Origin: Prescottella agglutinans
Lineage (GTDB): Bacteria > Actinomycetota > Actinomycetes > Mycobacteriales > Mycobacteriaceae
Assembly (NCBI RefSeq): GCF_004011865.1
Contig: NZ_RKLP01000001.1
Span: 682,001 to 746,000 of the forward strand
Direction of reading: 5' to 3'
Length of the DNA: 64,000 bases
Shown here: positions 1 to 64,000 of the stretch, in pieces
Numbering within the stretch: position 1 is the first letter of the stretch
Layout: each line of letters begins with the position of its first letter
Notes under the pieces: generated by a model
What the model was told of the DNA's origin: nothing
The model's database searches: none
What the model saw: only the letters and a program-made list of their open reading frames with translations
Translations under genes and position numbers: made by a program

Positions 1-2193
1 CGGCAGCGCTCCGCGCAACTGCTGGACGTCGCGCGCAAGTTCCCGACGTTCCCGATCCTGCTCGAGACGGTGCGCGAATGTCTGCAGGACGTCTACGACC
101 TGCCTGCGCTGCGGGACCTGTTCGGCCGCATCGCCCGCCGGCAGATCCGGATGGTCGAGGTCGAGACCGCCACCCCGTCCCCGTTCGCGAACGCGCTGCT
201 GTTCGACTACGTGGGCGCGTTCATGTACGAGGGCGACAGCCCGCTCGCCGAACGGCGCGCCGCCGCACTGTCGCTCGACTCGACGCTGCTCGCGGAACTG
301 CTCGGCCGCGTGGAGTTGCGCGAACTGCTCGACGCCGACGTCATCGCGAAGGCCGAACGGGAACTGCAGCGGTTGGAATCGGACCGCAACGCCAGGGACA
401 TGGAAGGCATGGCCGACCTGCTGCGCCTACTGGGCCCGCTCACCACCGAGGAGGCCACGGCCCGGTCGACGTCGGACCCGGGGCCGTGGCTCGACGAACT
501 CGTCACGCACCGGCGCGCGCTGCACGTCTCCTTCGCCGGACGCCAGTGGTGGACCGCGATCGAGGATGCGGCCCGTCTGCGGGACGGTCTGGGCGTGCCG
601 TTGCCGATCGGCACCCCGGCCGCCTTCATCGAACCCGTCGACGATCCGCTCGGCGACCTGCTCGGCCGGTACGCCCGCACCCACGGGCCGTTCACCGTGT
701 CGGAGGCCGCGGAGCGCTTCGGCATCGGGTCCGCCGTCGCCCGTGACGTACTGGCGCGGTTGGCGAACGAGAAACGCGTCGTGGAGGGCGAGTTCCGGCC
801 CGGCGCGTCCGGCAGCGAGTGGTGCGACGCCGAGGTGCTGCGGCGCCTGCGCCGACGCTCGCTGGCGGCGGCCCGCGAGGAGGTCGAGCCGGTCAGCACC
901 GCGACGCTGGGCCGGTTCCTGCCGAGCTGGCAGCACGTCGGCGGCTCACTGCGCGGCCTCGACGGCGTCGTGACCGTCGTGGAACAGCTTGCGGGCGTTC
1001 CCGTTCCCGCGTCCGCGCTCGAGTCGCTGATCCTCGGCTCCCGGGTGCGCGACTACTCCCCCGCGATGCTCGACGAACTCACCGCGACCGGTGAGGTGCT
1101 GTGGTCCGGGGCGGGGCAGATCTCCGGCAAGGACGGCTGGGTGAGCCTGCACCTGGCGGAGTCGTCGCCGCTGACGCTGGCCACGCCCGCCGATATCGAT
1201 CTCACCGAGGTGCATCGCAGCGTCCTCGACACCCTCGCCGGCGGCGGCGCCTACTTCTTCCGGCAACTGTCCGACACGCTCGGCGCAGCGGGCATGGCCG
1301 CGTCCCGCGGCGTCGACGACCCCGCGCTGACCTCCGCGCTGTGGGACCTGGTGTGGGCCGGGTACATCGGGAACGACACCCTGGCCCCGCTGCGGGCGCT
1401 GCTGTCGGACACCTCGCGCGCCACCCCGAGTCACCGCACCCCGCGCCGCGCACCGCGCGCGCACGCCTACCGGCGACTGTCCCGGCCCGCCCTGCCCACC
1501 CGCACCGGTCCGCCGACCGCGGGCGGCCGCTGGTCGCTGCTGCCCGAACCCGAACCGGATCCGACGCTGCGCGCGCACGCCACCGCCGACCTGCTGCTCG
1601 AGCGGTACGGCGTCGTCACCCGCGGTTCGGTGGTCGCCGAGGAAGTCCCCGGCGGGTTCGCGTCGATGTACAAGGTGCTCACCGGTTTCGAGGACGGCGG
1701 ACGGTGCCGGCGCGGCTACTTCGTCGACACCCTCGGCGGTGCACAGTTCTCCACCCCCGACGTGGTCGACCGTCTCCGCACGTACGGCGATTCGATCGAG
1801 GGCCGGCACGCGGCGGCGCCCGCCGTCACGCTCGCGGCGTGCGACCCGGCGAACCCGTACGGCGCCGCGCTGCCGTGGCCACCGTCGATGGCCGGTGATG
1901 ACGCGCCCAGACATCGCCCGGGACGCAAGGCGGGCGGCCTGGTGGTCCTCGTCGACGGCGACCTGGTGCTGTTCGTCGAACGCGGTGGGCGGACCGTGCT
2001 CACCTTCACCGACGACATCGGCGCCCTGCGCACCGCGGCCGAATCCCTCGCCGCCACCGTCAAGCACGGCGGCATCGACAAGGTCGTCGTCGAGAAGGTG
2101 AACGGGGCGACGATCCACGGCAACGATTTCGCGCCGTTGCTCACCGAGGTGGGCTTCTCTGCGACGCCGCGCGGCTTCCGATTGCGGGCGTGA
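1..2193 (+). CDS. lhr: Lhr-family ATP-dependent helicase, C-terminal part (5' end outside window)
   Basis: The reading frame is open from base 1, so this is the last ~730 residues of a larger protein; Lhr helicases of actinobacteria are about 1500 residues. The helicase motor motifs lie outside the window. What remains matches the Lhr C-terminal region: a DEAD/H-associated part around LLFDYVGAFMYEGD (about residues 62-75 of the visible part), winged-helix-like segments and a long C-terminal domain specific to long Lhr proteins. Lhr is a 3'-5' DNA translocase linked to DNA repair. The DNA glycosylase gene nei2 starts 4 nt after the stop, so the two are probably co-transcribed, the same order as Rv3296-Rv3297. 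Assignment is by family resemblance only. Confidence 0.85.
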   Translation, partial: RQRSAQLLDVARKFPTFPILLETVRECLQDVYDLPALRDLFGRIARRQIRMVEVETATPSPFANALLFDYVGAFMYEGDSPLAERRAAALSLDSTLLAELLGRVELRELLDADVIAKAERELQRLESDRNARDMEGMADLLRLLGPLTTEEATARSTSDPGPWLDELVTHRRALHVSFAGRQWWTAIEDAARLRDGLGVPLPIGTPAAFIEPVDDPLGDLLGRYARTHGPFTVSEAAERFGIGSAVARDVLARLANEKRVVEGEFRPGASGSEWCDAEVLRRLRRRSLAAAREEVEPVSTATLGRFLPSWQHVGGSLRGLDGVVTVVEQLAGVPVPASALESLILGSRVRDYSPAMLDELTATGEVLWSGAGQISGKDGWVSLHLAESSPLTLATPADIDLTEVHRSVLDTLAGGGAYFFRQLSDTLGAAGMAASRGVDDPALTSALWDLVWAGYIGNDTLAPLRALLSDTSRATPSHRTPRRAPRAHAYRRLSRPALPTRTGPPTAGGRWSLLPEPEPDPTLRAHATADLLLERYGVVTRGSVVAEEVPGGFASMYKVLTGFEDGGRCRRGYFVDTLGGAQFSTPDVVDRLRTYGDSIEGRHAAAPAVTLAACDPANPYGAALPWPPSMAGDDAPRHRPGRKAGGLVVLVDGDLVLFVERGGRTVLTFTDDIGALRTAAESLAATVKHGGIDKVVVEKVNGATIHGNDFAPLLTEVGFSATPRGFRLRA

Positions 2194-2197
2194 CGCG

Positions 2198-2983
2198 ATG
2201 CCCGAGGGCGACACCGTCTGGCAGGCCGCGCGCCGCCTCGACGACGCGCTCGCCGGCCACACGCTGACCGAGTGCGACATCCGGGTGCCGCGCTACGCGA
2301 CCGTCGATCTGTCCGGCCGGACCGTCGATTCGGTCGTCGCCCGGGGCAAACACCTGCTCACCCACGTCGGCGACCGCACGATCCACACCCATCTGAAGAT
2401 GGAGGGCACGTGGCACGTGTACGCCCGGGGCGCCCGGTGGAAGCGTCCGACCCATCAGGCGCGGATCATCCTGGGAACCGAAGACACTGTCGCCGTGGGC
2501 TTCTCGCTCGGTATCACCGAGGTCATCGACCGCACCGACGAGGACACCGTCGTCGGGCATCTGGGACCGGACCTGCTCGGCCCGGATTGGGACGCCGCGG
2601 TAGCGGCCACGAATCTGGCGGCGGCCGGGGACCGTCCGATCGGCGAGGCGCTCCTGGATCAGCGCATCATGGCCGGCATCGGCAACGTGTACCGCAACGA
2701 GATCTGCTTCCTGCGCGGCGTCGATCCGCGCACCCCCACCGATCGCGTCCCGGGCCTCCCCGATGTGGTGGACCTCGCGCATCGACTGCTGCGGGCCAAC
2801 CGGGACCGCCCCGTCCGCGTCACCACCGGGGACCGACGGCCCGGACGGCGGGACTGGGTGTACGGGCGCGGCGGCAGACCGTGCCTGCGTTGCGGCACGC
2901 TGATCGTCGCGGCCGAGTTCGGCGAGGAACCCGGGCGGGAGCGGTCGATCTTCTACTGCCCGAACTGTCAGCCGGTGCGCTGA
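2198..2983 (+). CDS. nei2: Fpg/Nei-family DNA glycosylase (endonuclease VIII type)
   Basis: A 261-residue base-excision-repair glycosylase/AP lyase for oxidised bases. The mature N terminus is PEGDTV: Pro2 would be the Schiff-base nucleophile and Glu3 the general acid, and PEGD marks the Nei rather than the Fpg branch. A helix-two-turn-helix segment (LLDQRIMAGIGNVYRNE, about residues 152-168) and a C-terminal zinc finger with two CxxC pairs (CLRC and CPNC) are intact. The ATG at 2198 is required to expose Pro2, which fixes the start. It follows lhr by 4 nt, so coupled expression is likely. The 3' end overlaps the convergent TetR gene by 16 nt. Confidence 0.93.
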   Translation: MPEGDTVWQAARRLDDALAGHTLTECDIRVPRYATVDLSGRTVDSVVARGKHLLTHVGDRTIHTHLKMEGTWHVYARGARWKRPTHQARIILGTEDTVAVGFSLGITEVIDRTDEDTVVGHLGPDLLGPDWDAAVAATNLAAAGDRPIGEALLDQRIMAGIGNVYRNEICFLRGVDPRTPTDRVPGLPDVVDLAHRLLRANRDRPVRVTTGDRRPGRRDWVYGRGGRPCLRCGTLIVAAEFGEEPGRERSIFYCPNCQPVR

Positions 2984-3573
2984 CCCGCCGCCTCCAGCAG
3001 CCCGACGCAGTGCGCGACGAAGCGCTCGCGGGGGGCGGCGATCGTGCCGTCGAGGTAGCCGATGAACAGGCTCGTCAACGCGCCCACCAGGCCCACCGCG
3101 GTCATCTGCCGCTCGTCCGGATCGACGATCCGCGAGAGTTGCCCATGTACCAGCAGCACGAACGCCGGGGCCAGTTCGAGCCCCTGCCCGCCGAGGGCCG
3201 GCTCGGTCAGCGGGGCCAACAGCAGCACCCGGCCGCGGGCGGGGTCGTCGACCATCAACTCCACGAACGCGGACACCGCGCCCGACGCCCGGTCCCGCGG
3301 CGTGCGCGCCGACCCGACCGCCGCCACGAGCGCGTCGTGGGCCTGCCGGCCGACCTCGTCGTACACGGCACGAACGAATTCGTCTCGGTCGGTGAAGCTC
3401 TCGTAGAAGTACCGTTCGGTGAGCGCGGCGGCCCGGCACACCGACCGCACCCCGACCGCGGCGCCGCCCTCCGCGCCGAGAAGCTCCACGCCGGCGGCCA
3501 ACAGCGCGGCGCGCCGGGCGGCACGACGTTCCTCGATACCGGTGCCCGCCCACGTCCGCCGCTGCGTACCCAC
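2968..3573 (-). CDS. TetR-family transcriptional regulator
   Basis: A 201-residue protein with an N-terminal TetR DNA-binding domain (about residues 13-60); the recognition part reads VRSVCRAAALTERYFYESF. The rest is a helical ligand-binding domain with no recognisable ligand. It is divergent from the MpaB-like gene at 3658, with an 84-nt gap that contains an inverted repeat (3615-3634). The usual arrangement is a TetR repressor controlling itself and its divergent neighbour. The 3' end overlaps nei2. The ligand is unknown. Confidence 0.88.
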   Translation of the reverse strand: MGTQRRTWAGTGIEERRAARRAALLAAGVELLGAEGGAAVGVRSVCRAAALTERYFYESFTDRDEFVRAVYDEVGRQAHDALVAAVGSARTPRDRASGAVSAFVELMVDDPARGRVLLLAPLTEPALGGQGLELAPAFVLLVHGQLSRIVDPDERQMTAVGLVGALTSLFIGYLDGTIAAPRERFVAHCVGLLEAAGQRTG

Positions 3574-3614
3574 CCATCCTCCAGACCTTGACCGTCCTCC
3601 GCCCCGATCCTAAT

Positions 3615-3634
3615 CTGACAACAGGTGTAGTCAG
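3615..3634. promoter_or_regulatory. Inverted repeat, candidate TetR operator
   Basis: CTGAC (3615-3619) and GTCAG (3630-3634) form 5-bp arms around a 10-nt spacer, in the gap between the divergent TetR and MpaB-like genes and 23 nt before the MpaB-like start. Position and symmetry fit a TetR operator that would control both genes. The arms are short, so chance cannot be excluded. Confidence 0.4.
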
Positions 3635-3657
3635 TTCCATCCGGAAGGCGGCCCGCA

Positions 3658-4596
3658 GTGACTCGTTCGGACACGTCCGCACCGATCCCTCTCGGGCCGG
3701 ACTCGCTCACCTGGCGGTACTTCGGCGACTGGCGGGGCATGCTGCAGGGCCTGTGGGCCGGGTCCATGCAGAACATGCACCCGGGCCTCGGCGCCGGCGT
3801 CGAGCAGCATTCCCGGTTCTTCGAGGAACGGTGGGAACGCCTGTTCCGCTCGCTGTATCCCATCGGCGGTGTGGTGTTCGACGGTGACCGAGCGCAGGCG
3901 ACGGCCGAGGAGGTCCGCGACTACCACCGGAACATCAAGGGCGTCGACGCGAGGGGCCGGCGCTACCACGCACTCGATCCGGAGACGTTCTACTGGGCGC
4001 ACGCCACTTTCTTCATGGGCACGGTCCTCACGGCCGAGCACTTCATGGGCGGCGTCACCGAGGCGCAGAAGCGGCAGTTGTTCACCGAACACATCCAGTG
4101 GTACCGGCTGTACGGGGTGAGCATGCGACCGGTGCCGCAGACGTGGGAGGACTTCCAGAAGTACTGGGACCACATGTGCCGCGACGTCCTCGAGGACAAC
4201 AAGGCCACCCGCGACGTGCTCGACCTGTCCGGCATCGGCCGTCCCCCGTTCCTGCTGTGGCTGCCCGAACCGCTGTGGCGGATCGCCCGCGTCCCGGTGT
4301 CGAAGGGATTCGTGTGGCTGACCGTCGGCCTGTACGACCAACCGGTGCGGGATCTGCTGGGCTACCGGTGGGGTCCGGTGGACGCGTGGGTCCATCGCCT
4401 GGTGGGCCGGGCGGTGAACGCGGCCTTCCGTCTCGTCCCCGAACGACGCCGCAAGCATCCGCGTGCCCGCGGCGGCCTCGATCGGGTCAGCGGCCGCGCG
4501 CCGGTGGGCGCACCGCTGGTGCACACGCCGGCCCGCAATCTGGCCCCGCTCGAGCACCGCGACGATCCCAGCCACTATTCGCCGCCGGTGGGCTGA
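3658..4596 (+). CDS. Oxygenase MpaB-like (DUF2236) family protein
   Basis: A 312-residue protein of the DUF2236/MpaB family, heme-dependent oxygenase-like proteins common in mycolic-acid bacteria. Supporting signs are the HATFFMG segment (His near residue 116), the preceding WRGMLQGLWAGSMQNMHPGLG region typical of the family, and an overall size near the family norm. The GTG at 3658 starts a well-formed N terminus (MTRSDTSAPIPLGPDS). No substrate can be read from the sequence. The divergent TetR gene suggests inducible expression. A small membrane protein gene follows after 19 nt. Confidence 0.8.
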   Translation: MTRSDTSAPIPLGPDSLTWRYFGDWRGMLQGLWAGSMQNMHPGLGAGVEQHSRFFEERWERLFRSLYPIGGVVFDGDRAQATAEEVRDYHRNIKGVDARGRRYHALDPETFYWAHATFFMGTVLTAEHFMGGVTEAQKRQLFTEHIQWYRLYGVSMRPVPQTWEDFQKYWDHMCRDVLEDNKATRDVLDLSGIGRPPFLLWLPEPLWRIARVPVSKGFVWLTVGLYDQPVRDLLGYRWGPVDAWVHRLVGRAVNAAFRLVPERRRKHPRARGGLDRVSGRAPVGAPLVHTPARNLAPLEHRDDPSHYSPPVG

Positions 4597-4615
4597 CTGT
4601 GCAACGCTCGGGGGC

Positions 4616-5155
4616 ATGGAACCGGATCTACGTTCGCTGCTGCACCGCCCCCTGTTGAGTCGCTCGGTTCCACTCGACCGGGAGAACGCCGCCAGCCGAA
4701 TCAGCGCGTACGTGTACGGCAACATCCTGATTCTCGCCGCGCTGATCCCGGAGACCGTCTCCCGCAGCGATTCCCGCACGATCGCGGTCGTCGCCGGAAC
4801 CGCGGTGTCGACCTTCATCGCTCACGCCTTCGCGGAGGGTGTCGGGAAGTCGGTCCGCTCCGGGAAACAGCTGACGACCGCCGATCGCCTTGCCGAACTA
4901 CGCGACTCGGTGCCGGTCCTCAGCTCGGCGGTTCTGCCGATAGCCGTCCTGGCGACCGCCGTCTTCGGCTGGCTCGAGCCGTTCACCGCTCAGGTGATCG
5001 CCGAGGTGACGATCCTGATCCGCATCGCGTCGATGGTCTTCGTCATCGCCCGACTCCGCGGTGAACGGCCCTCACGCGACACCCTGATCGCGGCGGGGCT
5101 ATTGGCCGTGGCCGCCACCGCGATCGTGATCGTCAAGATCGTGCTGACCCACTAG
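4616..5155 (+). CDS. Small integral membrane protein of unknown function
   Basis: A 179-residue protein. The frame is open upstream, but the ATG at 4616 lies after the stop of the previous gene and begins a plausible protein (MEPDLRSLL). Hydrophobic segments near residues 33-46, 55-70, 97-117, 121-140 and 152-177 suggest four or five membrane spans. I do not recognise a family. It follows the MpaB-like gene by 19 nt and may share its transcript. Its 3' end overlaps the convergent glpD by 23 nt, so the two stops lie inside each other's coding sequence. Confidence 0.7.
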   Translation: MEPDLRSLLHRPLLSRSVPLDRENAASRISAYVYGNILILAALIPETVSRSDSRTIAVVAGTAVSTFIAHAFAEGVGKSVRSGKQLTTADRLAELRDSVPVLSSAVLPIAVLATAVFGWLEPFTAQVIAEVTILIRIASMVFVIARLRGERPSRDTLIAAGLLAVAATAIVIVKIVLTH

Positions 5156-6887
5156 GAACGGTGCCCGGCACCGGCTCGAGAATCTCCGCCCGCGCCTCGG
5201 GTGCCGCGGCCCGCAGCGCGTCGGCGGAGGCGTCGTCGGGTTGCGCCTGCGACATGATCTCGGCCTCGACCCGCGCCCGGTACGTCTCGACCTCCCGGTC
5301 GATGGTGGCCTCGTCCCAGCCCAGTACCGGGGCTACGAGCCGGGCCACCTGCTCGGCGCAGTCGACGCCGCGGTGCGAGTACTCGATCGAGATGCGCGTG
5401 CGCCGGGCGAGGATGTCCTCGAGGTGCAGCGCGCCCTCCGCCGCGGCCGCGTACACCGCCTCCACCTGCAGGTAGTCGGGGGCGTCGGTGATCGGCTCGC
5501 GCAATTCCGGCGACTCGGCGGCGAGTTCGAGGACCTCGTCGATCAGGGAGCCGTAGCGCTCGAGCAGGTGCTTGATCCGGTACGGGTGCAGCCCGTGCAA
5601 CTGCCCGAGATGCACCGCCTGGTTGACGAGCGCGAAGTATCCGTCGGCGCCGACCAGCGGCACCTTCTCGGTGATCGACGGCGCCACCCGCGCCGGGATG
5701 TCCTCGGCGGCGAGGTCGACGGCGTCCTCGCCCATCACCCGGTAGGTGGTGTACTTGCCGCCGGCGATCGCGACCAGGCCGGGCGCGACCCGCGCGACCG
5801 CATGCTCACGCGAGAGCTTGGACGTCTCGTCGCTCTCCCCCGCCAGCAACGGACGCAGGCCCGCGTAGACGCCGTCGATGTCGTCGTGGGTGAGCGGGGT
5901 GACCAGCACCTTGTTGACGTGACCGAGGATGTAGTCGATGTCGGCCTTGGTCGCCGCCGGATGGGCGAGGTCGAGGTTCCAGTCGGTGTCGGTGGTCCCG
6001 ATGATCCAGTGGTTGCCCCACGGGATGACGAACAGGACGGACTTCTCGGTACGGAGGATGATCGCGGAGTCGCTCACGATCCGATCGCGCGGGATCACGA
6101 TGTGGACGCCCTTGGACGCCCGCACCCGGAACCGGCCGCGCTGCCGGGACAGGGCCTGGATCTCGTCGGTCCACACCCCCGTCGCGTTGATGACGACGTG
6201 GCCCTCGACCTCCGTCGTGGCCCCGGTCTCCGAATCACGCACGCGCACGCCCGACACCCGGTCGGCCTCGCGCAGGAATCCCACCACCTGCGTGGAGGTG
6301 CGCACCACCGCGCCGTAGTGGGCGGCCGTGCGCGCCACGGTCATCGTGTGGCGGGCGTCGTCGACGACGGTGTCGAAGTAGCGGATTCCGCCGATCAGCG
6401 CATTGCGCTTGAGGCCGGGCGCCATCCGCAGCGCACCCGCTCGGGTCAGATGCTTCTGCGCCGGAACGGACTTCGCGCCGCCCATCCGGTCGTAGAGGAG
6501 GAATCCCGCGGCCATGTACGGTCGCTCCCACATCCGGTGAGTCAACGGGAAGAGGAACTTCAACGGCTTGACGAGGTGCGGCGCGAGCGTCGACATCGAC
6601 AGCTCACGCTCGTGCAGCGCCTCCGCGACCAGACCGAACTCGAGTTGTTCGAGGTAACGCAGCCCACCGTGGAACATCTTCGACGACCGCGACGACGTGC
6701 CCGACGCGAAATCCCGGGCTTCGACGAGCGCCACCTTCAGCCCGCGGGTCGCTGCGTCGAGCGCGGCCCCCGCACCGACGACGCCACCGCCGACCACCAC
6801 TACGTCGAATTGCTCCGATCCCAACTTCTCCCAGGCCTGCTCCCGCTGTCGCGGGCCCAGGAATTGCACTCCAGGCTGCTTGTCCAA
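5133..6887 (-). CDS. glpD: Glycerol-3-phosphate dehydrogenase (FAD-dependent)
   Basis: A 584-residue membrane-associated flavoprotein that oxidises sn-glycerol-3-phosphate to dihydroxyacetone phosphate and feeds electrons to quinone. The N-terminal Rossmann fold has the GGGVVGAGAALDAATRG dinucleotide motif (about residues 33-49), followed by GTSSRSSKMFHGGLRYL, the GlpD signature. The C-terminal DAO-C domain is present and the length is normal. It is divergent from glycerol kinase glpK (81-nt gap), so both steps of glycerol catabolism sit side by side; no glycerol facilitator gene is nearby. It corresponds to glpD2 in the mycobacterial order. Confidence 0.95.
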   Translation of the reverse strand: MDKQPGVQFLGPRQREQAWEKLGSEQFDVVVVGGGVVGAGAALDAATRGLKVALVEARDFASGTSSRSSKMFHGGLRYLEQLEFGLVAEALHERELSMSTLAPHLVKPLKFLFPLTHRMWERPYMAAGFLLYDRMGGAKSVPAQKHLTRAGALRMAPGLKRNALIGGIRYFDTVVDDARHTMTVARTAAHYGAVVRTSTQVVGFLREADRVSGVRVRDSETGATTEVEGHVVINATGVWTDEIQALSRQRGRFRVRASKGVHIVIPRDRIVSDSAIILRTEKSVLFVIPWGNHWIIGTTDTDWNLDLAHPAATKADIDYILGHVNKVLVTPLTHDDIDGVYAGLRPLLAGESDETSKLSREHAVARVAPGLVAIAGGKYTTYRVMGEDAVDLAAEDIPARVAPSITEKVPLVGADGYFALVNQAVHLGQLHGLHPYRIKHLLERYGSLIDEVLELAAESPELREPITDAPDYLQVEAVYAAAAEGALHLEDILARRTRISIEYSHRGVDCAEQVARLVAPVLGWDEATIDREVETYRARVEAEIMSQAQPDDASADALRAAAPEARAEILEPVPGTVPSGSARS

Positions 6888-6968
6888 CTCGGTCTCCCGT
6901 GGTTGTGGGCGAATCTGCTCTCAGGCTAGTAGCTTCGTGCGCAGACTGCCCGAGAGACGAGGACGACC

Positions 6969-8474
<1,506 letters not shown>

Positions 8475-8494
8475 CCCGGCCGCGGCCCGACAGC

Positions 8495-8543
8495 GTCCCG
8501 CGCGCAGATTCGCCTCCCGCGCGCGCAATCGCGGGCGCGGGAC
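8495..8543. terminator. Bidirectional hairpin between glpK and the aminotransferase gene
   Basis: GTCCCGCGC (8495-8503) and GCGCGGGAC (8535-8543) form a perfect 9-bp stem in the 70-nt gap between convergent stops at 8474 and 8545. There is no clear U run, as is usual for actinobacterial terminators. The long loop contains further GCGCG tracts that could pair. Confidence 0.6.
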
Positions 8544-8544
8544 G

Positions 8545-9771
8545 TCAATTCGCGCGCGGCGCCGCCGTACCCGAGAACGCGTCGTATGCCCTGCGGAGTC
8601 GGTCGACGCCCTCGGCCAGCACCGCGCCGTCGTAGGTCGCGAAGCACAGGCGCGCCGCGTGCGGGTGGGTGCTCGTGACCCCGAAAGCGCCGCCGGGCAC
8701 GTACGCGACGTCGTGTTCGACGGCCGTCTGGAGCAGGGCGGTCGTGTCGACACCGTCGGCGAACTCGATCCAGCAGAACATGCCGCCGTGCACCGTGGCG
8801 TGCGAGATGCGCTCCCCGAAAGCGGTTTCGAGCGCGTCGACCAGGGCGCCGGCCCGTGCCGCGTAGGCACCGCGGACGGTGGTCAGGTGCGCGGCCAGCC
8901 ACGCGCTGTCGTCGAGCAGTTCCGTCGCGATCTGCTGCGTGAGCGAGGACCCGCACAGGTCGGCGCCCTGTTTGAGAAGTTCGACCGCCTCGCACACCCT
9001 GCGGTCACCGTGCAGCCAGCCGATCCGCAGCGCGGGCGCGAGCGTCTTGGATCCGCTCGACAGCCGCAGCACCCGATCGGAGTGCGCCGCGACGGGCGCG
9101 GGCGCCGGGGCGTCGAACCAGAGTTCGCCGTACGGATCGTCCTCGATGATCCAGAAGCCGTACCGGTCGGCGAGAGCGGCGAGGTGGACGCGGCGCTCCG
9201 CGGACAGCACGACGCCACGCGGGTTGTGGAAGTTGCTGACCGTGTGGACCACCTTGGGCCGCAGACCCTCTCGCAGCGACCGCTCGAGGGCCTCGACGTC
9301 CATGCCGTCCGCGTCGAGCGCGACGGGCACCAGCACGGCCTGCGCGGTCCGGAACACCTGCAGCGCGCCGGTGTATCCGGGTTCCTCCACGACGACGGTG
9401 TCGCCCGGGTCGAGCAGGACCTGCGCGAGCAGGCTCAGCGCCTGCTGCGACCCGTGGGTGACGACCACTTCGGCCGGGGCGATCCGCCGGCCCACCTTCT
9501 CGCTCTCGCGGGCCGCGATGGTCTCCCGGAGCGGCGCCCAACCCGACGTCTCGCCGTACTGCACCGAACGCGGATCGGCGAGCGCCCGCTGCGCGGCATG
9601 TGTGATGCGTTCCCGCGGAACGAGTTCCGTGGCCGGGAGTCCACCGGCCAGGCTGATGACGTCGGGGCGGGCGGTGAGGGTGAGCAGATCGCGGATGGCC
9701 GAACTACGCAGGCCGGCCATCCGCGACGACAGCCGGAAGGACGAATCGAGCGACGACGAATCGAGTGACAT
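8545..9771 (-). CDS. PLP-dependent class I/II aminotransferase
   Basis: A 408-residue fold-type I aminotransferase of the kynurenine/2-aminoadipate (LysN-like) branch. Signs are the N-terminal VISLAGGLPATELVP, the NFHNPRG substrate/cofactor segment, EDDPYGELWF, and the Schiff-base lysine in SSGSKTLAPALRIGW. It resembles the aminotransferase half of MocR/PdxR regulators but has no N-terminal GntR domain. The ATG at 9771 is preceded by GGAG at 8-nt spacing and removes a low-complexity N-terminal extension of 29 residues. The amino-acid substrate cannot be told from sequence. It may share a transcript with lpdA upstream, although 188 nt separate them. Confidence 0.85.
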   Translation of the reverse strand: MSLDSSSLDSSFRLSSRMAGLRSSAIRDLLTLTARPDVISLAGGLPATELVPRERITHAAQRALADPRSVQYGETSGWAPLRETIAARESEKVGRRIAPAEVVVTHGSQQALSLLAQVLLDPGDTVVVEEPGYTGALQVFRTAQAVLVPVALDADGMDVEALERSLREGLRPKVVHTVSNFHNPRGVVLSAERRVHLAALADRYGFWIIEDDPYGELWFDAPAPAPVAAHSDRVLRLSSGSKTLAPALRIGWLHGDRRVCEAVELLKQGADLCGSSLTQQIATELLDDSAWLAAHLTTVRGAYAARAGALVDALETAFGERISHATVHGGMFCWIEFADGVDTTALLQTAVEHDVAYVPGGAFGVTSTHPHAARLCFATYDGAVLAEGVDRLRRAYDAFSGTAAPRAN

Positions 9772-9959
9772 GGAGGCGACTCCGTGTGGTGGAGGGACTG
9801 CCGTCGCGCACGACGGCGAAGGACGAAGGCAGAAACACCCAGGTCGTCCCGGATCCACGGGGCGGAGAGCGATGCTGTGGGTCGATGGTTCTCGACCGAC
9901 TTATCGCATCATCCCACAGAGTCCACCACGATGTGAAATCGTCGTCTCACATGTCGAGA

Positions 9960-11363
9960 TCAGTCGAGGTCGTCGTGGCGCATCAGCTGACGCGATGCCT
10001 CGGTGATCGACCCCGACAGCGACGGGTACACCGAGAAGGTCTGCGCCAGATCGTTCACGGTGAGGTTGTTCTGCACCGCGATCGCGATCGGCAGGATCAG
10101 CTCCGACGCCGTGGCCGCGACCACCACACCGCCGATGACCACACCGGTCGCGGGGCGGCAGAAGATCTTCACGAAGCCGCGCCGCAGACCCGACATCTTG
10201 GCGCGCGGGTTGGTGTTGAGCGGCAGCATGACCGTGCGGGCGGGCACCTCGCCGTTGTCGATCGCGGCCTGGCTCACGCCGACGTTGGCGATCTCCGGGC
10301 GCGTGAACACCGCCGACGCGACCGTCTTGAGCTTGATCGGGCTGACACCCTCGCCGAGCGCGTGGTACATCGCGATCCGGCCCTGCATCGCGGCGACCGA
10401 GGCCAGCGGCAGCAGGCCGGTGCAGTCACCGGCGGCGTAGATGCCGGCGACCGCGGTGCGCGAGACGCGGTCCACGCGCAGGTAACCGCCCTTGTCGAGC
10501 TCGATGCCGGCCTTCTCGAGGCCGAGGCCGTCGGTGTTCGGCGTGGAACCGACGGCCATCAGCGCGTGGCTGCCGTGCACGGTGCGACCGTCCGCGAGCT
10601 TGACGACGACGCCGTCCTCGGTGCGCTCGACCGCATCGGCCCGTGCGTGCTTGACGAGGGTCACGCCGCGCTCGGCGAGCACGTCCTCGAGGACGAGGGC
10701 CGCGTCGGCGTCCTCGTGCGGCATGACGCGGTCACGGCTCGACACGAGCGTGACCTTGACACCCATCTCGGTGTACGCGGAGACGAACTCGGCGCCGGTG
10801 ACACCCGAACCGACCACCACCAGGTGCGACGGCAGCTCCTCGAGGTCGTACAGGTGACGCCAGGTGAGGATCCGCTCGCCGTCCGGGACGGCGCCCGGCA
10901 GCACGCGCGGGCTGGCACCGGTGGCGATGAGGACGACGTCGGCCTCGAGCGTCTTCTCCTCACCGGTGCTGAGGGTCGCGCGCACCTGGTGGGACGCCAT
11001 GCCGATCTGCGGGTCGATCAGCTCGGCCCGGCCCGAGAGCAGCGTCACTCCGACGCTCTGGAGGCGGGCGCGGATGTCGGAGGACTGGGCCTGCGCAAGG
11101 TTCTTGACGCGGGAGTTGATCTGCGGCAGCGAGATGGTGGCGCTGGACGGATCGAGCGAGATACCCAGGTCGGTGGCGCGGCGCATGTCGGTACGGATGC
11201 CGGTGGAGGCGATGAAGGTCTTCGACGGCACACAGTCGAACAGCACGCACGCGCCACCGATACCGTCCGAATCGATCAAGGAAACCGAGGCGCCGTGCTG
11301 GGCCGCCACCAGCGCTGCCTCGTATCCGGCAGGTCCACCGCCGATGATCACGATCCGGGTCAT
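9960..11363 (-). CDS. lpdA: NAD(P)H quinone reductase of the flavoprotein disulfide reductase family (LpdA type)
   Basis: A 467-residue FAD protein with GGGPAGYEAA at the N terminus, a CxxxxC pair (CVLFDC, Cys residues about 39 and 44), an NAD(P) motif VVVGSGVTGAEF and the second FAD motif IYAAGDCTG. It resembles M. tuberculosis LpdA (Rv3303c), described as a quinone reductase rather than a dihydrolipoamide dehydrogenase. In agreement, the C-terminal active-site region reads VYPSLSGSITEA where true dihydrolipoamide dehydrogenases have HxHPTxSE, so the catalytic His is missing. The next-gene relation to glpD in mycobacteria is preserved apart from the inserted glpK and aminotransferase genes. 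Confidence 0.9.
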   Translation of the reverse strand: MTRIVIIGGGPAGYEAALVAAQHGASVSLIDSDGIGGACVLFDCVPSKTFIASTGIRTDMRRATDLGISLDPSSATISLPQINSRVKNLAQAQSSDIRARLQSVGVTLLSGRAELIDPQIGMASHQVRATLSTGEEKTLEADVVLIATGASPRVLPGAVPDGERILTWRHLYDLEELPSHLVVVGSGVTGAEFVSAYTEMGVKVTLVSSRDRVMPHEDADAALVLEDVLAERGVTLVKHARADAVERTEDGVVVKLADGRTVHGSHALMAVGSTPNTDGLGLEKAGIELDKGGYLRVDRVSRTAVAGIYAAGDCTGLLPLASVAAMQGRIAMYHALGEGVSPIKLKTVASAVFTRPEIANVGVSQAAIDNGEVPARTVMLPLNTNPRAKMSGLRRGFVKIFCRPATGVVIGGVVVAATASELILPIAIAVQNNLTVNDLAQTFSVYPSLSGSITEASRQLMRHDDLD

Positions 11364-11550
11364 TCGTCCTCCAAGCTCGCCGCGCCGACCGGGATCTCCG
11401 GCAGGCCCGGGTACAACGCTATTCCAGTGACCGGGAACACGCTGGCAGTGACCCCTGTCGGCGGGCCACCGCCGCGCCGAACGCGCATGTCGCTGCGCCG
11501 GACGGTCCGGTCGTTACCCGAGCACGCGCGACACCGATTAGGCTTTTCGC

Positions 11551-12024
11551 GTGCCGATCTACGCCGCGTACGGGTCCAACATGCACCCGGAACAGATGCT
11601 CGAACGCTGCCCGCACTCGCCCATGTCCGGCACGGGCTGGCTCCCGGGCTGGCGGCTGACGTTCAGCGGCGACGACATCGGCTGGGAGGGCGCGCTGGCC
11701 ACCGTGGTCGAGGATCAGGACGATCCGGACGCCAAGGTGTTCGTCGTGCTGTACGACGTCCCCGCCGAGGACGAGGAGCGCCTGGACCGCTGGGAGGGCT
11801 CCGAACTGGGCCTGCACCGCAAGATCCGGCTGCGCGTCGACACCGCGGACGGCGACGCGGTCCTCGCCTGGCTGTACGTGCTCGACGCGTACGAGGGCGG
11901 ACTGCCGTCCGCCCGCTACCTCGGGGTGATCGCCGATGCCGCCGAGATCGCAGGAGCACCCGCCGACTACGTCCGCAGCCTGCGCACCCGCAACAGCCGC
12001 AACGTGGGCCCGGGCACGCAGTAG
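11551..12024 (+). CDS. Gamma-glutamylcyclotransferase-like protein
   Basis: A 157-residue protein of the GGCT/AIG2-like fold. The N terminus has the YGSNM motif (residues 7-11, after MPIYAA) that forms the gamma-glutamyl-binding loop, and the central RWEGSELGLHRK region carries an acidic residue where the catalytic Glu is expected. The start is GTG at 11551, the only one that keeps the YGSNM strand. It stands alone on the plus strand between two minus-strand genes, at the position of Rv3304. The natural substrate is not defined. Confidence 0.8.
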   Translation: MPIYAAYGSNMHPEQMLERCPHSPMSGTGWLPGWRLTFSGDDIGWEGALATVVEDQDDPDAKVFVVLYDVPAEDEERLDRWEGSELGLHRKIRLRVDTADGDAVLAWLYVLDAYEGGLPSARYLGVIADAAEIAGAPADYVRSLRTRNSRNVGPGTQ

Positions 12025-12056
12025 CCGGCCCACCCGCCATTCCGTGGTTCGGGGAT

Positions 12057-13208
12057 TCAGGACTGCAGCACCAGGTTGGTCAGGACCCGCACGCCCGTCG
12101 CGAGGGCCCGCTCGTCCAGGTCGAACGTCGGCTGGTGGATGTCCAGTTGCGGGCCGTGCCCGGACCAGACTCCCAGCCGCGCCATCGCGCCCGGCGCCTC
12201 CTCGAGGTACCACGAGAAGTCCTCGCCGCCGCCGGACTGCGGGGTGTCCGCGAGCGCGTCGGGGCCGATCGCGCGGACCGCGTCCTCGAGCATCCGTGCC
12301 GACACCTCGTCGTTGACGACGGGCGGCACACCGCGACGGTAGTTGAGTTCGTAGCGCACCCCCGTCGGCGCGAGCAGTCCGTGCACGATCTCCCGGACGG
12401 TCGGCTCGAGCAGCGCCCAGGTGTCGTGGTCGCCGGTGCGGACGGTGCCGGTGAGGATGCCGCTGCGCGGGATCGCGTTGGGCGCCTGCCCCGCGCTCAC
12501 CGCGCCCCACACCATCACCGTGCCGCTGCGCGGGTCGATGCGCCGGCTGAGCATCCCGGGTAGCCCGGTGATGACGGTTCCGATCGCGTACACCAGATCG
12601 GTCGTCAGGTGCGGCCTCGACGTGTGCCCACCCGGCGAGTCCAGGACGAGTTCGACGGTGTCCGCCGCCGAGGTGATCGCGCCGACGCGCACCCCGACCC
12701 GTCCCGCCTCGAGGCGCGGGTCGCAGTGCAGCGCGAAGATCCGCGACACTCCCTGCATCCCGCCGGCGGAGACGACGTCGATGGCGCCGCCCGGCATCAC
12801 CTCCTCGGCGGGCTGGAAGATGAACCGCACACCGATCGGCAACTGCGGCAACGAGTTCAGCGCGAGTGCGGTGCCGAGCAGGATCGCGGTGTGCGCGTCG
12901 TGCCCGCAGGCGTGTGCGACGCCCGGCACCGTCGACGCGTAGGGCGCACCGGTCGCCTCCTGCATCGGCAGTGCGTCCATGTCGCCGCGCAGACCGATCC
13001 GCATGCCACCGGGACCGATGTCGCACACGACGCCCGTCCCACCGGGCAGCAGCAGCGGCGACATCCCCGCCGCCGACAGGTGACTGGCGACGAACGCCGT
13101 GGTCGAGAACTCGTGCCGGGCCAGTTCCGGGTTCGCGTGGAAGTGCCGGCGCCACCGCGACAGGTCGATCGCGTGCTCGGCGAGCCACTTCTCGATGTCC
13201 TCGTTCAC
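12057..13208 (-). CDS. amiB1: M20-family amidohydrolase (AmiB1-like)
   Basis: A 383-residue zinc peptidase/aminoacylase of the M20 family. Metal ligands are in HACGHDAHTAIL, FQPAEEVMPGG (catalytic Glu pair) and GGGEDFSWYL near the C terminus. The open frame runs further upstream, but the GTG at 13208 overlaps the stop of the preceding amidohydrolase as GTGA, so translational coupling is likely and this start is chosen. The two paralogues correspond to the mycobacterial AmiA1/AmiB1 pair (Rv3305c/Rv3306c). The substrate is unknown, and related proteins hydrolyse N-acyl or indole-acetyl amino acids. Confidence 0.87.
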   Translation of the reverse strand: MNEDIEKWLAEHAIDLSRWRRHFHANPELARHEFSTTAFVASHLSAAGMSPLLLPGGTGVVCDIGPGGMRIGLRGDMDALPMQEATGAPYASTVPGVAHACGHDAHTAILLGTALALNSLPQLPIGVRFIFQPAEEVMPGGAIDVVSAGGMQGVSRIFALHCDPRLEAGRVGVRVGAITSAADTVELVLDSPGGHTSRPHLTTDLVYAIGTVITGLPGMLSRRIDPRSGTVMVWGAVSAGQAPNAIPRSGILTGTVRTGDHDTWALLEPTVREIVHGLLAPTGVRYELNYRRGVPPVVNDEVSARMLEDAVRAIGPDALADTPQSGGGEDFSWYLEEAPGAMARLGVWSGHGPQLDIHQPTFDLDERALATGVRVLTNLVLQS

Positions 13209-14392
13209 CGGCGCACCACCCCCTCGAGCAACCGCGCCCTCTGGTCCGGATCGAGGGCGGCGCGAATCGCGGTACGCGCCAACGCCGTCGCGCCGTCGAT
13301 CACGGCCTGGTCCGCGGACTCCGTGACCGCCGCCGCGGCGAACTCCGGCTGATGGGTCACCGCACCGCCGGAATCGAGGCCGACCACCGGGTGGATGCCG
13401 GGGACGAGGTGCGTCACGTTGCCCATGTCCGTACTGCCCAGCGGGCGAGACGATTCCAGTTCCACCGGCAGCGGCGTGCGGCCGAGGTCGACGACCTCCT
13501 CCCGGAACACGTCGACGAGCCACGGATCCGGCCGCAACTCGGTGTAGGTGGGCGAGACCGTGCGCACGGCGTGCGTGCACCCGGTCGCCAGCGCGCCCGC
13601 CGCGAAGCACGCCTCGGCGCGTGCCGCCAGTTCGTCGAGCGATTCGGCGGTCTGCGCGCGCAGGTAGTACAGCATCTCGGCGTGGGCCGGGATGATGTTC
13701 GGCGCCGTCCCGCCGTCGCTGACGATGCCGTGCAACTGCTGTCCGGGCGCGAGATGCTGACGCAGCAGTCCCAGTGCCACCTGCGCAACGGTGACCGCGT
13801 CGGCGGCATTGCGCCCGAACTCCGGTGCCGCCGAGGCGTGCGCCTCCCGACCGGTGAACGTGACCGCGATGTCCGAGAGCGCGAGCGACGTCGCCCCCAC
13901 GATGTCGAACGGCCCCGGATGCACCATCAACGCGGTCGCCACGTCGTCGAAGACGCCGCGCTCGAGCATCAAAGCCTTGCCGCCACCGGTCTCCTCCGCC
14001 GGGGTGCCGATGACGCGGACGGTGATCCCCAAGGCGTCCGCCAACGGGGCGAGCGCGAGCCCCGCACCGACCGCGGACGCGGCAATGATGTTGTGCCCGC
14101 AGGCATGCCCGATCTCGGGCAACGCGTCGTACTCGGCGAGGATCCCGACGACGAGGTCGCCGCTGCCGAAGCGGGCGTCGAACGCGGTGGGGAGATCCGC
14201 GACACCGGTGCGCACCTCGAAACCGTGTCCGCGCAGGAACTCCACCAACTCGGCTGCGCTGCGATGCTCGTCGAACGCGAGTTCCGCGTGTGCGTGGATG
14301 GCGTGCGACAGCGCGATCAGATCGGATCGCGCCGTCGACACGACATCCGACACCGAAGCCGACGGAGAAGCCGCCGGGGATCCTGATCTCAC
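13205..14392 (-). CDS. amiA1: M20-family amidohydrolase (AmiA1-like)
   Basis: A 395-residue M20 amidohydrolase, first gene of the amidohydrolase pair. Metal-binding motifs HACGHNIIA, GTPAEETGGG and a C-terminal GSTDMGNVTH are intact; the last differs from its neighbour's GGGEDF motif, so the two belong to different M20 subgroups. The start is set at GTG 14392 because the sequence further upstream is Arg/Ser-rich noise overlapping the adjacent gene. It ends in a GTGA overlap with the second amidohydrolase. Confidence 0.85.
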   Translation of the reverse strand: MRSGSPAASPSASVSDVVSTARSDLIALSHAIHAHAELAFDEHRSAAELVEFLRGHGFEVRTGVADLPTAFDARFGSGDLVVGILAEYDALPEIGHACGHNIIAASAVGAGLALAPLADALGITVRVIGTPAEETGGGKALMLERGVFDDVATALMVHPGPFDIVGATSLALSDIAVTFTGREAHASAAPEFGRNAADAVTVAQVALGLLRQHLAPGQQLHGIVSDGGTAPNIIPAHAEMLYYLRAQTAESLDELAARAEACFAAGALATGCTHAVRTVSPTYTELRPDPWLVDVFREEVVDLGRTPLPVELESSRPLGSTDMGNVTHLVPGIHPVVGLDSGGAVTHQPEFAAAAVTESADQAVIDGATALARTAIRAALDPDQRARLLEGVVRR

Positions 14393-14429
14393 AGTCCCCA
14401 GTCTCTCACTCCTGCGGGCCCGGTCCCGG

Positions 14430-15128
14430 CTATCCGAACTTGAAGTTGCTCTCGTCGGTCTTGGCGTCCAGGGCCTCGAGCGTGTCGCGATGGATGCCCC
14501 GCTTGATGCCCGACAGGTTCGCGCCGCGGGTCGAGACCAGCGCCGACGCCCGGGCGACGGCCGCATCGAGCACCAGATCGCCTTCGACGGCGTCGTCGAC
14601 GATCCCGGAGGCGAGCGCGTCGCCGCCGCCGTAGCGGCGGCCCGTCGTCATCGCCTCGACCGCGGTCTGTCGCGGCAGCCGGGAGGTGAGCAGCGACGAC
14701 ATACCCACCGTGAACGGCATGTTCAGGTTGACCTCGGGCAGGCAGTAGTAGCCGCGGTCGCTGCGCATGACCCGGAAGTCCTGGGAGATCGCCAGCATCG
14801 CGCCGGCGCCGAACGCGTGTCCCTGCACGGCCGCGATCGTCGCCATCGGGAAGGTCAGCAGACGCGAGAAGACCGTGTGCACCCGGTCCAGGTAACCGGG
14901 AAGCTTGTCCAGGTTGCCGAAGATCCAGTCGGTGTCGAGGCCGTTGGTGTAGAACTTCCCGGTCGCGGTCGTGACCAGCGCGGCGGGCCCCTCGTGCGCT
15001 TCGACCTCGTCGAGCAACGCGTGCGTCGCGTCGATCCAGTCGGGGTGGAACCGATTCTCGTTGTCCGTCTCACCCTCGTTGCCGAGGTACAGGACGAAGA
15101 CGTCGCCTTGACGATTCAGGTATGGCAT
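14430..15128 (-). CDS. Enoyl-CoA hydratase/isomerase family protein
   Basis: A 232-residue crotonase-fold protein. The oxyanion-hole segment GKFYTNGLD and the later GHAFGAGAMLAISQDFRVM are recognisable, but the catalytic Glu pair of true hydratases is not obvious, so an isomerase or other crotonase activity is possible; the sequence also resembles Delta3,Delta2-enoyl-CoA isomerases. The ATG at 15128 is chosen because residues upstream do not look coding. It sits upstream of, and in the same direction as, the amidohydrolase pair (37-nt gap), and is divergent from the PNP gene. Confidence 0.75.
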   Translation of the reverse strand: MPYLNRQGDVFVLYLGNEGETDNENRFHPDWIDATHALLDEVEAHEGPAALVTTATGKFYTNGLDTDWIFGNLDKLPGYLDRVHTVFSRLLTFPMATIAAVQGHAFGAGAMLAISQDFRVMRSDRGYYCLPEVNLNMPFTVGMSSLLTSRLPRQTAVEAMTTGRRYGGGDALASGIVDDAVEGDLVLDAAVARASALVSTRGANLSGIKRGIHRDTLEALDAKTDESNFKFG

Positions 15129-15182
15129 GGCCGCGATACTACCCGTGAGTAACATCGGGTGGCGGCACTACTGTGTCCGTTC

Positions 15183-15968
15183 ATGGGCACACTCGAGCAG
15201 CAGGCCGCCGACGTCCTCGCCGACCGCACCGGAATCCCGAAGCACGCCGCGGCGGTCGTCCTCGGGTCGGGCTGGCAGGCCGCGGCCGACGCGCTCGGCG
15301 AACCGACCGCGGTCGTGCCGATGGCCGATCTGCCCGGCTTCGCGACCCCGTCCGCGGTCGGCCACGCCGGGACCGTGCGCTCGGTGCGGGTGGGCGACAC
15401 TCCGGTGCTGGTGCTGCTCGGGCGGGCGCACGCGTACGAGGGCCACGACCTGGCCCGGGTGGTGCACCCGGTGCGGACCGCGATCGCGGCCGGCGCCGAG
15501 ACGGTGATCCTCACCAACGCGGCGGGCGGCATCCGGGAGGGCATGAGCGTCGGTCAACCGGTCCTCATCAGCGACCACCTCAATCTCACCGCGCGCTCCC
15601 CGCTCGTCGGCGCGCAATTCGTCGACCTGGTCGACGCCTACAGCCCGCGCCTGCGCGACCTGGCCCGGGCGATCGACCCGTCGCTCACCGACGGGGTGTA
15701 CGCGGGACTGCCCGGCCCGCACTACGAGACGCCCGCCGAGATCCGCATGCTGCGCACCCTCGGCGCCGACCTCGTCGGGATGTCCACCGTGCACGAGACC
15801 ATCGCGGCCCGTGCGCTCGGCGCCGAGGTCCTCGGCGTCTCGCTCGTGACGAACCTCGCGGCCGGCATCACCGGCGAGCACCTCGATCACGCCGAGGTCC
15901 TCGCCGCGGGACAGGCCTCCGCCGCCCGGATGGGCGGGTTGCTGCGCGACCTGCTGGCCCGGTTGTGA
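15183..15968 (+). CDS. punA: Purine nucleoside phosphorylase
   Basis: A 261-residue trimeric-type PNP that cleaves inosine and guanosine to base plus ribose-1-phosphate. Visible motifs are VVLGSGW (phosphate loop), [20 protein letters not shown], and the purine-site [10 protein letters not shown] with VTNLAAG after it. The ATG at 15183 gives the normal length. It overlaps the phosphomutase gene by 4 nt (GTGA), so the two are coupled. It is the counterpart of Rv3307 (called deoD in mycobacteria). A phosphohexomutase gene next to PNP suggests it interconverts pentose or hexose phosphates in salvage. Confidence 0.93.
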
Positions 15969-17443
15969 CCCTCCGCTTCGGCACCGCCGGACTGCGCGGA
16001 CCGGTCGGCGACGGACCCGACTGCATGAACGTCGGTGTCGTCGAGCGCACGACGGCCGGACTGGCGCAGTGGCTGCGGGACAAGTGCCTCGGCGGGGGCA
16101 TCGTCGTCGTGGGCCGCGACGCCCGGCACGGCTCGGAGGAGTTCGCGACCGCGGCGGCCGAGGTCCTGGCGGCCGAGGGCTTCGACGTCGTGCTGCTGCC
16201 GCGCCCGCTGCCCACCCCGCTGGTCGCGTTCGCGGTGCGCCGACTCGGCGCGGTTGCCGGGGTCCAGATCACCGCGTCGCACAACCCGCCCGCCGACAAC
16301 GGCTACAAGGTCTACGTGCACGGCGGCGCCCCGCTCGCGGCGCCGGCCGACCGGGAGATCGAGGAGGCGATCGCGAAGGTCGCACGGATCCGGCGCGCGC
16401 CGGTGACGCCGGTCGACGACGCGCTCGTCTCGGCGTACCTCGACCGGGTCGCGACGCTGCCGTTCGGCACCCGACGGGCCGTCCGGATCGCGCTCACTCC
16501 CCTGCACGGCGTCGGCGGCGAGATCGCGGTGGCCGCCCTGCGCGCCGCAGGTTTCGCCGACGTCCACACCGTGGCAACACAATTCGCGCCGGATCCGGAC
16601 TTCCCGACCGTCGCCTTCCCGAACCCGGAGGAGCCCGGGGCCACGGACGAGGTGCTCGCACTGGCCGACGCCGTCGGCGCCGACGTCGCGATCGCGCTCG
16701 ACCCCGACGCCGACCGCTGCGCCGTCGGCGTCCCCGGGCCGGACGGCTGGCGAATGCTCACCGGCGACGAGACCGGCGCGCTGCTCGGCCAGCGGATCCT
16801 CGCGCACGCCCCCGAGAGCGCACTGGTCGCGACGACGATCGTGTCGTCGACACTGCTCGGGAAGATCGCCGCCGCGCGCGGTCAGCGGTCCGCCCGCACG
16901 CTCACCGGATTCAAATGGTTGGTGCGTGCCGGCGAGGGTCTGGTGTACGCGTACGAGGAAGCGGTCGGACACTGCGTCGACCCGGATGTCGTGCGCGACA
17001 AGGACGGCATCTCCGCGGCCGTGCTGATCGCCGACCTCGTCGCCGATCTGGCGGCCGTCGGACGCACCCTGCCCGACGCACTCGACGACCTCGCGACGCG
17101 GTTCGGGGTCCACGTCACCGGCCAGGTGTCGCGCCGCTTCGCCGACCTGGACGAGATCGGGCGCGCGATGGGCCGACTGCGCGCCCACCCGCCGACCGAG
17201 ATCGCCGGAATCGCCGTCGAGGCGACCGACCTCGCATCGGTGCGCGGGCCGATGCGCACGGACGCGGTCGTGGTCGCCGGACCGGGACTGCACGTGACGG
17301 TCCGGCCGTCGGGCACCGAACCGAAGCTCAAGTGCTATTTCGAGGTGGTCGAACCCGTCACCGGCCGCGCCGCGCTGCCGAGTGCACAGGCCGCGGCGCG
17401 GGTGCGCCTGGACGACGTGCGGAAGTTCGCGCAGAACCTCTAG
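15965..17443 (+). CDS. pmmB: Phosphomannomutase/phosphoglucomutase-family protein
   Basis: A 492-residue alpha-D-phosphohexomutase. The phosphoserine loop [13 protein letters not shown], metal loop DPDADRC, sugar-binding EEAVGHCV and phosphate-binding [10 protein letters not shown] are all present, so all four domains are complete. The GTG at 15965 overlaps the PNP stop as GTGA. It corresponds to pmmB (Rv3308). Being fused in one transcript with PNP, it may act as a phosphopentomutase converting ribose-1-phosphate to ribose-5-phosphate; that is inference. The stop overlaps the convergent upp stop by 4 nt. Confidence 0.92.
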
Positions 17444-18063
17444 CGCGGTCCGAACTGGCGATCGCCGGCGTCGCCCAGACCCGGCACGATGAAAGCGTTC
17501 TCGTCGAGACCCTCGTCGACCGTCGCGGTGATCAGGCGCACGGGGTGACCCGAGTTCGCGAGCGCCTCGACGCCCTGCGGGGCGGCGACGACACACACGG
17601 CGGTGATGTCGGTGGCGCCGCGGGCGACGAGCAGGTCGATCGTGTGGACCATCGAACCGCCGGTCGCGAGCATCGGGTCCAGCACGTACACCGGGATGCC
17701 GGACAGGTCGGCCGGCAGCGACTCGAGGTACGGCACCGGCTGGTGGGTCTCCTCGTCGCGGGCCATGCCGACGAAGCCGACCTGCGACTGCGGGATGAGC
17801 GAGCTGGCCTGCTCGATCATGCCGAGCCCGGCCCGCAGGACGGGGACCAGCAGCGGCGGCTGCGCCAGACGGACACCCGTCGTGACGGCGACCGGCGTCT
17901 TGACCTCGAACTCTGCGGTAGGCGCGTCGCGGATGGCCTCGTAGATCAGCATCTGGGTGAGCTGCCGCAGCGCGGATCGGAACGTGGCATTGTCGCTGCG
18001 CTCGTCCCGCATCCTCGTCAGGAGTGCTGCTGCCAGAGGATGGTCGACCACCTGCGTTTCCAT
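17440..18063 (-). CDS. upp: Uracil phosphoribosyltransferase
   Basis: A 207-residue enzyme converting uracil plus PRPP to UMP. The PRPP-binding segment [12 protein letters not shown] is intact, as are the N-terminal [15 protein letters not shown] and the C-terminal uracil-binding region GDAGDRQFG. The ATG at 18063 gives the standard length; the longer open frame upstream is not coding. Its last bases overlap the end of pmmB, matching the Rv3308/Rv3309c arrangement. It is divergent from the secretion-like cassette that begins at 18180. Confidence 0.96.
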
Positions 18064-18179
18064 GACTGCACAGGATAGTTGGAGGGCACCCCTCCCCGGA
18101 AACGGCCCGAACCCGAATGGAACCGAATCGCCGCCTGCTGCGTCGAACACTGCGACGAACAGTTTCGATGGGGGATGCG

Positions 18180-18497
18180 ATGACTGAATTCTCGGCGACC
18201 ACGGCGGGAATCGCCGCGTTCGGGGCCACCGCCGCCACGTTGGCCACGCAGGCGGAAGCCGCCGGTGCCGCGGCCGCCGTGGCCGGCCCTGCGCTGCTCG
18301 GCCCGGTCTTCGGACTGATCGGCGGCGAGTTCGTCGCGGCCTTCGGCGGCGCTCAGACGGCCCACGCGGCGCAGCTCGAGCGGCTCGCGTCGGCGTGGGC
18401 GTCGATGAGCGAGGCCGCAATCACCACGGCGGCGACCTACGACACCACCGACGACGCCACTGCCGCGACGCTGAGCGCGACGGGGGTGGCGTCGTGA
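18180..18497 (+). CDS. Small type VII secretion target-like protein (EspC/WXG100-like)
   Basis: A 105-residue Ala-rich helical protein without a signal peptide. It contains a long hydrophobic/Ala-Gly central stretch (about residues 15-55) and ends with [12 protein letters not shown], which provides a YxxxD motif (Y, then D four residues later), the C-terminal signal of ESX substrates. A WXG motif is replaced by AWASM near residue 76. The next gene overlaps its stop (GTGA) and encodes an NlpC/P60 peptidase, so the two look like an ESX-type substrate pair. No ESX core component is in the window. Family assignment is tentative. Confidence 0.6.
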
Positions 18498-19660
18498 TCG
18501 ACGCGCTCGCCCGCCCCGTCGTCGACCTGCTCGGGGCCTTCGGCACCGGCACGCTGCCCGGCGGATCGCCCGCGGACGCCATGCGGGCGGCGTCCGACGC
18601 GGTCGACGCCGTGCACGCGCTCGGCCGGATCGGGATCAGCGACCTGGGCGGGGTGTGGACCGGCGTCGCCGCCGACGCCGCAGTCGACAAGGCGGAGGCC
18701 ACCCAGTCCGCGTCGGTGCAGCTGTCCGACCGCGGCCGGGAGATCGCGGTCGTCGTCGAGGCCGCGTCGGAGACCGTGCGGGCCGGGACGGCCGAACTCC
18801 AGGCGATCCTCGACTCCTTCCTGTCGATCGCGTCGTCGGCGCTCCCCCTGTTGGCGACCCCCGCAGGCCTGACGATGCTGATCGGCGCGGCGGTCGAGCA
18901 CCTCGGCCGGGCCCTCGCCGTCGTCGAGAAGGTGCGCGGCGAGCTCGCCGTCCACACCGCGAAGATGGTCGAACTCACCGCGCCGGATCCCGTCCCCACC
19001 GACGCCAGTACCGTCGCCGCGTCGGTGAGCGCACCCGCTCCCACCACCGCGGCCGCCGCCGTGCCGGGTCCGGTCACGCCGCAGACCGACGCCGCGAGTC
19101 GCTTCGTGTCGGCGTTCGCCGGCTCGTCCAGCGGGTCGTCGACGTCGTCGTTCGACGGCGGATCGTCCGCGCGGACCGCGTCGTACGACTCCAGTTCCGG
19201 CCGTGGCTCGGTCGAGACCGGGAGCGCCGCCGGGTCCAGCTCGTACGACCCCCGGTTCGGCGGCAGCGGCGTCGAGGTCGTGCTGCCCGACGGCAGCACC
19301 GCCGTCGCGCCCAACAAGGAGGCCGCCGACGCCGTTCGCAACGCGCTCACCCAGCAGGGTGTGCCCTACCAGTGGGGCGGCACCACCCCGGGTCAGGGCC
19401 TGGACTGCAGCGGGTTGACCCAGTGGGCGTACGGCGAGGCCGGCGTGCAACTGCCGCGCCTGGCCCAGGAGCAGAACATCGGCATACCGGTCGACCAGGC
19501 GAGCCTCATGCCGGGCGACCTCGCGGTCTGGGACGGACACGTCGCGATGGTGATCGGCAACGGGCAGATGGTCGAGGCCGGGGATCCCGTGAGTGTCAGC
19601 TCGATCCGAACCACCAACAGCGGCATGGGCTTCTACGGCTTCTACCGCCCCACCGAATGA
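18494..19660 (+). CDS. NlpC/P60 cell-wall peptidase with ESX-like N-terminal domain
   Basis: A 388-residue protein. Residues ~1-160 are helical and Ala-rich like an ESX/WXG substrate domain, ~165-260 is a Ser/Ala/Thr/Gly-rich linker, and ~270-388 is an NlpC/P60 domain. The catalytic Cys305 is in LDCSGL and His349 in DGHVAMVIG. Such enzymes cut D-Glu-meso-DAP bonds in peptidoglycan stems. There is no N-terminal signal peptide, so export probably relies on the small partner upstream through type VII secretion. The GTG at 18494 overlaps the partner's stop. Two small genes follow closely. Confidence 0.8.
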   Translation: MIDALARPVVDLLGAFGTGTLPGGSPADAMRAASDAVDAVHALGRIGISDLGGVWTGVAADAAVDKAEATQSASVQLSDRGREIAVVVEAASETVRAGTAELQAILDSFLSIASSALPLLATPAGLTMLIGAAVEHLGRALAVVEKVRGELAVHTAKMVELTAPDPVPTDASTVAASVSAPAPTTAAAAVPGPVTPQTDAASRFVSAFAGSSSGSSTSSFDGGSSARTASYDSSSGRGSVETGSAAGSSSYDPRFGGSGVEVVLPDGSTAVAPNKEAADAVRNALTQQGVPYQWGGTTPGQGLDCSGLTQWAYGEAGVQLPRLAQEQNIGIPVDQASLMPGDLAVWDGHVAMVIGNGQMVEAGDPVSVSSIRTTNSGMGFYGFYRPTE

Positions 19661-19670
19661 TCGGAGAATC

Positions 19671-20015
19671 ATGACGACCGAACCGTCCCCGCCGCCCGCC
19701 ACCGTGGCGGCGGCGATCAACCGGGCCCGCACCGTCGCGGTCCGCGCCACCGAGACCGGGCTGCCGGTCGAGATCCGCATCGACCGCGGCGAGCTGCGTT
19801 ACGGCGGCGAGCACCTCGCTCAGGAAATCCTGCGGCTGTGCCGCGAGGCGGGTCGGGAAGCCGGGGCCCGCCGGCGCGACGACCTCGCCCGCGAGGGCAT
19901 GCCCCGCGACGTGCTCGACCGTCTCGGACTGCCGACCCGCGCCGAGGTCGCGACCGCCGAACAGGCCGAGGACGAGTACCTCGAGGCACCGACGAGCTGG
20001 ATGCACGGCGTATGA
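19671..20015 (+). CDS. Hypothetical protein of the ESX-like cassette
   Basis: A 114-residue charged protein starting at ATG 19671, 10 nt after the peptidase stop and preceded by GGAG. It has a short beta segment (LPVEIRIDRGELRYGGEHLAQEI) followed by Arg/Glu-rich helices. No family is recognised with certainty; similar small proteins accompany YbaB-like proteins in ESX-1 loci. It overlaps the next gene by 4 nt (ATGA), which ties the two together. Confidence 0.7.
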   Translation: MTTEPSPPPATVAAAINRARTVAVRATETGLPVEIRIDRGELRYGGEHLAQEILRLCREAGREAGARRRDDLAREGMPRDVLDRLGLPTRAEVATAEQAEDEYLEAPTSWMHGV

Positions 20016-20317
20016 GCGCGAACGAGATGGACGCGATCGTGCGGCGCGCGACGGCACAGCTGAACCTGCTCGACGACGCGTTGGGGTCGCTGCAGGCCAT
20101 CCGCGCGGAGGCGGTGAGCGCGGACGGGCGCGTGCGCGTGGAGGTCGACGGCAACGGCAGCCCGATCGGACTGTGGCTCAGCGATTCGCTCCACGATCTC
20201 GACGCCCGGGCACTGGCCGGCACGATCACCGACACCGCGCACCGGGCCGCGGCCGCCGCAGCCGCGGAACGCAACCGGATCACGAGCGCGTTGTTCGACA
20301 CATACGGCGCGAGCTGA
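20012..20317 (+). CDS. YbaB/EbfC-like small protein
   Basis: A 101-residue protein whose layout (N-terminal helix, beta segment VRVEVDGNGSPIGLWLSD, C-terminal helix with AAAAAAAERN) matches the YbaB/EbfC nucleoid-associated fold. EspL-type YbaB proteins are found beside ESX-1 substrates in mycobacteria, where they act as chaperone-like stabilisers. The start overlaps the previous stop as ATGA. In this context a role with the secreted pair upstream is more likely than general DNA binding; that is inference. Confidence 0.7.
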   Translation: MSANEMDAIVRRATAQLNLLDDALGSLQAIRAEAVSADGRVRVEVDGNGSPIGLWLSDSLHDLDARALAGTITDTAHRAAAAAAAERNRITSALFDTYGAS

Positions 20318-20365
20318 TCGGTGTCCGGCTATAACTTTGGCCCCGACGTGGCTAGGCTTCCGGCC

Positions 20366-21601
20366 ATGGCTGGAGACATCGTCCCGATCGAACTCGGTCT
20401 GACCCGAGGCGACCTCGTCACGTTGTGGGCCCCGCGGTGGCGCGAAGGCGACGACGAGTGGGAGGCGTTCCTCGGCCACGAGGAGGATCTCTACGGGTTC
20501 GGCTCGGTCGCTGCGCTCGCCGCGTTCATCCGCACCGACGACGACAACGACCTAGTGGAGCATCCGGCCTGGCCCGTCGTCTCCAAGCTGGCCGCCCCGG
20601 AGCTCGAGCCGGAAGAGAGTCACACCTTCGATCTGGTGGGTGTCCCCGAACTCGCCGCCGGCGACCCGGAAGCGCTCACCCTCACGGAGCTCGAGAGCAC
20701 CTTCGACATGGTCCGCAACATCGGTGAGGTCTGCGACCTCGAACCGGTGGTGAAGTTCTTCGAGAACCACCCCGAGACGGCGTACCTGCGCGGCGGCGTG
20801 GAGCAGTTCGTCGGCCGCGACGGCGAGGCCCTGTGGGACCGCATCGGCACCGCCGTCGCCGAGGACTGGGACGCCGTCATCGACGCCATCGACTCCATCG
20901 TCGCGACGCCCGACGTCGACGCGGACGCCCTCTCCGTCGCCGAGGCGGAGATCCTCGCGGCCGAGGAGAACGTCGTCGACGCCGACGACGACGCCGAGGA
21001 CGCCGAGGACTACGAGGAGTTCGACGCCGAGGATCAGGACGAGGAGCAGGAGGAGACCTTCTGGACCGGCGTCGGGATCGACCCGATCAAGATCATCACG
21101 CCGGTGACCACCTACTACTCGCTGCGCTGCTACCTCGACGAGCACGCGGTGTTCCTCGGGCGCGGCGGCAGGATCTCGGTCTTCGGCTCCGAGCGCGCAC
21201 TCGCGCGCTACCTCGCCGACAACCACGACCACGACCTGGCCCGGGTCAGCACGTACGAGAACGTGCAGAACGCGGCCGTCGACGGCTCGCTCCACATCGA
21301 GGTCACCGACGAGAACGTCTACGTCCTGCCCGGACTGGCCGACGATCTCGCGGAGGGGCCCGACGCCGTCGACGCCGACCAGTTGGAGTTGGCCGTCGAG
21401 TTGTTCACCGATGCAGCGGACTTCGCGAGGGACGACGCCACCGACGCCGCGCTCGCGTCGTCGACCCCGCTGGGCTGGTACGTCTCGTACATCCTCGAGC
21501 CCACCCCCGGCCGGATGACGCCGAACCCGCCGTTCCAGGCGGAGGCCGAGACGTGGCGGGCGCTCGAGGCCGAGTTCGAGGCCCGGCTGCGACCCGAATA
21601 G
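20366..21601 (+). CDS. Conserved acidic protein, Rv3311-like
   Basis: A 411-residue soluble protein that I match, by position and general character, to Rv3311 of M. tuberculosis. Its centre (about residues 190-240) is a dense Asp/Glu tract, flanked by two related globular parts: each has a strand pattern around a 'W or LR...GRGG/GHEED...FGS..ALA.(F/Y)(I/L)' segment (residues ~25-60 and ~255-290), suggesting an internal duplication. No catalytic motif is visible. The ATG at 20366 is chosen. The stop is 1 nt from the convergent add gene. Function unknown. Confidence 0.75.
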   Translation: MAGDIVPIELGLTRGDLVTLWAPRWREGDDEWEAFLGHEEDLYGFGSVAALAAFIRTDDDNDLVEHPAWPVVSKLAAPELEPEESHTFDLVGVPELAAGDPEALTLTELESTFDMVRNIGEVCDLEPVVKFFENHPETAYLRGGVEQFVGRDGEALWDRIGTAVAEDWDAVIDAIDSIVATPDVDADALSVAEAEILAAEENVVDADDDAEDAEDYEEFDAEDQDEEQEETFWTGVGIDPIKIITPVTTYYSLRCYLDEHAVFLGRGGRISVFGSERALARYLADNHDHDLARVSTYENVQNAAVDGSLHIEVTDENVYVLPGLADDLAEGPDAVDADQLELAVELFTDAADFARDDATDAALASSTPLGWYVSYILEPTPGRMTPNPPFQAEAETWRALEAEFEARLRPE

Positions 21602-21602
21602 G

Positions 21603-22691
21603 TCAGCCGATGAGGACCGCGTAGCCGGGCTTGATGACGTCGTCGATCAGGGCGAGGCGCTGATCGAACGGGATGAACGCCGACTTCATCGCGTTGATGG
21701 TGAAGCGTTCGAGGTCGCTCCAGCCGTACCCGAAGGTGTCGACGAGCGCCAGCATCTCGCGGCTCATCGAGGTGTCGCTCATCAGGCGGTTGTCGGTGTT
21801 GACGGTGACCCGGAACCGCTGGCGGGCGAGCAGGTCGAACGGATGCTGCGCGAGGTTCGCGACCGCGCCGGTCTGCACGTTCGAGCTGGGGCACAGCTCG
21901 AGCGGAATCCGCTTGTCCCGCACGTAGTTCGCGAGCAGGCCCAGGGTGACGTCGCCGTCGGGGCCGACGGTGATGTCGTCGGTGATGCGCACCCCGTGCC
22001 CCAGCCGGTCGGTACCGCAGAACGCGATGGCCTCGTGGATCGACGGCAGTCCGAACGCCTCGCCGGCGTGGATGGTGAAATGCGCGTTGCAGTTCCGCAT
22101 GTACTCGAACGCGTCGAGGTGACGACTCGGCGGGTACCCGGCCTCGGCGCCGGCGATGTCGAACCCGACGACCCCGCGGTAGCGGAATCTGACGGCGAGT
22201 TCGGCGATCTCCCGGGACCGCGCGGCGTGGCGCATCGCGGTGAGCAGGCAGCCGATGCGGATCTTGTAGCCGGACTCGCGTGCCGCGGCCTCGCCTTCGC
22301 GGAACCCTGCGAGCACGTGATCGACCACCTCGTCGAGGTCGAGGCCCTCCTCGAGATGCTGCTCGGGGGCGAAGCGCACCTCGGCGTAGACGACACCGTC
22401 AGCGGCGAGGTCCTCGGCGCACTCGCGGGCCACCCGCCGCAGACCGGCCGGGGTCTGCATCACCGCGACGGTGTGCGCGAATGTCTCCAGGTAACGCTCG
22501 AGGGATCCGCTGTCGGCGGCGTCACGGAACCACCGGGCAAGTTCGTCGGGTTCGTCGACGGGCAGTCCCGTGTACCCGCACTCGGCGGCCAGCTCGGCGA
22601 CGGTGGCCGGGCGCAGTCCCCCGTCGAGGTGGTCGTGCAGCAGAACCTTCGGTGCCCGGCGGAGGTACTCGAGATCCAACGGCGCTGTCAT
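21603..22691 (-). CDS. add: Adenosine deaminase
   Basis: A 362-residue metal-dependent enzyme converting adenosine to inosine. The zinc ligand pair HDHLDG (around residues 19-24), the [11 protein letters not shown] catalytic region, LGHGVRI and the C-terminal [12 protein letters not shown] segment are all intact. It is the counterpart of Rv3313c. The inosine formed is the substrate of the PNP encoded 6 kb away. A worn cytidine deaminase gene lies directly upstream in the same direction. Confidence 0.95.
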
Positions 22692-22727
22692 GGGTCGACG
22701 GTAGCCGCGGAATCCGTCGAAAGCGTG

Positions 22728-23096
22728 TCACGCGGGTTCCGGGTGTCGGAATCCCGGACGACGATCGGGTGTACCGGCCGACGTCACGCCCGCCCGGGCC
22801 CCGCCGAGTAGCAGCTGCCGGCAACATCCGCACGGCATCAGGATCTCGCCACTCCCGTCACAGCAGGTGAGCGCCGTCAACCGGCCACCACCACCGGCGA
22901 CGAAGTTACCGGCGAGTACGCACTCCGCGCACAAACCGAGACCGTATGAGACATTTTCCACATTGCATCCGGCCACGATATGACCATCACCTGTGAGCGA
23001 CCCAGCCCCCACGGGGTACCCGAAGTAGGGGGCACAGGACCGCAGCGACGCTCGACGAGCATTGTCGCGCAACAACTTCCAGCCAACCAGAGTCAT
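22728..23096 (-). pseudogene. cdd: Truncated, probably decaying cytidine deaminase
   Basis: From ATG 23096 the frame encodes 122 residues. The core CNVENVSYGL-GLCAECV and MPCGCCRQ identifies a cytidine deaminase with zinc ligands and the catalytic Glu kept. However, the usual PYSxFxVGAA segment reads PYFGYPVGAG, and after RQLLL the normal C terminus (which ends with a conserved LLPxxF segment) is replaced by an unrelated Arg/Pro-rich tail. Neither other frame restores it. Base composition is visibly less GC-rich here than in the flanking genes, which suggests relaxed selection. Mycobacteria have an intact cdd followed by deoA at this place; deoA is absent. A divergent functional form cannot be excluded. 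Confidence 0.6.
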
Positions 23097-23349
23097 AGGT
23101 CCCGATCCGACCACGCGCCCTGAATTGATGCAGAGGATCGACTTCCCGACCCGTTTACCGTATGGGAAGGCAAACCTAACAAGCATTTTCGGTCCCGTAC
23201 GAACCACGGAGGGAATTAGTTCCCGGATTCGGTTGGGTTTAGAGTTCACAGAAGTCGGTTTAGGTTCTCGTCGAGCCCGAGCTGCGGTATATCCGAAAAG
23301 CTGTGCAGGCTCGACGCGCCCACCAAAGACGTTGGAGGCACAGCACTCG

Positions 23350-23754
23350 ATGAGCAGCACGACTGAAGCCGCTCCCGCGAAGGAGCGCACCCGGTCGCTT
23401 TACCGGGGCGACCCCGGCATGTGGTCCTGGGTTCTACACCGGATCACCGGCGTCGCAACATTCTTCTTCCTATTCGTCCATGTCCTGGACACCGCGCTCG
23501 TGCGCGTCAACCCGGACACCTACGACCGGGTCATCGAGACCTACAAGAACCCGGTCGTCGGTCTCATGGAACTCGCGCTCGTGGCCATGGTGCTGTACCA
23601 CGCACTCAACGGCCTGCGCGTGATGCTGGTCGACTTCTGGTCGAAGGGCCCGCAGTACCAGCGCCTCATGCTCTGGATCATCATTGCGATCTGGTTCGTG
23701 GTCATGATCCCGGGCGCCGGTCGCATCTTCTACAACATGTTTGCGGGGCACTGA
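23350..23754 (+). CDS. sdhC: Succinate dehydrogenase cytochrome b556 subunit
   Basis: A 134-residue membrane anchor of complex II. Three hydrophobic spans (about residues 26-47, 66-88, 107-128) are present, with SWVLHRITGV near the first and VLYHALNGLRV before the end of the second; the latter His is the likely heme ligand. The ATG at 23350 follows a GGAGG site. It is the first gene of sdhCDAB. The 253 nt upstream, to the cdd remnant, must hold the promoter; no clear operator was seen there. Confidence 0.93.
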   Translation: MSSTTEAAPAKERTRSLYRGDPGMWSWVLHRITGVATFFFLFVHVLDTALVRVNPDTYDRVIETYKNPVVGLMELALVAMVLYHALNGLRVMLVDFWSKGPQYQRLMLWIIIAIWFVVMIPGAGRIFYNMFAGH

Positions 23755-23755
23755 C

Positions 23756-24199
23756 ATGACGACAGAAGCCAAGACTCTCGGCAAGGCGTACGACCGCCCC
23801 GCCAGCCTGGACAACCCCCGCTCGCCGCGCAAGCCGGCGAAGAACAACTTCGAGCTCTACGCGTGGCTGTTCATGCGTTTCTCGGGCCTGGCGCTGATCA
23901 TCCTGGTCCTGGGTCACCTGTTCATCATGCTGATGCTCGACAACGGTGTGCACCGCATCAACTTCGCGTTCGTCGCGGGTCGCTGGTCCAGCCCGTTCTG
24001 GCAGTTCTGGGACCTGACCATGCTCTGGCTCGCCCAGCTGCACGGCGGTAACGGCCTGCGCACGGTCATTGCGGACTACTCGCGTAAGGACTCCACCCGG
24101 TTCTGGCTCAACACGATCCTCGTCGTGTCGATGATCCTGATCATGGGCCTGGGCACCTACGTCATCTTCACCTTCGACCCCAACATCTCGGCGAGCTAG
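23756..24199 (+). CDS. sdhD: Succinate dehydrogenase hydrophobic membrane anchor subunit
   Basis: A 147-residue second membrane anchor with a soluble N-terminal ~35 residues and three spans. The motif FSGLALIILVLGHLFIM carries a conserved His, and HGGNGLRTVIADY follows the second span as in actinobacterial SdhD. It starts 1 nt after the sdhC stop. It works with SdhC to bind quinone and heme and to hold the SdhA/SdhB catalytic subunits at the membrane. Confidence 0.93.
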   Translation: MTTEAKTLGKAYDRPASLDNPRSPRKPAKNNFELYAWLFMRFSGLALIILVLGHLFIMLMLDNGVHRINFAFVAGRWSSPFWQFWDLTMLWLAQLHGGNGLRTVIADYSRKDSTRFWLNTILVVSMILIMGLGTYVIFTFDPNISAS

Positions 24200-24214
24200 G
24201 GGAGCAGAACCTTC

Positions 24215-25966
24215 ATGCAGGAACATCGTTATGACGTCGTCATTGTCGGCGCCGGCGGCGCAGGCATGCGCGCAGCCATCGAGGCCGGGCCCCGCGCCCG
24301 CACCGCGGTCCTGACCAAGCTGTACCCCACTCGTAGCCACACCGGTGCCGCCCAGGGCGGCATGTGCGCCGCTCTGGCGAACGTCGAGGAAGACAACTGG
24401 GAGTGGCACACCTTCGACACCGTCAAGGGCGGCGACTACCTCGCCGACCAGGACGCCGTCGAGATCATGGCCAAGGAAGCCATCGATGCGGTGCTGGACC
24501 TCGAGAAGATGGGTCTCCCCTTCAACCGCACCCCCGAGGGCAAGATCGACCAGCGTCGTTTCGGTGGTCACACCCGCGATCACGGTAAGGCCCCGGTTCG
24601 CCGCGCCTGCTACGCCGCCGACCGCACCGGCCACATGATCCTGCAGACGCTCTACCAGAACTGTGTCAAGCACGACGTCGAGTTCTTCAACGAGTTCTAC
24701 GCGCTCGACATCGCGCTGACCGAGACCCCCGAGGGCCCCGTCGCCACCGGCGTCATCGCCTACGAGCTCGCGACCGGCGAGATCCACGTCTTCCACGCGA
24801 AGTCGATCGTGTTCGCCACGGGCGGCTCGGGCCGCATGTACAAGACGACGTCCAACGCGCACACCCTCACCGGTGACGGCATGGGCATCATCTTCCGCAA
24901 GGGCCTGCCGCTCGAGGACATGGAGTTCCACCAGTTCCATCCGACGGGACTGGCCGGGCTCGGCATCCTCATCTCCGAGGCGGTCCGCGGCGAGGGCGGC
25001 ATCCTCCGCAACGCCGACGGCGAGCGCTTCATGGAGCGCTACGCCCCCACCATCAAGGACCTCGCGCCGCGCGACATCGTCGCCCGCTCGATGGTGCTCG
25101 AGGTGCTCGAGGGTCGCGGTGCCGGTCCGAACAAGGACTACGTCTACATCGACGTCACGCACCTCGGCGAGGACGTGCTCGAGGAGAAGCTCCCCGACAT
25201 CACCGAGTTCGCCCGCACCTACCTGGGCGTGGACCCGGTCACCGAGCTGGTGCCGGTCTACCCGACCTGCCACTACGTCATGGGCGGCATCCCCACCAAG
25301 ATCAACGGTGAGGTGCTGCGCAACAACGAGGACCACGTTCCCGGCCTGTACGCCGCCGGCGAGTGCGCGTGCGTCTCGGTGCACGGCGCCAACCGCCTCG
25401 GCACCAACTCGCTGCTCGACATCAACGTCTTCGGTCGCCGCGCCGGCATCGCCGCCGCCGCGCACGCCGAGAACTCCGAGTTCGTCGAGCTGCCCGAGAA
25501 CCCGGCCGAGAAGGTCGAGAAGTGGCTCGAGGTCATCCTGTCCGACCACGGCCACGAGCGCGTCGCGGACATCCGCACCGAGCTGCAGCAGTCGATGGAC
25601 AACAACGCGTCGGTGTTCCGCACCGAGCAGACGCTGTCGCAGGCGCTCAAGGACATCCACGCCCTCAAGGAGCGCTACAACCACATCACGGTCCAGGACA
25701 AGGGCAAGCGCTACAACAGCGACCTGCTCGAGGCCGTCGAGCTGGGCTTCCTGCTCGAGATGGCCGAGGTCACGGTCGTCGGTGCGCTCAACCGCAAGGA
25801 ATCGCGCGGCGGCCACGCCCGCGAGGACTACCCGGATCGCAACGATGCCGAGTACATGCAGCACACGATGGCGTACAAGGAGGGATCGGAGCTCATCTCC
25901 CCGATCCGTCTGGACTACAAGCCGGTTGTCCAGACCCGCTACGAGCCGATGGAGCGTAAGTACTGA
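24215..25966 (+). CDS. sdhA: Succinate dehydrogenase flavoprotein subunit
   Basis: A 583-residue catalytic subunit that oxidises succinate to fumarate. The N-terminal VIVGAGGAGMRAA binds FAD, and His42 in SHTGAAQGG is the covalent FAD attachment site. Catalytic residues fall in HQFHPTG and the HxxRRFGGHTRDHGK region (Arg). Length and domain order are normal. It is linked to sdhB by a TGATG junction. Confidence 0.97.
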   Translation: MQEHRYDVVIVGAGGAGMRAAIEAGPRARTAVLTKLYPTRSHTGAAQGGMCAALANVEEDNWEWHTFDTVKGGDYLADQDAVEIMAKEAIDAVLDLEKMGLPFNRTPEGKIDQRRFGGHTRDHGKAPVRRACYAADRTGHMILQTLYQNCVKHDVEFFNEFYALDIALTETPEGPVATGVIAYELATGEIHVFHAKSIVFATGGSGRMYKTTSNAHTLTGDGMGIIFRKGLPLEDMEFHQFHPTGLAGLGILISEAVRGEGGILRNADGERFMERYAPTIKDLAPRDIVARSMVLEVLEGRGAGPNKDYVYIDVTHLGEDVLEEKLPDITEFARTYLGVDPVTELVPVYPTCHYVMGGIPTKINGEVLRNNEDHVPGLYAAGECACVSVHGANRLGTNSLLDINVFGRRAGIAAAAHAENSEFVELPENPAEKVEKWLEVILSDHGHERVADIRTELQQSMDNNASVFRTEQTLSQALKDIHALKERYNHITVQDKGKRYNSDLLEAVELGFLLEMAEVTVVGALNRKESRGGHAREDYPDRNDAEYMQHTMAYKEGSELISPIRLDYKPVVQTRYEPMERKY

Positions 25967-26742
25967 TGTCCGCACCTGTCATGGACAAGGACGCACCCGC
26001 GCTGCCGCCCGTTCCCGAGGGCGCCGTCATGGTCACCCTCAAGATCGCCCGGTTCAACCCGGAGGACGGCGAGGGTCAGCGCTGGGAGAGCTTCCAGGTT
26101 CCCACCCTGCCGACCGACCGTCTGCTGAACCTGCTGCTGTACGTGAAGGGCTACCTGGACGGCACGCTGACGTTCCGTCGCTCCTGCGCGCACGGCGTGT
26201 GCGGTTCGGACGCGATGCGCATCAACGGCGTCAACCGTCTGGCCTGCAAGGTCCTGATGCGCGACATGCTGCCCAAGGACGGCAAGCCGATCACCATCAC
26301 CGTCGAGCCCATCAAGGGCCTGCCGGTCGAGAAGGATCTGCTGGTCAACATGGAGCCCTTCTTCGACGCGTTCCGCGCCGTGAAGCCGTTCCTCATCACG
26401 ACCGGCAACGAGCCGACCCGCGAGCGCATCCAGTCGCAGGCCGACCGTGCCCGGTTCGACGACACCACCAAGTGCATCCTGTGCGCGTGCTGCACCACGT
26501 CGTGCCCGGTGTACTGGAGCGACGGCAGCTACTTCGGCCCGGCCGCGATCGTGAACGCTCACCGCTTCATCTTCGACAGCCGTGACGAGGGCGCAGCCGA
26601 GCGTCTCGACATCCTGAACGACAAGGACGGCGTGTGGCGCTGCCGCACGACCTTCAACTGCACCGACGCGTGCCCCCGTGGCATCCAGGTGACGAAGGCG
26701 ATCCAGGAAGTCAAGCGCGCGCTGCTGTTCGCCCGCAAGTGA
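25966..26742 (+). CDS. sdhB: Succinate dehydrogenase iron-sulfur subunit
   Basis: A 258-residue electron-transfer subunit. The [2Fe-2S] ligands are in CAHGVCGSDA with a further Cys in RLAC, and the [4Fe-4S]/[3Fe-4S] ligands in CILCACCTTSCPVYW and CTDACPRG. The ATG shares one base with the sdhA stop (TGATG). The last gene of the operon; a long palindrome follows 27 nt downstream. Confidence 0.97.
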   Translation: MSAPVMDKDAPALPPVPEGAVMVTLKIARFNPEDGEGQRWESFQVPTLPTDRLLNLLLYVKGYLDGTLTFRRSCAHGVCGSDAMRINGVNRLACKVLMRDMLPKDGKPITITVEPIKGLPVEKDLLVNMEPFFDAFRAVKPFLITTGNEPTRERIQSQADRARFDDTTKCILCACCTTSCPVYWSDGSYFGPAAIVNAHRFIFDSRDEGAAERLDILNDKDGVWRCRTTFNCTDACPRGIQVTKAIQEVKRALLFARK

Positions 26743-26769
26743 TGCTCTCGTAAGCACCCACAGCACCAC

Positions 26770-26829
26770 CGTTTTGCGCACTTGGCGCTGATCCCGACCT
26801 GGTCGGGACAGCGGCAAGTGCGCAAAACG
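26770..26829. repeat. Long dispersed palindrome, copy 1
   Basis: The arms CGTTTTGCGCACTT (26770-26783) and AAGTGCGCAAAACG (26816-26829) are perfect over 14 bp. The 32-nt centre folds further: TCCCGACC/GGTCGGGA is a perfect 8-bp stem and CGCTG/CAGCG extends it with one bulged A. The whole can make one ~60-nt hairpin. It lies between sdhB and the carboxypeptidase gene. The same arms recur at 49542-49604. It could stop transcription after sdhB, but there is no U run. Confidence 0.85.
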
Positions 26830-26936
26830 CGTTTCGGGGCAGGTCGGGGGTGGATCATGTGAAGGGTGCCTCGACACGCTCATGACCGGCCTCACAACGA
26901 CACGCCGGATCCGCTTCCCTACCCTGGATTGTCGTT

Positions 26937-28271
26937 ATGACTGCACTTGCAAATTCCGCGCGGCGGCGAATCCTGTTGACCGCCACGGCGTCCACACTCG
27001 CGCTCGGCGCCGGCATCGCTCCCGCGGCGGCCGCCCCCATGGCAGCGCAGTCCCCGTTGACCGCGGACATGGGTGTCGAGCCCACGACCGCTCCCCCGTT
27101 CAGCACGCCCAACACCGACGCGTGCCCGCATCGAGAGTCACCGCCGCCGGCGATCGACGCGTCGGAGGTGCCGCAACCGGGTCAGGCCGCGCCGACGCCG
27201 GTCCCGGTGCCCGACAGGCCGGTCGGCGGCGAGGCCCTCGGCAGTTGCGGCGTCATCACCGCTCCCGGTACCCCGCCGCTGCCGGCCGACATCTCCGCCA
27301 CCGGATGGGTGCTCTCCGACCTCGACTCCGGCCGGATCCTCGCCGCGAAGGACCCGCACGGCCGCTACCGGCCCGCCAGCACCATCAAGGTGCTGCTCTC
27401 GCTCGTGGCCCTCGACGAACTCGACCTGGACACCACGATCGTCGCGAACGCCGAGGCAGCGTCGATGGAGGGCAGCTCGGTGGGCCTCGGTGTCGGCGGC
27501 ACGTACAGCAACCTGCAACTGATGCAGGGTCTCGTCATGCGGTCCGGCAACGACGCCGCTCAGGCCCTCGCACAGCAACTCGGCGGCGAGCAGGCCACGG
27601 TGGCCAAGATGAACGCCAAAGCCGCGTCCCTGGGCGCGTCGGACACCCGAACGGCGTCCGTCTCCGGCCTCGACGGCCCCGGCATGTCGACCTCGGCGTA
27701 CGACCTCGCGTTGTTCTTCCGGGCGGCGATGCAGAACCCGACGTTCGCGCAGCTGATCACGACGGACACTGTGATGTTCCCCGGACATCCCGCCGACCCG
27801 ACGAAGCCCGACGACAAGCCCGTCGAGCCGCACCCGATCTACAACGACAACCAGTTGCTCGCGAACTACCCCGGCGCCCTCGGCGGCAAGACCGGCTACA
27901 CCGACGACGCCCGGCAGACCTTCGTCGGCGGCGCCGAGCGCGACGGCCGGCGGCTCGCGGTGACGCTGACGGCCGCGGACGTCCTGCCGATCCGTCCGTG
28001 GGAGCAGGTCGCGCGCCTGCTCGACTACGGCTGGGCGATCGACCCGGCCGTCTCGGTGGGCGTTCTCGTGGATCCGGAGCCCTCGTCGGACGAGCCCGCC
28101 GTGGAGGTCGCCGGACCGGACACGCACGGTCCCGGCGGGATGGATCTGGCGTCCGGTTCGGACCTGCCCAACAAGGACATCGCGGGCCGTGTCGCGATCG
28201 CGATCGTCGGATCCGGCGTGGTCGTGGGGCTGCTCGGTTGGGCGCGTGCGCTGATCCGCCGACGTCGCTGA
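26937..28271 (+). CDS. dacB: D-alanyl-D-alanine carboxypeptidase (penicillin-binding protein)
   Basis: A 444-residue peptidase S11 enzyme that trims the terminal D-Ala of peptidoglycan stems. A signal peptide is seen at residues ~1-32 (ILLTATASTLALGAG... AAAA), followed by a Pro-rich linker (~45-95). Active-site boxes are STIK (SxxK), SGN and KTGY. A hydrophobic segment near residues 420-437 followed by RRRR is a C-terminal membrane anchor, so the enzyme faces the outside. It corresponds to dacB1 (Rv3330). It converges with the YihY-family gene. Confidence 0.93.
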   Translation: MTALANSARRRILLTATASTLALGAGIAPAAAAPMAAQSPLTADMGVEPTTAPPFSTPNTDACPHRESPPPAIDASEVPQPGQAAPTPVPVPDRPVGGEALGSCGVITAPGTPPLPADISATGWVLSDLDSGRILAAKDPHGRYRPASTIKVLLSLVALDELDLDTTIVANAEAASMEGSSVGLGVGGTYSNLQLMQGLVMRSGNDAAQALAQQLGGEQATVAKMNAKAASLGASDTRTASVSGLDGPGMSTSAYDLALFFRAAMQNPTFAQLITTDTVMFPGHPADPTKPDDKPVEPHPIYNDNQLLANYPGALGGKTGYTDDARQTFVGGAERDGRRLAVTLTAADVLPIRPWEQVARLLDYGWAIDPAVSVGVLVDPEPSSDEPAVEVAGPDTHGPGGMDLASGSDLPNKDIAGRVAIAIVGSGVVVGLLGWARALIRRRR

Positions 28272-28297
28272 CCGCGGCGGCGGCTCAGTCGCCGCGG
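28272..28297. terminator. Hairpin between dacB and the YihY-family gene
   Basis: CCGCGGCG (28272-28279) pairs with CGCCGCGG (28290-28297), an 8-bp perfect stem with a 10-nt loop. It begins right after the dacB stop and covers the stop of the convergent gene, so it could serve both directions. There is no U run. Confidence 0.5.
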
Positions 28298-29310
28298 CGT
28301 CGCCACAGCCCGGCGAGGCCGATCGCGGCGAGGGCGCCGGCCCCGGTGAACGCGAGCGCTTCGCGGACCGTCGGGCCCTCGCGCAGTTGCACCCGCGGCC
28401 GGATGACGGCCGAGTCGGGCGGCGGCACGTACGCGTTCTCGAGATTCTCGCGGGCCGTCGCGGCCCACGCGGTCGCGAACAGGATGAGACGGGCCGTCAG
28501 GTTGCTGAACACGAGCAGACCGAGGATGGGGCCGAACGCGACACCGGCCGGCCCCTGGCTGATGGCGCCCAGATAGATCGCACCGACCTGCCTGAAGAGT
28601 TCGAACACGAGGGCGGCGCCGAAGGCAGCACGCACGGCGCTGCGCAACGTCACCGGTTCCCGGGGCAGTCGCGCGATCACCCACGCGAGCAGAGCCCAGG
28701 TCGCGAGCACGCTGACGGTCACCGAGGCGATCCGCAGCACCACCCCGATCCCCGTGACGTCCTCGAGACCGAGCCACTCGACGACCCATTTCGCGATCGG
28801 GCCGTTGCTGAGCGCCGACAGGCTGAACGTCACGAGCATCGCCAGGCCGAGCCCGATCAACGCGACGAGATCCCGCAGCTTCGTGGCCACGAAACCGTCG
28901 GGCTCGTGCTTGTGCTCCCACATCGCGGTCAGCGCGTCGCGCAGGTTCGCCATCCAGCCGAGCCCGGCGTACGCGGCGAACAGCAGACCGAGCACACCGA
29001 CCCCGGCGCGGGACGCGATGGCCGAGTCGATCAAGCTGTTGACGGTGTCGCCGAGGCCGCCGGGCATGTTCTTGCTGACCTGGTCCTGGATCTCGGTGAT
29101 CCACTCGGGGCGACCGGCGAGGACGAAGCCGGCGATCGCGAACGCCACCATCAGGATGGGCACGATCGCGAGGATCGTGAAGTACGTGATGCCCGCGGCG
29201 TAGTGGTCGCCCTTCTGGTGCTGGTAGCGGCCGCCCGCACGGACGAGGTGATCGAGCCACGGCCGCGCCGCACGCTGCTTGTCGAGGAAGCTGGGTGCGG
29301 CGTCGGTCAT
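28285..29310 (-). CDS. YihY/BrkB-family inner membrane protein
   Basis: A 341-residue protein with six likely membrane spans in the YihY/virulence factor BrkB pattern; ITYFTILAIVPILMVAF near residues 42-58 and a GPILGLLVFSNLTARLI segment near the end are typical. The soluble N terminus precedes the first span and an Arg-rich end follows the last. Family function is unsettled, with envelope or export roles suggested. It starts 7 nt after trpS, as in mycobacteria (Rv3335c/Rv3336c), so it is the last gene of the xth-RNase-barstar-trpS operon. Confidence 0.88.
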   Translation of the reverse strand: MTDAAPSFLDKQRAARPWLDHLVRAGGRYQHQKGDHYAAGITYFTILAIVPILMVAFAIAGFVLAGRPEWITEIQDQVSKNMPGGLGDTVNSLIDSAIASRAGVGVLGLLFAAYAGLGWMANLRDALTAMWEHKHEPDGFVATKLRDLVALIGLGLAMLVTFSLSALSNGPIAKWVVEWLGLEDVTGIGVVLRIASVTVSVLATWALLAWVIARLPREPVTLRSAVRAAFGAALVFELFRQVGAIYLGAISQGPAGVAFGPILGLLVFSNLTARLILFATAWAATARENLENAYVPPPDSAVIRPRVQLREGPTVREALAFTGAGALAAIGLAGLWRRRGD

Positions 29311-29317
29311 GTCCGGA

Positions 29318-31333
<2,016 letters not shown>

Positions 31334-31334
<1 letters not shown>

Positions 31335-32137
31335 CAGCGGAACTGCACCGTGACGGGCGCATGGTCCGACCAGCGCTCGGCGTACGTCGCGGCCCGCTCG
31401 ACACGGGCCTCCTTGGCCCGCTCCGCCAGGCCCGGCGTGGTCAGGTGGTAGTCGATACGCCATCCCGCGTCGGTGTCGAACGCCTTGCCGCGGTACGACC
31501 ACCACGAGTACGGGCCGTCGACCTCGGGATGCAGCCGGCGCACGACGTCCACCCAGGCGCCCTCGGTCAGCAGGCCGTCGACCCAGGCGCGCTCGCCGGG
31601 GAGGAAGCCGGACTTCTTGACGTTGCCCTTCCAGTTCTTGATGTCCCGCTCGGTGTGCGCGATGTTCCAGTCGCCGCACACGAGAACCTCACGTCCCGCC
31701 GCGGCCGCCGCTTCGGCGCTGCGCGTCAGGTGCGCGGCGAACGACGCCATGAAGCGTTCCTTCTGCTCCTGCTTGGGGGTCTCGGCCTCACCGGTCGGCA
31801 GGTAGAGGCTGCCGACGGTCAGCGCGTCGAAGTCGGCCTCGATGTAGCGGCCGGCGTCGGCGAACTCGTCGTCGCCGAACCCGATGCGCACGGCGTCCGC
31901 CGGACGGCGCGAGAGCACGGCGACGCCGTTGCGGCCCTTCGCGGACGGCTCCGCCGAGGCGAGGTGCCATCCGGCGTCCAGAGCAGGGGTGAGGGTGTCA
32001 CGCAACTGCTCGTCCGACGCGCGCGTCTCCTGCAGGCACACGACGTCCGCCTGCGATCCCGTGAGCCACTCGAGCAGACCCTTCTTGGCCGCCGCGCGGA
32101 CGCCGTTGACATTGACCGTGGTGATGATGTGGGGCAC
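31334..32137 (-). CDS. xth: Exodeoxyribonuclease III / AP endonuclease
   Basis: A 267-residue EEP-superfamily nuclease for abasic-site repair. Motifs include NVNGVRAA at the N terminus, CLQETR (metal-binding Glu), GDWNIAHTERD, and the C-terminal RIDYHLTTP and WSDHAPV with the catalytic His. It is the first gene of a leftward operon continuing with the RNase, its inhibitor, trpS and the YihY-family gene; the RNase ATG shares one base with its stop. Confidence 0.95.
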
Positions 32138-32179
32138 GACTGAACCGTAGCCGACCCCGGGGACGCCCCGGACCGGCCG

Positions 32180-33379
32180 TCAGCGCCGCGCCGTCACCAC
32201 CGCGACGGCGAGCACTCCGACACCGGCGAGCGCCAGCGCCGCACCCACCAGCGCGGGGGCGGTGTACCCGAAGCCGGCCGCGATCACGACGCCGCCGATC
32301 CACGCGCCGAACGCGTTCGCGATGTTGAGCGCGGAGTGGTTGAGGGCGGCCGCCAGGGTCTGCGCGTCGGCGGCGACGTCCATGAGCCGGGTCTGCAGGC
32401 CCGGCACGAGCGCCGATCCGGCCGCGGCGACGAGGAACAGCACGATCAGCGCGGTGTACGGGTTGTGTGCGGCAACCGCGAAGAGGGCGAGGAGCGCCAC
32501 GAGGGCGCCGAGCATCGCGAACAGCCCGCGGGTCAGCGCCCGGTCCGCGAGGCGGCCGCCCAACACGTTGCCGGCGACCATTCCCAGCCCGTAGATCATG
32601 AGCGCGACCGGCACCAGCGCCACCGGTAGCCCGGCGACGTCGGTCATGGTCCAGCCGACGTACGTGTAGACGGCGAACATGCCGCCGAAGCCGACGGTGG
32701 CGACCACGAGCGTGAGCCACACCTGTCCCCGGCGCAGCGCGGCGAGTTCGGTCCGCGGGTCGGTGGTGCGCACACCGTGGAGCGGCGGCACCCACACGGC
32801 GATGGCCGCGACCGTCAGCGCCCCGATGAGCGCGACCAGCGCGAACGCGCTCCGCCAGCCCAGGCCCTGTCCGATCCACGTAGCCGCGGGCACCCCCACG
32901 ACGTTGGCGACCGCGAGTCCGCTCATGACCATCGCCACGGCCTTCGCGCGGTGCCCCGGCCCGGCCAGGTACGCCGCGACGAGCGACGCCACGCCGAAGT
33001 AGGCGCCGTGCGGCAGTCCCGCGAGGAATCGCGCCACCAGCAGCCCGCCGTAGTTCGGGGCGAGGATCGCCGCCGCGTTCCCGACGGTGAACGCCACCAT
33101 CAGCGCGAGCAGCAGCGCCTTGCGGGGCATCCGGGCGGTCAGTGCCGCGATCAGCGGGGCACCCACCACCACGCCCAGCGCGTACGCCGTGATGATGTGG
33201 CCTGCGGTGGGCTCGGAGATGCCCAGCCCGCCCGCGATCTGGGGCAGCAGGCCCATCGCGACGAACTCGGTGGTGCCGATGCCGAACCCGCCCATCGCGA
33301 GCGCGAGCATCGCTCGCCGGCGCCCGGCAGGCGAGAGGGATGCGTCGGTGGGCGCCGGGGCGGTGGCGGAGACGGTCAA
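32180..33379 (-). CDS. MFS transporter, drug-efflux type (DHA1)
   Basis: About 399 residues with 12 likely spans. The opening MLALAMGGFGIGTTEFVAMG and the LPHGAYFGVASLVAAYL segment are typical of the DHA1 group (AraJ/Cmr-type) of multidrug or sugar efflux permeases. A TTG at 33379 preceded by GGAAGG is proposed as start; there is no ATG before residue ~22, so the start is uncertain. The substrate cannot be inferred. It is upstream of xth in the same direction, 42 nt away, and separated from icd by a strong terminator. Confidence 0.82.
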   Translation of the reverse strand: MTVSATAPAPTDASLSPAGRRRAMLALAMGGFGIGTTEFVAMGLLPQIAGGLGISEPTAGHIITAYALGVVVGAPLIAALTARMPRKALLLALMVAFTVGNAAAILAPNYGGLLVARFLAGLPHGAYFGVASLVAAYLAGPGHRAKAVAMVMSGLAVANVVGVPAATWIGQGLGWRSAFALVALIGALTVAAIAVWVPPLHGVRTTDPRTELAALRRGQVWLTLVVATVGFGGMFAVYTYVGWTMTDVAGLPVALVPVALMIYGLGMVAGNVLGGRLADRALTRGLFAMLGALVALLALFAVAAHNPYTALIVLFLVAAAGSALVPGLQTRLMDVAADAQTLAAALNHSALNIANAFGAWIGGVVIAAGFGYTAPALVGAALALAGVGVLAVAVVTARR

Positions 33380-33438
33380 GAAGCTATGCCTTCCGGGCAC
33401 GGTGCGAGCAGAGGGGTCCAACGGTAGGGATCAAAAGG

Positions 33439-33473
33439 AAACGGGACGTTCCCATGAAGGGAACGTCCCGTTT
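33439..33473 (-). terminator. Strong intrinsic terminator of icd
   Basis: AAACGGGACGTTCCC (33439-33453) and GGGAACGTCCCGTTT (33459-33473) form a perfect 15-bp stem with a 5-nt loop, 18 nt after the icd stop. On the minus strand it is followed by TTTCCTTTTG, an interrupted U tract, so it should end icd transcription before the MFS gene. Confidence 0.9.
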
Positions 33474-33490
33474 CGGTGAGGGTTACGCGA

Positions 33491-34708
33491 TTACGCGCGT
33501 GCCTTCTGCAGGTTCTCGTCGAGGGTCGCGAGGAACTCCTCGGTGGTCTGCCAGGCCTGGTCCGGGCCGACCAGCAGTGCGAGGTCCTTGGTCATCTGGC
33601 CGTTCTCGACGGTCTTGATGACGACGTCCTCGAGCTGCTGAGCGAAGTCGATCAGCTCCGGGGTGTTGTCCAGCTTGCCGCGGTGCTCGAGGCCCCGGGT
33701 CCAGGCGAAGATCGACGCGATCGGGTTGGTCGACGTCGGCTTGCCCTGCTGGTGCTGGCGGTAGTGGCGTGTGACGGTGCCGTGCGCGGCCTCCGCCTCG
33801 ACGGTCTTGCCGTCCGGCGTCATCAGCACGGAGGTCATCAGGCCCAGCGAGCCGTAGCCCTGCGCAACGGTGTCGGACTGGACGTCACCGTCGTAGTTCT
33901 TGCAGGCCCAGACGTAGCCACCCTCCCACTTGAGCGAGGAGGCGACCATGTCGTCGATGAGGCGGTGCTCATAGTGCAGGCCCGCGGCGTCGAACTCGGC
34001 CTTGAACTCGGTCTCGTAGATGTTCTGGAACTCGTCCTTGAACATGCCGTCGTAGGCCTTGAGGATGGTGTTCTTCGTGGAGAGGTACACCGGGTAGTTC
34101 TGCTGCAGGCCGTACGCGAGCGAGGCGCGGGCGAAGTCCTGGATGGACTTCTTGTAGTTGTACATACCCATGACCACGCCGCCGTCCTCGGGCAGGCGGC
34201 ACACCTCGTGCTGGATCGGCTCGGAGCCGTCGTCCGGGGTGTAGGTGATGGTGACGGTGCCGGCACCGGGCGCCTTGAAATCGGTGGCGCGGTACTGGTC
34301 ACCGAACGCGTGACGGCCGACGATCACCGGCTTGGTCCAACCCGGGACCAGACGCGGGACGTTGGAGATCAGGATCGGGGCACGGAAGATGGTGCCGCCC
34401 AGGATGTTACGGATGGTGCCGTTCGGGGAACGCCACATCTTCTTGAGGCCGAACTCCTCGACGCGGGCCTCGTCCGGGGTGATCGTCGCGCACTTGACGC
34501 CGACGCCGTGCTTCTTGATCGCGTTCGCCGCGTCGATGGTGACCTGGTCGTCGGTGGCATCGCGATGCTCGATCCCCAGGTCGTAGTACTCGAGATCGAC
34601 ATCCAGGTAGGGATGGATCAGCTTGTCTTTGATGAACTGCCAGATGATGCGGGTCATCTCGTCGCCGTCGAGTTCGACGACCTTGCCTTCGACCTTGATC
34701 TTGGACAT
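33491..34708 (-). CDS. icd: NADP-dependent isocitrate dehydrogenase (homodimeric, ICD1 type)
   Basis: A 405-residue enzyme of the eukaryote-like homodimeric class, distinct from the monomeric ICD2. [13 protein letters not shown] binds isocitrate, and the C-terminal segment [10 protein letters not shown](Q) is the cofactor motif specific for NADP in this class. The ATG at 34708 gives the expected N terminus MSKIKVEG. It supplies 2-oxoglutarate and NADPH. Transcription ends at the 15-bp hairpin downstream. It corresponds to icd1 (Rv3339c). Confidence 0.96.
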
Positions 34709-34937
34709 GGGGGCTTCGCGTCCTCCTAGGAAGTTTCCCTGGTTCCGTTCCCTGGGTATCGGGGGTGCGCGGACCACTTTGTGAGTGAGCCCGCCAACGG
34801 TTCAGTTATCAAACGTATCCGGTCCGGATCTCCCGTGTCAGGGCCGACCCAAACATGACGAGCGTACTGCTATCCGCCGGGAAGGCAACCACTGGGCCGA
34901 AAACCGCACACCCTACCGTCCGGTAACCAGGCTTCCG

Positions 34938-34973
34938 CGGAGGGTCGCCGCGACCACGCGCGGCGACCCTCCG
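34938..34973 (-). terminator. Strong hairpin downstream of hutH
   Basis: CGGAGGGTCGCCGCG (34938-34952) and CGCGGCGACCCTCCG (34959-34973) make a perfect 15-bp stem with a 6-nt loop, 8 nt after the hutH stop on the minus strand. It should end the permease-hutH transcript and insulate the icd promoter in the 34709-34937 gap. Confidence 0.85.
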
Positions 34974-34981
34974 TCAGGAGA

Positions 34982-36568
34982 TCAGCCGAGTTCGCCGACG
35001 ACGGCCTCGGCGCTGCCGAGCAGCGCGCCGGACGCGGCCAGCTGCACCGCCGCCTCGATCTCCGGGGCCAGATAGCGGTCCGTGCCGGGACCCTCGACGT
35101 GCTCGCGGAGGGTGTCGCGCACGGCACCGGTCGCCGGGGACGGCCGCAGCGGCGCCCGCAGGTCGAGACCGCGCGCCGCGGTGAGCGCCTCGATGGCCAG
35201 CACCCGGGTGAGCCCGTCGATCGCGCGGCGCAGCTTGCGCGCCGCCGACCAGCCCATCGAGACGTGGTCCTCCTGCATCGCCGACGACGGAATCGAATCG
35301 ACGCTCGACGGCGCTGCCAGGCGCTTGAGCTCGGAGACGATCGCAGCCTGCGTGTACTGGGCGATCATGTGCCCACTGTCGACACCCGGGTCGTCGGCGA
35401 GGAACGGCGGCAGTCCGTGGTTGCGGGCCTTGTCGAGGAACCGGTCCGTGCGGCGCTCGCTCATGCTCGCCACGTCGGCGACGACGATCGCCAGGAAGTC
35501 CAGCACGTACGCCACGGGCGCGCCGTGGAAGTTGCCGTTCGACTCGACCCGGCCGTCGAGGGTGACGACCGGGTTGTCGACCGCGCTCGCCAGCTCGTAC
35601 GACGCCACCCGCTCGGCGTGGGCGAGGGTGTCGCGGGCACCGCCGGCGACCTGCGGTGCGCAGCGCAGCGAGTAGGCGTCCTGGACGACGGTGCAGTCCG
35701 GGGTGGCGTGGCTGGCGACGATCTCCGAGCCGGCGAGCAGACGGGTCATGTTCGAGGCGGCCACCGCCTGTCCGGGCTGGGGCCGCAGCGCCTGGAGGTC
35801 GGCGGCGAACACCTTGTCCGTGCCCATCAGGCCCTCGACGCTCATCGCCGCGGTGATGTCGGCCAGCGAGAGCAGCTGGTGCAGGTCGTGGCAGGCGAGC
35901 ACGAGCTGGCCGAGCATGCCGTCGGTGCCGTTGATGAGGGCCAGGCCCTCCTTCTCCTCCAGCTGGGCCGGCTCGATCCCGGCGGCGGCCAGCGCCTCCG
36001 CCGCGGGCATCAGCTCGCCGTTCGCGTCCCGCACGGTGCCCTCCCCGATGACGGCGAGCGCGACGTGCGCCAGCGGCGCGAGGTCACCGGAGCAGCCGAG
36101 GCTGCCGTACTCGTGGACCACCGGGGTGATCCCGGCCGACAGCAGTGCGGCGTACACCTGCGCCACCTCCGGGCGAACGCCGGTGCGGCCGGTCGCGAGC
36201 GTAGACAGGCGCAGCAGCATCAGCGCCCGCACCACTTCGCGCTCCACCTCGGGACCGGACCCGGCGGCGTGCGAGCGGACCAGGCTGCGCTGCAACTGCG
36301 CCCGCAACTCCAGCGGGATGTGCCGGGTGGCCAGCGCGCCGAAGCCGGTGGACACCCCGTAGACCGGCTTGGGGTCCTCGGCGAGTGCGCGGATGCGGGC
36401 CCGGCTCTCACCGATCGCCGACAGGGCGTCCTCGGACAGCTGCACGGGCGCACCGAACCGTGCGACGCGCACGACTTCCTCCGGTGTCACCGCGCCGACA
36501 CCGACGACCACCGGTGCGATCTCTGCTGCGGCCCGGCCGGTGGTGCTCGGGAGGGTGTTCGTGCTCAT
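34982..36568 (-). CDS. hutH: Histidine ammonia-lyase
   Basis: A 528-residue enzyme converting L-histidine to urocanate, the first step of histidine degradation. The MIO cofactor tripeptide lies in GSLGCSGDLAPLAH: Cys-Ser-Gly instead of the common Ala-Ser-Gly, a variation I recall from Streptomyces-type enzymes. VYGVSTGFGALA (Tyr loop) and the C-terminal region around MQEDHVSMG are intact. It follows the amino-acid permease gene in the same direction (76-nt gap), which therefore probably imports histidine. The later hut genes are not in the window. Confidence 0.93.
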   Translation of the reverse strand: MSTNTLPSTTGRAAAEIAPVVVGVGAVTPEEVVRVARFGAPVQLSEDALSAIGESRARIRALAEDPKPVYGVSTGFGALATRHIPLELRAQLQRSLVRSHAAGSGPEVEREVVRALMLLRLSTLATGRTGVRPEVAQVYAALLSAGITPVVHEYGSLGCSGDLAPLAHVALAVIGEGTVRDANGELMPAAEALAAAGIEPAQLEEKEGLALINGTDGMLGQLVLACHDLHQLLSLADITAAMSVEGLMGTDKVFAADLQALRPQPGQAVAASNMTRLLAGSEIVASHATPDCTVVQDAYSLRCAPQVAGGARDTLAHAERVASYELASAVDNPVVTLDGRVESNGNFHGAPVAYVLDFLAIVVADVASMSERRTDRFLDKARNHGLPPFLADDPGVDSGHMIAQYTQAAIVSELKRLAAPSSVDSIPSSAMQEDHVSMGWSAARKLRRAIDGLTRVLAIEALTAARGLDLRAPLRPSPATGAVRDTLREHVEGPGTDRYLAPEIEAAVQLAASGALLGSAEAVVGELG

Positions 36569-36644
36569 TGCTTGTGCTCCGTTTCGAAATTGGAAGGCGA
36601 GAAGTGAAAGGCGAGAAGTGTCGTGCTCGAGGTCGTCGTGGGGG

Positions 36645-38039
36645 TCAGACGGGATCGACGAGGATCTCCTCCTCGGGTGCGCGCTCCTCCGGTTCGACCC
36701 ACCGGCGGAAGGCCAGGGCGAGCAGCACCAGCCACACCGCTCCGACGACGAGGGCCACCCGGGTGTCGGCGTCGAAGGCGAGCAGCGCGATCACGAAGAC
36801 CAGGAAGCCGATCGCGATCAGCTGCCCGTACGGCCAGAACGGCACCGGGAACTTCAGGGCGGCGGCCTCGTCCGCGCTCATCTTCTTCCGCGAGCGGTAC
36901 TGGGCCAGCAGGATCATCAGCCAGACGAAGATCGTCGCGAAGGTCGCGATCGACGCGATGACGAGGAAGACCCGGTCCGGCATCGCGTAGTTCAGGAGCA
37001 CCCCGACCAGCAGCGCGGCGACCATGATGAGCACCGTCATCCACGGGACCCCGTTGCGGGAGACCCGACGCATCACCGCGGGGGCCTGGCCGCGCTGCGC
37101 CATCCCGTACATCATGCGGCCGGCGCCGAAGATGTCGCTGTTGATCGCCGACAGTGCGGCGGTGATCACCACGATGTTCAGCACCGTCGCGGCCGGGCCG
37201 ATGCCGAGGCTCTGGAAGATCTGCACGAAGGGGCTGCCCTCGGCCCCGATGCTCTGCCACGGGGTGATCGCCATGATCACGGCCAGCGTGAGCACGTAGA
37301 AGACGATGATCCGGATGGGCACCGTGTTGATCGCCCGGGGGATGGTGCGCTCCGGGTCCTCGGCCTCGCCGGCCGTGATGCCGATGATCTCCGTACCGCC
37401 GAACGCGAACATCACGATCGCGAAGCAGCCGAGGAATCCGCCGATCCCGGTGGCGAAGAACCCGCCCTCGCTCCACAGGTTCGACACGCCCTCGCTGGTG
37501 TCGTGGAGACCGAACCCGAACACCAGGATCGCGATACCGCCGGCGATCATCGCCACGATCGCCACGATCTTGACGATCGTGAACCAGAACTCCACCTCAC
37601 CGAAGACCTTGACGCTGAGCATGTTGATCGCGCCGATGAAGAAGATGATCGCCAACACCCAGATCCACCGCGGGACGTCCGGGAACCAGAACCCCATGTA
37701 GACGCCGAAGGCGGTGACGTCGGCGAGGCAGACCACGATCATCTCGAACGTGTAGGTCCACCCGGTCGCGAAGCCGGCGAGTGGGCCCAAGTGCTTGCTC
37801 GCGTACTCGCCGAACGAACCCGACACCGGGTTGCTCACCGCCATTTCGCCGAGCGCACGGAGCACGATGTAGATCACCGCTCCGCCGATCAGATACGCCA
37901 GCAGAACGGACGGCCCGGCCTTGTTGATCGCCTCCGCCGAGCCGTAGAAGAGCCCGGTACCGATAGCGGACCCTAGGGCGATGAAGCGGATGTGGCGCGC
38001 TGTGAGACCTCGGGTCAGCGCCGAGGCGGTGTTTTTCAC
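36645..38039 (-). CDS. Amino-acid permease (AAT/APC family), probable histidine importer
   Basis: About 464 residues with 12 likely spans. The start region [25 protein letters not shown] is the hallmark of the AAT family of proton-coupled amino-acid permeases, and [10 protein letters not shown] follows. The GTG at 38039 (MKNTASAL after processing of the start) has GGGAG 7 nt upstream and is preferred over the longer open frame. Its placement directly before hutH suggests histidine as substrate, although proline or aromatic permeases look similar. Its promoter region contains TGTCTA repeats like those bound by HutC-type GntR repressors. Confidence 0.85.
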
Positions 38040-38141
38040 AATCGAACTCCCTGGACGGTGGCGTTTGTCGGCAGGTGCGGCGTCGGCTCGACACCCCGGG
38101 TTTTGTGCGACTTTTGTGCTCTGCATCACAACCTGCGGCGA

Positions 38142-38166
38142 CATGTCTAGTCCTGTCTATACATGT
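38142..38166. promoter_or_regulatory. Candidate HutC/GntR-type operator before the hut permease
   Basis: The stretch holds TGTCTAG (38144-38150) and TGTCTATACA (38154-38163), flanked by ACATGT at 38141-38146 and 38161-38166. The reverse complement TGTATAGACA resembles known HutC operators. It lies about 100 nt upstream of the permease start and about 90 nt upstream of the SAM-IV riboswitch. No hutC gene is present in the window, so the regulator is unknown. Confidence 0.45.
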
Positions 38167-38255
38167 TCGTCAAGTGGAGATACGCCACATCCGATTCGAC
38201 GGACCTGCCCGCCCTCCTTCCAACCGTGCGGTCGATACCGCTACTATCGGCGGAA

Positions 38256-38373
38256 GGTCATGAGTGCCAGCGCCAAGCCCCGGCTCGCTGGCCGGCAACC
38301 CTCCAACCGCGGTGGGGTGCCCCGGGTGATGACCAGGTTTTCCGGCGCGAGTCGGGAAACAAGCGCGGGTCCG
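38256..38373 (+). ncRNA. SAM-IV riboswitch
   Basis: The RNA begins with GGTCATGAGTGCCAGCG (38256) and closes P1 with ATGACC (38329-38334), pairing with GGTCAT at 38256-38261. In between are the conserved actinobacterial segments AAGCCCCGGCTCGCTGGCCG, GGCAACCCTCCAACCGCGG and GGGGTGCCCCGGG, and downstream the conserved AAGCGCGGGTCC (38361-38372). This matches the SAM-IV class as I know it from mycobacterial and Streptomyces met genes. It binds S-adenosylmethionine and reduces metYX expression. A GGGTCCG/CGGACCC hairpin (38367-38386) directly after the core may be the expression platform. Confidence 0.92.
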
Positions 38374-38419
38374 CTGGGACGGACCCACTGACCGGGCCAT
38401 GCCCCACCGGAGGTTCACC

Positions 38420-38440
38420 ATGTGTTGTTGTCTCGAGTAG
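38420..38440 (+). CDS. Poly-cysteine leader peptide (Met-Cys-Cys-Cys-Leu-Glu)
   Basis: ATG at 38420 is followed by three TGT codons, CTC, GAG and the stop TAG, giving a six-residue peptide. A good ribosome-binding site GGAGG (38409-38413) lies 6 nt before it. It is positioned between the SAM-IV riboswitch and metY (80 nt upstream of the metY start). Short ORFs with consecutive Cys codons are known in mycobacteria as cysteine-responsive attenuators of sulfur genes, and TGT is otherwise a rare codon in this genome, where TGC dominates. The inferred role is to sense Cys-tRNA supply through ribosome stalling. Too short for gene finders. Confidence 0.7.
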
Positions 38441-38520
38441 CCGGTCCCCACGCGCGCATTCCATGCTGCGCACATTCCCCCTGCTGACGACCCTCTCCCG
38501 AACCTGGAGTAGAACGACCC

Positions 38521-39822
38521 ATGACCGAAATCACGGATCCCTCGGCGACCTGGAGCTTCGAGACCAAGCAGATCCACGCCGGACAGTTGCCGGACGGCAC
38601 CACCAATGCGCGCGCGCTGCCGATCTACCAGACCACGTCGTACACGTTCAACAGCACCGACCATGCGGCCGCGCTGTTCGGTCTGGCCGAGCCGGGCAAC
38701 ATCTACACCCGGATCATGAACCCGACGCAGGACGCCGTCGAGCAGCGGATCGCCGCGCTCGAGGGTGGCGTCGCGGCGCTGCTCCTCGCGTCCGGTCAGG
38801 CCGCCGAGACGTTCGCGATCCTCAACCTCGCCGAGGCCGGCGACCACATCGTGTCGAGCCCGCGCCTGTACGGCGGCACGTACAACCTGTTCCACTACTC
38901 GCTGCGCAAGCTCGGCATCGAGGTCTCGTTCGTCGAGGATCCCGACGACATCGAGCAGTGGCGTGCCGCGATCCGTCCGAACACCAAGGCGTTCTACGGC
39001 GAGTCGATCTCGAACCCGCGCAACGACGTGCTCGACATCCCGGGCATCTCGAAGGTCGCGCACGAGAACGGCATCCCGCTGATCGTCGACAACACGGTCG
39101 CGACGCCGTACCTGATCCGCCCGCTCGAGCACGGCGCCGACATCGTCGTCCACTCGGCCACCAAGTACCTCGGCGGCCACGGCACCGCGGTCGCCGGTGT
39201 GATCGTCGACGGCGGCAAGTTCGACTGGACGCAGGGCCGGCACACCAACTTCACGACGGCCGATCCGAGCTACCACGGCGTCGTGTACGCCGACCTGGGC
39301 GCCCCGGCGTTCGCGCTGAAGGCCCGCGTGCAGCTGCTGCGCGACCTCGGCGCCGCGATCTCGCCGTTCAACGCGTTCCTCATCTCGCAGGGCATCGAGA
39401 CGCTGAGCCTGCGCATGGAGCGCCACGTCGCGAACGCGAAGGCCGTCGCGGAGTACCTGGAGGCGCGCGCCGACGTGAAGTCCGTGTCGTACGCGGGCCT
39501 GGAGTCCTCGCCGTGGCACGAGCGCGGCAAGACGCTGGCGCCGCGCGGCACCGGCGCGATCGTCGCGTTCGAGCTGGCCGGCGGCATCGACGCCGGCAAG
39601 AAGTTCGTCAACGCGCTGACGCTGCACAGCCACGTCGCCAACATCGGCGACGTGCGTTCGCTGGTGATCCACCCGGCCTCGACCACGCACTCGCAGCTGA
39701 CTCCCGAGGAGCAGCTCGCGTCGGGTGTCACGCCCGGTCTGGTGCGCCTCGCCGTCGGTATCGAGGGCATCGACGACATCATCGCCGACCTCGAAGCCGG
39801 GTTTGCGGCGGCGGCGTCTTGA
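38521..39822 (+). CDS. metY: O-acetylhomoserine sulfhydrylase
   Basis: A 433-residue PLP enzyme of the Cys/Met metabolism family, making homocysteine from O-acetylhomoserine and sulfide. The PLP lysine lies in [12 protein letters not shown], and [22 protein letters not shown] is the N-terminal signature. The length, longer than cystathionine-type paralogues, is normal for MetY. The ATG at 38521 follows a CTGGAG site. Its stop overlaps the TTG start of metX, so the two are translated together. Expression is governed by a leader with a SAM-IV riboswitch and a poly-Cys uORF. Confidence 0.95.
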
Positions 39823-40964
39823 CAGTCAGCTCGGTTCGCAACGCCCGTCCGGCGGGATTCCCCCCGCCGGACGGGCAGTTGGGCTTTGTGCACATCGGCT
39901 CGATCGAACTCGAGACCGGTGTGGTGCTGCCCGATGTCACCATCGCGATCCAGCGCTGGGGTGAGCTCTCCCCCAACAAGGACAACGTGGTTCTCGTCGA
40001 GCACGCCCTCACCGGCGACTCGCACGTGACCGGCCCGGCCGACGACGAGCATCCCTCCCCCGGATGGTGGGACGGCATGGTCGGCCCCGGCGCACCGATC
40101 GACACCGACGAGTGGTGCGTGCTGGCGGCGAACGTGCTCGGCGGCTGCCGCGGCACGACGGGGCCGGGCTCACTCGCGGCCGACGGCGCGCCGTGGGGAT
40201 CGCGGTTCCCCGAGATCTCGATCCGCGACCAGGTGACCGCCGAGGTCGCGCTCGCGGATGTGCTGGGCATCGAACGCTTCTCGGCCGTCGTCGGAGGGTC
40301 GATGGGCGGGATGCGGACGCTGGAGTGGATCGTCGGTCATCCCGACCGGGTCGATGCCGCGCTGATCCTCGCGGTCGGTGCGCGGGCCACCGCCGACCAG
40401 ATCGGCACCCAGACCACGCAGATCCAGATCGTCACGAGCGACCCCGACTGGCTGGGCGGCGACTACCACGGCACGGGGCGGGTCCCGCGGAACGGGCTGG
40501 GCCTCGCCCGTCGGATCGCGCACCTGACGTACCGCACCGAGAACGAACTGGACTCGCGCTTCGCGAACGACAGTCAGGCCGGCGAGAACCCCTGGGCCGG
40601 TGGGCGTTACGCGGTCCAGAGCTACCTCGATCATCAGGCCGAGAAGCTGGTTGCCCGGTTCGACCCGAGCACCTACGTGCTCCTGACCGAGGCCATGAAC
40701 CGGCACGACGTGGGCCGCGGACGCGGCGGAGTCGAGGCGGCCCTCGGGTCGACGAACGTTCCGGTGATCGTCGGCGGTGTCGACTCGGATCGGCTGTACC
40801 CGCTGCGCCTTCAGCAGGAACTCGCGGACGGCCTGCCCGGCTGCGACTGGTTGCGCGTGCTCGAGTCGAAGGACGGCCACGACGGCTTCCTCACCGAGGC
40901 CGACGCGGTGGCCGAGATGTTGAAGGAGACGATGGAACTGGCGCGCGACGCCCGTCGCGCCTAG
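39819..40964 (+). CDS. metX: Homoserine O-acetyltransferase
   Basis: A 381-residue alpha/beta-hydrolase-fold enzyme that acetylates homoserine for MetY. The nucleophile elbow GGSMGGM is clear, preceded by LNVLGG-like [13 protein letters not shown] and followed by [10 protein letters not shown] and the C-terminal His in GHDGF. The likely start is TTG at 39819, overlapping the metY stop as TTGA; the alternative GTG at FVHIGS would remove the conserved N-terminal strand. Ends before a strong hairpin. Confidence 0.95.
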
Positions 40965-40974
40965 TCCTCCCCCG

Positions 40975-41014
40975 CGCATCGCGCGCCCGGCCGCTCGGCC
41001 GCCCGCGCGATGCG
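40975..41014. terminator. Bidirectional hairpin between metX and the DUF3017 gene
   Basis: CGCATCGCGCG (40975-40985) pairs perfectly with CGCGCGATGCG (41004-41014), an 11-bp stem with an 18-nt GC-rich loop. It fills the 52-nt gap between convergent stops at 40964 and 41017. Confidence 0.75.
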
Positions 41015-41016
41015 GG

Positions 41017-41292
41017 TCAGTCGGTGCCGAGCGGATCGATCGATACTGCCAACGCGATGATCGCGGCGCCGACCACCGTCATGGCGGCGACGTCGAATCC
41101 CTTGCCGCGCACGGCGAGCAGTCCCACCCGTTCGGGTGACACCACGGCGCGCAGCACCGCCGCGAGCAGCATGGCACCCCCGAGGACGAGGGCGCCACGC
41201 CGCCAGCGGTCGGCCAGAACCAGCACGAAGGCGGCCGCCACCACGAGGAGGACGGCCAGTATCGGCAGGTTTCGGCGTACGAACTGCGTCAC
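41017..41292 (-). CDS. DUF3017 small membrane protein
   Basis: A 91-residue protein with three hydrophobic segments (about residues 9-26, 32-49, 66-84). It matches the DUF3017 family found next to folD across mycolic-acid actinobacteria (Rv3355c-type). It starts 9 nt after the folD stop and is almost certainly co-transcribed. Function unknown. Confidence 0.8.
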   Translation of the reverse strand: MTQFVRRNLPILAVLLVVAAAFVLVLADRWRRGALVLGGAMLLAAVLRAVVSPERVGLLAVRGKGFDVAAMTVVGAAIIALAVSIDPLGTD

Positions 41293-41301
41293 GGGCGCAG
41301 T

Positions 41302-42180
41302 CTAGCTGTGGCTCTCGGCGAGACCGGCGAGCTGCTCGGCCCGCTCGACGACGTTGGTGAGCAGGAACGCACGAGTGAGCGGTCCGACGCCGCCCGGGTT
41401 CGGCGAGATGAATCCGGCGACCTCGCGGACGTCGTCGGCGACGTCACCCCTGAGGCCGTCCGCGGTGCGGCTGACACCCACGTCGAGCACCGCGGCGCCC
41501 GGCTTGACCATGTCGGCGGTGATCAGTCCGGGGACGCCGGCCGCGGCGATCACGATGTCGGCCTGGCGCACCTGCGCGGCCAGATCACGGGTTCCGGTGT
41601 GGCACAGCGTGACCGTCGCGTTCTCGGAGCGACGGGTGAGCAGCAGGCCGATCGGGCGTCCGACGGTGACACCGCGGCCGACGACCGCGACGTGTGCGCC
41701 CGCGATCGGGACCTCGTAGCGGCGCAGCAGGTGGACGATGCCGCGCGGGGTGCACGGCAGCGGAGCTTCCTTTCCGAGGACGAGGCGGCCCAGGTTCACC
41801 GGGTGCAGGCCGTCGGCGTCCTTGTCGGGGTCGATCCGCTCGAGCGCAGCGTTCTCGTCGAGGTGCTTGGGCAGCGGGAGCTGCACGATGTAGCCGGTGC
41901 ACTCGGGGTTGGCGTTGAGCTCGTCGATCGTGGCCTCGAGCTGTTCCTGGGTGATGTCGGCGGGCAGGTCGCGGCGGATCGAGGTGATCCCCACCTTGGC
42001 GCAGTCGTTGTGCTTGCCGCGCACGTACGCGGCCGAGCCCGGGTCGTCGCCGACGAGGATGGTGCCCAGACCGGGCGTGATGCCCTTCTCCTTCAGGGCT
42101 GCCACCCTGGCCTCGAGGTCCTCGAAAATCTCGTCGCGGGTTGCTTTGCCATCCAGGATCGTTGCAGTCACGGCGACCAT
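41302..42180 (-). CDS. folD: Methylenetetrahydrofolate dehydrogenase/cyclohydrolase
   Basis: A 292-residue bifunctional one-carbon enzyme. The substrate-binding Lys region [26 protein letters not shown] and the NADP-binding [15 protein letters not shown] are all intact, as is the C-terminal PGGVGPLT. The ATG at 42180 and a GTG 9 nt later are both possible starts. It is divergent from the GNAT gene, with 22 nt between starts. DUF3017 follows. Confidence 0.96.
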
Positions 42181-42202
42181 TGTTCCAGGCTAGGGTCGCT
42201 GC

Positions 42203-42709
42203 GTGACACCGGCTCCGGATCTTCGCGGTCCACGCGTCCTGCTGACTCCCATCCGGCCTGCACATCACGGGCGACTGCGCCAGATCCATCGGCTCCCCGA
42301 AGTCGCTCGGTGGTGGAAGGAACCGGACGACGACTGGCCCTCCCCCGAACCGGAAACCGTTGCGTACGCGGTGCTCGAGCGCGGTCGCGTGGTGGGCTTC
42401 GTGCAGTGGTACCAGGAGTCGGACCCCGATTACCGGCACGCGGGGCTCGATCTGTTCCTCGACCCGTCGGTCCACGGCCGTGGCCTGGGCACCGAGGTGG
42501 TCCGGGTGGTCTGCGCCCACCTCGTGGACGACCACGGCTTCCATCGCATCGTCATCGACCCCGAGGCGACGAATGCGGCCGCGATCGCGTGCTACCGGAA
42601 GGTGGGGTTCCGCGATGTCGGGATCATGCGCGAGTACAGCCGAGGCGCCGACGGGGTGTGGCGGGACGGGCTGTCGATGGATCTGCTGGCACGCGAGCTG
42701 ATCCGCTGA
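42203..42709 (+). CDS. GNAT acetyltransferase, resembling aminoglycoside 6'-N-acetyltransferases
   Basis: A 168-residue GNAT-fold enzyme. The N-terminal EVARWWKEP, VVGFVQWYQE, the acetyl-CoA loop VHGRGLGTEVVR and DPEATNAAAIACYRKVGF follow the pattern of the AAC(6')-Ib-type group. Start GTG at 42203. It is divergent from folD and convergent with an MfpA-like gene. Chromosomal relatives in environmental actinobacteria usually have unknown natural substrates, so drug resistance is a possibility, not a finding. Confidence 0.75.
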   Translation: MTPAPDLRGPRVLLTPIRPAHHGRLRQIHRLPEVARWWKEPDDDWPSPEPETVAYAVLERGRVVGFVQWYQESDPDYRHAGLDLFLDPSVHGRGLGTEVVRVVCAHLVDDHGFHRIVIDPEATNAAAIACYRKVGFRDVGIMREYSRGADGVWRDGLSMDLLARELIR

Positions 42710-42731
42710 GCCCGCCGATTCCCCGACGCGG

Positions 42732-43349
42732 TCACCATGGTTCGACGACCAGCCCCATCGCGGTCGCGTACGCCACCGCCTGGGTGAGTTCCACCTGGGT
42801 GCGGTCGAGTTTCGCGGCGGTCCACAGCCCGGGGTCGAGGTGGGCGCCGCGCAGGTCGGCCCCCTCCAGCCGGAGGCCCTCGACGCGGGCGCCGAGCAGG
42901 TCGACCGATCGCAGGATCGCGCCGCGCATGTCGGCCCGCACGAGGTTGGCCTCCCGGAACCCGGAGTCGGTGAAGTCGATGCCGCGCAGGTCGGCGCCGC
43001 CCATGGAGACCAGGGTGAAGTCCACCTCGTCGATCAGCAGTGGCCGCATCTGACAGTCGACGAACACCGACCCGAGCAGGCTGGAACCACGGAAGCTGCT
43101 GTGCCACAGCGTGGTCCGGGTGAACGTGCAGGACCGGAAGGCGCTCGAGAAGTGGTGCGAGTCGGTGAGGTCGGCGCCCGTGAAATCGCACTCGGTGAAC
43201 ACCGAGAACTCGGTGCGGAGCTCGCTCAGATCGGCGTCCCGGAACGAGCACCGCGTGTAGTGCTGCCGACTCCAGGTCTGTTGCGGCAGGCGCGCGTCGG
43301 AGAAGTCCTCTCCGACGATCTCCACGAGTTCTCCCGTCATGTGACCCAT
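42732..43349 (-). CDS. mfpA: MfpA-type pentapeptide-repeat protein
   Basis: A 205-residue right-handed beta-helix protein. Pentapeptide repeats run from about residue 27 to 185 with the A(D/N)Lxx pattern, and long stretches resemble M. tuberculosis MfpA (Rv3361c), for example FRSCTF-RTTLWHSSF-G-S-LGSVFV and the C-terminal QAVAYATAMGL. MfpA mimics DNA and binds gyrase, lowering fluoroquinolone action. The ATG at 43349 has a GGGGG site just upstream; ATG 43340 is an alternative. Its place near folD is as in mycobacteria. No mfpB-type GTPase operon is next to it. Confidence 0.85.
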   Translation of the reverse strand: MGHMTGELVEIVGEDFSDARLPQQTWSRQHYTRCSFRDADLSELRTEFSVFTECDFTGADLTDSHHFSSAFRSCTFTRTTLWHSSFRGSSLLGSVFVDCQMRPLLIDEVDFTLVSMGGADLRGIDFTDSGFREANLVRADMRGAILRSVDLLGARVEGLRLEGADLRGAHLDPGLWTAAKLDRTQVELTQAVAYATAMGLVVEPW

Positions 43350-43420
43350 GCTGCCCCCGAACACCGACAATTACGACCGCCCGGGCGCCTCGTTCTCCCG
43401 TCGCGCCGCGATCGCGTTCG

Positions 43421-43873
43421 TCAGCAGTTGTCGAACTGCCAGCGACCGTCGATGTACGTCCAGGTGCGCGGGTTCAGCGCGCTCGCCGGGGCGTTGGGGT
43501 CGGAGTCCACGGTGACCACCTGACCGCTGGACCCGACGACCTTGACGATCCAGTCGGTCGGCTTCGGATCCCTGCCCTGGTAGTAGATCTCCATCAGACT
43601 CTCGTACGCGTCGAGATCCCCGATGATGTTCCGGCACCGCTGGGAGTAGTGCTTCCACGCCGTGGCCGCGTCGCCGCCGATGACGCCGAGTTCGAGTTCC
43701 TTGGCCGCCCCCAGGAGCTGCTCCTCCGGCGACGCCTCGACGGCGGCGGCCGGTTGAACCATGGTCGGCGCCTGCGCCGAGTCGTCGGCACCCGCCGAGA
43801 CGTCGCCGGAGGCCGAGCAGGCGGTGAGAACGGCGGTCGCGGCAATGGCCGTCGTCGCAAGCAGGTAACGCAC
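43421..43873 (-). CDS. Putative lipoprotein
   Basis: About 150 residues from GTG 43873. The signal sequence RYLLATTAIAATAVLTAC ends in a lipobox (LTAC), so Cys20 should be lipidated after cleavage. The mature part is Ala-rich at first, then a mixed region with a C-terminal WTYIDGRWQFDNC; Cys residues near 87 and 150 could pair. The shape suits a small extracytoplasmic NTF2-like or DUF domain, but no family is recognised. It is divergent from trmL. Confidence 0.72.
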   Translation of the reverse strand: MRYLLATTAIAATAVLTACSASGDVSAGADDSAQAPTMVQPAAAVEASPEEQLLGAAKELELGVIGGDAATAWKHYSQRCRNIIGDLDAYESLMEIYYQGRDPKPTDWIVKVVGSSGQVVTVDSDPNAPASALNPRTWTYIDGRWQFDNC

Positions 43874-43951
43874 GGATCGTGACCGTACTCGAGATTCAAG
43901 ATCAACTCGAGTTCGCGAACGGATCCCGCATACCCGGATTGGTACATTCCC

Positions 43952-44419
43952 GTGGTGTTCCGAGTGATGTTCCACGAGCCCCGCATCCCACCCAACACCG
44001 GCAACGCGATCCGCATGGTCGCCGGCACCGGGTGCGAACTGCACCTCGTCGGACCGCTCGGATTCGATCTGTCCGAACCCAAGCTCCGCCGGGCGGGACT
44101 CGACTACCACGACCTGGCGTCGGTGACGGTGCACGAGAACCTCGACGCGGCCTGGGCCGCGCTGCAACCGGACCGGGTGTTCGCGTTCACGGCGCACGCG
44201 TCCACGTCGTACGCGGACATCGCCTACCAGCCGGGGGACGTCCTGCTGTTCGGGCCCGAACCGACCGGGCTGTCCCAGGAGGTGTTGGAGGATCCGCACG
44301 TGACCGCGCACGTGCGGATCCCGATGGTCCCGGGCCGTCGGTCGCTGAACCTGTCGAATGCCGCGGCCGTCGTCACGTACGAAGCGTGGCGCCAGCACGG
44401 CTTCGCCGGAGGCGAATAA
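43952..44419 (+). CDS. trmL: tRNA (cytidine/uridine-2'-O-)-methyltransferase, TrmL/SpoU family
   Basis: A 155-residue SPOUT methyltransferase that would 2'-O-methylate the wobble base at tRNA position 34. The N-terminal EPRIPPNTGNAIRM, LLFGPEPTGLS and the knot-forming RIPMVPGRRSLNLSNAAAVV match the family closely, with the short TrmL-type length. The start is GTG 43952. The last codons and stop are part of a 25-bp tandem duplication. Corresponds to spoU (Rv3366). Confidence 0.93.
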   Translation: MVFRVMFHEPRIPPNTGNAIRMVAGTGCELHLVGPLGFDLSEPKLRRAGLDYHDLASVTVHENLDAAWAALQPDRVFAFTAHASTSYADIAYQPGDVLLFGPEPTGLSQEVLEDPHVTAHVRIPMVPGRRSLNLSNAAAVVTYEAWRQHGFAGGE

Positions 44420-44451
44420 CAGCCCCAGCGCCGGAGGCGAATAACAGCCCC
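44404..44451. repeat. 25-bp tandem duplication at the 3' end of trmL
   Basis: The 23-bp segment CGCCGGAGGCG + AATAACAGCCCC appears at 44404-44426 and again at 44429-44451, a period of 25. The first copy holds the last trmL codons and stop; the second is non-coding. Identity is complete, which suggests a recent duplication. Confidence 0.85.
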
Positions 44452-44463
44452 CGCGAAGGGGGC
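44447..44463. terminator. Small hairpin between trmL and the LysR gene
   Basis: GCCCCC (44447-44452) pairs with GGGGGC (44458-44463) around a 5-nt loop, just before the stop of the convergent LysR gene. A short but fully paired GC stem. Confidence 0.5.
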
Positions 44464-44465
44464 GT

Positions 44466-45359
44466 CTAGCCGCCCGCGCGGGCGATGTCGAGGAAGTCCC
44501 GGGCGGCGCCGCGCAGTCCGCGCGTCTCGTCCCACACCGCGAGCAGTCGGCGGGGCATGGTCAGCCCGTCGACCTCGACGGACGCGAGTCGGCCGTCGCC
44601 CAGGTCGGCCTCGACCGCGAGCGACGACACCACCGCGGGCGCGTTGCCGGCGACGACGGCCGCCTTCACCGCGGTGCACGAGGTCAGTTCGAGGAGCGGT
44701 TCGACGCATCCGGGCACCGCGTGCTCGAGGGTCGTGCGGGTGCCGGATCCGGATTCGCGCTGGATGAGCGGTGTCGCCGCGAGTTCGTTCACTGCGATCG
44801 GTGCCCGCACGATCCACTGGTGTCCGGGCGGCACGATGACGACGAGTTCGTCGCGGGCGACCTCGACCGCGCGCAGGCCGTCGGGGGCGACGGGCCCCTC
44901 GACGAATCCGAGGTCGGCCTCCCCCGCGCGCACCTGGGCGGCGACCTCGGTGGAGTTCAACAGTCGCACCGACGTCACGACGTTCGGGTATTTGCGCCGC
45001 ATCGCCACGGTCCATCCGGGGACGAGGTACTCGGCGATGGTCATGCTCGCGGCCACGGTCAGGTTGGCGTCCCGTTCGCCGCGCAGGGCTGCGACACCGG
45101 ACGCGAGTTCCTCGGCGGAGTCGAGAATCGCGGACGCCCATTCGAGGACCAGCGCGCCCTCGGCGGTGGGCTGGACACCGCCCGCGCCGCGGTCGAACAC
45201 CCGCAGCCCGAGCAGACGCTCCGCAGAGCGCACGCGCGCGCTCACCGCCTGCTGACTGAGGCCGTGTTCGCGTCCGGCTGCGCCCATGCTCCCGAGCCGA
45301 CCCACCGCGACCAGCACGTCCAGTGCGGCGAGTTCGGGAACACGGTTCGAAAGCGGCAT
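44466..45359 (-). CDS. LysR-family transcriptional regulator
   Basis: A 297-residue regulator. Residues ~9-66 are the winged helix-turn-helix (SMGAAGREHGLSQQAVSARVRSAERLLG), followed by a linker helix and a periplasmic-binding-like effector domain (from ~90). The overall type resembles CysB/CbbR-like regulators of anion or sulfur genes, but the effector is unknown. It is divergent from the TDT transporter gene, with a 15-bp palindrome in the 91-nt gap. It most likely controls that transporter. Confidence 0.88.
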   Translation of the reverse strand: MPLSNRVPELAALDVLVAVGRLGSMGAAGREHGLSQQAVSARVRSAERLLGLRVFDRGAGGVQPTAEGALVLEWASAILDSAEELASGVAALRGERDANLTVAASMTIAEYLVPGWTVAMRRKYPNVVTSVRLLNSTEVAAQVRAGEADLGFVEGPVAPDGLRAVEVARDELVVIVPPGHQWIVRAPIAVNELAATPLIQRESGSGTRTTLEHAVPGCVEPLLELTSCTAVKAAVVAGNAPAVVSSLAVEADLGDGRLASVEVDGLTMPRRLLAVWDETRGLRGAARDFLDIARAGG

Positions 45360-45377
45360 ACCTCCAAGGCTAGCCCC

Positions 45378-45392
45378 ACAAACGGCGTTTGT
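45378..45392. promoter_or_regulatory. Palindrome, candidate LysR operator
   Basis: ACAAACG (45378-45384), one central G, then CGTTTGT (45386-45392): a perfect 7-bp dyad in the gap between the divergent LysR and TDT transporter genes, 19 nt before the LysR start. It fits a LysR regulatory site. Confidence 0.6.
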
Positions 45393-45450
45393 ATCCCGTC
45401 CACCCCGAGCCTTCTACCGGGAACAACACCGGGACGGCAATGTTGGTTTC

Positions 45451-46515
45451 ATGCTTACTGCTCCGCGTCTGGCACACCTGACCCCCAACTGGTTCGCCAT
45501 GGTGATGGGCACGGGAATCATCGCCGTCGCCACATCCTCACTGCCGGTGAACCTCCCCGGGCGACGCGGAATCGCGCTCTCGTTCTGGCTGCTGGCCACG
45601 GTCCTGCTGGCGGTGCTGGTCACGGCGTTCGTCATCCACTGGGTCCGGCACACCGAGCATGCCCGGGACTACGCCCGCAGCGCCACGATGTTCCCGTTCT
45701 ACGGCGCGCTGCCGATGGCCGTGCTCACCGTCGGCGCCGGCACCGCAGCGGTCGGATCGACCGTGATCCCCGCCGATGCCGCCTTCGGTATCGCGGGCGC
45801 CCTGTGGGCGATCGGCACCATCGGCGGACTCGTGACGAGCGCGGTGATGGCGATGCGGTTGCGGGTGGTCGGCGAGCGCGGGACCCCGGTGCCGGCCTGG
45901 CTGATGCCGGTGGTGCCGCCGATGGTCTCGGCCGCGACGGGTGCCGCGCTGGTGAATCATCTGCCCGAGGGCTGGCCCCGGGTCGCGATGCTGGCGGGCT
46001 GCTACGCGTTGTTCACGCTGGCCCTGGTCTTCGCCCTGTGCATCGTCGCGATGGTCGCACGCCAGTTCCGCGAGGGCGGGTTGCCGCCGCTGCAGGCGCT
46101 GCCGACCATGTGGATTCCGCTCGGCATCGTCGGCCAGTCGATCGCGGCCGCCAACAACCTGGGCACCGCGGCCGAACACGCCGTCGGGCACGACGCCGCA
46201 AATGCACTGCACCTGTTCGGACTGAGCTACGGGCTGTTCATGGGGACCGTCATGATCGTCACCATCGCCGCGGTCTGCGTCCTGACGGTGCGCGCCTTCC
46301 GGCAGGGCCTGACGTTCACCATGAGCTGGTGGAGCTTCATCTTCCCGGTCGGCGCGTGCGCCGTCGGCATGGGAGCCTTCGGTGTCGCGGGCGACTTCGA
46401 GATTCCGCGACTGCTCTCGGCCGGACTGCTGTGCGCCCTGGTCGTCGCCTGGTGCGTGGTGGCCGTGCACACCGCACACCGGGTTCGGACCAGGGCGCTC
46501 CCGGCTCCGGCCTGA
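45451..46515 (+). CDS. TDT-family transporter (TehA/Mae1/SSU1-like)
   Basis: A 354-residue membrane protein with about ten spans. LTPNWFAMVMGTGIIAVATSSLP at the N terminus is characteristic of the tellurite-resistance/dicarboxylate transporter family, which includes sulfite exporters and malate permeases. The ATG at 45451 is preferred. The substrate is unknown; a LysR regulator divergent to it and a sulfur-stress island right after it make a sulfite or other anion exporter an attractive guess. Confidence 0.82.
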   Translation: MLTAPRLAHLTPNWFAMVMGTGIIAVATSSLPVNLPGRRGIALSFWLLATVLLAVLVTAFVIHWVRHTEHARDYARSATMFPFYGALPMAVLTVGAGTAAVGSTVIPADAAFGIAGALWAIGTIGGLVTSAVMAMRLRVVGERGTPVPAWLMPVVPPMVSAATGAALVNHLPEGWPRVAMLAGCYALFTLALVFALCIVAMVARQFREGGLPPLQALPTMWIPLGIVGQSIAAANNLGTAAEHAVGHDAANALHLFGLSYGLFMGTVMIVTIAAVCVLTVRAFRQGLTFTMSWWSFIFPVGACAVGMGAFGVAGDFEIPRLLSAGLLCALVVAWCVVAVHTAHRVRTRALPAPA

Positions 46516-46540
46516 GCCGGGTCGGACGACCGATCAGGCC
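46509..46540. terminator. Symmetric hairpin over the convergent stops of the TDT and DUF302 genes
   Basis: GGCCTGA (46509-46515) and TCAGGCC (46534-46540) are exact complements, and each contains the stop codon of its own gene; GGTCG/CGACC inside adds to the stem. It could stop transcription from both sides. Confidence 0.45.
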
Positions 46541-46920
46541 AGGGCGTCGATCGCGGCCTGCAGCCGGGTAGTCGCCTCGGCGGCCACGGACTCGAGCCCG
46601 GGCTCCTCGGTCACCTCCACCATGAGCGCCGGGTTCATGGCCTCGACGATCACGCCGTCACCGTCGGCGCGGACGACGACGTTGCACGGCAGTAGCAGAC
46701 CGATCTGCCGATCCACGCCGACCGCGCGGTGCGCGAGCTGAGGATTGCAGGCACCGAGGATAACGTACTGCTCCATCTCGGCGCCGATCTTCGTCTTCAG
46801 CGTCGCCTGCATGTCGATCTCGGTGAGCACACCGAAACCCTGCTCCTGCAACGCGGCCCGGGTCTTGGCGATCGCGTCGTCGAACTCGGTGTCCAAGCGG
46901 GTCGAGATTCCCAGATCCAT
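46534..46920 (-). CDS. DUF302-domain protein
   Basis: A 128-residue cytoplasmic protein of the DUF302 family. YVILGACNPQLAHRA and IGLLLPCNVVV each carry a conserved Cys in the family pattern. DUF302 proteins are often encoded with CsoR/CstR repressors, rhodaneses and MMPL or sulfur-oxidation genes, and a role in handling reactive sulfur is suspected but unproven. It follows the CstR-like gene in the same direction (52-nt gap). ATG 46920 follows GGAG; an in-frame GTG lies just before. Confidence 0.85.
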   Translation of the reverse strand: MDLGISTRLDTEFDDAIAKTRAALQEQGFGVLTEIDMQATLKTKIGAEMEQYVILGACNPQLAHRAVGVDRQIGLLLPCNVVVRADGDGVIVEAMNPALMVEVTEEPGLESVAAEATTRLQAAIDALA

Positions 46921-46972
46921 CACTGACTCCTCACGTCGTGGGTTCGGTGGCCGGGCGGTCGAGCGCCGGGTG

Positions 46973-47314
<342 letters not shown>

Positions 47315-47331
47315 TCACAGCCCACCCGGGA

Positions 47332-49497
47332 TCAGCCGTGGGAGAACTTGATGTTCGGCAGGGCCTTGCGCAGCCAGTTCGGCGACCACCAGGCCGCGTT
47401 CCCGGTCAGCCGCAGCAGCACCGGCAGCAGCACCAGGCGGATCAGGACGGCGTCGAGCAGGACCGCGATGCCCAGCAGGATGCCCATCTCCTTCGGCGGC
47501 AGCGGTTCGGCCAGCGCGAAGCTGAAGAACACGCCCACCATGACGGCCGCGGCCGCGAAGATGACCCGCCCGGAGTGCGCCATGCCCGAGATCTGGGCGC
47601 CGCGCGCATTGCCGGTCGTCTCGTACTGCTCCTTGACCGTCGACAGCAGGAACACCGTGTAGTCCATCGCGATCGCGAAGATCATCGCGAAGAAGAACAC
47701 CGGACCCCAGCCGTCGAGAAAGCCCTGCGGGGTGAAGCCGAGCAGGTCGGACAGGTGCCCGTCCTGGAAGATCAGCTTCGACGCACCGAACGCCGCACCG
47801 GTCGAGAGCAGGCTCACGACGGTGCCGATCAGCGAGACCAGCGGGGCCTGCAGCGCCACGAGCAGCAGCAGGAAGCCCAGCACCAGGATCACGCCGATCA
47901 CCAGCGGCAGGTAGTCGTTGAGCGCCTGCTGCAGGTCCAGGTTCTCCGCCGGCGCGCCACCGACCAGGGCGCTGTCGGGCAGTTCCGCCCGCAGCGTGTC
48001 GAGCGTGCCGCCCAGCGCCGGGTCCGACGGGTCGACGGTCGGCAGGGCCTGCATCATCACCAGGTCGGAGCCGTCCATCGCCGGCATCGCGGGCGTCACC
48101 GCGGCCACGCCGTCGACGGACGCCGCGGTCTCGGCGGCGGCCTGCGCGTCCGCGGACGGAACCACGATCTGCAGTGCGCCCGGCGCACCGATGCCCATCT
48201 GCTCCTGCACCAGTTCGTAGCCCTGACGCACGGCCGCGTCCTCGGGGACCACCTGGATCGACGGCATCGCGACCTTCAGGCCGAGCACCGGGATCGCCAG
48301 TCCGACGAGGATCGCGACGGACGCGACCGCGAACGGCCACGGGTGCCGGTCCAGCAGCTTGCCCCACTTGGTGAACAGCGGCGAGCCGTCGGTCTCGGCC
48401 TGCTGCTTCTTGGCGTACGGCAGCGAACCGGCGTTGACCTTGCGGCCCAGCTTGCCGAGGACCGCGGGCAGCAGCGTCAGCGTCGCGGCGAGCACGAACA
48501 CGACCGCGAGCATGATGCCGACCGCCATCGTCCGCACCGCGGGTGCGGGCACCAGCAGCACCGCCGACAGGCTCACCAGCACCGTCAGCCCGGACAGCAG
48601 CACGGCCTTGCCGGCGGTGTCCATGGTCTCGGCGACCGCGAGGCGCGCGTTCGCGTTCTTGCGCAGCGCGTCCCGGAAGCGGACGACGAGGAACAGCGCG
48701 TAGTCGATGCCGAGCGCGAGCGCGAACATCATCGCGAAGTTCATGGCCCACACCGAGATCGGCGTGATCTCGTTGAGCAGCACCAGCGCACCGGCGGACG
48801 CGACCAGACCGGCCATCGTCAGCAGCAGCGGCAGTCCGGCGGCGACGAGGGAGCCGAATGCGAGCACCATGATGCCGAGCGTGACCGGCCACGAGAACAT
48901 CTCCGCCTTGATCATGGCGTCGTGGTTGGCCTTGTTGAAGTCGCTCCACAGCGCCGACGCACCGGTCGGGTAGACGTCGATGCCGTCGCCGGAGAGCGCC
49001 TTCAGGTCACCGCCGAGGTCGTCGACGGCGCGCACCATGTCGTCGGTGTTCGCGTTCGCGCCGGCGACCAGGATCCCGGTGTGCCCGTCGGGGCTGATCG
49101 TCATGCCGGGCTGCGGCGGGATCACCTCGCCGATGCGGGCGTCGGCGGTGAGCACCGACGTCGCCTCGCCGAGCACCTGCTGCACGGCGGGGTCGTCGAG
49201 CGGCTTGTCGTCCGAGTGGACGACGACCTGGATCGCCGACGACGCGTTGCCGCCGAAGTGCTCCTGCGCGAGCTCGCGCACCTGCACCGACTCGGAACCG
49301 TTGGCCTGCCAGCCGGCACCGGCCAGCGAGCTGAACACCGACGGCGCCGCGGCGCCGAGGGCGACGACCAGCACGAGCCACGCGGTGATCACCCATTTGA
49401 AGTTGTCGGCCATCGCGGCGCCGAGCCGGGCGAGTGGGCCGCCGACGGACTCGGTGGATGGCGGCGGGGAATCCTGCCGCTGTCCGGTGGTGGTCAT
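47332..49497 (-). CDS. MMPL/RND-family transporter
   Basis: A 721-residue membrane protein with about a dozen spans in two halves, each with a large extracytoplasmic loop (residues ~60-190 and ~395-530). The first half carries LALGIDYALFLVVRFRD and the second FAIAMDYTVFLL, the Asp-Tyr proton-relay pairs of MmpL proteins. The cargo is unknown; homologues export lipids or peptides. It starts 125 nt from a CstR-like operator and is separated from the rhodanese operon by a terminator, so it appears to be its own transcript in the sulfur island. Confidence 0.9.
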   Translation of the reverse strand: MTTTGQRQDSPPPSTESVGGPLARLGAAMADNFKWVITAWLVLVVALGAAAPSVFSSLAGAGWQANGSESVQVRELAQEHFGGNASSAIQVVVHSDDKPLDDPAVQQVLGEATSVLTADARIGEVIPPQPGMTISPDGHTGILVAGANANTDDMVRAVDDLGGDLKALSGDGIDVYPTGASALWSDFNKANHDAMIKAEMFSWPVTLGIMVLAFGSLVAAGLPLLLTMAGLVASAGALVLLNEITPISVWAMNFAMMFALALGIDYALFLVVRFRDALRKNANARLAVAETMDTAGKAVLLSGLTVLVSLSAVLLVPAPAVRTMAVGIMLAVVFVLAATLTLLPAVLGKLGRKVNAGSLPYAKKQQAETDGSPLFTKWGKLLDRHPWPFAVASVAILVGLAIPVLGLKVAMPSIQVVPEDAAVRQGYELVQEQMGIGAPGALQIVVPSADAQAAAETAASVDGVAAVTPAMPAMDGSDLVMMQALPTVDPSDPALGGTLDTLRAELPDSALVGGAPAENLDLQQALNDYLPLVIGVILVLGFLLLLVALQAPLVSLIGTVVSLLSTGAAFGASKLIFQDGHLSDLLGFTPQGFLDGWGPVFFFAMIFAIAMDYTVFLLSTVKEQYETTGNARGAQISGMAHSGRVIFAAAAVMVGVFFSFALAEPLPPKEMGILLGIAVLLDAVLIRLVLLPVLLRLTGNAAWWSPNWLRKALPNIKFSHG

Positions 49498-49541
49498 GGG
49501 AGATGCCTTTCGGTGTGGTGAATGTTGGGTTCCGGTCGTCC

Positions 49542-49604
49542 CGCGTTTTGCGCACTTGTCGCGGTTCCCGGGCTGAGATTCGCGCCATAAGTGCGCAAAA
49601 CGCG
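49542..49604. repeat. Long dispersed palindrome, copy 2
   Basis: CGCGTTTTGCGCACTT (49542-49557) and AAGTGCGCAAAACGCG (49589-49604) are perfect 16-bp arms around 31 nt. The arms include the 14-bp arms of the element at 26770, and the first 18 nt of the centre still agree at most positions (TCGCGGTTCCCGGGCTG here, GCGCTGATCCCGACCTG there). It lies between the MMPL gene and its operator. Confidence 0.85.
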
Positions 49605-49622
49605 AAGGGGGCGGGGATGAAA

Positions 49623-49638
49623 ATACGGGTGGGGGTAT
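49623..49638. promoter_or_regulatory. CstR-type operator before the MMPL gene
   Basis: ATACGGGTGGGGGTAT: one intact half-site (GGGGTAT) and one weaker (ATACGGG). It is placed after the terminator of the rhodanese operon and upstream of the MMPL gene, with copy 2 of the palindrome between them. Confidence 0.55.
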
Positions 49639-49655
49639 ATGGGAGAGTTAAAGAG

Positions 49656-49690
49656 AACCCGGTCGAGAACCACTCGGTTTCGACCGGGTT
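49656..49690 (-). terminator. Terminator of the rhodanese operon
   Basis: AACCCGGTCGA (49656-49666) pairs with TCGACCGGGTT (49680-49690), 11 perfect bp, and the loop adds GAACC/GGTTT. On the minus strand it is followed by CTCTTTAAC. It is 10 nt beyond the rhodanese stop. Confidence 0.8.
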
Positions 49691-49699
49691 CGGGTGGGA

Positions 49700-50008
49700 C
49701 TAGTTGCCGGACTCCACGGCGCGACCGGACTGCAGCCAGGCCATGGTGCCGCCGGCGACGTTGACCGCGTCGACGCCCCGGGCCTCGAGGTACTGCGCGG
49801 CCTGGGCGCTGCGGCCACCGGCCGCGCAGATGACGTACACGGTGCCGTCGGCCGGAACCTCGTCGACGCGCGCGACGAACTCGCTCAGCGGGATCAGGAC
49901 GGCGCCGGGCACCCGCGCCTCGGCGAACTCGTCCGCCTCACGGACGTCGACGAGCGGGGCGCCGGTGGCCAGCACCGCTTCGAGTTCAGTCACGTCAATT
50001 TCGCGCAT
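49700..50008 (-). CDS. Single-domain rhodanese
   Basis: A 102-residue sulfurtransferase starting at ATG 50008. The active-site loop is VICAAGGRSA, with the persulfide-forming Cys, after EADEFAEARVPGAVLIPLSEF, the rhodanese CH2-type motif. It moves sulfane sulfur between thiols. It follows the CoA-disulfide reductase fusion by 29 nt and must share its transcript and operator. Confidence 0.93.
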   Translation of the reverse strand: MREIDVTELEAVLATGAPLVDVREADEFAEARVPGAVLIPLSEFVARVDEVPADGTVYVICAAGGRSAQAAQYLEARGVDAVNVAGGTMAWLQSGRAVESGN

Positions 50009-50037
50009 AGGGGGTTCCTTCCGAATGTTCAGGGGGG

Positions 50038-51678
50038 TCACGAGACGCCGGCCGGCGCCTTGGCGCGCTGCCCTGCATCCCACGTCTTGTATCCGCCGTC
50101 GAGGTTGGCCGCGGGTCGGCCGAGCCCGGCGAGCAGGCGCACCGCGGTGTGGCCGCGCTGGCCCACCTGGCAGTGCACGATCAGGTCACCGGCCGGCAGT
50201 TCGCCGACCCGGTCCCTGAGCTCGTCGAGCGGGACGTTGACGGCGCCCGGGACGGCGCCGGCCGCGAACTCGTCGGCGGTGCGGACGTCGACGAGCGACG
50301 CGCCACCGGCGACCAGGGTATCGAGTTCGTGCCACTGGACCGTGCGGGTGGAGTCGGTGCGCAGGTTGTCGGCGATGTAGCCGAGCATGTTCACCGGATC
50401 CTTGGCCGAGCCGAACTGCGGCGCGTAGGCCAGCTCGAGATCGGCCAGGTCGGACGCGGTCAGCCCACCGGCCATCGCGGTGGCGACGACGTCGATGCGC
50501 TTGTCCACGCCCTCGCCGCCCACGGCCTGGGCGCCGAGGATGGCGTCGGTCTCCGGGTCGACGAGCAGCTTGATCGCCATCTGCTGCGCGCCCGGGTAAT
50601 AGCCGGCGTGCGACTGCGGGTGCGTATGAATGGCCCGGTAGGGGCGACCCGACGCGCGCAGCCGCTTCTCGTTCCAGCCGGTCGCGGTGACGATCAGACC
50701 GAACACCCCGACGACGGCCGTGCCCGACGACGACTTGGCCCGCACCGGACGGCCCGCGATGACGTCGGCCACCAGCCGACCCTGCCGGTTGGCCGGGTTG
50801 GCGAGCGGGATCATCGCGGCGCCGCCGCCGACCGCGTCACGCTTCTCGACGGCGTCGCCGACGGCGAAGATGTGCGGGACCGAGGTACGCATCTGGTCGT
50901 CGACCACGACGCCGCCCCGCTCCCCCAGGTCGGCGCCGACCATCTTCGCGAGCGCGTTCTCGGGCCGGACGCCGATCGCCATGACGACGACGTCGGCCGG
51001 GAGCGTGCGCCCGTCCGCCAGGTCGGCGGTGGCGTCACCGATCGCGGTCAGCTGGGTGCCGAGTTCGAGGCGGACGCCGTTCTCGCGCATCCGGTCGGCG
51101 ACCGGGGCCGCCATCTCGGGATCGAGCGGGGCGAGCACCTGGTCGGCGAGTTCGACAACGGTGACGTCGAGGTCGCGGTGGCGCAGGTTCTCGGCCAGTT
51201 CGACGCCGATGAACCCGGCGCCGACGATGACGGCGCTGCGGGCCGACGACATCTGCTCGACGAGACGGTCGACGTCCTCGACGTCGCGCAGGATCAGCGC
51301 GCGTTCGACGCCGGGCAGCGGCGGCACGATTGGGCTTGCGCCGGTGCTCAGGACCAGTTCGTCGTAGCTCTCGACGTAGGTGTCGCCCGACGCGAGGTCG
51401 TGGACGGTGACGGTGCGGGCGTCGGGGTCGATCGCGGCGACCTCGCTGCGGACGCGGACGTCGAGCCGGAAGCGCGCCCCGAGGCTCTCGGGCGTCTGCA
51501 GCAGCAGTTCGTCGCGGTCCTCGATGACGCCACCGGCGTAGTACGGCAGACCGCAGTTCGCGAACGACACGTGCGCGCCGCGCTCGAACACGATGATCTC
51601 CGCCGACTCGTCCAGACGACGCATGCGGGTGGCCGCGGACATTCCGCCGGCGACACCTCCGACGATGACAACCTTCAC
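50038..51678 (-). CDS. CoA-disulfide/persulfide reductase with C-terminal rhodanese domain
   Basis: A 546-residue fusion. Residues 1-~440 form a FAD-dependent reductase: GGVAGGMSAATRMRRL for FAD, the single redox Cys in SFANCGLPYYAGG (about residue 43), an NAD(P)H motif AVIVGAGFIGVEL and FAVGDAVE. Residues ~455-546 are a rhodanese domain with active-site Cys in IVHCQVGQRG. Such CoADR-Rhd enzymes reduce CoA persulfide or polysulfide and are targets of CstR in other bacteria. The GTG at 51678 follows AGGAGG. A clear operator lies 30 nt upstream. Confidence 0.93.
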   Translation of the reverse strand: MKVVIVGGVAGGMSAATRMRRLDESAEIIVFERGAHVSFANCGLPYYAGGVIEDRDELLLQTPESLGARFRLDVRVRSEVAAIDPDARTVTVHDLASGDTYVESYDELVLSTGASPIVPPLPGVERALILRDVEDVDRLVEQMSSARSAVIVGAGFIGVELAENLRHRDLDVTVVELADQVLAPLDPEMAAPVADRMRENGVRLELGTQLTAIGDATADLADGRTLPADVVVMAIGVRPENALAKMVGADLGERGGVVVDDQMRTSVPHIFAVGDAVEKRDAVGGGAAMIPLANPANRQGRLVADVIAGRPVRAKSSSGTAVVGVFGLIVTATGWNEKRLRASGRPYRAIHTHPQSHAGYYPGAQQMAIKLLVDPETDAILGAQAVGGEGVDKRIDVVATAMAGGLTASDLADLELAYAPQFGSAKDPVNMLGYIADNLRTDSTRTVQWHELDTLVAGGASLVDVRTADEFAAGAVPGAVNVPLDELRDRVGELPAGDLIVHCQVGQRGHTAVRLLAGLGRPAANLDGGYKTWDAGQRAKAPAGVS

Positions 51679-51707
51679 GATCTACCTCCTCGATGTTGCG
51701 GACGACT

Positions 51708-51723
51708 ATACCCCAGGGGGTAT
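51708..51723. promoter_or_regulatory. CstR-type operator before the CoADR-rhodanese operon
   Basis: ATACCCC-AG-GGGGTAT is a perfect 7-bp dyad 30 nt upstream of the CoADR start, in the gap to dnaE2. It is the best copy of the three in this island. Confidence 0.78.
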
Positions 51724-51745
51724 CCGACAGGGTGTGAAGCCGCTC

Positions 51746-54700
51746 TCAGCGGAAGTCCCGAGACCTGGTCGACATCCGCAGGTCCATGAGCTGGAGATGA
51801 TCGGCGACGACGGTCACCGCGCCTTCCGCGTTCTGCACCCGCCCGCGCACCAGCAACGCCGGGGCGCTGGTGGCGAGCTTGCGGTACTTCGCCCACAGTC
51901 CAACCGAGCACACGACGTTGACCATTCCGGTCTCGTCCTCGAGGTTGAGGAAGGTCACACCGGCGGCGGTCGCGGGCCGCTGCCGGTGCGTCACCGCACC
52001 CCCGACCAGCACCCGGTCCCCGTCCGGCACGTCCAGCAGCCGCGACGCCGGGAGCACGCCCAGCGTGTCGAGTTGGGGGCGCAGGAACTCCGTCGGGTAG
52101 CTGTCCGGCGAGACCCCCGTGGCCCACACATCGGCCGCGGCGAGTTCGAGGTCGCTCATGCCCGGGAGGGCGGGCGCGCGGGTGGATGCCCCCGTGCCCG
52201 GCAACCGGTCCGGGCGCTCCCCCGATGCCGCGCCGGCCGCCCACAGGGCCTCGCGCCGGGACAGACCGAAGCAGCCCAGAGCCCCGGCCGTCGCGAGGGA
52301 CTCGACCTGCGCGGTGGTCAGTTCGATCCGGCCGGTCAGATCCAGGATCGACCGGAACGGCCCGCCCTCGGCGCGGGCCCGGGCGATGCGTTCGGCGAGA
52401 TCGGCGCCGATGCCCCGCACCTCACCCAGCCCCAGCCGCACCTCGGTGCCGTGCGCCTCGAGGGTGGCGTGCGCGAGGCTGGCGTTGACGTCGGCCCCGT
52501 GCACCCGCACCCCGTGCCGCCGGGCGTCGGCGACGAGGGACTGAGGCGAGTAGAAACCCATCGGCTGGGCGCGCAGCAGTCCCGCGCAGAAGGCCGCCGG
52601 GTGATGCAGCTTGAACCACGACGAGTAGAAGACCAGCGACGCGAAGGACTGCGAATGGCTTTCGGGGAAGCCGAAGTTCGCGAACGCGTACAGCTTGTCG
52701 TAGATCCGGTCGGCGACGTCGCCGGTGATGCCGTGCAACTCCCGCATGCCGTCGTAGAGCCGTCCGCGCAGGCGCTCCATCTTCTCGGGCGACCGCTTGG
52801 AGCCCATCGCCCGCCGCAACTGGTCGGCCTCGGCGGCGGTGAATCCGGCGGCGTCGACGGCCATCTGCATGAGCTGTTCCTGGAACAGCGGCACCCCCAG
52901 CGTGCGCTTCAGTGCCTTCTCGAGGCAGGGGTGGTCGTAGGTGACGGGTTCGCGGCCGTTGCGACGACGGATGTAGGGGTGCACCGAGCCGCCCTGGATC
53001 GGCCCGGGCCGGATGAGCGCGACCTCGACGACGAGGTCGTAGAAGTTGCGAGGCTTCAGGCGCGGCAGCGTCGCCATCTGGGCCCGCGATTCCACCTGGA
53101 ACACGCCCACCGAGTCGGCACGCTGCAGCATCTCGTAGACCGCCCGCTCGGACAGGTCGAGCCTCGCCAGGTCCACCTCGATGCCCTTGTGCTCGGCCAC
53201 CAGGTCGATCATGTAATGCAGGGCCGAGAGCATGCCGAGGCCCAGCAGGTCGAACTTCACCAATCCCACTGCGGCACAGTCGTCCTTGTCCCACTGCAGG
53301 ACGCTGCGGTTCTCCATGCGCGCCCACTCCACCGGGCACACGTCGGCGATGGGCCGGTCGCAGATCACCATGCCGCCGGAGTGGATGCCGAGGTGCCGGG
53401 GAAAGCCCTCGATCTGCGCGGCCAGCTCCAGCACCGCCGGCGGGATGTCCGTCCCCGTCTCGCCGCCCACGCCGGTCCAGCGGCTGACCTGTTTGCTCCA
53501 CGCGTCCTGCTGCCCCTGCGAGAAGCCGAGCGCCCGCGCCATGTCCCGCACCGACGACTTGCCGCGGTAGGTGATGACGTTGGCGACCTGCGCGGCGTAC
53601 TCGCGGCCATACTTGGCGTAGACGTGCTGGATCGCCTCCTCGCGACGGTCGGATTCGATGTCGACGTCGATGTCGGGTGGGCCGTCGCGTTCGGGCGAGA
53701 GGAATCGCTCGAACAGCAACTGGTTGCGCACCGGGTCGACGTTGGTGATCCCGATCGCGTAGCAGACGGCCGAGTTGGCGGCCGATCCCCTTCCCTGGCA
53801 GAGGATGTCGTTGTCCTTGCAGAACGAGACGATGTCGTGGACCACGAGGAAGTAGCCGGGGAAGGTCAGGCGTTCGATGATCCCGAGTTCGTGTTCGATC
53901 TGCGCGTACGCCGCCGGGTTGGACGACGGCGGACCATACCGACGGCGTGCGCCCTGCATGGTCAGCTCGCGCAGCCAACTCGCCTCGGTGTGCCCGTCCG
54001 GGACGTCGAACGGCGGCAGTTTCGGCGCGATGAGCCGCAGGTCGAACGCGCACTCGAGCCCCAACTCGGCGGCCCCCGAGACGGCCTGCGGGTAGCGCGC
54101 GAACAGCCGTGCCATCTCGGCCCCGGACCGCAGGTGCGCACCCCCGGTGGGCGCGAGCCAGCCCGCGGCCTCGTCGAGGCTCTGCCGGGCCCGCACCGCG
54201 GCCATCGCCATCGCGAGCCGCCGCCGGGGCGGCCCGGCGAAGTGCGCCGCGGTGGACGCGATGACGGGAAGACCTTGGCGTGCGGCGATTTCCGCGAGCA
54301 CCGCATTGATCTCGTCGTCCTCGGGTAGGCCGCGGTGGGTGAGTTCGACGGTGACCCGGTCGGCCCCGAACCGGTCGACGAGGTCGCGCAGCGCCGCCTC
54401 GGCGGCGTCGGGCCCGCCCGCGGTGAGCGCGCTGCGCACGTGCCCCTTGCGGCACCCGGTGAGGATCTGCCAGTACCCGCCGGCCGCCTCGGCGAGCGCG
54501 TCGTAGTCGTAACGCGGCTTGCCCTTCTCCCCACCGGCGAGGTGCGCGGCCGCGATCTGCCGGGACAGCCGCCGGTAGCCCTCCTGCCCGCGGGCCAGCA
54601 CCAGCAGGTGCGTGCCGTCGGGGTCCGGGATACCGGTGCGCGGCGCGGCGCCCAGGGACAGTTCGGCACCGAACACCGTCCGCATGCCCAGTTCCTTCGC

Positions 54701-55027
54701 CGCCTCGGCGAAGCGGACCACGCCGTACATCCCGTCGTGGTCGGTGAGCGCGATGGCGTCCAACCCGAGGCGCACCGCCTCCTCGACGAGTTCCTCGGGC
54801 GGGCTGGCGCCGTCGAGGAAACTGAAGGCCGAGTGGGTGTGCAGTTCCGCGTACGGCACGGTGGCGCCGACCGGACGCACAGCACCTTCGGTCAGGTACG
54901 CGCCGCGTTTGCGGGACCACGCCGGGCTGTCACTGCCGTCACCGGGGAACCGACCCTCGTGCCGCGGGCGCCCCGACAGCACCCGTTCCATCTCCGCCCA
55001 CGTCGGCGGACCGTTTCCCCAACCCAT
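51746..55027 (-). CDS. dnaE2: Error-prone DNA polymerase III alpha subunit
   Basis: A 1093-residue C-family polymerase used in damage-induced mutagenesis. Domains in order: PHP (ELHTHSAFSFLDGAS, residues ~54-68 from ATG 55027), palm with the catalytic Asp pair in PDIDVDIESDRREE, then a helix-hairpin-helix and a C-terminal OB fold. The length and the MGWGNGPPTWAEMERVL start are those of actinobacterial DnaE2, so ATG 55027 is chosen over ATG 55105. A perfect LexA box precedes it. The usual partners imuA' and imuB are not in this window. Confidence 0.96.
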   Translation of the reverse strand: MGWGNGPPTWAEMERVLSGRPRHEGRFPGDGSDSPAWSRKRGAYLTEGAVRPVGATVPYAELHTHSAFSFLDGASPPEELVEEAVRLGLDAIALTDHDGMYGVVRFAEAAKELGMRTVFGAELSLGAAPRTGIPDPDGTHLLVLARGQEGYRRLSRQIAAAHLAGGEKGKPRYDYDALAEAAGGYWQILTGCRKGHVRSALTAGGPDAAEAALRDLVDRFGADRVTVELTHRGLPEDDEINAVLAEIAARQGLPVIASTAAHFAGPPRRRLAMAMAAVRARQSLDEAAGWLAPTGGAHLRSGAEMARLFARYPQAVSGAAELGLECAFDLRLIAPKLPPFDVPDGHTEASWLRELTMQGARRRYGPPSSNPAAYAQIEHELGIIERLTFPGYFLVVHDIVSFCKDNDILCQGRGSAANSAVCYAIGITNVDPVRNQLLFERFLSPERDGPPDIDVDIESDRREEAIQHVYAKYGREYAAQVANVITYRGKSSVRDMARALGFSQGQQDAWSKQVSRWTGVGGETGTDIPPAVLELAAQIEGFPRHLGIHSGGMVICDRPIADVCPVEWARMENRSVLQWDKDDCAAVGLVKFDLLGLGMLSALHYMIDLVAEHKGIEVDLARLDLSERAVYEMLQRADSVGVFQVESRAQMATLPRLKPRNFYDLVVEVALIRPGPIQGGSVHPYIRRRNGREPVTYDHPCLEKALKRTLGVPLFQEQLMQMAVDAAGFTAAEADQLRRAMGSKRSPEKMERLRGRLYDGMRELHGITGDVADRIYDKLYAFANFGFPESHSQSFASLVFYSSWFKLHHPAAFCAGLLRAQPMGFYSPQSLVADARRHGVRVHGADVNASLAHATLEAHGTEVRLGLGEVRGIGADLAERIARARAEGGPFRSILDLTGRIELTTAQVESLATAGALGCFGLSRREALWAAGAASGERPDRLPGTGASTRAPALPGMSDLELAAADVWATGVSPDSYPTEFLRPQLDTLGVLPASRLLDVPDGDRVLVGGAVTHRQRPATAAGVTFLNLEDETGMVNVVCSVGLWAKYRKLATSAPALLVRGRVQNAEGAVTVVADHLQLMDLRMSTRSRDFR

Positions 55028-55108
55028 CCAGCTGCCACCTTCCCGCAGGACCCGGATCGGCGTCTGGGCCTGCGTGCACGGGAAGACGCGGAGGGGAAGA
55101 CGCATCTT

Positions 55109-55124
55109 TCGAACTCACGTTCGA
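55109..55124. promoter_or_regulatory. LexA (SOS) box of dnaE2
   Basis: TCGAAC-TCAC-GTTCGA matches the actinobacterial LexA consensus TCGAAC(N4)GTTCGA exactly. It lies 82 nt before the proposed dnaE2 start, so the gene should be DNA-damage induced. Confidence 0.9.
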
Positions 55125-55179
55125 GTGTGTCACGCGCGCCCGGCAGGGTCAACGAACGTGCCCCTGCCGGGCGGCGGCC

Positions 55180-56361
55180 TTACTGCCCCGAAGTGCGATA
55201 GGCAGTCGCTTCGAACTCGAGGTAGCCCCCGAGCGATGCGGGGTCGGCGAAGGGCAGAACCTGTGCGGCCCACATACCCGCGAGACCGCTGCGCCGGTCG
55301 ATCCAGTAGTAGAGGTTCGCGAGCCCGGCCCAGGCGAGCGAGCCGGCCGGCCGCCCGGTCGGCGCCGGCTCGTCGTTGACCATGAACGTGTACGCCCAGG
55401 ATTTGGGCTGCCCGGGGAAGAACTCGGCGTTGTTCGACAGCTCCGGTTCGACTCCGGGCAGCATCGTCACGCGCTGGCCGTCCAATCCGCTCACGACGGC
55501 CTGCTCCACCGTTTCGGGCGCGAGGACGCGACCGTGTTCGCCTGCACCGTCGTTCAGCCACATGCGGAGGAACTTGGTGTAGTCGCCCACCGTGGAGTAC
55601 AGGCCGTGACCACCCATGTGAACCTCGGGATCCTGCGGCAATACCAGGTCGAGCGGCTCGAGCACGCCGTCGGGCCGCCGCTGATGGATCGTCGCCCGCC
55701 GCTGCTCCATCGCATCGTCGAGCGTGAAAGCCGTGTCCGACATCCCCAGCGGGGCGAAGATGCGCTCGGACATCACGTCACCCAGACGCTCGCCCCGCAC
55801 AGCCTCGACGACCAGCCCTGCCCAGTCGATGTTCGAACCGTACTGCCAGCGCTCACCCGGATCGAACAGCAGCGGCGTCGTCAGCGCGGCCTTGGTGCCG
55901 GTGATGACGCTCGGCTGGCCGTGCTCGACCGTCAACCGGTGATAGGTCTCGTCGAAGAACGAGTATCCGAGTCCGGCGGTGTGCAGCAGCAGCATGCGCG
56001 TCGTGATCGCGCGTTCGGGCGCCCGCAGCACCGGCGCCCCATTCGTGTCGAAACCGTCGATCACCTCGAGCTTCCCGATCTCCGGAAGGTAGTTCGACGC
56101 CGGGGCATCGAGGTCGACGAGCCCTTCCTCCACGCACTGCAGCACTGCGGTGCCGGTGATCGCCTTCGTCGTCGAGAACATCGCGAAGACGGTGTCGGGC
56201 GTCATCGGCTGTGCATCGCCTACCGACCGCACTCCGGCCGAGCCCTCGTACACGGTCCCGTTCCGGTCGGTCAGCATCGCGACCACACCGGGCACCTGTC
56301 CGGCCCCGGCGCCGGTCACGCCGTCGAGCACGGAGTTCAGCTTCGAATCACGTTGTTCCAC
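55180..56361 (-). CDS. Beta-lactamase-family serine hydrolase (class C fold)
   Basis: A 393-residue hydrolase. The nucleophile is in [10 protein letters not shown] (SxxK), the Tyr motif in QYGSNIDW (YxN) and the third motif region around GGHGLYST. No signal peptide, so it is probably cytoplasmic and acts as an esterase or amidase rather than an antibiotic beta-lactamase. The GTG at 56361 follows GGGAGA. It lies downstream of, and in the same direction as, an AraC regulator (119-nt gap), which may control it. Confidence 0.85.
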
Positions 56362-56480
56362 AGTATCTCTCCCACCAAGTGATGGCCTCGTACAGGAGAG
56401 CAACCTATGGACATTTCCGCGGCGCCCACGTCCTCGATCGGCAATGACCGTCTCGAACCGGCAGGTATCCGTGATCGGCG

Positions 56481-57473
56481 TCACCCTCGCCCGCGACGCA
56501 GGGTGTCGGACGGGTTCTCCGCGAACCGTTGCCGATACGCCGCAGCGAAGACACCCATGTTGACGTACCCCCACGCACCTGCGGCGGCGGCGACCGTGGT
56601 CGTCGTGTGGGACGACAGCTCTCGCCGCACTCCCTCCAGCCGGTACTCGCGGAGACAGTCCCGCGGAGTGATCCCGAGATACTCGCGGAATGCGCCGGAC
56701 AACGCCCGGACGCTGACTCCGACTTCCTGGGCCACCTCCGCGACCGTCGGAAGGTCGCGCGCGTTGTCCTCGATGTAGCGCACTGCCCGCCTGACGTAGC
56801 CCGGCGCGGGCACCGCGGTGGCCGACGCCGGGTCGACGCCGGCACTCGACGCCCATTCCTCGAGCACCTGCGCCGCGATGAGTTCCTGCAGGTTCACCCC
56901 GATGCGACCGTGGGCGATCGCATTTCGGTCCGTCGCCAAGGTCCGAGAAACGTAGTCCAACAAAGCCAGCCACGGGCTACCCGGACCGCCGACGACACAC
57001 TTGTGCCGCCACAGTCGGTCGTCGGGAGCCCGCCCCCACCACCGCAGCGCCAGATCGGCCAACAGCCGGTGCGGGATCGTGAGGTTGAGCTGGAGGTGGT
57101 CGGCGTCGGCATCGAACCTGTAGTCGACCCGACTGCAGTCGACGACGAACGTCTGTCCGGTCGTCAGGTCGATCCTGGATTTCGGGGTCACCTCGTGCCG
57201 CGTCCGTCCGTTCAAGGTGGTGAGCACCAGGACGTTGCCGGCTTCAGGCTCGAATTCGTCCAGCGCGACCGGAATCCCGTAGCTGAACCGGGTGAGCGTC
57301 ATCTCGCCGATCTGCGTCGAGAACATGCTCGAGGACGGTACGAGCGAGCGGCCGACCGGCCGGACCTCGTACGGCATGTACACCGCGTCCGACCAGTGCT
57401 TGATCTCGTCCCAATCGGTGACGGGTCCGGCGGCCCGCTCACGACAGGTCCGGGGGTCGAAGGTCAGTGGCAC
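56481..57473 (-). CDS. AraC-family transcriptional regulator
   Basis: About 330 residues. The C-terminal ~110 residues hold two helix-turn-helix units ([27 protein letters not shown], and [20 protein letters not shown]); the N-terminal ~200 form an AraC-binding-like sensory part. The start is uncertain: GTG 57473 is used because the sequence above it looks non-coding. It is divergent from the PHA operon across a 555-nt gap and upstream of a serine hydrolase gene. The inducer is unknown. Confidence 0.82.
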
Positions 57474-57662
57474 ACCGGGAGCATAGGCAGCTGGGCCCTC
57501 AGCCGGGAAGACCTCGACCTCGACGCACAGACGGCGGATCAGACTCCGCAATCCACCGGTTCCATGTCGGCCGCCCCGATCGCGCGACCCGTTTACGTAA
57601 TTACGATCCACGAAAAGGAATCGAATTCATGTGACGTCGATTCTTACCTTCCGGTAGGCAAT

Positions 57663-57686
57663 AAATTCGGTCGCGCGACCGAATTT
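57663..57686. promoter_or_regulatory. 24-bp perfect palindrome, candidate operator A
   Basis: AAATTCGGTCGC followed at once by its exact reverse complement GCGACCGAATTT. It lies 190 nt from the AraC start and 343 nt from phaJ. A related site occurs at 57991. Confidence 0.75.
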
Positions 57687-57990
57687 CCTTACCCGAAAGT
57701 AGGGAGAACGCAAACTCGCTCGAATGCAAAATCGAGGGGATTTGGACATAACGCCCAGGCGGCGACGTCCGACGAGCCGAAATGCGCGAGAATCGGACAA
57801 TCCGCACCTCACCTGGACAAACGTCAAACAGTAGGCGCTTCGAAGATGTGATGCACGAAATGGATCTGCGATATAGGCTGCGCCCGATCGCATCCAATTT
57901 CCCCAATTCGCACGAGGCCGGTAGGCGGCGCCCGATTCGAATGCGAATCGGCTTCGGGTGCGATCGATGCACATATGGCAGATGCTCAAC

Positions 57991-58012
57991 AATTCGGGCA
58001 CGCGACCGAATC
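57991..58012. promoter_or_regulatory. Degenerate copy of the palindrome, candidate operator B
   Basis: AATTCGGGCA then CGCGACCGAATC: 19 of 22 positions agree with the core of the palindrome at 57663-57686. It sits just before the phaJ ribosome-binding site (phaJ starts at 58029), where a repressor would block transcription. Confidence 0.65.
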
Positions 58013-58028
58013 GGACCACAGGGACGAG

Positions 58029-58562
58029 ATGACCACCAATACGACCAGCAGCCAGTCTGCGCGCAGCATCACCATGGCCGAACTCCCCGCCCTCGCCGGC
58101 AAGAGCCTCGGCACATCGCATCGCGTCCTGATCACGCAGGAGCAGATCTCGTTGTTCGCCGACGCCACCCACGACCACCAGTGGATCCACGTCGACCCGG
58201 AGCGGGCCGCGACCGGCCCGTTCGGCTCGACGATCGCGCACGGCTATCTGACCCTGTCCCTCGCCGTCGAGCTCTTCTTCCACCTGCTCGACGTGACCGA
58301 CTGCGCCCAGGTGATCAATTACGGGCTCGACAAGGTCCGTTTCCCCGCCCCGGTTCCGGTCGACTCGTCGGTGGGTGCGGTCGCCGACGTGACATCGGTC
58401 GAACCGTGCCCGGGCGGCTACCAGCTCGCCGTGACCCTCACCTTCGACGCGGTGGGCGTCGAACGCCCGGTCTGTGTCGCGCAGATGATCCTGCGCTACC
58501 TGGGCACCAAGGACTCCACCGAGGCCACCTCGAACGCTGCCGGAGGCGACCGTGTTCGATAA
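58029..58562 (+). CDS. phaJ: MaoC-like (R)-specific enoyl-CoA hydratase (PhaJ type)
   Basis: A 177-residue hot-dog-fold hydratase. The catalytic motif DATHDHQWIHVDPERA contains the Asp/His pair of (R)-hydratases, and FGSTIAHGYLTLSL follows. It turns enoyl-CoA from beta-oxidation into (R)-3-hydroxyacyl-CoA, the monomer for PHA synthase. The start is ATG 58029 after GGGACGAG; an earlier in-frame ATG (57975) would place operator B inside the gene. It overlaps phaC by 11 nt. Confidence 0.9.
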   Translation: MTTNTTSSQSARSITMAELPALAGKSLGTSHRVLITQEQISLFADATHDHQWIHVDPERAATGPFGSTIAHGYLTLSLAVELFFHLLDVTDCAQVINYGLDKVRFPAPVPVDSSVGAVADVTSVEPCPGGYQLAVTLTFDAVGVERPVCVAQMILRYLGTKDSTEATSNAAGGDRVR

Positions 58563-60234
58563 CGCGATCCGCCAGCTCTCCGCCAGGGTCGACCCCACCG
58601 GCTGGTTCGCCGCAGGCGCGTCGGTCGCCAAGAACGCGGCCTGCAACCCGGCGGCCGTCGCCGCCGCCACCGGCAGGCTGGCCGTCGGGTTGGCACAGAT
58701 CCCGCCCGACGCGGTCCGGGTGGCGGTCGGTGCGAGCACCGCGCCGCCCGCACCGGGGGACGCCCGGTTCCGGGACCGCGCCTGGCAGGACAACCCCGCG
58801 TACTTCGCGGTGCTCCGTTCCTACCTCTGCGCGCGCTCCTACGTCGACAGCCTGGTGGATGCGGGCGCCGCGGACGCCTTCACGGCCGCCAAGGCACGCC
58901 AGTTGGCGCATCTGCTGCTCGACGTCGCCGCCCCCACGAACAACCCCGTCACCAACCCCGAGGTGCTCACCCGTGCGATCGCGACGGGCGGAAAGAGCCT
59001 GGCCCGCGGCACGTCGTACCTGGTCGAGGACGTGGTCAAGCGCGGCGGCCGCCCGAAGCGAACCGACGACACCGCATTCACGCTGGGCGAGAACATGGCC
59101 GCCACACCGGGTCAGGTGGTCTTCCGGAACGACCTGATCGAGCTCATTCAGTACGCACCGCAGACCGAGCAGGTGCACGCGACGCCGCTCCTGGCGTGCC
59201 CGCCGTGGATCAACAAGTTCTACATCATGGACATCGGCCCGGGACGCAGCTTCGTCGAGTGGGCCGTCCGGCACGGCCGCACCGTCTTTCTCATCTCCTA
59301 CCGCAACCCGGACGAGTCGATGAGCGGGGTGGGCTTCGACGACTACCTCACCGACGGTGTCACGGCGGCGATGGACGTCGTCGAGGAGATCACCGGGGCG
59401 TCGAAGATCGACCTGGTCGGGCTGTGCCTCGGCGGCGCGATGGCGTCGATCGCGGCCGGCTACCTGGCCGCGGCCGGTGACCACCGTCTGGGCACGCTCA
59501 CGCTGGCGAACACCCTGCTCGACTACAGCAGCCCGGGCGACCTCGGCCTGCTGACCGATCCCGAGACCCTCGCGAAGATCGACATCGTGATGCGACGGGC
59601 CGGGTACCTGTCCGGTACGGACATGGCCCAGACCTTCGACCTGCTGCGGGCGAACGACCTCATCTTCCGGTACTGGGTGAGCCGCTGGATGCTGGGCGAG
59701 GAACCGCAGTCGTTCGACCTGCTCGCATGGAACGAGGACTCGACCCGCATGCCCGCGGCGATGCACAGCACCTACTTGCACTCGCTCTACGGCGAAAACC
59801 AGTTGGCCCTGGGGCGTTTCACGATCGCCGGACAGACGATCTCGCTGAAGGACGTCGACAGCGACGTGTACATCGTCGGCGCGCTGGACGACCACATCGT
59901 GCCGTGGCAGTCGTCGTACGCGGGCGCCGTGCTGTTCGGCGGCGACGTGCGATTCGTCCTGTCGAACGGCGGGCACATCGCCGGCATCGTCAACCCACCG
60001 GGAAAGAAGACCTGGATCGAGGCCTGCGGGGAACCCCAGGGCTCGACGACGAGCGGACTGCCGGCGGACCCGTCCACGTGGAAGGAGGCGGCGCAGCGCC
60101 GATCCGGCTCGTGGTGGGAGGACTGGGCGGCCTGGTCGCAGCAGCGGTCCGGCGAACTGCAGGCACCGCCGCCGATGGGCAGCAAGATGCATCCTGTCAT
60201 CGGAACCGCGCCCGGCACATACGTTTTCAACTGA
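58552..60234 (+). CDS. phaC: Polyhydroxyalkanoate synthase
   Basis: A 560-residue class I-like PHA synthase that polymerises (R)-3-hydroxyacyl-CoA. The lipase-like box is GLCLGG with the catalytic Cys292; Asp is in GALDDHIVPW and His in SNGGHIAGIVNPP. The N-terminal ~200 residues are the variable domain. The start is GTG 58552, overlapping phaJ, so synthase and monomer supply are coupled. A phasin gene follows after an intervening operator. Confidence 0.94.
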   Translation: MFDNAIRQLSARVDPTGWFAAGASVAKNAACNPAAVAAATGRLAVGLAQIPPDAVRVAVGASTAPPAPGDARFRDRAWQDNPAYFAVLRSYLCARSYVDSLVDAGAADAFTAAKARQLAHLLLDVAAPTNNPVTNPEVLTRAIATGGKSLARGTSYLVEDVVKRGGRPKRTDDTAFTLGENMAATPGQVVFRNDLIELIQYAPQTEQVHATPLLACPPWINKFYIMDIGPGRSFVEWAVRHGRTVFLISYRNPDESMSGVGFDDYLTDGVTAAMDVVEEITGASKIDLVGLCLGGAMASIAAGYLAAAGDHRLGTLTLANTLLDYSSPGDLGLLTDPETLAKIDIVMRRAGYLSGTDMAQTFDLLRANDLIFRYWVSRWMLGEEPQSFDLLAWNEDSTRMPAAMHSTYLHSLYGENQLALGRFTIAGQTISLKDVDSDVYIVGALDDHIVPWQSSYAGAVLFGGDVRFVLSNGGHIAGIVNPPGKKTWIEACGEPQGSTTSGLPADPSTWKEAAQRRSGSWWEDWAAWSQQRSGELQAPPPMGSKMHPVIGTAPGTYVFN

Positions 60235-60254
60235 TCCACGCCTCACGCCTAGCG

Positions 60255-60285
60255 TGTTAGCAATCACAATGCTAACTTGCTAACA
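60255..60285. promoter_or_regulatory. Inverted repeat before the phasin gene, candidate PhaR-type operator
   Basis: TGTTAGCAA (60255-60263) and TTGCTAACA (60277-60285) are perfect 9-bp arms; a third half-site TGCTAAC (60270-60276) sits between them. The sequence is AT-rich against the background and ends 29 nt before the phasin ATG. It suggests a separate, repressible phasin promoter. Confidence 0.72.
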
Positions 60286-60314
60286 GCAATCCCGTCACCC
60301 CTGAGGAGCCACCC

Positions 60315-60668
60315 ATGGCCGCACAATCCACCACCGCCGCGAACACCACCGCGAACACCGCCGCCACCGCGCGCACCACCGCGAAGAACACCCTCACGGA
60401 CGGCATCGAGTCCGTCACCAAGTCCTTCGACGAGAACCTCGATCGTGTGCAGAGCCTCAACGAGAAGTTCGTCGACGCCGCGAAGCTGAGCGGCACCCTC
60501 ACCCTCGACGCCTACGAGAAGGCCCTGTCCTCGGTCCTCGACTTCAACAAGTCGATCGCGACGACCGCCAAGCTCGACTGGGTCTCCGCCGTCGTGGACG
60601 CGCAGACCTCCCTCGTGCGGGGCATCAGCACGGCCGCCACCACGGCCGCACGAGAGGTCCTCCAGTAG
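60315..60668 (+). CDS. phaP: Phasin-like granule-associated protein
   Basis: A 117-residue protein that should coat PHA granules. The N-terminal ~28 residues are Ala/Thr-rich; the rest is a long amphipathic helix-rich segment (SVTKSFDENLDRVQSLNEKF, then DAYEKALSSVLDFNKSI). No catalytic features. Ala/Thr-rich N termini and heptad-like helices fit actinobacterial phasins. ATG 60315 follows GAGGAG. Transcript ends at a strong hairpin. Confidence 0.82.
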   Translation: MAAQSTTAANTTANTAATARTTAKNTLTDGIESVTKSFDENLDRVQSLNEKFVDAAKLSGTLTLDAYEKALSSVLDFNKSIATTAKLDWVSAVVDAQTSLVRGISTAATTAAREVLQ

Positions 60669-60680
60669 ATCGCGACACAT

Positions 60681-60722
60681 GTCGGGCCCCGGCCGGCCAC
60701 CCCGACCCGGCCGGGGCCCGAC
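60681..60722 (+). terminator. Strong hairpin downstream of phaP
   Basis: GTCGGGCCCCGGCCG (60681-60695) and CGGCCGGGGCCCGAC (60708-60722) pair perfectly over 15 bp with a 12-nt loop, 13 nt after the phaP stop. It should end the phasin transcript, with the hydrolase gene at 60755 needing its own promoter or readthrough. Confidence 0.8.
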
Positions 60723-60754
60723 GCTTCGCACCTGCGCGGCAGAGAAGGGCCATC

Positions 60755-61861
60755 GTGTACACGAACCGCGACATGTTCAGGGCCGCAGCGGAAATCCCCG
60801 TACGACTCCTGTCCTCGGTCTCCACCGGCTGGGCGGGGTACCTGCGATCGGCGGCTCGGCGCGACGCCACCCCGCTCGACGTCGCCCTCGACGGCGTCGC
60901 CTTCTGCCGGGCCGCGACCCGTCGCCGCCCCACCACGTTCGCCCATCCGAACGCCGTCCGGCGGACCTGGCCGCTGGCCCGGTTGCGTCAGTTCTCCCCC
61001 ACCGGGTCGACGACCCCGACCCTGGTGCTGCCCCCGCTGTCGGGGCATGCCTCGACCGTCGTCGATCTCGCCCCCGGATGCAGCCTGATGCGGACCGTCG
61101 ACCGGGCCGGGTTGGGCGCGGCCCACTGCCTGGAGTGGACGCCGACCGGGCCGCAGCCACCGAGCGTCGGCATCGCCGACCTGACCGAGGTGATCACGGA
61201 CGCGATCACGGAACTCGGCGGCACCGCGAACCTGGTCGCCTACTCGCAGAGCGGCTGGCTGGCCACCGTGTACGCGGCGCTGCACCCGCACCGCGTCGAC
61301 ACGCTCACTGTCGCCGCGGCACCGATCGACTTCACGCTGGGGGCACCCGCGTCCTGGCTCGTCCCGTCGTATCGCGGGCCCCGGTTCCGCCCACCCGCCG
61401 CCGTTCGGGGCGCGGCACTCCGATTCGTCGAGTGGCCCGACGAGTGGGCCCGCCTGTCCGACCTGTGGGCGCACATCCACGACCGACGCCGAGTCGACGC
61501 GTACGTCGCGGCCGAGAGCTGGCTGGACTCGCCGCAAGTGGTCCCCGCGGATCTCTACCGATGGGTCGCACGACACCTGTACGAGCGCAACGAACTCGTC
61601 CGCGGCGAGCTGCGGGTCGACGGCGTCGTGGTCGACCTCGGCGCCATCACGTGTCCGCTGTACCTGCTCGCCGGCACCCGCGACCGAATCGTTCCCGCCC
61701 GGCAGGTGTGGCCGCTGGCGGACCACGTGTCGACCGCGCCGGACCTCGTCACCCGCCGGACGGTCGATGCGGGCCACCTCGACATGGTCCTCGATCCCGC
61801 CGTCCTCGAGCGGGCATGGCTTCCGCTCCTGCGCGACGTGGCGGCCAAGTCCCGCCGCTGA
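60755..61861 (+). CDS. Alpha/beta hydrolase, possible intracellular PHA depolymerase
   Basis: A 368-residue alpha/beta-fold hydrolase. The nucleophile elbow is AYSQSGW (about residues 171-177), so the catalytic Ser is flanked by Ala and Ser rather than the usual Gly-x-Ser-x-Gly; Asp is in AGTRDRIVP and His in DAGHLDMV. The overall sequence is nearer to PhaC than to lipases. Position after phaJ-phaC-phaP suggests granule turnover. The start is GTG 60755 with ATG 60773 as alternative. It converges with the XRE gene, 2 nt apart. Confidence 0.75.
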   Translation: MYTNRDMFRAAAEIPVRLLSSVSTGWAGYLRSAARRDATPLDVALDGVAFCRAATRRRPTTFAHPNAVRRTWPLARLRQFSPTGSTTPTLVLPPLSGHASTVVDLAPGCSLMRTVDRAGLGAAHCLEWTPTGPQPPSVGIADLTEVITDAITELGGTANLVAYSQSGWLATVYAALHPHRVDTLTVAAAPIDFTLGAPASWLVPSYRGPRFRPPAAVRGAALRFVEWPDEWARLSDLWAHIHDRRRVDAYVAAESWLDSPQVVPADLYRWVARHLYERNELVRGELRVDGVVVDLGAITCPLYLLAGTRDRIVPARQVWPLADHVSTAPDLVTRRTVDAGHLDMVLDPAVLERAWLPLLRDVAAKSRR

Positions 61862-61863
61862 CC

Positions 61864-62274
61864 TCAGCCGTGCGCGCCCTTCCCGCCCGACGCCGTCCGG
61901 TCCTCCGACGACGACCGGCCCCGCCTCCGCTTCGCGATCGTGACGTCGCGGAACGTCTCGTACATCTCCTCGAGCGCGGACCGCTGGGCCTTGGTCAGAT
62001 CCGTGTCACGCCGGATCGCGGCCACCACCTCGGGCACGTCCTCGGCGTCGGCCCGTCGGGCCTGCGCGGTCAACATGTCCGCCGACATGTGCAGGTGCTC
62101 GGCGATCGCCTCCAGCACCTGCTCACTCGGTGCTCGCAGGTCCCGCTCGATCTGTGACAGATAAGGATTCGAGATCCCGACCATCTCGGCGAACTTCCGC
62201 ATGGGGACTGCCGCGAGTTCGCGCTGCTGCCGGATGATCTCGCCGAGGGTCGGGGGCCGGACGTCGTCCACCAT
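61864..62274 (-). CDS. XRE-family regulator of the PHA locus
   Basis: A 136-residue protein with an N-terminal XRE helix-turn-helix (residues ~9-65): MRKFAEMVGISNPYLSQIERDLRAPS. The C-terminal part is helical and ends in an Arg-rich tail. Similar regulators stand beside phasin or granule-protein genes in Rhodococcus and mycobacteria. It could be the protein that binds the TGTTAGCAA site before phaP or the ATTCGG palindromes before phaJ; there is no direct evidence. ATG 62274 is chosen. Confidence 0.82.
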   Translation of the reverse strand: MVDDVRPPTLGEIIRQQRELAAVPMRKFAEMVGISNPYLSQIERDLRAPSEQVLEAIAEHLHMSADMLTAQARRADAEDVPEVVAAIRRDTDLTKAQRSALEEMYETFRDVTIAKRRRGRSSSEDRTASGGKGAHG

Positions 62275-62284
62275 GCCGGTCAGC

Positions 62285-62890
62285 CTACTGAACCGCCGCT
62301 GCGGTCCCGATCCACCGTTCCCACCCGGGGCGCACCAGGCTCGCGAACGCGCGATAGCCGCCGCTGTCGGGGTGTGCGCCGTCGCCGGTGCGCACCTCCT
62401 CCATCCAGACCGCATCGGCGACGAGGGCGTCGAAGACGCCGACGTACTCCACGCCGGCGGACGCGCAGACGTCGGCGAACCGTCGATCCAGCCGAGCGGT
62501 GCGCTCGTTCTGTTCCACGTCGGCCATCGGCGGCGGCCCGACCACCAACGGCCGCCATCCGCTCGCCGCGCACTCCCGCAGGACCGCGGCGAGGTTCTCG
62601 ACGGAGACGTCGGGGGCGACGCGTGTCGCACCGTTCTCGACGGTCGTGTCGTTGGAGCCGAACGAGAACACCACTCGGCCGTCGCAGCCCTGCGGTATCC
62701 GCGCCGTGCACTCGGCACGCCAGCGGGCCCGGATGTCGCTCGACGTCTCCCGTCGCACCCCGAGGTTGTACATCGTCAACGTCACCCCGGCGGAGCCTGC
62801 CGCGAGCCTTCCCGCCCAGCCCAGGAACTCGGAATCCCCCACTCCCGCAACGAAGGAGTCGCCGACGAAGCACACCCACACGTCATCCAT
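62285..62890 (-). CDS. SGNH/GDSL-family hydrolase
   Basis: A 201-residue esterase-like hydrolase. Block I is FVGDSFVAGVGD with the nucleophilic Ser, block II has RRETSSDIRARW (Gly-equivalent region GVRRE), block III is FSFGSNDTT (Asn), and block V is GDGAHPDSGGYRAF (Asp/His). No signal peptide, so cytoplasmic. ATG 62890 is chosen. It precedes the XRE gene in the same direction by 10 nt and may be co-transcribed with it. Confidence 0.85.
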   Translation of the reverse strand: MDDVWVCFVGDSFVAGVGDSEFLGWAGRLAAGSAGVTLTMYNLGVRRETSSDIRARWRAECTARIPQGCDGRVVFSFGSNDTTVENGATRVAPDVSVENLAAVLRECAASGWRPLVVGPPPMADVEQNERTARLDRRFADVCASAGVEYVGVFDALVADAVWMEEVRTGDGAHPDSGGYRAFASLVRPGWERWIGTAAAVQ

Positions 62891-62918
62891 GACCACGATG
62901 ATGTCACGAGCGACACGA

Positions 62919-63755
62919 TCAGCGTCGGCGGCCGAACCAACGCCGCTTGCGCTCGGGCCGGTCCACATCGAACCTCAGGCGGAGGACGGTGCGTTCGGGA
63001 TCGAAGGCGCTCGGGGTGTGGTCGACGACGATCTCGGCGACCTCGGTGGATCCGATCGTGTCGCCGTCGCCGATGACCGGGCCCTGTTCGACGAGGTACG
63101 AGACGATGCCGGCGAGGCGCTCGAAGGTGTCGCCGGCGGACTCGGGGGTCTCCGGAATCTCGATGTCCGGGAGGTCGAGCATGTCGAGACCTCGTGTGTG
63201 ACCGGTCATCACGCCGTCCGGGCGCTGGCCGACGTTCATCGCGACCCACGCGAGCAGCGGCGGTTCCGGCAGCGCGTCCTTCATGAGGTCGCGGAACAGT
63301 GCGGGCAGGACGACGTGATTCGCGCTACCGAAGTACACCGCGCGGACGGTGTCGGTGAGCGCGACGATCGATGCGACGACACGGGACAACAGCACGGCGT
63401 CCGCGATCGCATCCTCATGGGGCGCGTCGTCGTGTCCTGTTCCCGGGCGCAGGACGGTGACGATGGTGTGCGCGGCGTAGTCGACCGGTGCGGGCTCCGC
63501 GTTCGGCCACAGGCGACTGTGCTCGGCGATCTCGGCGACGTCGTCACCCACCTGCGCGGGAACGCCGAGCAATGCGATCATCCTGCCGTCCAGGTCCAGG
63601 CACACCGGCCCGTCGCGGTCGGCGGACTCGTCGCGGTCGACGACGAGCCCGGAGAAATCGACGTCCGGCCAGTCCTGTCGCAGTTGCGAAGCCAGAGCGT
63701 CCGCGGTGACTTCGGCGTCGAGTCGGTCCTGGAACAACATCGCGAGCGCGGGCAT
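62919..63755 (-). CDS. Hypothetical protein, possibly DUF4261
   Basis: A 278-residue soluble protein (MPALAMLFQDRLDAEV start). It has alternating strands and helices, a central VYFGSANHVVLPALF segment and a C-terminal Arg-rich tail (RKRRWFGRRR). The pattern reminds me of the DUF4261 family, but this is uncertain. It lies upstream of the SGNH gene, 28 nt away, in the same direction. Function unknown. Confidence 0.65.
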   Translation of the reverse strand: MPALAMLFQDRLDAEVTADALASQLRQDWPDVDFSGLVVDRDESADRDGPVCLDLDGRMIALLGVPAQVGDDVAEIAEHSRLWPNAEPAPVDYAAHTIVTVLRPGTGHDDAPHEDAIADAVLLSRVVASIVALTDTVRAVYFGSANHVVLPALFRDLMKDALPEPPLLAWVAMNVGQRPDGVMTGHTRGLDMLDLPDIEIPETPESAGDTFERLAGIVSYLVEQGPVIGDGDTIGSTEVAEIVVDHTPSAFDPERTVLRLRFDVDRPERKRRWFGRRR

Positions 63756-63929
63756 GACTCCCCCTGGAAAGTTTGCGTATCAACACGATCGGTGCCCCGT
63801 GGTGTGGTCGGGTGACTCCGTCGCGCGCTTCACCCTAGCCTCGAACCGCGCGACGACGGTGGGTGGGCCACCGGAAGCCCTTGCCCCATACGAGATCCGC
63901 GCCGTCGCACGCCGCGTTCGGTCCGCCGT

Positions 63930-64000
63930 TCAGTCCCACACGAGGGACAGCACCCGGTATCCGTCGGGGACGGGCGGCACGTCGCAGAAGTCGACGACGT
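63930..64000 (-). CDS. C-terminal fragment of a gene continuing beyond the window
   Basis: From the right edge the minus strand reads VVDFCDVPPVPDGYRVLSLVWD and then TGA at 63932-63930. Codon use fits a high-GC gene. Only about 22 residues are visible, so no product is assigned. The 174 nt between this stop and the gene ending upstream (start at 63755) show no strong structure. Confidence 0.5.
   Translation of the reverse strand, partial: VVDFCDVPPVPDGYRVLSLVWD

Follow-up and report, generated by a model that had tools for sequence, protein, structure and literature searches.

A predicted two-sensor leader before metYX: a SAM-IV riboswitch followed by a cysteine-codon uORF in Prescottella agglutinans and its relatives

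Cysteine-reading short ORFs and riboswitch-controlled uORFs

In Salmonella, the mgtA leader joins an RNA that responds to ions to short ORFs with a sensing role, and the mgtCBR leader, as far as the accessible part of its source shows, is built likewise. Both are enterobacterial, and their signals differ from SAM and cysteine. In Mycobacterium tuberculosis, the Mbox/rv1805A leader (PMC12810186) and the B12-riboswitch/uPPE2 leader (PMC11260477) similarly place a riboswitch before a conserved uORF and, in the portions of these papers open to us, are presented with a translational platform and Rho; their ligands differ from SAM, and the main texts of both papers contain no words beginning SAM-IV or cysteine.

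Short ORFs rich in Cys codons form a second group of relevant systems. Polycysteine short ORFs of mycobacteria are reportedly leaderless (Canestrari et al. 2020), and a sequence-only reading of the leader studied here had compared its uORF with such attenuators. The comparison holds in that both are short ORFs with contiguous Cys codons, theirs lying before cysteine genes; it fails on initiation, as the frame described here has a conserved Shine-Dalgarno sequence (SD), and it differs further in having a SAM-IV aptamer on its 5′ side and metY on its 3′ side. Judged from the letters, the conserved GGAGG six bases 5′ of position 38420 and the upstream aptamer speak against leaderless initiation at that position. 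Cys leader peptides have also been predicted before actinobacterial cys operons and cbs (Seliverstov et al. 2005, PMC1262725). As far as the accessible text goes, these resemble the present frame in their Cys runs and in having no terminator hairpin, with Rho suggested there, and they stand before cys operons and cbs without a SAM riboswitch or metY, unlike the frame here. The uORFC-8-2 motif before cysS in Rhodobacterales is likewise a uORF with tandem Cys codons; it differs, in the part of the source seen, by an intrinsic terminator, by its alphaproteobacterial hosts and by the dominance of UGC (PMC8632094).

SAM-IV riboswitches have been placed before an O-acetylhomoserine sulfhydrylase gene in M. 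avium, where the portion of the paper available to us does not mention a uORF (PMC3774663), and before a cysteine desulfurase gene in Streptomyces lividans (PMC8079986, accessible part). The latter source also gives an S. lividans metNIQ leader peptide, called methionine-dependent by its authors, which ends CMCRRMCAF and so holds three close Cys codons; this peptide might read cysteine too. Among the matches listed in our literature search, and within the accessible parts of those papers, no report joins a SAM-IV riboswitch with a Cys uORF, although subscription papers lay largely beyond reach. Cys attenuators and riboswitch-plus-uORF leaders are each already known; a leader joining SAM-IV and a Cys uORF would, on the literature open to us, be a new combination of known kinds.

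Anatomy of the metYX leader

The window that we analyzed is a stretch of 64,000 nucleotides of the P. agglutinans genome (NZ_RKLP01000001.1, positions 682,001 to 746,000); the coordinates used here are positions in this window, and features lie on the + strand unless stated. The SAM-IV riboswitch aptamer (RF00634) occupies 38256..38371, where cmscan matches the covariance model over its whole length (positions 1-116 of 116) with 123.1 bits against a gathering cut-off of 38. The sequence-only reading had recognized this aptamer and its first base, and had set its end at 38373, two bases beyond the Rfam boundary. By complementarity seen by eye, we propose that the P3 loop CCGC (38307..38310) forms a pseudoknot with the GCGG of the aptamer tail (38365..38368), the last two G of which also open the next hairpin; the proposed strands covary in relatives, reading CCAC/GTGG in locus L025 and TGCG/CGCA in a Nocardia locus (L044). 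Directly 3′ of the aptamer, the hairpin GGGTCCG-CTGGGA-CGGACCC (38367..38386) is a possible SAM expression platform. A similar hairpin is present in the genus and in several relatives, whereas none was seen in Nocardia, L044 for example. Read on the - strand (38365-38388), the hairpin resembles a terminator, a stem followed by a T-rich tail, and lies upstream of an amino-acid permease gene that runs divergently (36645-38144).

The uORF follows at 38420..38440 and encodes Met-Cys-Cys-Cys-Leu-Glu (ATG TGT TGT TGT CTC GAG TAG, with TAG as its stop); its SD, GGAGG, lies at 38409..38413, 6 nt 5′ of the ATG. The sequence-only reading had described this frame with its own GGAGG and a stop 80 nt before metY, and every one of these elements was found in place. 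It had also called TGT rare, which agrees with the 13 TGT against 119 TGC codons in the 33 coding-like ORFs of the window. The string ATGTGTTGTTGT is found once in the 5.4 Mb genome, and ATGTGYTGYTGY has three further matches there, all of them all-TGC. As in the polycysteine attenuators, the frame is short, carries its Cys codons side by side and stands ahead of a sulfur gene. A 12-base complement of CCCCACCGGAGG (38402-38413) to the aptamer at about 38300-38317, noticed by eye, was dropped; its CCCCACC half is lost outside close relatives.

Downstream, metY (38521..39822) encodes a bifunctional O-acetylhomoserine/O-acetylserine sulfhydrylase (NF005872, 865 bits, cut-off 703; PF01053), and metX (39819..40964, start approximate) a homoserine O-acetyltransferase (NF047917, 605 bits, cut-off 475). 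Because MetY fits the NCBI equivalog model for the bifunctional enzyme, it may itself make cysteine, and SAM and cysteine would both be sensible inputs; cysteine is then not necessarily only the competing sulfur route that the sequence-only reading had taken it to be.

Conservation of the Cys codons and of the SD

The first reading had proposed alignment with related genomes as a check, and this alignment favored it: all 14 genomes of the genus that were searched retain the Cys codons and the SD in their place, as do related genera and families. Since these elements are so widely kept, the composite of a SAM riboswitch and a Cys-codon uORF is, as anatomy, well supported by the comparison. Aptamer and GGAGG are present in 14 of 14, and the frames have six codons, or seven if a second Met follows the first. 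Genus peptides with the full Cys run are MCCCLE, MCCCRR, MCCCRT, MCCCHE and MMCCCRR; the frames of five of the 14 genomes encode two Cys and one Ser (MCSCHE twice, MCSCRE, MCCSPP and MCCSHH). Beyond the genus, R. wratislaviensis and similar strains carry MCCCCRR, the Nocardia frames read MCCCRSQFAFR, MCCCPSIRPS or MCCCG, other Rhodococcus have longer frames starting MCC or MCCC, and uncultured Nanopelagicales-like lineages have MCCLPCCC and MCCSICCC. Two genera of the family (L022, L027, L028, L134, L137 and L145) carry MSRCR at the place of the uORF, with one Cys codon between two Arg codons, a less clear case that is perhaps a degenerate or re-tuned sensor. Seven mycobacterial metY leaders (L055, L057, L058, L064, L068, L074 and L080) contain longer frames whose Cys codons lie close to the stop and whose SD is weak or borderline; these frames are closer than the Rhodococcus form to the Cys leader peptides already published. 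Other mycobacteria have no such frame.

Counts were made on the best 80 of 582 named MetY relatives, all Rfam-scanned. A SAM-IV match lies ahead of metY on the same strand in 53 of these loci and was not found in the other 27, which include two Rhodococcus loci, L034 and L036. A uORF was scored when an ATG frame of at most 30 codons held at least two Cys codons and was preceded by GGAGG, AGGAG, GAGG, GGAG or AGGA in the 14 bases ending three before the ATG. By this rule 27 of the 53 leaders have a Cys uORF, against 0.395 expected from 200 dinucleotide shuffles per leader of the same stretches; these shuffles, together with the conservation, rule out a chance open frame. Applied to other amino acids in the same 53 leaders (from the best 80 of 582), the rule returned Arg in 20 leaders (many in the same peptides), Ser in 11 and the rest in at most 7, and when at least three residues were required, Cys remained in 22 of the 53 leaders and Arg in 7. 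This preference bears on a reading in which the uORF merely relays the SAM signal, the riboswitch opening the uORF and coupling opening metY, with no sensing of cysteine by the Cys codons. The published riboswitch-controlled uORFs of M. tuberculosis, for which amino-acid sensing is unreported in the parts available to us, offer a model for such a relay, and the uORF does sit in the slot that the metY SD fills in relatives under direct control; the relay nevertheless leaves unexplained both the choice of Cys among the 20 amino acids and peptides such as MCCLPCCC and MCCCCRR, and we consider it improbable. We predict instead that the uORF is a Cys sensor, and hold this to be very probable.

The evolution of the frame was followed in 67 uORF leaders (69 minus two duplicates), collected by a looser rule than the 27, with GTG allowed and one Cys sufficient. 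The SD-ATG spacing is 5-10 nt throughout and exactly 6 nt in 33; seven of the 67 have a single Cys codon, and stop codons of all three kinds occur. Whole-codon insertions, exchange of TGT for TGC and free tails fit a translated peptide, and the pattern, as it appears in the alignments, is that of a frame under selection, in which SD, ATG and Cys stay constant while tails and stops vary; selection on the Cys codons and SD, like the anatomy itself, is what the comparison shows. Among the Cys codons TGT outnumbers TGC by 160 to 26 (in kin rather than independent sequences), opposite to the coding-like ORFs of the window, and this preference may reflect slower decoding, an open start region or pairing. 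The excess of TGT, which suits pairing with A or G at the metY start, and the near-invariance of the bases 5′ of the uORF within the genus would also be expected if the stretch were conserved as RNA, as a structure or a protein site, with the open frame a by-product. However, the kept SD-ATG spacing, the whole-codon insertions, the synonymous TGC and the three kinds of stop argue for a frame, TGT is also used in clades without anti-start pairing, and conservation as RNA alone is highly improbable.

On a tree of 53 metY proteins (from the best 80 of 582), the uORF label changes state 7 times, against 17.4 in shuffles, which indicates that the uORF was mostly inherited. L077 is absent from the tree; visual inspection gave seven loci the label of a weak-SD Cys ORF, and the uORF label of L035 and L065 was assigned by hand. 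The 30 uORF rows extend across Nocardiaceae, three Mycobacterium and uncultured actinobacterial lineages, and the uORF is missing from Gordonia/Williamsia, Geodermatophilaceae, some of the mycobacteria and a few other rows. Separate pattern scans matched 48 of 401 family and 8 of 396 phylum genomes with a gap limit too short for the genus itself (0 of 14), and the phylum matches mostly look like coding coincidences; the scans were not used as counts.

A second sample comprised 130 SAM-IV places of the family among the matches listed, made up of 30 loci plus the 100 that came next in order; 128 of the 130 could be oriented (all except L125 and L158). Within the matches listed, 54 of these leaders precede metY, 65 an L009-like gene and 9 other genes. 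L009 encodes a class-V aminotransferase whose best match is to the SufS cysteine desulfurases, below the curated cut-off of that model. Among the matches listed, a uORF with at least two Cys is present in 25 of the 54 metY leaders and one with at least one Cys in 31, and the rule found no Cys uORF in the 65 SufS-like or the 9 other SAM-IV leaders; the contrast with the SufS-like leaders is weaker than it appears because these are mostly short (a gap of less than 70 nt in 60 of 65), and the 9 unclassified leaders were searched over a fixed 150 nt. In 16 of the 54 metY leaders listed, metY starts 44-61 bases past the aptamer and no uORF is found by the rule; of the remaining 38, again among the matches listed, 31 have one. 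L193, uORF-less by the rule, has a frame with a GTG start (GTG TGT TGC TCT CGC TGA), L206 a longer frame starting MCCC, and L216 a poor SD; the Cys run of L138 has no obvious start codon, and no Cys uORF was seen by eye in the metY leaders L133, L217 and L220. The genome under study has a second SAM-IV riboswitch (L130, G000:C2:10726-10840), which precedes an L009-like gene, as do 64 further SAM-IV leaders of the family among the matches listed. In six places (L153, L159, L178, L209, L211 and L212) SAM-IV lies before another gene, with a product starting SYAGDITPQQAWDLL or similar, rhodanese-like by eye.

From the uORF to the metY start

The metYX leader is probably a single mRNA that reads two sulfur end products, SAM and cysteine, and a translational attenuator is the likeliest mechanism. 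We infer that the SD-led uORF is translated and that its Cys codons would report the supply of Cys-tRNA. In the genus, the uORF start and Cys codons (38419-38429) would pair with the metY start (38513-38523) and hold metY closed. When cysteine is short, a ribosome held at the Cys codons would cover the 5′ strand and leave the metY start open; when cysteine is plentiful, the ribosome would depart and the metY start reclose. At high SAM no ribosome would occupy the uORF, and metY would remain shut. In the mycobacterial polycysteine ORFs, too, stalling at the Cys codons is reportedly proposed to free the downstream start. As a whole explanation, this two-sensor RNA, composed of a SAM-IV riboswitch and an SD-led, Cys-reading uORF with an anti-start output, is one in which we have moderate confidence.

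The output step was examined by folding. The proposed anti-start helix has CAUG-U-GUUGUU (38419..38429) as its 5′ strand and AACGAC-C-CAUG (38513..38523), over the metY start codon, as its 3′ strand. In a fixed register, all 10 chosen positions pair in the window, and across the 14 genus genomes standard pairs fill 128 of 140 cells (74 of 84 when the palindromic CAUG is excluded). The mean for other registers is 4.3 of 10, but this register was itself taken from folds of the sequences on which it is scored and for that reason tends to beat the others; the 14 genomes, moreover, are kin, not independent. Differences on the metY side are mostly A versus G opposite U, and two of the six non-trivial pairs are broken in four genus genomes (L003, L004, L006 and L120). 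Of the sister-genus loci, L010, L017, L013, L021 and L128 score 9 or 10 of 10 and L193 scores 6; L037 and L202 reach 9, and 53 leaders outside the genus average 6.5. When the uORF was masked as if by a stalled ribosome, the metY start became 1.9 kcal/mol easier to open in the genus mean, against 0.67 for shuffled uORFs. The window ranked 0.02 in this test (1 of 60 shuffles) and the genus averaged 0.17, with ranks of 0.27-0.80 in four genomes (L004, L006, L008 and L120). When all 67 uORF leaders were taken together the ranks averaged 0.37, from which it follows that the output step elsewhere differs or goes undetected, and none of seven Nocardia leaders ranked below 0.18. In an earlier duplex test on 61 leaders, several with misplaced metY starts, the mean rank was 0.41 against shuffles and 0.51 against swaps; anti-start pairing as a general device of all clades is unsupported by the duplex and masking tests. 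The whole segment folded no better than its shuffles (z -0.43). The metY SD (GGAG, 38506-38509) is enclosed by a local hairpin, CUCC-CGAACCU-GGAG (38495..38509), in which it remains about 80% paired in the window, stalled ribosome or not. Comparison and modeled folds support a potential for anti-start pairing only in Rhodococcus-like clades, and that this pairing is the output of the uORF in the genus has, in our judgment, slightly better than an even chance.

An output through transcription would use the stretch between the two frames differently. No intrinsic terminator (a stem plus T run) was found on the + strand between 38100 and 38600, and the leader consequently does not have the form of a classical transcription attenuator, with such a terminator between uORF and gene. 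The spacer 38441..38506, which contains a GC-rich hairpin (38452-38471), is C-rich and G-poor (C 0.485, G 0.197) and is a possible Rho-binding stretch: translation of the uORF, or stalling on it, could set the loading of Rho here and with it whether transcription ends before metY, with the riboswitch working via uORF translation. No other of the window's 28 upstream stretches has as high a C content, 55 of the 59 uORF spacers of sufficient length for counting hold more C than G, and M. tuberculosis offers precedents, at least in the accessible parts of the sources, in an Mbox that controls a uORF with Rho-dependent termination (PMC12810186) and a B12 riboswitch with a uORF (PMC11260477). However, C exceeds G in 16 of the 28 upstream stretches anyway, and the rut site is only putative. 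Moreover, a stalled ribosome bares the spacer as much as one that has finished, so that a further element would be needed to give the Cys response its sign. We judge Rho-dependent attenuation unlikely as the explanation and regard a Rho-dependent output as a serious rival, a real alternative or addition to the translational attenuator, which we continue to prefer.

The part played by SAM is approached through position. In relatives without a uORF, the metY SD occupies the place held here by the uORF SD. Binding of SAM to a SAM-IV riboswitch lowers expression of the downstream gene. Because the riboswitch adjoins the uORF, at the metY-SD slot of uORF-less relatives, SAM would most likely act on uORF initiation; that SAM acts via the uORF, argued from position and from the usual behavior of SAM-IV, we put at a little under an even chance. 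In folding with a four-base aptamer tail and a shorter leader stretch, the effect of SAM on the uORF SD was +0.76 kcal/mol over 67 leaders, and for the genus +0.16 kcal/mol, with a rise in 5 genomes and a fall in 4; a tail one G too long gave +2.20 kcal/mol over the 67. We do not rely on any of these values. Like translation of the uORF and stalling on it, the SAM gating and the direction of the response to cysteine set out above are predictions. More tentatively still, the leader could be a hierarchical two-input gate across several actinobacterial lineages, a possible but doubtful extension in which the SAM riboswitch would set only the loading of the uORF, not metY, and the gate would open only when SAM is low and Cys-tRNA scarce. 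Such a gate may have originated with a mini-ORF placed into the slot of the directly switched metY starts of uORF-less relatives.

If the two-sensor reading is right, one leader would read two products of its own pathway, SAM by an aptamer and cysteine by a ribosome, and would unite two RNA devices usually studied separately. A six-codon frame, below ordinary annotation size, would be marked as functional, and the leader would provide a small testable model for signal integration within one RNA. It would also go some way toward explaining how sulfide is shared out between cysteine and methionine in actinobacteria.
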